DNA from: a virus
Virus record (IMG/VR): IMGVR_UViG_3300050821_018194
Coordinates: 1-21,328 of that record
Direction: 5' to 3' (one strand)
DNA: 21,328 bases
Under the pieces are notes generated by a model. It worked only from the letters and a program-made list of their open reading frames with translations, did not search any database and was not told the DNA's origin. Positions 1 through 21,328 of the stretch are shown here, in pieces. Position 1 is the first letter of the stretch; each line of letters opens with the position of its first letter. Position numbers and translations under genes: made by a program.

Positions 1-327
1 CGGAAAAACATCACGGAGCTGCACCGCAAGGCAGCCGAGGTCCTGCTGCACGAAAAGATCCTGAAACACCAGCCCGCGTGGCTGTTGGCCATCAATGCGG
101 AAGGTGGTGAGGTACCCGATCCGTGTCCAGGATGCGGCGAGGTGTCCGACCACAAGGCGTCCGTGTGCAAAGGATGCCGTTACGTCTATAAACCGATTGA
201 AGCATACAAAGCAGCTCTGATCGAGTATGGACACATCGCCATGGACCGCTTGACTTCGGATGAGTGGAAAGAAGTGAACGAGATCAAAGCGGATAGGGAC
301 AAGGCGAAGCAGGCGGGAAGAAAATAG
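1..327 (+). CDS. Zinc-ribbon protein, 5' end outside window (partial)
   Basis: The frame is open from base 1, so the true start lies upstream; the TTG at 85 is probably internal. The visible 108 residues begin with a basic helical stretch, followed by a zinc-ribbon pattern CPGCG near residue 38 and CKGC about 12 residues later, which is a four-cysteine metal site. A helical Lys/Glu-rich tail ends in AGRK. I do not recognise the family. Its position directly upstream of phage connector-type genes, on the same strand, suggests a virion-module accessory or assembly protein, which is inference. The stop is followed at once by heptad repeats. Reality of the gene is likely; function is unknown. Confidence 0.6.
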   Translation, partial: RKNITELHRKAAEVLLHEKILKHQPAWLLAINAEGGEVPDPCPGCGEVSDHKASVCKGCRYVYKPIEAYKAALIEYGHIAMDRLTSDEWKEVNEIKADRDKAKQAGRK

Positions 328-630
328 CATTCAGCACTCAGCCCTGTAGCAATTAGCAACTAGCAATTAGCCAAACAAACCCGAGATCGCGTTGCCTATT
401 CGGCTTTGCTCAGGGCAGCTATTTGCTGCGCTCGCTCAAGAACACACAGTACATAGAAACCATAGCACCCACCCTTCGCAAAAAACGCGAAGGATGGGGC
501 GCCCTGCTTTTAACCGGCCAAGGCGAAGAACGGAAAGTCCAAACATTGTTGTAGATTTCGAAGCAAAGATGCTGCTTCGGCTAATTGCTAATTGCCATTT
601 ACTAATTGCTAAAAGCGCTGAGTGCTACCT
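328..630. repeat. Repeat-filled gap with inverted heptad arms
   Basis: No convincing gene lies here. The left side carries degenerate 7-bp units (cattcagcactcag, then agcaatt-type units to about 370). A linker 'ccaaacaaaccc' follows, then a hairpin-type element near 402-418 (ttcggctttgctcagggc). The right side, from about 578, carries heptads in the opposite sense (gctaatt) and ends with gctgagtgctacct against the next ATG. The left 'cagcactcag' and right 'ctgagtgct' are reverse complements, so the two edges could pair. The 85-codon frame over 392-649 is low-complexity and crosses these repeats, so I do not call it. Confidence 0.75.
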
Positions 631-1308
631 ATGGACCTCACAACTGTAAAAACCCGAATCCGCTCCTTGGTGGACGATCCTGACGCCACCTATGCCACCG
701 ACGCATTTCTTCTTCCGCTGATCAACCAGAAGTATGAGGAGTTGTACAACCGCATGCTTTCCACCGGCGCGGAGTTCGAGCGCAAGTCGGTGGAGATATT
801 CAGCGTGCAGCCGCAGACCTCCGATCTTTCCGCCTATGACGGCTCCGGGCAGCCGCTGGAGCTGATGATGCAGCCGCTTACGCTTGAATGGAAGATGGCC
901 GGGCTGGACAACACCAATTACAAGACCGTCACGCTGGTGGACAAGGTGAAAGACGTGCTTGCCAACCAATTCGTGGATCAATGGGAATGGCGCGTTGGAA
1001 TCATCTACATCACACCCTGTTCCCTGGCGGTAGACCTCCGTATTCGCGGCGACTTCCTGTTTGCCTCGCTAGCCGGAGACCAGGATGCCGTAAGCGTGGC
1101 CAAGAATTTCGGCCACGCCCTGGCCTACGGCGCGGCGGCGCTGGTAGGGGCTGTCCGGGGCAATCAGGCCTGGGTACAGGTTTACACCCTGTTGCAAGAT
1201 AATGCTGTGGACGACGTAATGCAGTACCTGACACGCAAAGACCAGGCAAAGATCCGTCGGCTCGGCAGAGTGACACGGCGAAAACTACGGATGGTGACGC
1301 CACGGTAG
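631..1308 (+). CDS. Probable phage head-tail connector / tail-tube-A-like protein
   Basis: The product is 225 residues, using ATG 631 (MDLTTVKTRI). A GTG at 622 lies inside the heptad repeat and is less likely. The N-terminal part is helical with 'ATDAFLLPLINQKYEELYNR', which resembles the adaptor family at the portal-tail junction of podoviruses (T7 gp11, P22 gp4), where a helical protein of about 165-200 residues forms a ring below the portal. The middle is beta-rich and the C-terminus is very basic (RRLGRVTRRKLRMVTPR). There is no clear Shine-Dalgarno site; the start is preceded by 'ctgagtgctacct', as for the gene at 6807. The large nozzle-like protein downstream supports the connector assignment. 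The family assignment is inferred from pattern and position, not from an alignment. Confidence 0.5.
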   Translation: MDLTTVKTRIRSLVDDPDATYATDAFLLPLINQKYEELYNRMLSTGAEFERKSVEIFSVQPQTSDLSAYDGSGQPLELMMQPLTLEWKMAGLDNTNYKTVTLVDKVKDVLANQFVDQWEWRVGIIYITPCSLAVDLRIRGDFLFASLAGDQDAVSVAKNFGHALAYGAAALVGAVRGNQAWVQVYTLLQDNAVDDVMQYLTRKDQAKIRRLGRVTRRKLRMVTPR

Positions 1309-1891
1309 GTCTGTCTTAGCCCTTAGCCTTTAGTCGTTATCAACCCAATGACTTGTCATCCAGAGCGCAGCGCCACAAATTAGCACGATCAACATTGGCG
1401 AATGGCGCGGAGTCGAAGGACTCCATGCTTGACGAGCGCTGCCGCTTCAGGGAATTTTCTGGAGAACCTGCTCATAGTATTTTGCGGGTCACCGTGAGAA
1501 TGCCTTGACGTTGGATCGTGTCCGAAGAATTGCCGGGGTTCCTTCGACTGCGCTCTCCAGAAGCTGTGTTTGTAGAGGCCATTAGCAAAAGCGGTTGTCG
1601 TGTACTTTAAGTGCAGCGGAGCAGTTCCTTCGCTGCCGCTCAGGATGACACTGATCCACTCTCTGCAGTCGGTTGTGTCACCATAGGGTATTTCTGGTGG
1701 TGCTGACGGTCTGAAAATCGGCTGTGGCCAGGGCAAGCTATTCGACTTCCACCGAAAAACAAAAAGCTAAAAAGCGAATCTTTAATGGCTAAGGACTAAC
1801 GGCTAAATACTATTGCCCATTTGCCAATTGCTTCACCACACAAACAATCTCGATTCCATATCCATATCCAAACACAACTCAAGGAGACATC
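1309..1891. other. 583-bp intergenic region with heptad arms
   Basis: The left edge has TTAGCCC/TTAGCCT heptads (about 1316-1335). The right edge has ggctaag/gactaac/ggctaaa heptads (about 1783-1808), which read in the opposite sense. In between are diverged interspersed pieces such as 'ttccttcgactgcgctc' (about 1541) and 'ttccttcgctgccgctcagg' (about 1625), the family of repeats with a 'cattcctgagcgaagcgaag' core often seen in acidobacterial intergenic DNA. A minus-strand frame at 1389-1736 is composed of these repeats and is not called. A good ribosome-binding site, aaggag (1881-1886), serves the next gene. Confidence 0.65.
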
Positions 1892-2257
1892 ATGGCACTT
1901 ACTGCGAATGTTCTAGCTACTCAGGCCAACCGGTTGAAAGAAATCTATGTCAGCATTACCCCCGGCAATAGTCCGGCGGGCTATGTTACCGGTGGCGACA
2001 TTCTGGACCTGACCGCGCTCAAGAATCCCAACTTTTTCTCCGAGCCATTTCTCAGCCGCTTGCCCTACAGCGTTGGCGTGATGAATGAAGAGATGGGCGG
2101 CAACTATATCGGCATTCTTCCGGGCGCCACGCTGAGTACGTTCAAGATCAAGTTCTATCAGCCGGGCGGCTCAGAGCTTCCAGCCGGAAACTATCCCGCG
2201 GCAATCACCGGCGGCACGTTGCACCTGATTATCATCGCCCAGGCCGGAGCCAACTAA
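1892..2257 (+). CDS. Small phage structural-type protein, 121 aa
   Basis: ATG 1892 is placed by the strong Shine-Dalgarno aaggag at 1881-1886, the best in the left half of the window and consistent with high expression. The 121-residue product is Gly/Pro/Ala-rich with alternating beta-type segments and an N-terminus MALTANVLATQANRLKEIYV. It has no signal peptide and no obvious membrane helix; the C-terminus LHLIIIAQAGAN is a hydrophobic beta strand. It lies between the connector-like and nozzle-like genes, so a capsid decoration, stopper or minor tail role is possible. I do not recognise the family, and the structural role is inferred from position only. Confidence 0.65.
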   Translation: MALTANVLATQANRLKEIYVSITPGNSPAGYVTGGDILDLTALKNPNFFSEPFLSRLPYSVGVMNEEMGGNYIGILPGATLSTFKIKFYQPGGSELPAGNYPAAITGGTLHLIIIAQAGAN

Positions 2258-2498
2258 GAATCGGGGGATCACTTCGGCGCACCTCAGTGCAGGCTATACA
2301 TCGGGGGATCGGGGGATCTGAAAATCGGGATTGCCAGAATTGCCATAACTGCCAAAATTGCCATAATTGAAAATCAAACCCAACAACACAGACTCTTCAG
2401 CCTTCTTGTGCGCCATCCCTACGAAAGAACTGAAGACCAAAGGCTAAAGGCTAAGAGCTACAAGCTAGCAGCTAGTAGCCAGCAGCCAGGAGCTACCC
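2258..2498. repeat. Nonamer and heptad repeats before the nozzle-like gene
   Basis: 'atcggggga' units occur at about 2261, 2300 and 2309. A nonamer run attgccaga/attgccata/actgccaaa/attgccata covers about 2334-2370. A heptad run (ggctaaa, ggctaag, agctaca, agctagc, agctagt, agccagc, agccagg, agctacc) covers about 2442-2497. The last heptads create the sequence aggag at 2488-2492, which sits 6 bases before ATG 2499 and is an ideal Shine-Dalgarno site. The repeat itself therefore supplies the ribosome-binding site. Confidence 0.75.
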
Positions 2499-5117
2499 AT
2501 GAACTTCGCAGGCTTTGCCCCACACGAATTTACGCGCTGGTCGTCCATGGTGGAGCAGGATGATCCTACCGCGCTGCCGATTGGACTGGCGGCGGTGGCT
2601 CGGAACGTTACCTTTCATCTGACTTCCGTGCGTACGCGGGACGGCATTCAGATGCAGTTCCAGGCGCCTCCACCGGACCCGCTGAATCCAACGCAGAACC
2701 AGCCTATCACCGGGCTGGCTTCGTTGAAGTATCAGCAGCCTTCTCCGGATAAGCCGCCGGACAAGCGCATCCCTCTGATCTTCGATATGGCAGGACGCGT
2801 ATTTGTGGAGTCTCCTGAGGGATCGGGAATCCTGGTCCCGGTGAATTCTTCGCTGGTAACGCCTCCGGCGAATGCGCATATGCAGGTAGCGTCGGCGTAT
2901 AACCGGGGCTATCTGGCATTCAGCGATCTGAAGACGGGCCAGGGACAACCTGCCGTCTATGACCTGCTGTCCGGCAATCTGGATCCGTACTCGATGCGTC
3001 CCGTGGGCGACCGATGGAAAGCGAGTACGGTGTACAGACTGGGGGAAGTCATTACTCCCAATACGGGCACTACGGGCAACGGCCACACCTACGTCTGCAT
3101 TGTGGCAGGAACATCAGGAAGCAGCCAGCCAGCGTTTCCGCTGGGTGATGCGGGCACAGTGACGGATGGAACCGCGACATGGAAGGAAGTTACGGCCCAT
3201 GCCGCAACCGTGATTGATTCCATCCCGAATACATTGTTTACTGTGACCCGAATCGCCGGCGCGGGAAGCTATGCCGCCGGAAGAGATGTTTATATCGCGG
3301 TGACCATCAGCAATGGGAATGGCGAAAGCCTGATCTCGGCTGCGAATATCATCACGAACACGGTGCTGAATGATCGCGTGCAGGTCGTGATTGCGCCGTC
3401 GTCTCAACCGTCGTTTCCATCGTGGCTCTCCGGACTGGCTGCGCCGTTTGCGCCAACTGGAGTCAACGTCTATGCAGCCGATGTGGCTACGGGTGCAGCG
3501 CCTCCGGCTGCCTCCGCCTATCACAGCGTTGCCACGGGCAAGGCTCCGGGGGCAACCGTCAACGTGGATACAACCGGCGCGGGCGCAGCTCCGCCCACGA
3601 CCAACGGCGCTACCATCACCACGGCGAATGCCGGGAACATCTGTACAGGGATTCGGTACATGGTGGTGTTGTTCAAGAACCGGAACGGAGCCATCACGGG
3701 CATGACGGAGGCATCGGTAATCTCCATCAGCGTACCGGCGCCGGGAGCGCAGCAGCTTTGGGTGGGCAATATTCCTGTGGGGCCGGCCAACACTGCGGCG
3801 AGGGTACTGTGCTTTACCGTGGCCGGAGGCTCAACCGCCGGAGACTACTTTTATATTCCCACGCAGGACCAGGTGAGCGGCGTGGTCATGACATCCACTA
3901 TCATTCCGGACAACACCACCACCAGCGCCACCCTTAACTTCACCGATGTCTATCTGCTCTCTTCCACTAAGGTGACGTCGTTCTTCCGCAAGATACAGGT
4001 TCCGAACTGTGTGGATCTGTATTTTTCGCGAAGCACCAGCCGCATGGTGGTCAGCGGGGCCAGCGGATATCCCAGCGGATGGCTGGTGAGTCTGCAGAAC
4101 GATCCGGAGAGTTTTTACGGAGATACGGCAGTGGTGCAGGCGGGCGAGAACGATGGCGAGCGGGCCATTGCGTGGCGCGAGTTTCGCGGAGCAAGCTTTG
4201 GCCTGAAGGAGCGCGGCGGATACTTCATTGAGCCAGGCGCCAGCGATCCCTCCACCTGGAACGTGACCAAGCGCTGGGAGGGCGTGGGGCCGGTTGGGCC
4301 TCGGGCCGTGGATGTGTCCAACGCGTTCATGTGCTTTGTCCATCGCAGCGGGGTCTACATATTTTTTGGCGACCAGCCCATCCGCATTACCAGGGAGCTA
4401 CCCAAGACCTGGCACAGCATCAATTGGGATTTTGCGCATCTGATCTGGGTCCTGATCGATGAAGAGACCCAGGAGATCCGCATTGGCGTTCCTCTGAATG
4501 ACAGCACTGTCCCCAACGCCGTACTCAAATGCAATTACGAGGAAGCGGGCACGGACTTTGCGCCGCCCATCTACTTCTCTCCGTTCGTCGGCAAGGAGAT
4601 TGCTGCAGGCTCTTCGCGCAAGTGGTCGATAGACGATATCGCCGCATTCGTAGCGATCCGGGCGGAGCGCAAGCTGGGTCTCACCGTCACGGATGCACTG
4701 TCGAGGCAGTCGCAAATCCTTTTCGCTTCTTCATCCCCGGACGGCGCGGTCAATGCCATCATGCCCGGCACGTTCAACGACAATGGCCTGGGCATTGATT
4801 GCATTTACGAAACCGTAAGCACCCAGGACCTGCTGCGCGTGAACCAGTTAGGCGGTGTCGGCGTGAACGCCACAGGCTTTGGCGACCTGAATATCTCCAT
4901 CGTCTACGGACGCAAAAATGCCACCGCGCCCGACGGACACATAGACCTGAAGCCGCTCCGCCTGAGCGATACGCAGGACAAAGCTCCTCCGAGCGTTGGC
5001 GCCCGCGGACAAAACGAACGCTTCCGGCTGCGGCTCACCAATGGCAAGGTCGCCAACTCGTGGTTCGACGTGAAATATGCGGTGCTCTATGCGCGGCCGG
5101 TAGCTTCATCAAGATGA
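2499..5117 (+). CDS. Large tail nozzle/hub-like virion protein, 872 aa
   Basis: The start is fixed by aggag (2488-2492). The N-terminus 'PIGLAAVARNVTFHLTSVRT' then 'RDGIQ' resembles the opening of podoviral tail nozzle/hub proteins (T7 gp12, about 794 aa; P22 gp10), which have an early 'N...R.G' strand. Residues about 172-232 form an inserted module with the common tail-protein pattern W-x-A-x-x-Y-x-x-G-x-x-I...NGHTYVC...GTSG...P.FP...TVTDGTATW, usually a small beta domain in fibres and hubs. The second half (about residues 490-720) is propeller-like: SRSTSRMVVSG, a tryptophan-rich strand, NDPESFYGD, AWREFRGASFGLKERGGYF, GVGPVGPRAVD, FFGDQPIRITREL. There is no signal peptide. The connector-like gene upstream supports this role. 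I am fairly sure it is a tail structural protein, less sure of the exact family. Confidence 0.65.
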   Translation: MNFAGFAPHEFTRWSSMVEQDDPTALPIGLAAVARNVTFHLTSVRTRDGIQMQFQAPPPDPLNPTQNQPITGLASLKYQQPSPDKPPDKRIPLIFDMAGRVFVESPEGSGILVPVNSSLVTPPANAHMQVASAYNRGYLAFSDLKTGQGQPAVYDLLSGNLDPYSMRPVGDRWKASTVYRLGEVITPNTGTTGNGHTYVCIVAGTSGSSQPAFPLGDAGTVTDGTATWKEVTAHAATVIDSIPNTLFTVTRIAGAGSYAAGRDVYIAVTISNGNGESLISAANIITNTVLNDRVQVVIAPSSQPSFPSWLSGLAAPFAPTGVNVYAADVATGAAPPAASAYHSVATGKAPGATVNVDTTGAGAAPPTTNGATITTANAGNICTGIRYMVVLFKNRNGAITGMTEASVISISVPAPGAQQLWVGNIPVGPANTAARVLCFTVAGGSTAGDYFYIPTQDQVSGVVMTSTIIPDNTTTSATLNFTDVYLLSSTKVTSFFRKIQVPNCVDLYFSRSTSRMVVSGASGYPSGWLVSLQNDPESFYGDTAVVQAGENDGERAIAWREFRGASFGLKERGGYFIEPGASDPSTWNVTKRWEGVGPVGPRAVDVSNAFMCFVHRSGVYIFFGDQPIRITRELPKTWHSINWDFAHLIWVLIDEETQEIRIGVPLNDSTVPNAVLKCNYEEAGTDFAPPIYFSPFVGKEIAAGSSRKWSIDDIAAFVAIRAERKLGLTVTDALSRQSQILFASSSPDGAVNAIMPGTFNDNGLGIDCIYETVSTQDLLRVNQLGGVGVNATGFGDLNISIVYGRKNATAPDGHIDLKPLRLSDTQDKAPPSVGARGQNERFRLRLTNGKVANSWFDVKYAVLYARPVASSR

Positions 5118-5386
5118 GCAAATGGCAATTAGCAATTGGCAATTAGCCAAAGTAAACCAAAATCTCACCGGAGGCGCCCTTCGTTGGACTCGAGGGTAGG
5201 CTCTGACGCGGAGGAAAGCGAAGCAAAACTTTACCGCTGATGACGCTGATTTGAATGATCCTCGCTGATTCTTTGTGCTGGCTTCTGGCTCTTGCTTCTA
5301 GCTGAACGGCCAAGCGAAGGATCTCCGGGCCGCGCCCCTTCAGAGAAGAGGGGGCGTGATAGATTTGGTACTTTGTGAGTTTATCT
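5118..5386. repeat. Composite repeat gap (heptads, linker, hairpin, CTGAT element)
   Basis: No gene seen. In order it holds: agcaatt/ggcaatt heptads (about 5120-5147), the linker 'ccaaagtaaaccaaaatctc', a hairpin element gcccttcg...cgagggt (about 5176-5198) followed by 'aggctctgacgcggaggaaag', a 'tttaccgctgatgacgctga' element (about 5230-5250), then opposite-sense heptads (gctggct, tctggct, cttgctt, ctagctg; about 5278-5305). The same order of modules recurs at about 8165-8290 and 18590-18700, so this is a copy of a composite element. Confidence 0.7.
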
Positions 5387-6610
5387 ATGCCGAAATCCGC
5401 AGCCGCAACTGAAAAGATGTTGAAGACGGAGAAGCGTGTCCAGGGCATTGACGTGCTTCGCGGGCTTTGCATTGTTGCTGTGGCGCTGCATCACATGAAT
5501 CTTCGGATTCACTTTAATCAGAGCGCCCTGGGCAAATTCGTCGGCGCGGCTGCTAACCGGGTGTTGTTCTGGAGCGGGTACTACGGAGTCATTATATTTT
5601 TTGTGATTTCCGGCTTCCTGATCACCACGTGGTCACTCAAACGCTGGGGAGGCCTCAACAAGATCAGCCTCAGGCAGTTTTACTCCATGCGGTTTGCCCG
5701 GATCGTGCCTTGTCTGGTGGGTCTGCTGGTTGTGCTCAGCATTTTGGACCGTGCCGGGGTGCCCAGATTTGTCATCAACCCGCAGCACACCTCACTGGGG
5801 CGCGCGCTGTTGGCGGCGTTCACCTTTCATGTCAACTGGCTGGAGGCCCGTACCGGCTACCTGCCTGCATCCTGGGATGTGCTCTGGTCGCTTTCCGTGG
5901 AGGAAGTTTTTTACGTCTTCTTTCCGATGTTGTGCGTGGTGGTAAGAAAACAAGCGCTGCTGGTAACGTTGCTGGTCGCCTTTGTCGTGGTTGGACCATT
6001 GGCACGGACGGTCTTGACTCACAACCAGCTATGGGCGGATTACGGCTACCTCTCGTGCATGGACGGAATCGCGCTGGGCTGCCTGGCCGCGATCATCGCC
6101 AACAGGACCAGGTTTGGTGGCGTCAATTTGGGTGGCGTCAGTTTGGAAAACAAGGCGAATCTGTTGCTGCGGAGCCTCTTATTATTGGGCGCTGCGCTTT
6201 GTATCTTTATCGTAGTTTTTCGTGGAACGGTAGACAGCCTGGGACTCTACAAAACCGGCGTTGATGTGACGGTATTGGAGGCAGGAACGGCGCTGATGGT
6301 GATCGCCCTGCAACAGCGCTTCGAAAGAGATGCCGCGCCCGGCCGCTGGCCGACAGCCATTGTGCGCTGGTTTGGCCGCAACAGCTATGAGGTCTATCTC
6401 ACGCACATGTTCGTACTATGGCCGATAGTCTGGGCTTTCTCCCGGTTCCATCAGTCCATCAACGCGGCTCCAGTGTGGTTTGTCGCGGCAACAGGCCTGA
6501 GCGGAGTCTTCGGCTATGTTGTAGCGCGGTGGTACTCGGAGCCGGTTAATCGGGGATTGCGAGCAAGGCTGGCTGCTGGCCGATTGCCAAAATTGCCAAA
6601 ATTGCCATAA
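5387..6610 (+). CDS. Acyltransferase-3 family membrane protein
   Basis: The product is 407 residues from ATG 5387. ATG 5417 (MLKTEKRVQG) is an alternative, and neither has a strong ribosome-binding site. The acyltransferase-3 signatures are clear: R-G-x5-V-A-x-x-H-H in the first membrane helix (IDVLRGLCIVAVALHHMN), FFVISGFLITT, FYSMRFARIVPCL, the box WSLSVEEVFYVFFP, and a C-terminal RNSYEVYLTHMFVL helix. About ten membrane helices are expected, the usual topology of 350-400-residue members. These enzymes O-acylate surface polysaccharides, glycopeptides or similar substrates using acyl donors across the membrane. Lying between virion genes, it may be cargo that modifies the host receptor, as O-acetylases of lysogenic phages do (inference). 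Oddly, the last residues LPKLPKLP are encoded by the intergenic nonamer repeat. Confidence 0.85.
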   Translation: MPKSAAATEKMLKTEKRVQGIDVLRGLCIVAVALHHMNLRIHFNQSALGKFVGAAANRVLFWSGYYGVIIFFVISGFLITTWSLKRWGGLNKISLRQFYSMRFARIVPCLVGLLVVLSILDRAGVPRFVINPQHTSLGRALLAAFTFHVNWLEARTGYLPASWDVLWSLSVEEVFYVFFPMLCVVVRKQALLVTLLVAFVVVGPLARTVLTHNQLWADYGYLSCMDGIALGCLAAIIANRTRFGGVNLGGVSLENKANLLLRSLLLLGAALCIFIVVFRGTVDSLGLYKTGVDVTVLEAGTALMVIALQQRFERDAAPGRWPTAIVRWFGRNSYEVYLTHMFVLWPIVWAFSRFHQSINAAPVWFVAATGLSGVFGYVVARWYSEPVNRGLRARLAAGRLPKLPKLP

Positions 6611-6806
6611 TTGCCAAAAATTGGAACAAGAAGCCTCGTATTGATGCGAGCGGGAACAAGACTTCTTGCCGCCGATTTCGCAGGTGAGCGCGGTAAAGAC
6701 CCTCTGGCTAATTGCCAATTGCTATTTGCTAATTGCTGAAATGCCAAATGGCTGAATGCTGATTGCTAAATGCTGATTGCTAAATGCTGATTGCTGAGTG
6801 CTAACT
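6611..6806. repeat. Nonamer tail and heptad run before the Hint-protein gene
   Basis: The nonamer run ttgccaaaa/ttgccataa begins inside the preceding gene (about 6585) and ends near 6625. From about 6706 to 6806 the DNA is a heptad run (gctaatt, gccaatt, gctattt, then repeated tgctgat/tgctaaa units at 6755-6800). It abuts ATG 6807 through 'gctgagtgctaact', nearly identical to the leader of the gene at 631. Nothing else is recognisable in 6630-6700. Confidence 0.75.
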
Positions 6807-8126
6807 ATGCCTATTTCTATTCGCGGACAGAGTATCGATGCGGCCATGCGCAACCCTGAGGACATGCGGCGCCTGCTGGTTGGGGTGGCCCACAAGCTGG
6901 CTTTTTATGACGGACGGCTGGGGATCTCTGACGGGTTTCAAGACGATCCGGCGCGCGTTCCCCAGGCCAAGAGCGCTCCTCCTGCTGCTGCGTTGACTGT
7001 GACAGGAGTCGATGGCAAGTTTGAGATCCAGATCACGCTGCCGCAGGATGTCCAGCCGCAAACGGTCACGCTCTATCAGGCATCGTTTGGGGCGGACACG
7101 AACCGGGCGCGCGCGCCGATCCTGCACCAGCTTCAGTCGGCAACCGGCGTCCTGTTTGACGCCGCAAGCAAGGTGACTACCTACGGTCCCACGCCGGAGA
7201 CCAGCCTTTCGATCACCAATCCGAATGTGACGCTGTTCTGGCGGCTGCGCTCTTCTTACGATGGCGCGAACTGGAACGACTGGCAGATATTCACTTCAGC
7301 GGCGGTCTGCGGGCCGGCAGGAGTGAGTTCGGGGCTGATGCGGAGCGGCTCCATCAGCATTGCCAACACGGCCACCACGCCCAACGGCGCCAGCCCGCTC
7401 ACCCAGCAGGGAACATCAACGCAGATCAATGTGGCCGCTTCGTTGTGGAAGGCCGGGAATCAGACCATCAATTACAACTCCGGTTCAGTGAATCCGGGAA
7501 GCTATGGGAAATTCTACATATACACGGACGATCCGGCGCGGCTTGGGGGATCGGTGATCTTTGTCGCCACCAGCAACGTTTCCGACGTAACCGCCAGCGA
7601 CGCCAGAGTCTATTTCGGAGTCATCACCACGGCAGCCGGCGGAGGTGGAACAGGGAGCGGCGGAGGAGGAGGCTCATGCTGCATCGGGCGCGTGATGGTG
7701 GAGATGGCAGATGGCACGCAGCGCCGGCAAGATTCCCTGCGCAGAGGAGAAGCAGTTGCAGGACCGGACGGGCCTGACGAGATCGTCAGCATCGAACTGG
7801 TTCCCAACCAGCCTTGCTTCCGCCTGGAGCTGGACATTAAATTGAACCCCGAATTGGACACCGAATTGAAAACCGAATTGAACACCCGCGAGATCCACCA
7901 GGGATGCAGCGCCACTCATTCCCTCAAGCGCCACGCCGCAGGGTGGGAGACAGCTTTTGAAATTCAGGTGGGAGACGTTCTTGAAACACGGAAAGGGCCG
8001 GGCACAGTGAAAAAGAAAATCTTCATCGGCAACCATACGGTTTACAAAATGGTGCTGGCGCGCAACCGGGTCTTCATTGGTGACGGTCTTACCAATCACA
8101 ATGCGACGTATTTGAATATCAAGTGA
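6807..8126 (+). CDS. Virion-type protein with glycine linker and C-terminal Hint domain
   Basis: The product is 439 residues from ATG 6807. Residues 1-60 are helical. About 63-165 look like a fibronectin-III-type beta domain (LTVTGVDGKFEIQITLP ... FWRLRSSYDGANWNDW). About 175-275 form a second beta domain typical of phage tail proteins. A Gly/Ser linker (278-290) leads to Cys291-Cys292, a Hint-domain start (CIGRVMVEMADGT, then a block-A-type SLRRGEAVAGPDG). A block-B-like histidine is His371 in SATHSLKR, and the C-terminal block is VFIGDGLTNHN with His431-Asn432. Hint domains cleave or splice protein backbones using the first Cys and terminal His-Asn. The residue after Asn is Ala, not Cys/Ser/Thr, and only six more follow, so cleavage or crosslinking fits better than splicing (compare bacterial intein-like domains). 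The gene lies in the tail-gene block, probably as a fibre or tail accessory. Confidence 0.7.
   Translation: MPISIRGQSIDAAMRNPEDMRRLLVGVAHKLAFYDGRLGISDGFQDDPARVPQAKSAPPAAALTVTGVDGKFEIQITLPQDVQPQTVTLYQASFGADTNRARAPILHQLQSATGVLFDAASKVTTYGPTPETSLSITNPNVTLFWRLRSSYDGANWNDWQIFTSAAVCGPAGVSSGLMRSGSISIANTATTPNGASPLTQQGTSTQINVAASLWKAGNQTINYNSGSVNPGSYGKFYIYTDDPARLGGSVIFVATSNVSDVTASDARVYFGVITTAAGGGGTGSGGGGGSCCIGRVMVEMADGTQRRQDSLRRGEAVAGPDGPDEIVSIELVPNQPCFRLELDIKLNPELDTELKTELNTREIHQGCSATHSLKRHAAGWETAFEIQVGDVLETRKGPGTVKKKIFIGNHTVYKMVLARNRVFIGDGLTNHNATYLNIK
7840..7887 (+). repeat. 12-bp tandem repeat inside the Hint domain coding region
   Basis: There are four units of 12 bp: aattgaaccccg, aattggacaccg, aattgaaaaccg, aattgaacaccc. 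They encode Leu-x-(Pro/Thr)-Glu type tetrapeptides (LNPE, LDTE, LKTE, LNTR). The run lies in a loop of the Hint domain between the N-terminal block and the His371 block, a place where insertions are tolerated. Its length is likely to vary between strains. Confidence 0.8.
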
Positions 8127-8379
8127 GGAAGCTCCTAGCTACTGGCTGCTAGCTACTGGCTAGGAGCTAAGCAATCAGCAAAAAAATCAGCAATTAGCAA
8201 ATGGCAATTAGCAATTGGCCAAAATAAACCAAAGCCTCACAGGCCCCGCCCGCGTTGCTCTGGGTATGCTCCGCCGCGAAAATGCCGACGAAGCAACAAG
8301 AGCTAAAGGCTAATGACTAAAGACTAAGAGCTAGTAGCTAAAAGCCAGAAGCTAGTAGCTAGAAACCAGGAACCCACCC
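8127..8379. repeat. Composite repeat gap with palindromic heptads
   Basis: No gene. The left part carries ctagctactggctg-type heptads (8132-8168), which are partly self-complementary (ctagct...agctaa), then agcaatt/ggcaatt heptads to about 8219. The linker 'ccaaaataaaccaaagcctc', a diverged hairpin element (about 8248-8275) and 'cgccgcgaaaatgcc' follow. The right part, 8300-8367, is a long run of opposite-sense heptads (agctaaa, ggctaat, gactaaa, gactaag, agctagt ...). It ends in aggaa (8368-8372), which serves as ribosome-binding site for the next gene. Confidence 0.75.
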
Positions 8380-8640
8380 ATGCCACACAAAGTCACTATT
8401 CACAATATCGAGCGTCACAAAGTAACCGGGGGTATCGCGTTTGTCCTCCGGTGTTGCGGAGAGCATGAGCACACTGTCCACATTCAGCAGCCCGGAAAAT
8501 TCACCAGGGAAGAACTGGCACGGGCCATTGAAGACCACAAGGCCAGCGTGGCCGAGCAACATGAATCCCATGTGGTGGCAGAGGAGTTTATCCGCCAATT
8601 GGCTGGGGTGTCTTCTAACGATTGCCATGAGTGTGGGTAA
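8380..8640 (+). CDS. Small Cys/His-rich protein, 86 aa
   Basis: ATG 8380 lies 7 bases after aggaa. The product begins with two beta-like stretches and has RCCGEHEHTVHI at about residues 24-35. A helix follows (FTREELARAIEDHKASVAEQHESHVVAEEFIRQL), and the end is CHECG. The paired cysteines (Cys-Cys near 25, Cys-x-x-Cys at the C-terminus) with interspersed histidines suggest a metal site. No signal peptide and no membrane segment are present. Family not recognised. It sits between the Hint-domain protein and the GNAT-like gene, so it is probably a small virion or assembly factor (inference). The gene is supported by a proper ribosome-binding site and by non-repeat sequence. Confidence 0.6.
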   Translation: MPHKVTIHNIERHKVTGGIAFVLRCCGEHEHTVHIQQPGKFTREELARAIEDHKASVAEQHESHVVAEEFIRQLAGVSSNDCHECG

Positions 8641-8767
8641 GCGGAAGAATTTGGTAATCGGGTAAGTTGGTAATTGAGTAATTGAAAATCAACACTGGAC
8701 CTCAACAACTTCCGACAGCAACTAACGGCTAATGGCTAAGTACTAACGGCTACGACTGGAGTTCACC
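8641..8767. repeat. Heptad-type spacer
   Basis: The left part reads ttggtaatcgggtaagttggtaattgagtaattg in overlapping pieces (about 8650-8683), an AT-rich diverged heptad run. The right part is actaacg/gctaatg/gctaagt/actaacg/gctacga (about 8720-8755). The Shine-Dalgarno ggag (8758-8761) for the next gene follows. Confidence 0.7.
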
Positions 8768-9187
8768 ATGATTCATTGGAGAGATACAGTCCCATCCGAT
8801 CTGGCGAGACTGCATCAACTGTGGGACGAGCAGGAGAGGCGGTTTGAGGGGACGGGAGTGAAGGTAGATCGTCCGGATCTGAGCCGGCCTCCGACCATGG
8901 CGGTGCGGGTCGCGGAGAAAGACGGGCAGGTTGTCGGCTTCTATCACGTGGAGGCGGTGGCGGAGTTAAGCATCGTCACCGGGGATGAAGATGTCATGCG
9001 CTCTTTGGCCCCGGAGATGGCGACGTTGTCCCACTGGCTCAAAGCGCATGGCGTCCGTACCGGGTGGGGGTTGGTCCCTAAGAAGTTCGCGGCATCCATG
9101 GGAAGATTTCTGCGGAAGTGTCCGCTGATCCGGAAGTGGACAGTGTTTGAAATCTTTGGATGCGACTTTTCGGAGCTCGGAGACTGA
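8768..9187 (+). CDS. GNAT-like protein, 139 aa (T7 gp13-sized)
   Basis: ATG 8768 is 6 bases after ggag. The fold pattern is GNAT-like: an N-terminal helix (PSDLARLHQLWDEQERRF), then paired strands AVRVAEKDGQVVGFYHVEAV with the dG-x-vvGF turn typical of strands 2-3 of N-acetyltransferases, then a helix (MRSLAPEMATLSHWLKAHG) and a late strand pair. The classic Q/RxxGxG/A acetyl-CoA loop is not seen, so catalysis is doubtful. Proteins of this size and fold occur in podoviral virion modules (T7 gp13 is 138 residues), immediately before the gp14-like internal protein, and the same order is seen here. I infer a virion-assembly role rather than a metabolic acetyltransferase. An ordinary GNAT enzyme remains an alternative. 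Confidence 0.55.
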   Translation: MIHWRDTVPSDLARLHQLWDEQERRFEGTGVKVDRPDLSRPPTMAVRVAEKDGQVVGFYHVEAVAELSIVTGDEDVMRSLAPEMATLSHWLKAHGVRTGWGLVPKKFAASMGRFLRKCPLIRKWTVFEIFGCDFSELGD

Positions 9188-9329
9188 AGGAATTTGTAAT
9201 TTATAAATTGTAATTTGTAATTTTAAAGGCTAATGGCTAAGTACTAAGGACTAATTACTAAAGGCTAGAAGCCAGCAGCTAGTAGCTAGCAGCAATAGAG
9301 CACTAATCCAGATTGGAGTAACAACGACC
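9188..9329. repeat. AT-rich and heptad spacer
   Basis: The left part, about 9190-9226, is built of diverged 'ttgtaattt' units and is very AT-rich. From 9228 to 9295 there is a heptad run (ggctaat, ggctaag, tactaag, gactaat, ggctaga, agccagc, agctagt, agctagc). Then comes 'gattggagtaac', whose ggag at 9315-9318 is the likely ribosome-binding site, 11 bases before ATG 9330. Confidence 0.7.
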
Positions 9330-9926
9330 ATGGGACGCAGCGAATCTAAAGACGCCTTCAATACTTCAAAACAGATGGCACAGCAGAACCAGCAGAATGC
9401 CCAGATCAGCCTGGGCAATGAAAATAAGGCCATCACCGATTTCGGCAAGTCCATTGACGACTATGGAAATTTCATCAATACGGAGTTCGCTCCGGGCGGA
9501 CAGTTCGACACAGCGGAAAATAACCTGGCGACCAGCGCGACCGCCGGCGGCAAGAACTCGCTTCAGGATTACTTCTCCAATGTCGGCAGCCGCACCGGTA
9601 CAGGCACCACCCCGCAGATGATTGCAGCCGTGGAAGAAGGAAGCCGGCAAGGGCAGCGAGATACCGCCAACTTCCTGAACCAGGCGCTTCTTTCGCGCAT
9701 TGGCGCGCTGGGTCACGGCCAGGAGACCGTGATGCAGGCGCGCGGGCAGATTCCAGGAATGTACGGGACCCAGTATGCCACGTCGCTGGGCGGAGCAGGC
9801 ACAGCCATGGGCCACGCCACGCAAGCGGCCCAGACTCCGGGTTTTTGGGACACCTTCCTGCCGGTCATCGTAGGAGGCGCTGCACAGGTTGGCGCTGGAT
9901 TCACGCCGGGAGCGAAGAAAGGATGA
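9330..9926 (+). CDS. Probable internal virion / DNA-ejection protein, 198 aa
   Basis: Starts at ATG 9330. The N-terminal half is hydrophilic and Gln/Asn-rich with long helices (SKQMAQQNQQNAQISLGNEN). The middle has Gly/Ala/Ser/Thr-rich stretches. A C-terminal hydrophobic glycine-rich segment (WDTFLPVIVGGAAQVGAGF) could insert in a membrane. This composition and size match podoviral internal ejection proteins (T7 gp14, 196 aa), which leave the capsid and form a channel in the cell envelope. The preceding 139-aa GNAT-like gene repeats the T7 13-14 order. Sequence identity to known proteins was not tested, so the role is an inference from composition, size and order. Confidence 0.5.
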   Translation: MGRSESKDAFNTSKQMAQQNQQNAQISLGNENKAITDFGKSIDDYGNFINTEFAPGGQFDTAENNLATSATAGGKNSLQDYFSNVGSRTGTGTTPQMIAAVEEGSRQGQRDTANFLNQALLSRIGALGHGQETVMQARGQIPGMYGTQYATSLGGAGTAMGHATQAAQTPGFWDTFLPVIVGGAAQVGAGFTPGAKKG

Positions 9927-9933
9927 CTGCCAA

Positions 9934-10380
9934 GATTGCCAGAATTGCCATAACTGCCAAAATTGCCAGAATTGAAGAAGCAGCAGTTAGCAATTAGCAA
10001 TTAGCAATTAGCAAATGGCAATTAGCCAGATGTCAGTCTGCTGGCTGGTAGTCGATTGCCAGAATCGCCATAACTGCCAAAATTGCCAGAATTGAAGAAG
10101 CAGCAGTTGGCAAATAGCAATTAGCAATTAGCAAATGGCAATTAGCCAGATGTCAGTCTGCTGGCTGGTAGTCGATTGCCAGAATTGCCATAACTGCCAA
10201 AATTGCCAGAATTGAAGAAGCAGCAGTTGGCAAATAGCAATTAGCAATTAGCAATTAGCAAATGGCAATTAGCCAGATGTCAGTCTGCTGGCTGGTAGTC
10301 GATTGCCAGAATCGCCATAACTGCCAAAATTGCCAGAATTGAAGAGCAGCAGTTAGCAAATAGCAATTGGCAATTGGCCA
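9934..10380. repeat. Tandem array of 120/127-bp composite repeat units
   Basis: Three full units start at 9934, 10054 and 10174 and a partial fourth at 10301, with periods of 120, 120 and 127 bp. Each unit holds (1) a nonamer run attgccaga/attgccata/actgccaaa/attgccaga, (2) 'attgaagaagcagcagtt', (3) a heptad run of agcaatt with aaatggcaatt, and (4) a unique tail 'gatgtcagtctgctggctgg' within a hairpin agccag...ctggct (10024-10046, 10144-10166, 10271-10293). The extra 7 bp in the third unit is exactly one added heptad, showing slippage inside the larger repeat. Units differ only at a few bases, so amplification is recent. No CRISPR-type unique spacers are present. Confidence 0.93.
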
Positions 10381-10579
10381 GAACAGCCAGGACCTTGAAC
10401 CATAGCCGAGGGGCACCCTGATTTCCACTGAGGCCACTGATCGGAAAAACAATGCATTTTAACCGCTGATTTGCGCTGATGACGCGAGATAAAGATTTTT
10501 CTGGCTAATTGCTAATTGCCAATTGCTAATTGCTGGCTGATTGCTGACTGCTTATTCCCCCACACCATCGAGGACATTT
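10381..10579. repeat. Interspersed element and right-hand heptads
   Basis: A 'aaccgctgatttgcgctgat' element with 'gacgcgag' covers about 10459-10490. It is one of several same-orientation copies in the window. Opposite-sense heptads (gctaatt, gctaatt, gccaatt, gctaatt, gctggct, gattgct) cover about 10503-10552. The Shine-Dalgarno gagga (10570-10574) follows. Confidence 0.75.
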
Positions 10580-11647
10580 ATGGATAACCCACAGACTTAT
10601 CCTTCGCAGGAACAAGATCGTGCAGACTACTATTCCGGGACAATTCCCAGGGGCACCAGAAGCGTCCTAGCAGGGCAGCCTCAGGCGCAAACTACAGCCG
10701 CAAAGCCGCCGGACGGTCCGTCGATTGGCGAGAAGATTATGAGCGCCGCCTCTGCTGCTGCTGCTCCTCAGGCTGCTGTTGGGCCTCCGGTCTCACAAGG
10801 GCTAATCGGAGCTCTTCCCGGTACGGAGCCGTATACTCAGGCAACATTGAGAAAGATCGCCGGCGGCGCAGCGGATAGCGCGCGTGCCTGGCTCATCAAT
10901 CAAGCGGACCATGAGCGCCAGACGAACCAGCAGGCGCACGCTCCGCTCGACCGCCATGATCCCAGATACCGCATGGGGATTGGCCAAAGAATCCTGGGAT
11001 CATTGGTCAACTTTGGCAGCGGATTCTCAAGGAATGGCCTGCCTCCGGTCAATGTAGGTCCGGGCGCGCTGAACCATCGCTATTATCAGGACCAGCAGCA
11101 GCGAGAGGATGATGCGGCTGCATCGGACTTGCGTCTGCAATCTTTGCAGCGCGGTTTGGAGTTGCAGGATGAGATGCACGATCAATTCATGAATCCACAG
11201 GGCCCGGATAATCGGGACCAGAATACACAAGGCCTCAATGTGGGAAGTCTCGGTGTGACCTCTCTGCCAACTGACACTCCGGGGAATGAATCGGGCCAGC
11301 AATCCGCAAATGGGCCGCTCACGCTATACGAGAGCGCGGTAAAGCAGGCTGCGCAGGAAACCAATCCAGCCAAGGCAGCCGATATGGAGAGCGGCTTGCG
11401 GATGATGGAGCGAATCCAGAAAGGCCGCGAGAGCGGCAAGATCAAGCCTGTTCCGACCGCGACCGACGGGCTTACCGAGGCTGAACTCAAGCAGTTCAAC
11501 GATCAGGCTTACGGCGTGAACCAGCGGATTGCCATTCTGGAAAACGCCGAGCGCACTCCGGAAATTGAAACGGCGCTGCGGAAGCTCTATCAGCAACGGG
11601 ATTCGGTTGCCAACGGTATCAAGTCTCGGCGAAAGATTTACCGCTGA
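10580..11647 (+). CDS. Gln/Ala-rich phage protein, 355 aa, possible internal or scaffold-type protein
   Basis: ATG 10580 is chosen because gagga lies 5 bases upstream; the longer frame from 10541 starts inside repeat DNA. The product is hydrophilic and mostly helical or disordered, with Pro/Ala/Gln-rich N-terminal parts (SAASAAAAPQAAVGPPV), a Gly-rich segment (GIGQRILGSLVNFGSGFSRNG), a Gln/Asp/Glu-rich helix (YYQDQQQREDDAAASDLRLQ) and a C-terminal helical region rich in Glu/Lys. No catalytic motif, signal peptide or membrane helix. It follows the gp14-like gene, where podoviruses keep large internal virion proteins, so it may be a short internal or ejection protein (inference). The last residues KIYR and the TGA stop belong to an interspersed 'ttaccgctgattt' repeat, so its natural C-terminus has probably been replaced. 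Confidence 0.6.
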   Translation: MDNPQTYPSQEQDRADYYSGTIPRGTRSVLAGQPQAQTTAAKPPDGPSIGEKIMSAASAAAAPQAAVGPPVSQGLIGALPGTEPYTQATLRKIAGGAADSARAWLINQADHERQTNQQAHAPLDRHDPRYRMGIGQRILGSLVNFGSGFSRNGLPPVNVGPGALNHRYYQDQQQREDDAAASDLRLQSLQRGLELQDEMHDQFMNPQGPDNRDQNTQGLNVGSLGVTSLPTDTPGNESGQQSANGPLTLYESAVKQAAQETNPAKAADMESGLRMMERIQKGRESGKIKPVPTATDGLTEAELKQFNDQAYGVNQRIAILENAERTPEIETALRKLYQQRDSVANGIKSRRKIYR

Positions 11648-11875
11648 TTTACGGAAAAGGCTTTCACCGCCCTTCGGCTTTGCTCAGGGCAGGCTCCGGA
11701 CGCAAAGGACGCAGAGGAAAGCAAAATCAAAACCTCATATTAAGACGCGGAGAAAACCCGTTAAACCACAAAGGCCACGAAGGAGAAAACACAAAGGACA
11801 GCGGTGTTGCCACGAATTTAACGAACGGGTGCGAATGGAGGCGCTGGGAGGGTGGTTTCGCCAGATTGATGGTAG
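11636..11875. repeat. Mosaic of three interspersed repeat modules
   Basis: The order is: 'tttaccgctgatttacgg' (from about 11636, overlapping the upstream stop codon), a hairpin module gcccttcggctttgctcagggc (about 11670-11692), 'aggctccggacgcaaagg' with 'acgcagagg' (about 11692-11720), then a 'accacaaaggccacgaagg' module (about 11764-11785) and a final 'gccacgaatttaacgaacg' piece (about 11808-11828). No gene is supported on either strand. Confidence 0.75.
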
Positions 11876-14050
11876 CTAGCGCAATATGTGCAGGTCCTTC
11901 AGATGCTTCAGCGCTGACTCGTCTCTTACGTTTGTATACAGGAGGTAGAGTGTGGAGAGTTTCTTGAGATCCTTGAGGGGAGATACATCGCTCACCGTTG
12001 CACCGGTGAGGTTAAGAGTGGTGAGATTTGTAAGGCCTTTGAGGGGAGACAAATCGCCTACCTTTGTAGTGGTGAGGTTGAGCGTGGTGAGGTTTGTAAG
12101 GCCTTTGAGGGGAGACAAATCATTTACCTTTGTACCGGTGAGGTTGAGCGAGGTGAGATTCGTGAGGCCCGTGAGGGGAGACAAATCACTTACATCTGCG
12201 AGGGAGAGGTCAAGCTGAGAGAGATTCTTGAGATTCTTGATTGGTGACACATCATTTATCCCTGATCCGTTCAGGCTGAGGAACGTTACGCTCGTCAGGT
12301 TCTCCAGTGGGGACAGGTCAATGTATATGTACGTTTGAGAAAGCAACGCCGTAGCCTGGAAAACACCCAGTGTTGATACGTTCTTCAAAGAACCCCAACC
12401 CTTGAGGGTGGCGAGGGAGCCAGGGTTCATTAATCTCACTTTCAATGGCAGACGTGTGCGGCGGAGAGCGTTGAGGCTCGCGGCTGGTGGTGCTCCGTTG
12501 TATTCAAGTTCCAAAGTGGAATCAGCTTGGCGTACTTTCCAGCCGAGTTCTGTCAGTTCAACGATGGGGTCCTTTCCCCAGCTTGACGCGGCGATGAAGG
12601 CCACCACCATGCTGGTAGTTGCCAGCCAGGGTAGCCAGGTGCGGAATTTGCGCCAGAGGGATATTTTCCAGCGGGCTGTTATTGAGTCGAGTAAGGGGAC
12701 TAGGAAGTCGTGGGAGATTTCCCAGGTTTGCTGGTCGGAGTCTATTGGGCGGACTATGGCTCGGTCGCTTTGACCTAAGACTCTTAGGCAGCCTCGGACG
12801 GCGGCTGGGTCCAGCGTGGTGTCGCCGGTTGTGTTTTGGGCCAGTTCGGTTATTGTTCGGGGGCGCTTGGTTACGTAGCTGGTGATTAGCTGCGGGATCA
12901 GGTGGGGGGCCACGTCGCGGACTTGGGGGAGGGTTATGGACTCGCGCAAGAAGCCACGGATGAGGTTGCCTGGGCGAAAGCCTCGGGGGAGTCCGGTGGC
13001 GAAGCGTCCCAGGACGAGGCCGCAGAGGTTGACGGTTACGGGACGGACCAAGCCTTTGGCTTGTTCGATCTCGGCGGCTTCGCGGAGGACGTCGCGGAGG
13101 AGTTCGTCGCTGGCTTGCAGGCCGGAGCCGCGCATGAAATCGCGGGCGGCGCTTTCGGTAAAGGGTGGAACCTCTTTCCAATTGGTGTCCTGAAGCAGCG
13201 GGGGCAGCGAGAGCTTTTCGATCAGACCGATATAGTCGCTGCGAAAGACCAACAGGAATGTGACTTCGCCGATGGACTGGTGGCGCAGGGAGGACAAGAG
13301 CTGTCCAAGGCGCTGCTGGCGCTCGGCGTCCTGCAAGATTACAAACTCTTCAAACTGGTCGAGGACGATTAGAAGGCGTCGAGGATGGATGTAACGACAG
13401 GCGCGTTCGAGCAGGGAGCGCAGGTCGGTTCGTTTGTCTGACGAGCTCTTATCCGAAGGTCTCGCCCAGATGACGCCCGGTCTCTGCAACTCCTGTTCGA
13501 GGACAGTGAGCGGGTCCTGGTAGCCGCGCAGGCGGATGACAAGGGTATTCTGGCGCTCCAGATTGGGCAGGACCCAGGCGGTGAGCAGGGAGCTTTTTCC
13601 CGATCCGGACAAGCCAGTGAGGTAGAGTACCGGGCTTTTGTTGTCTTGGAGCCAGCGAAGGATTTCCAGATGTTTGGCATCGGCGCGGGCGAATGAGGCC
13701 TCGTCGTCGAGAGGGGCGAGACGGAAGTATCCGGCTTGAAGATGGCCGGTGATCTCGGTGAGGCGCTTTTTTCTTCTCTGTTCGATCAATGATGGGATTA
13801 CGTGGAAGACGAGGGCCAATATCGGCAAGGCAGCAACCAACCCTGCGCGTAACCCGACAGGCAGGTCTTTCAAGGGTTCAGCAAGCTTCTGAAAGGCAAG
13901 CACTGCGGCTGTGATCGCACCTGCATAAGCTGTCAGGAGGCCAACCCAAGAAGTGGCAAGTTTGGCTACGAGTTCAAAGGCTCGGCCCAGACCCTTTGAG
14001 GCAGAGTCCAAATTGGGACTGGAAACAGGGGTGAGTGTTGGGCTGGCCAT
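11876..14050 (-). CDS. Membrane STAND-type NTPase with C-terminal leucine-rich repeats
   Basis: The product is 724 residues from ATG 14050 (MASPTLTPVS). The longer frame to 14239 would run through repeat DNA and over the divergent gene. Two membrane helices lie at about 34-52 and 66-86. The NTPase core has Walker A GLSGSGKS (146-153) and Walker B RRLLIVLDQFEE (224-235), the form typical of bacterial STAND ATPases, then FRSDYIG and a winged-helix-type EISHDFLVPLL (444-454). A third membrane helix is at about 472-490. Residues about 575-720 are 22-residue leucine-rich repeats (LTNLTTLNLTxTKVxDLSPL) of internalin type. STAND proteins are signal-triggered switches, and several are anti-phage defences that oligomerise after sensing a phage protein with their C-terminal repeats. 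Here the LRR would be the sensor (inference). No effector enzyme domain is visible; the membrane segments may be the effector. It is divergent from a zinc-ribbon gene 187 bp away. Confidence 0.85.
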   Translation of the reverse strand: MASPTLTPVSSPNLDSASKGLGRAFELVAKLATSWVGLLTAYAGAITAAVLAFQKLAEPLKDLPVGLRAGLVAALPILALVFHVIPSLIEQRRKKRLTEITGHLQAGYFRLAPLDDEASFARADAKHLEILRWLQDNKSPVLYLTGLSGSGKSSLLTAWVLPNLERQNTLVIRLRGYQDPLTVLEQELQRPGVIWARPSDKSSSDKRTDLRSLLERACRYIHPRRLLIVLDQFEEFVILQDAERQQRLGQLLSSLRHQSIGEVTFLLVFRSDYIGLIEKLSLPPLLQDTNWKEVPPFTESAARDFMRGSGLQASDELLRDVLREAAEIEQAKGLVRPVTVNLCGLVLGRFATGLPRGFRPGNLIRGFLRESITLPQVRDVAPHLIPQLITSYVTKRPRTITELAQNTTGDTTLDPAAVRGCLRVLGQSDRAIVRPIDSDQQTWEISHDFLVPLLDSITARWKISLWRKFRTWLPWLATTSMVVAFIAASSWGKDPIVELTELGWKVRQADSTLELEYNGAPPAASLNALRRTRLPLKVRLMNPGSLATLKGWGSLKNVSTLGVFQATALLSQTYIYIDLSPLENLTSVTFLSLNGSGINDVSPIKNLKNLSQLDLSLADVSDLSPLTGLTNLTSLNLTGTKVNDLSPLKGLTNLTTLNLTTTKVGDLSPLKGLTNLTTLNLTGATVSDVSPLKDLKKLSTLYLLYTNVRDESALKHLKDLHILR
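11965..12228 (-). repeat. 66-bp tandem repeats coding for LRR units
   Basis: Four units of exactly 66 bp (22 codons) are marked on the + strand by 'gaggggaga' at 11975, 12041, 12107 and 12173. Adjacent units around 12031-12160 are nearly identical over long stretches (taaggcctttgaggggag at 12031 and 12097). Farther units, beyond 12230, are diverged. This gradient indicates recent expansion of the sensor repeat array within the gene. Confidence 0.9.
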
Positions 14051-14237
14051 GGTGCGTAGTTTAACCCTGGCAGCTATAAAATCAAAAACCTCGCGCTGAT
14101 TGCGCTGATCAACGCCGACTCTTCGTTGCTGGCCGCATCTTCCATCAGCATGAATGGGAGAGTCAGTGTACAATCTTTTGCAGTTTTCAATTTCAAAACG
14201 GAAATTCCGGTTAAAACCATTGTTTGGAGGACTTTCC
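14051..14237. promoter_or_regulatory. Divergent intergenic region between NTPase and zinc-ribbon genes
   Basis: This 187-bp space must hold the promoters of both divergent genes. It contains a diverged 'gcgctgattgcgctgatcaa' element (about 14092-14111) and an AT-rich stretch next to the + gene. A TACAAT hexamer (14168-14173) could be a -10 box, but no -35 box at good spacing is evident. The NTPase start has no Shine-Dalgarno site, while the + gene has ggagg at 14226-14230. No clear operator palindrome was found. Confidence 0.35.
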
Positions 14238-14918
14238 ATGTACTGCCGCTTCTGTGGTGCTACCCTTCCTGACGACTCAACCTTCTGTCAAAAGTGTGGT
14301 AAGTCACTGGCCGCAACGGCAGCGCCATCAAGCAAAGACGCAAGTGCTGCCGCGCCAGCAATGGCACCGATTCCAAAGTCAGTGCCGCAACCGGCGGGGA
14401 AAGCAAGCCAGAACGCGATCTTAGCGGGTATGGTGCTACTTATAGTTGTGTTTGGTGGTATCTGGTGGATAGCGAACAATCGAGGCACTTCAAGTGCTTC
14501 GGACGGTGCTAGTACTTCACCTGGTTTTCATCAGCAGACGTCCCCTGTACCTACTCCTCAGCTTCATCGCGTAAGAATCGGCACGGGCGCGCTAACTGTC
14601 AATGCGTCTAGTTCTGCGTATTTCACTTTGGCGGTACCTGCGGGAGCTAACAATGTCAGATTGCAAGGGCGTTTCAGCGCTACTGGTGGCAGTGGAAACG
14701 ACGTTAAGGTCTATCTGCTCAGCGAGGATCAGTACACGAATTGGCAAAATGGCCATTCAACACCCACGTTTTACAACAGCGATAAAGTCACGGTGAGTGA
14801 TGTGAATGTCACCCTGCCCAACGACGCTGGCACGTACTACCTAGTATTCGACAATAGGTTCTCTTTGTTTTCGCCGAAGGCCGTGGAAGAGCAGTTAACC
14901 CTGACCTACTACCAATGA
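14238..14918 (+). CDS. Zinc-ribbon, single-TM protein with C-terminal beta domain
   Basis: ATG 14238 follows ggagg. The 226 residues comprise a zinc ribbon at the extreme N-terminus (Cys3, Cys6, Cys17, Cys20: YCRFCG ... FCQKCG), a Ala/Ser/Pro linker, one membrane helix (about 60-79, ILAGMVLLIVVFGGIWWIA), a Ser/Thr/Pro-rich spacer, and a beta-sandwich-like domain (about 112-226) with VKVYLLSEDQYTNW, YNSDKVTVSDVNVTLP and GTYYLVFDNRFS. That last pattern resembles GOLD-type beta domains, so the topology would be a cytoplasmic zinc ribbon and an extracytoplasmic beta domain. Zinc-ribbon/TM proteins with variable outer domains are common in Acidobacteriota and often unannotated. The divergent NTPase makes a functional pair possible (inference); it could equally be an unrelated host gene. 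Confidence 0.75.
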   Translation: MYCRFCGATLPDDSTFCQKCGKSLAATAAPSSKDASAAAPAMAPIPKSVPQPAGKASQNAILAGMVLLIVVFGGIWWIANNRGTSSASDGASTSPGFHQQTSPVPTPQLHRVRIGTGALTVNASSSAYFTLAVPAGANNVRLQGRFSATGGSGNDVKVYLLSEDQYTNWQNGHSTPTFYNSDKVTVSDVNVTLPNDAGTYYLVFDNRFSLFSPKAVEEQLTLTYYQ

Positions 14919-15054
14919 ACTCCGGTACTTACGTATCTGGACTAGGTTCTTCCGCGCCCTTCGGCAAGCTCAGGGCAGGCTCTCCGGCGCTGCTTGGCGC
15001 AACGAATTACCTTGTTTGACTTTTCGCTATTTGTTCGCCTATCATCGATTCTTG
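14919..15054. repeat. Spacer with hairpin module
   Basis: A hairpin module gcccttcggcaagctcagggc (with its stem gccct/agggc) covers about 14957-14977, followed by 'aggctctccggcgctgc'. It lies 40 bp after the stop and could act as a weak transcription stop, although no T-run follows. The rest, to 15054, has no recognised features and no good Shine-Dalgarno site for the next gene. Confidence 0.55.
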
Positions 15055-15471
15055 ATGGATGGCCGTGTGTCTGCTGAGGCTTGGGTGGTTAAGTGCAAAG
15101 GATGCACTTGCGTGGTTGTCTGCCGGGCGGTGGACCAGCAGGCGGAACACGGTTCGCCGGAAAATGCAGAGCCGCATCCTGGCAAGGCTGTGGTTCTTAC
15201 GTGTTGTTGCTGCTGGAAGACTTTTCGGTACCTCCCCACAGACATATTTAAAGGTTGCCCTAGCCCCAGCAATGTTTGTCCTGAACGGCGGCAGCGGCAA
15301 GCTGTGCCCGATGGACGAAAGAAAGTTGACGGAGCGTTGCTGGTCGGGGCTTGCATTATTGCGGCCGTTCGGTTGAGCCGGCATGAGATCAAGCCGTCAC
15401 CGGCGCTGACTGCCAAGGTTGCTGAGAGCATTCGATTGGCTGAGATTATCCGTCTGAAAATGCAGGAATGA
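15055..15471 (+). CDS. Zinc-ribbon-like protein with C-terminal membrane helix
   Basis: The product is 138 residues from ATG 15055 (MDGRVSAEAW); an upstream start at 15016 is possible but unsupported. Two CxxC pairs (Cys14-Cys17 in KCKGC; Cys50-Cys53 in TCCCCWKTFRY), with a strand-rich spacer between, form a split zinc ribbon. A hydrophobic segment (GALLVGACIIAAVRLS, about 93-108) is probably a membrane helix, and a short helical tail follows. The region around Cys50 contains four consecutive cysteines, so an extra metal ligand or disulfide is possible. Unknown function. The opposite-strand frames over this DNA lack such domain logic. It is followed by a repeat 'ttttaccgctgatttacgcg'. Confidence 0.6.
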   Translation: MDGRVSAEAWVVKCKGCTCVVVCRAVDQQAEHGSPENAEPHPGKAVVLTCCCCWKTFRYLPTDIFKGCPSPSNVCPERRQRQAVPDGRKKVDGALLVGACIIAAVRLSRHEIKPSPALTAKVAESIRLAEIIRLKMQE

Positions 15472-15729
15472 AACTTTTTACCGCTGATTTACGCGGATTG
15501 GAAAATACTCAGCACTCAGCACTCAGCGCGTGACTGCGCTGCCGCGCAGTCCAAAGGACTTGAAACTGCCCCAAAAACGAGCAGTTCCTGGAGAGCAATT
15601 AGCTAAAGAAATCAAAGGCTTTCCACCGCCCTTCCGCTTCGCTGCGGGCGCAGAGGTTATTCTGCCAAATATACTCGCACAGACTCATGAGCGGCCGAGC
15701 ATGACTTCACGTTTTGGGGGAGGATGAGC
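15472..15729. repeat. Repeat-rich spacer with perfect 8-bp hairpin
   Basis: It holds a 'ttaccgctgatttacgcgg' element (about 15478-15496), heptads of the cagcact type (about 15508-15528), a perfect hairpin gactgcgc-tgcc-gcgcagtc (15532-15551) without a T-run, and a hairpin-module variant cgcccttccgcttcgctgcg ending in ggcg (about 15627-15650). A 65-codon frame at 15530-15727 is built on these repeats and is not called. Confidence 0.6.
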
Positions 15730-15761
15730 AAAAAGGCCGAGCCCTCTCGCAACGCGGCCTT
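15730..15761 (-). terminator. Probable intrinsic terminator of the 222-aa gene
   Basis: Read on the minus strand, the arms aaggccg (15761-15755) and cggcctt (15739-15733) can pair over a 15-base loop and are followed directly by a short T-run (15734-15730). It lies about 38 bp beyond the stop of the minus-strand gene at 15799, the expected distance. The T-run is short, so efficiency may be moderate. Confidence 0.5.
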
Positions 15762-15798
15762 CGATATCGTAATTCGTAAATATTGTGTGGCCCCGTCA

Positions 15799-16467
15799 CT
15801 ATTTCACCAGCAACAGTACGACAACTATTGCCGCTACCGCAAGACCTATGCACACAGCCGTCTCACATGGCAAGGTGATCCCGATGATAACCGCCGCATG
15901 AGGGTGCGGAGGAAAGGTCAAATTTAGCTTGCTCAGGTTGGGAGCTAGTGCTGCTACGTTTGATACTACGAGTTTATGAGCAAGCGTGCTGTCGTGGCTG
16001 ACGCGGTGGCTGACTTCAAGCATCAGTCGGCTGGAAAAATCCTTCTCCATGTGTCTCAAGGCTGCGTGAATGGAGGTCGCCACATCGTCAGAGGCAAGTT
16101 TGGCCTTAAGCTTGTCGAGAGCACCAGCAGTTTGCAGCGCAGCATTCGCTTTGAGGTGAACAACAGTCGCAGCGTTTGTAAATAGTAAATGAAGTTTTTG
16201 GTGATCGTCCTTCGCTACCACAGGGGCTAATATCTTAGCACTTAGAGGCGTCATGACCCAGTCGTGCATCAACTCCAACGCTTCACGTACCTTTGGATGA
16301 GCGGAAAGACCCGCCATCATTTCGGCTGCTTTCATAAAATTTGAATGGTCAACGGGCGCGTCATTCAGGCCGTGGAGGAAGTGATCTACGTGAGCCTTGG
16401 CTTTGCCTGGGCCATTCGACTGTGAATGTGTTTGATGAGATTCATTAGCAATTTTGGTATTACTCAT
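15799..16467 (-). CDS. His-rich helical protein with C-terminal membrane anchor, 222 aa
   Basis: ATG 16467 (MSNTKIANES) is preceded on its strand by agaagaagag, a usable ribosome-binding site. Residues 1-30 are polar and disordered. About 40-175 are amphipathic helices with many histidines (FLHGLNDAPVDHSNF, VHLKANAALQ, RHMEKDFSSRLMLEVSHRV). A Pro/His strand (FPPHPH) leads to a hydrophobic end (about 191-221, AAVIIGITLP then CIGLAVAAIVVVLLLVK), which is a tail anchor. The protein is probably inserted post-translationally in the inner membrane with the helical domain in the cytoplasm. No known catalytic motif is seen. It is convergent with the 138-aa zinc-ribbon gene and the only other minus-strand gene besides the NTPase. 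It could be a toxin-like or membrane-stress protein, but nothing in the sequence proves that. Confidence 0.7.
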   Translation of the reverse strand: MSNTKIANESHQTHSQSNGPGKAKAHVDHFLHGLNDAPVDHSNFMKAAEMMAGLSAHPKVREALELMHDWVMTPLSAKILAPVVAKDDHQKLHLLFTNAATVVHLKANAALQTAGALDKLKAKLASDDVATSIHAALRHMEKDFSSRLMLEVSHRVSHDSTLAHKLVVSNVAALAPNLSKLNLTFPPHPHAAVIIGITLPCETAVCIGLAVAAIVVVLLLVK

Positions 16468-16849
16468 TTGAATTCTCTTCTTCTGTTCGTAATAGTCTCA
16501 CTTCTGCGACCAACGATAAGCTACCTACCATGACCATAGCGCTTTAGCGTTGTTTATGTTTGCTGAAGTGTTCACCTATATAGTGGAAGGAGAAAAGCAA
16601 ACGTTTCGCTATTCATCACACCAAAGGCATAGAACCAATGGTTATTTCAGAAAACCGCCATCGGCGTTTGTAGAGGTGAAATGCTTTTGTCGCTGATTTG
16701 CGCGGATAAACGCCGATTGGAATTTTCGTTTTGTGTTCGCTTTTTTGTTGCGCCGGGTATATCCGGTGGGGTATAAAGCTAGAGCGGGACGCACCAGTGG
16801 TTGCACACCGATGCGCCCCTAACCAACGCAACCTGTATGAGAGGCAACG
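16468..16849. other. 382-bp intergenic region between divergent genes
   Basis: The region drives the minus-strand 222-aa gene and the + gene at 16850. It contains a 'gctgatttgcgcggataaac' element followed by 'gccgattgg' (about 16692-16720), with an inverted half 'ccgccatcggcgttt' at about 16654. A frame on the minus strand, 16616-16891, lacks support. GAGAGG at 16839-16844 is the ribosome-binding site of the + gene. Confidence 0.5.
16748..16777 (+). promoter_or_regulatory. Weak sigma70-like promoter candidate
   Basis: TTGCGC (16748-16753) and TATAAA (16772-16777), separated by 18 bp, precede the gene at 16850 by about 70 bp. The match is modest and is the only such arrangement I can point to here. 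It overlaps 'gggtatatccggtggggtat', a near-direct repeat of 'ggtat'. Confidence 0.25.
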
Positions 16850-17233
16850 ATGGCTACTGCTAACGGTAAACATTCCCGTCTTTTGGCGCAACCCAAGCGC
16901 CGTCGCCTAAACCCACATACGAAGACCCGGCTTTACGAGGCGGTCTATGACCTGAACCGGGGTTTTGCCATTACCCTGGAGGTCTTTGACCGGCTTGCGC
17001 GCCTGGGAATCTTCCGGCCTGATCACATCAAGGGGTATCGGAACATGGCAGAAGAGGTACGGGCCCTGACGAATTTCGAGATGACTGCGGCCCTGCGGGA
17101 CCGGGAGGAGAGAGAGATGGCGGTGTTTGGGAGGTTGAGACGGCAGTGGGAAAACCGGGGAGAAGATCAAAAGCCACATCCACCACGGAGGCACGGAGAC
17201 GCGGAGAAAGGCAAGAGGAAGTCAACGGCTTAA
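16850..17233 (+). CDS. Small basic helical protein next to the terminase, 127 aa
   Basis: ATG 16850 lies 5 bases after gagagg. The N-terminus is basic (KHSRLLAQPKRRRLNPHTKTR). A helical core follows, with LYEAVYDLNRGFAITLEVFDRLARLGIF, RPDHIKGYRNMAEEVRALTNFE and a charged helix RDREEREMAVFGRLRRQWEN. No metal site or membrane helix. Position upstream of the packaging gene suggests a packaging or regulatory helper, which is inference. The last residues (PPRRHGDAEKGKRKSTA) are encoded by an interspersed 'ccacggaggcacggag' repeat, so the natural end of the protein was near residue 106-110 and a repeat insertion extended it. Confidence 0.65.
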   Translation: MATANGKHSRLLAQPKRRRLNPHTKTRLYEAVYDLNRGFAITLEVFDRLARLGIFRPDHIKGYRNMAEEVRALTNFEMTAALRDREEREMAVFGRLRRQWENRGEDQKPHPPRRHGDAEKGKRKSTA

Positions 17234-17360
17234 CCACGGAGGCGCGGAGGCACGGAGAAAGGCAAATCAAGTCAAGATCCTAACCACTGAGGACACTAAG
17301 TAACACAGAGGAAAAGCAAGAGGAAGTCAAAATCTTAGCCAGATTAGGAACACAGAAAAA
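17181..17360. repeat. Tandem and diverged 'ccacggaggcacggag' repeats
   Basis: Copies lie at about 17180-17212 (inside the preceding coding end), 17233-17265 (accacggaggcgcggaggca) and 17281-17314 (accactgaggacactaag, then cacagaggaaaag). Each ends with a 'gaaaggcaa' or 'gaaaagcaag' block and 'aggaagtcaa', so the repeat unit is about 50 bp and is present about three times with increasing divergence. Confidence 0.8.
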
Positions 17361-17371
17361 TCTTTTTAGAG

Positions 17372-17400
17372 AGCCCGCTTTTTGCGGGCTTTTTTATTTT
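17372..17400 (+). terminator. Strong intrinsic terminator just before the terminase gene
   Basis: A perfect stem agcccgc (17372-17378) and gcgggct (17384-17390), with a ttttt loop, is followed by tttttatttt. This is the clearest rho-independent terminator in the window. It would end transcription of the 127-aa gene and repeats, but it stands only 20 bp before ATG 17421, leaving no room for a promoter in between. Confidence 0.9.
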
Positions 17401-17420
17401 TGCAGGCACGTGGGGGAATT

Positions 17421-18557
17421 ATGGGTGTCAAGACCTTTAAGAAATATAGCGACGAATACAAACTGGCTTTGGTGCGGGAGATTGAGGGTGGGAAGACTGT
17501 GCCTGAAGTTGAACGGGCCAGCGGTGTTACGCGGAGCACGCTTTACCGGTGGGTAGAGGAGCTTTCTCCTCGGACGCTGGGGGTTGGGGAGGTCAAGGTA
17601 GCAGAAGAAGACGCGGGAGCGGTGGAAGGGGTTGGGCTCGGGATTCGTCCCAGGAAGACGTTTAGTGAGGAGTTCAAAATTGCGGCGGTGCGCGAGGTGG
17701 AAGGAGGCAGGAAGGTGCCGGAGCTGGCCGAGGAGCTTGAGGTGGACAAGGCAGCGCTTTACCGGTGGTGTAAGGAGTTTGCCAGTACGAAACAACGCTC
17801 CAGTGATGACGCCTCTGGCGAGCGCGATAGTTCACCGGAGCCCGCCCAGGTGGAGAGCATAGAAGACGTCCAGGCAAGACTGCGAGTGGAGAGAGAAGCT
17901 AAGGAGCTTGAGACACAAGAGCAAGCCCGAGCCCTGCAGGACGAAAAAGCGCGGGTCCAGACGATGATTGCCGACCCATTGATTTGGCTACAACAGCATA
18001 CGCAGACCAAGGATTCGCATTGGCGGGAGGCGGGGGCCAGCAGCGCGTACCGTCCCTTTCCGGAGAAGCCTTATTTTCGTCCTATTGTGGAGACGTTTCA
18101 GGCTGAGCCGGTTTTGTTTATCGAAAAATCGCGGGACATGATGCTTTCGTGGTTGTGCGTTGGGTTGTTTACCCATGCGGCGATGACGATTGAGGGAATT
18201 GAGGTCCTGTTTCAATCCCAGAATGAAGACAAAGCGTTTGAGTTAGTCCAATACGCGAAGACGCTTTATTCGAGGCAGAAGCCGGAGATACAAAGAGCAT
18301 TTCCACTGGCGCGGAGTATGCGGTATATGGCGGATGGCGAACTGGTCTTTGCGCATGGCAGCCGGATCATTGGAATTCCCGGGGGTGGCGATCAGATTCG
18401 GTCTTACCATCCGTGGGGGTTGTTTCAGGATGAGGCTGCGTTCATGCCGGAAGCCGGGGAGGCTTACGACAACGCTGTCCCGGTATGCCAGAAGATTGTG
18501 GTGCTCAGTTCGGCGGGGCCGGGGTGGTTTGCGGATGTGTGTGGCTCTGGGGTCTAG
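17421..18557 (+). CDS. Terminase large-subunit ATPase half with two N-terminal HTH domains
   Basis: The product is 378 residues from ATG 17421; an upstream in-frame start would read through the terminator. Residues 7-47 and 79-120 are two similar helix-turn-helix domains of the transposase orfA type (KKYSDEYKLALVREIEGGKT ... STLYRWVEEL; KTFSEEFKIAAVREVEGGRK ... AALYRWCKEF), so an internal duplication. A charged coiled-coil-like linker spans about 140-182. Residues 185-372 are a packaging ATPase core: a Walker-A-like IEKSRDMMLSW (234-244), Walker B GLFQDEAAF (333-341) and a coupling motif LSSAGPGWF (362-370). It ends GSGV-stop, right where a nuclease domain should begin. HTH domains are what small terminase subunits use to bind the packaging site, so this may be a TerS-TerL ATPase fusion (inference). 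It acts with the nuclease encoded at 18865. Confidence 0.8.
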   Translation: MGVKTFKKYSDEYKLALVREIEGGKTVPEVERASGVTRSTLYRWVEELSPRTLGVGEVKVAEEDAGAVEGVGLGIRPRKTFSEEFKIAAVREVEGGRKVPELAEELEVDKAALYRWCKEFASTKQRSSDDASGERDSSPEPAQVESIEDVQARLRVEREAKELETQEQARALQDEKARVQTMIADPLIWLQQHTQTKDSHWREAGASSAYRPFPEKPYFRPIVETFQAEPVLFIEKSRDMMLSWLCVGLFTHAAMTIEGIEVLFQSQNEDKAFELVQYAKTLYSRQKPEIQRAFPLARSMRYMADGELVFAHGSRIIGIPGGGDQIRSYHPWGLFQDEAAFMPEAGEAYDNAVPVCQKIVVLSSAGPGWFADVCGSGV

Positions 18558-18864
18558 AAGCAGTCAGCAGTCAGCACTCAGCATTCAGCATTCAGCCAAA
18601 GCAATTAGCAAATAGCAATTGGCAATTAGCCAAACAAAACCTTTTTCACCGCCCTTCGCTACGCTCAAGGGCAGGCTCCGGACGCAAAGGACGCAGAGGG
18701 AGGAGCGCCGAGGCAGGGGAAACTCTTCGGCTTTGCTCAGGGTGGACTCCGGACGCAGAGGAAAAACGGAGAGGCAAAAGGAATGCGGAACGCTTAAGAG
18801 CGCAGAGGCAGAGAGCTGCAGAGATAGACGACGTAAAAGACGGGATTGTAGAGGGAATTCATTT
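18558..18864. repeat. 307-bp mosaic repeat separating the two terminase halves
   Basis: In order: heptads cagtcag/cagcact/cagcatt (about 18560-18596), agcaatt-type heptads to about 18631, the linker 'ccaaacaaaacctttttcac', a hairpin module gcccttcgctacgctcaagggc (about 18652-18674), 'aggctccggacgcaaagg', a second hairpin-type piece cttcggctttgctcagggt (about 18723-18741), and 'cagaggcagagagctgcag' stretches. It ends in gaggga (18851-18856), the ribosome-binding site for the nuclease gene. No intron or intein signature is recognisable. The frames on the two sides differ. Confidence 0.85.
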
Positions 18865-19902
18865 ATGCGGGAAGTTGTTCATGGACTTATTGAGAAGCGG
18901 GCGCCGCAGGGGATTGTTTTGCGGGTGCATTACCGGGCTGATCCTGATCGGGACCCGGCGATTAATCCTAGATGGAGAGAGCAAGAGCGCAAGAAGTACA
19001 GTTCGCAGGGGGCGTGGGACCGCGAGCAGGAGGTTATCCACGAGGCTGGCGGCGGGGAGCGGGTGTTTGCCGAGGTGTTCAGCCGGTGGACGGACAAGAT
19101 CATTGTTGACGGTTCGCGGTTTCAGCCTTCTCCACACTGGAGGCGTATTGGCGGGTTCGATCATGGCAAGGCCAATCCTACGGCGGCCCTGGTGGGCTGC
19201 GTGGATTTTGATGGCGTGGTTTACCTGACAGCGGAGTATTACCAGCCGGGGTTTAGTCCTAAACAGCATCGTCCGAACCTTGTCGAGTTACAGGGCTTTT
19301 TGGAGGCCGAGGTTTTGGCCGACCCTTCGATCTTTTACAAGACTCAGGCGCAGGGCGATGGATCGTTTAAGGCGATTGCCGACCTTTATGCAGAAGAGGG
19401 AATTACCAACCTGCTGCCGGCCCCTCAGAACAATGAACTGCTGGGCATGGAGAGGATTCTGTCGCATTGGCTTGACCTGGAGGGCCGAGAGCCGACGTTG
19501 AAGATTGTTTGTCCTTCGCACTTGAGGGACATCCAGAGGCCTATTTATGGGGTACACAATAACGGCTGTCCTAATCTCTTGTGGGAGCTGCGGCGGGCGC
19601 GGCGGGAAGAGTTGTCGGCGGGACAGCTTGTCCACCGGAACCCTACGGAGCGGATTGTAGATAAAGACAACCATCTGCGCGATGCACTCAAGTACATGGT
19701 GCTTTCGTTGCCGGAGCCGACGAAGAAGACTGCGTTGTGCCGGGCACAGGAAGCGGTGGTGGGGTTGGACCCTTCGAGCGCTTTGATCTGGTGGGATGAT
19801 GTGATGTGGGATTACAAGTTCAAAGAGGAAAAGCGGATTTTGCTGGGGCGGACAGGGGTTATGCGGGAGTTACTGAGGAGAAAACGTCATTCTTACCGCT
19901 GA
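18865..19902 (+). CDS. Terminase large-subunit nuclease half
   Basis: The product is 345 residues from ATG 18865, with gaggga 8 bases upstream. Residues 1-75 look like the inter-domain segment of large terminases (LRVHYRADPDRDP ... WREQERKKYSSQGAWDREQEVI). An RNase H-like nuclease follows with GGFDHGKANPTAAL (Asp99), ADPSIF (Asp153) and the terminal acid pair KDNHLRDALKYMVL (Asp267 and Asp273), the usual metal-binding Asp set. It cuts the DNA concatemer at the packaging motor. The matching ATPase half lies 307 bp upstream in another frame, so the two must work as separate chains if active. The last residues HSYR and the stop TGA come from a repeat 'cttaccgctgatttgcgcgg'. Confidence 0.8.
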   Translation: MREVVHGLIEKRAPQGIVLRVHYRADPDRDPAINPRWREQERKKYSSQGAWDREQEVIHEAGGGERVFAEVFSRWTDKIIVDGSRFQPSPHWRRIGGFDHGKANPTAALVGCVDFDGVVYLTAEYYQPGFSPKQHRPNLVELQGFLEAEVLADPSIFYKTQAQGDGSFKAIADLYAEEGITNLLPAPQNNELLGMERILSHWLDLEGREPTLKIVCPSHLRDIQRPIYGVHNNGCPNLLWELRRARREELSAGQLVHRNPTERIVDKDNHLRDALKYMVLSLPEPTKKTALCRAQEAVVGLDPSSALIWWDDVMWDYKFKEEKRILLGRTGVMRELLRRKRHSYR

Positions 19903-20103
19903 TTTGCGCGGATTAACGCGGATTAAGAGCAAGGCATTTCACCGCAGAGGACGCAAAGGACGCAGAGGAAGACAAAGAGAGAACCAAAACCCAAAACCCA
20001 CCACGGAGACACGGAGGCGCGGAGAAAAACAAAAAATAACCATACAAAGATTTTCACGATAAGTAATACAGAGGAAGACAGATCAAGAAAGAAGGGGATG
20101 AGT
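19888..20103. repeat. Interspersed repeats behind the nuclease gene
   Basis: The element cttaccgctgatttgcgcgg with 'attaacgcggattaa' (about 19892-19927) overlaps the stop codon of the nuclease gene. It is followed by 'caccgcagaggacgcaaagg' with 'acgcagaggaag' (about 19939-19972) and a 'ccaccacggagacacggagg' with 'cgcggagaaaaac' (about 19999-20031). A further diverged 'gataagtaatacagaggaag' piece follows. aagggg (20092-20097) is the ribosome-binding site for the next gene. Confidence 0.8.
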
Positions 20104-20283
20104 ATGAAAAATATTGTTGGCACGAGTTTCTCTTCGGCAGCCGTCCAGGGAATGAATGTTAATGATCAAGAAGCGGATATGCCGGAATCTTTGGCTGTGT
20201 CTGGGGAGGCTCCTGATCCGTTGTTTGGGACGCATATTCGTGAAACTGTGGAAACGATTATGAACTGGATTGGCAGGAGATAG
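20104..20283 (+). CDS. Small protein of unknown function, 59 aa
   Basis: ATG 20104 (MKNIVGTSF) is preferred to ATG 20098 because the Shine-Dalgarno aagggg at 20092-20097 then has a normal 6-base spacing; at 20098 it would touch the start. Acidic and polar, with MNVNDQEADMPESL and APDPLFGTHIRET, ending in a basic WIGRR. No membrane segment. The stop TAG is 6 bp before the next ATG, and the Shine-Dalgarno of the next gene overlaps its last codons (agg-aga), so the two are probably translationally coupled. Family not recognised; likely part of a small packaging or lysis block. Confidence 0.5.
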   Translation: MKNIVGTSFSSAAVQGMNVNDQEADMPESLAVSGEAPDPLFGTHIRETVETIMNWIGRR

Positions 20284-20289
20284 CTTTCT

Positions 20290-20454
20290 ATGGCCTGGAC
20301 TGCTAAGGACTGGAACGCGCTGGGACGGATAGTATTTTCTCTGGTTGCCATGGTGGTTGCTTCTTATGTGATTCTGAGCAAGGGTTATCCGGATGCGCAT
20401 GTTAAATGGGCATTCGGGATCATGGCGGTGATTGTCGGGTACTGGTTGCGGTGA
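20290..20454 (+). CDS. Two-helix small membrane protein, 54 aa (holin-like candidate)
   Basis: The start ATG is preceded by aggaga (20275-20280) inside the end of the upstream gene. The product has two hydrophobic segments (about 13-29 GRIVFSLVAMVVASYVI and 40-53 WAFGIMAVIVGYWL), separated by a short polar loop KGYPDAHVK, with a Trp-rich N-terminus MAWTAKDWNALGR. Two membrane helices in 54 residues after terminase genes fit a class-II-type holin or other small phage membrane protein (inference). No endolysin gene is in the window, which weakens this. The close spacing with the upstream gene indicates an operon. Confidence 0.55.
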   Translation: MAWTAKDWNALGRIVFSLVAMVVASYVILSKGYPDAHVKWAFGIMAVIVGYWLR

Positions 20455-20485
20455 AAGGCGGAATGCTTACCGCTGATTTGCGCGG

Positions 20486-20638
20486 ATGAACGTGGATTGG
20501 ATGATTGCAATAGTTGCCATGATTGGCTTCTGGCTTGTTCGCTTCTATCTTCATGATGAATCAACCGTGACACACAGTGCGTTCGACCTGACACAGCATC
20601 TCCACAACGGCGACGAATATCGTCATTCATCAACGTAA
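20486..20638 (+). CDS. Possible one-helix membrane microprotein, 50 aa
   Basis: The frame from ATG 20486 reads MNVDWMIAIV then AMIGFWLVRFYLHDE, one clear membrane helix, then a polar tail rich in His/Asp/Ser (HLHNGDEYRHSS). The start lies inside the interspersed element 'cgctgatttgcgcggatgaa' plus 'cgtggattgg', so the repeat supplies the start codon; an alternative start at 20501 (MIAIVAMIGF) avoids this and has ggattgg before it. It lies 31 bp after the two-helix protein. Moderate support only, from the hydrophobic pattern and position. Confidence 0.35.
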   Translation: MNVDWMIAIVAMIGFWLVRFYLHDESTVTHSAFDLTQHLHNGDEYRHSST

Positions 20639-20756
20639 GAATCTCAATGGCAGGCGAATTGCTAATTTCCAGGATGCCGAAGAAATTCGGGTGAGTATCG
20701 ACTACATATTCCCCTTTTTCGACTACCGAATTGAACATCAAACCAGGAGATTTCAG
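20639..20756. other. Short spacer before the secreted-protein gene
   Basis: No repeat or gene is recognised. aggaga (20745-20750) is the ribosome-binding site for the gene at 20757. A minus-strand frame over 20385-20771 crosses it but has no start signal or domain logic. Confidence 0.4.
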
Positions 20757-21328
20757 ATGATGAACCAGCATAGAAAAAGCTCAGGTCTCAATAAGCTCTG
20801 TTGTGTGATGGCAGTCCTCTTGTTCTGCCTTCCGGCGTCCGCCCAAAATGCCAGCGATAAGAATGGAGACCAGCGCCATAATCGCGATCTCCAAACGATC
20901 CTTAACAGCGATCCCGATTCCGCAGAGGCCATGAGGCTTTATATAAGGTGGTTACAAGAACCCAATGAGGAGAATCTGGACCTCTTGAAAAAGAATGACT
21001 TGGTGGAGGCCCGTGCGATCTGGAACGGTTATCACGCTTTTGGTCTTCCTAATGGCCTTGAGGCATTCCTCACAAGTTACGACTTCGGAGATAAATATCT
21101 GAAGATATTGCCGGCCCTTCAAAACCCGAAGACAACCATGACACTGGAAGACGCAGCGGAGATTTGGACCAAGGGCTACGAGGTGGCCGGGGGCTCGGAA
21201 CTTGCCAAGGGACTGCGGAAGCTGAATGCGGACTATCGGAACGAGCTGAAAAGCCGTCTCGGATTTCCGGCGGAGTACCTCCTTTCCAATTTCAAATTGT
21301 CACAGTTGTCTTCGGAGTTGCGGAGCAC
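20757..21328 (+). CDS. Secreted protein of unknown function, 3' end outside window (partial)
   Basis: ATG 20757 (or the adjacent ATG 20760) follows aggaga. It is open to the last base, giving about 190 visible residues. The N-terminus is a signal peptide: a basic start MMNQHRKSSGLNK, a hydrophobic core LCCVMAVLLFCLP, and a likely cleavage site after ASA before QNAS. The mature part is helical with repeated Leu and charged residues (DLQTILNSDPDSAEAMRLYI, EEILDLLKK-like stretches, TLEDAAEIWTKGYEVAGG). No enzyme motif is seen. It is exported to the periplasm or beyond and appears to be a host-type gene, possibly marking the right end of the phage-derived region (inference). Confidence 0.6.
   Translation, partial: MMNQHRKSSGLNKLCCVMAVLLFCLPASAQNASDKNGDQRHNRDLQTILNSDPDSAEAMRLYIRWLQEPNEENLDLLKKNDLVEARAIWNGYHAFGLPNGLEAFLTSYDFGDKYLKILPALQNPKTTMTLEDAAEIWTKGYEVAGGSELAKGLRKLNADYRNELKSRLGFPAEYLLSNFKLSQLSSELRS

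Follow-up and report, generated by a model that had tools for sequence, protein, structure and literature searches.

A probable two-chain large terminase divided between ATPase core and lid in phages of Acidobacteriota

Introduction

Current models of DNA packaging stress a covalent chain of ATPase, lid, and nuclease, with a hinge that moves the DNA. The lid, or linker, is a three-helix bundle that coordinates the ATPase and the nuclease (reviewed in PMC7617512). The coding sequence of the large terminase (terL) is known to be interrupted by introns, inteins, and VSR/HNH endonuclease genes, as in Bastillevirinae (PMC11878797), Enterococcus phage iF6 (PMC10054541), and Campylobacter phage IBB_35 (PMC3322345). 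In these published cases, the intervening sequences occur in single phages, and several are spliced out, or a short fragment is left. In the open-access literature that we searched, no paper describes a lineage whose TerL is stably split between core and lid. Here, we analyse a soil phage locus, and its relatives, in which the two halves of the large terminase lie in separate genes.

Results

Two genes with the motifs of a large terminase

The window, i.e., the whole stretch of DNA that was analysed, is a linear fragment of 21,328 bp (IMG/VR virus record IMGVR_UViG_3300050821_018194). The first-pass annotation of this sequence had described an ATPase gene (A) followed, 307 bp further on and in a different reading frame, by a nuclease gene (B) with its own ATG and ribosome-binding site (RBS), an arrangement that the coordinates confirm:

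17368..17394, plus strand: terminator-like hairpin directly upstream of gene A, with an 11-bp stem and a T run (consensus scan only)
17421..18557, plus strand: gene A, two helix-turn-helix (HTH) modules and terminase ATPase core (ATG at 17421, 378 aa)
17421..17600, plus strand: first HTH module, residues 1–60, transposase/terminase-small-subunit-like (Pfam/PHROG)
17652..17846, plus strand: second HTH module, residues 78–142, HTH_Tnp_1 (Pfam/PHROG)
18126..18143, plus strand: deviant Walker A, KSRDMM (residue 236), without lysine at the usual P-loop place and with an invariant Lys upstream
18423..18443, plus strand: Walker B and catalytic Glu, FQDEAAF (residue 335; profile/fused-homologue alignment)
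18498..18515, plus strand: coupling motif, VVLSSA (residue 360; profile/fused-homologue alignment)
18558..18864, no strand: intergenic gap of 307 bp with heptad, hairpin, and 'cagagg' repeats that also occur dispersed in genomes of the host lineage
18850..18855, plus strand: RBS-like AGAGGG, 9 nt 5' of the start of gene B (by eye)
18865..19902, plus strand: gene B, beta hairpin, three-helix lid/linker, and RNase H-fold nuclease (ATG at 18865, 345 aa)
18865..19140, plus strand: lid/linker part, gene B residues 1–92, with predicted strands at 8–21 and helices at 35–42, 48–54, and 69–79
19153..19167, plus strand: nuclease motif GFDHG (residue 97) with invariant Asp 99 (alignment)
19321..19323, plus strand: invariant nuclease Asp 153, in ADPSIF (residue 152; alignment)
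19681..19683, plus strand: invariant nuclease Asp 273, in NHLRD (residue 269; alignment)

The annotation had gene A ending six residues after LSSAGPGWF (residues 362–370 of 378); the position is correct, and the number of residues after the motif is eight. Its statement that both halves retain their motifs holds for KSRDMM, FQDEAAF, and VVLSSA in chain A and for GFDHG, ADPSIF, and NHLRD in chain B.

The HTH region of chain A matches Pfam HTH_Tnp_1 (E 4e-22), and its matches to TerS PHROGs are weak. The first module is also found in the nearest relative (L119) and in a fused homologue (L178), both of which have weak matches to Sf6_terminase and Terminase_5; Pfam names the HTH modules as transposase-type. 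In the ATPase core, the Walker A region follows the pattern KSRDMM[ALVI][ST]W, and all 92 aligned relatives (92/92) have the Lys that is placed two residues ahead of the Arg. The canonical lysine (GK[ST]) is absent, the aligned position being mostly A, L, V, or I. Deviant Walker A motifs are known from other TerLs, and the missing lysine is therefore compatible with membership of this family. The Walker B Asp-Glu pair is invariant among aligned relatives and, together with the coupling motif, provides what defines an ASCE ATPase core. A profile of chain A from 24 relatives, compared with PDB sequences, matches the core of T4 gp17 (residues 95–298, E 9e-6), and the alignment pairs the Walker A, the Walker B (DE), and the S/T-rich coupling motif. 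Chain A matches PHROG terL families in most members. With hhalign against single fused TerLs, chain A gave uninformative results and chain B was matched.

Chain B has the three acidic residues of RNase H/RuvC-type nucleases: D99, D153, and D273 are invariant in 50 aligned rows. It matches terL PHROGs, and its structural model (pLDDT 88) matches the TerL of phage D6E (E 4e-8) and the P22 terminase nuclease (E 7e-7). In one relative (L032), gene B is followed by a head-tail adaptor/portal-type gene.

No portal or capsid genes were recognised in the 21-kb window. The window copy may lie within a decaying provirus because the fragment is linear, lacks these recognised genes, and contains many host-type repeats. 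Elsewhere in the window, the gene at 6798–8126 encodes a virion-type protein whose C-terminal part looks Hint (Hedgehog/intein)-like by eye (SCCIGRVMVEMADG ... CSATHSL ... GDGLTNHN), with no match in Pfam. The minus strand at 11876–14239 encodes a 787-aa nSTAND1/NACHT-type NTPase with leucine-rich repeats, a possible defence gene without a clear PADLOC match, and 5375–6610 encodes an Acyl_transf_3 acyltransferase, possibly a surface-modification gene of a provirus.

The cut falls between ATPase core and lid

The fused homologue L178, from a Candidatus Angelobacter metagenome-assembled genome (MAG), aligns with chain A as far as residue 376 and with chain B from residue 7 onwards. By this alignment, the gap of the window replaces only a linker of ~10 residues, and neither half has lost conserved sequence. 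In the model of L178 (pLDDT 86), whose best structural match is T4 gp17 (E 2e-16), the cut maps to a loop that joins the helix at 387–393 to the strand at 400–403; the aligned position in T4 gp17 is shortly after residue 298. Since chain A ends ~15 residues past the coupling motif, the lid helices are on chain B, whose start is predicted to form two strands and three helices ahead of the nuclease. Alignments and models thus place the cut upstream of the ATPase–nuclease hinge, with the ATPase core on one side and the lid and nuclease on the other. The earlier description of a split between ATPase and nuclease was right about the two halves, but these are not complete domains, the border being that of core and lid.

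Most relatives have the two halves in separate genes

Together with the window, the scan of viral and genome contigs yielded 97 distinct loci that have both halves. Among the 96 relatives, the halves are in separate genes in 91 and fused in 5, the latter being scattered in the tree. This is at odds with a fused gene in all relatives, which the first-pass annotation had named as grounds for giving up its reading, and the "very recent break" that it had suggested is contradicted by the same split in L119 and 90 other distinct relatives. L119, which is 66–68% identical, has its own repeat-filled gap of 157 bp.

The halves are adjacent in 58 of the split relatives and separated by 0.16–4.9 kb in 33; with the window, 34 split loci have 157–4893 bp between the halves. 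These distances are those between alignment ends, and one member of the group (L179), which has a stop-start overlap, was assigned to it only as a result of masked bases, which displace its alignment. Gene B starts at −23 to +30 nt from the stop of gene A in 56 of 57 adjacent pairs (29 overlapping, 27 more at ≤30 nt, 1 farther), and adjacent pairs are thus placed like translationally coupled genes.

Some of the intervals contain complete genes. A free-standing HNH gene lies exactly between the halves of one relative (L021:8692–9225, Pfam HNH E 2e-14), and at the same location another (L145) has a different, unrelated gene. By eye, further genes between the halves are ribonucleotide-reductase-like (L035:9443–11338), cytidylyltransferase-like, or encode a methyltransferase.

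Many relatives are on contigs of about 67–71 kb, and the recurrence of this size suggests that these genomes may be nearly complete. The hosts of MAG-borne relatives are Acidobacteriota, except for one contig binned as Thaumarchaeota; the split terminase on that contig (L187) could result from misbinning or point to a wider range of hosts. The fused double-HTH L178 comes from the MAG assembly Candidatus Angelobacter Gp1-AA117, in which a second contig has an A half that lacks a B half (L177, 73% identical). No close relatives were found in culture, only distant TerLs, which are single full-length genes in those inspected.

The gap is filled with repeats of the host lineage

The gap has internal repeats and, as had been noted from the sequence, is built from heptad, hairpin, and 'cagagg' modules seen between other genes. 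These modules recur at 14 other places of the window (E 4e-18 to 1e-3), nearly all of them intergenic, and at no fewer than 43 places in one Acidobacteriota MAG carrying relatives. They are therefore host-lineage repeats and no special element of the terminase. The accompanying idea that a repeat mosaic split the gene was not borne out: most split relatives are free of inserts, so the repeats entered a pre-existing gene junction, as HNH and other cargo did elsewhere. That the intergenic repeats of the window are common to Acidobacteriota MAGs suggests a long residence as a provirus.

Evolution of the split

We rooted the tree on fused T4-like TerLs. It pairs the window with L119 (100/95) and places the fused L178 as their sister (96/85). 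The distribution of the fused state requires five changes, i.e., the locus would have switched between split and fused about five times. On this tree, one fission followed by four re-fusions would cost as much as five fissions. Linker residues common to L178 and L123 would favour repeated fission, and the common start position of B in the clades of the window and L016 would favour re-fusion. Given the five fused relatives, a single chain also works in this family.

Other parts of the packaging module vary as well. In the window, L119, and L178, a double HTH is joined to the ATPase. In one relative (L123), a fused TerL follows a separate gene for TerS (phrog_51, E 2e-11); in another (L069), a single ORF combines, by eye, an HTH-like segment with the ATPase and the nuclease.

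The first-pass annotation had proposed to check selection and co-occurrence, and both checks speak for its two-chain reading. Comparison of the window with L119 gives a pN/pS of 0.26 (A) and 0.34 (B) at nearly saturated synonymous sites, and the close pairs L076–L078, L076–L079, and L121–L122 give 0.03–0.22. By these ratios, purifying selection acts on both halves along most of the tree; with dS so close to saturation, they would not reveal a very recent loss of selection. The distance matrices of A and B are correlated in the insert group (r 0.83) and in the adjacent group (r 0.89), and no permutation reached values as high. The halves thus co-diverge; because the correlation partly reflects shared ancestry, it is a sign of co-inheritance and not of contact.

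Discussion

Alternative explanations

We regard it as likely that Acidobacteriota phages have a working large terminase of two chains, one of the readings offered by the first-pass annotation: the split occurs widely, goes deep in the tree, and is inherited jointly by two halves that purifying selection maintains. Its presence in 91 of 96 distinct relatives marks it as a long-lived arrangement rather than damage to a gene. A pseudogene, namely a fused terminase of a decaying provirus broken in the window lineage by insertion of host repeats, is an unlikely alternative. The gap is filled with such repeats, the sister of the window and L119 is the fused L178, and the MAG assembly of L178 includes the A-only remnant L177. 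Yet the two reading frames are intact, gene B has its start and RBS at the conserved N-terminus, L119 is split likewise with pN/pS still at 0.26–0.34, and most of the family has the split genes next to each other and free of inserts.

That the two genes still yield a single protein, whether through RNA splicing, translational bypassing, or a frameshift over the gap, is very improbable. Self-splicing introns are known to split terminase genes (PMC11878797), but Rfam found no group I or group II intron in the window or six relatives, and gene B carries a start and an RBS of its own. The halves overlap in some members and are up to 4.9 kb apart in others, what lies between them is unrelated and includes complete genes, and the frame of B is closed before the stop of A in 14 of the 58 adjacent members. 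Among specific candidates, we rejected a frameshift fusion, impossible in these 14 members and in those with kilobase inserts; an intein, as a stop codon ends A and the gap has no long ORF in its frame; and an intron, given the Rfam search. Repeats favour misassembly, and the annotation had pointed to a possible assembly error at 18550–18870. An assembly or binning artefact there is hardly credible: L119, L121, L122, and L016 have the same two-gene architecture, as do dozens of independent contigs whose samples are unrelated.

A model for the two-chain terminase

In the two-chain terminase that we favour, chain A has the N-terminal pair of DNA-binding HTH modules and the ATPase core. Chain B takes over with the final beta hairpin, which is followed by the lid/linker and a nuclease of RNase H type. 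The two are probably an obligate heterodimer. They would be co-translated from one mRNA and assemble as a heterodimeric motor subunit, in which the hairpin and lid of B pack on the ATPase sheet of A. ATP would drive the movement of lid and nuclease across a non-covalent interface, and chain B would cut the DNA. In the window, the old gene junction was later filled by dispersed repeats of host type, and in relatives by HNH or other cargo genes; such insert-bearing members, including the window, would have lost the coupling by overlap and depend on the own RBS of gene B.

We lean, with less assurance, towards a broader scenario: a lineage of Acidobacteriota phages with an obligate two-chain terminase cut between core and lid, which transmits force via a non-covalent interface, freely shuffles its packaging modules (HTH-ATPase plus nuclease, ATPase plus nuclease, HTH-ATPase-nuclease, ATPase-nuclease), and has toggled several times between fused and split states. 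If true, core and lid/nuclease could each be purified, titrated, and swapped, and the motor would show whether the covalent linkage serves translocation or only stoichiometry. Detection of viruses and trees based on terL may miss phages with split terminases or count only half of the protein.

Comparison with known systems

The locus shares with T4 gp17-type TerLs the ATPase core (Walker B and coupling motif), the lid/linker, and the RNase H-type nuclease, in the same order. It differs from them in its two genes, in a Walker A without the usual lysine, and, in the clade of the window, in the HTH modules on the ATPase chain. TerL is defined as one polypeptide, whereas the window and 91 of its 96 relatives have two genes. 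The predicted fold of chain B is that of the large terminase of phage D6E and of the P22 nuclease domain, in which the nuclease is covalently joined to the ATPase, whereas here it is a separate chain. Two short "terminase large subunit" families, phrog_7579 (239 positions) and phrog_5653 (199 positions), each match a single half, the ATPase or the nuclease, and their lengths hint that TerL genes of half size are already represented in databases. As in the published interrupted terL genes, the coding sequence is broken, and some relatives have an endonuclease gene in the junction (L021). In contrast to those cases, the split is clade-wide, lies at one domain border, and is mostly insert-free and intron-free.
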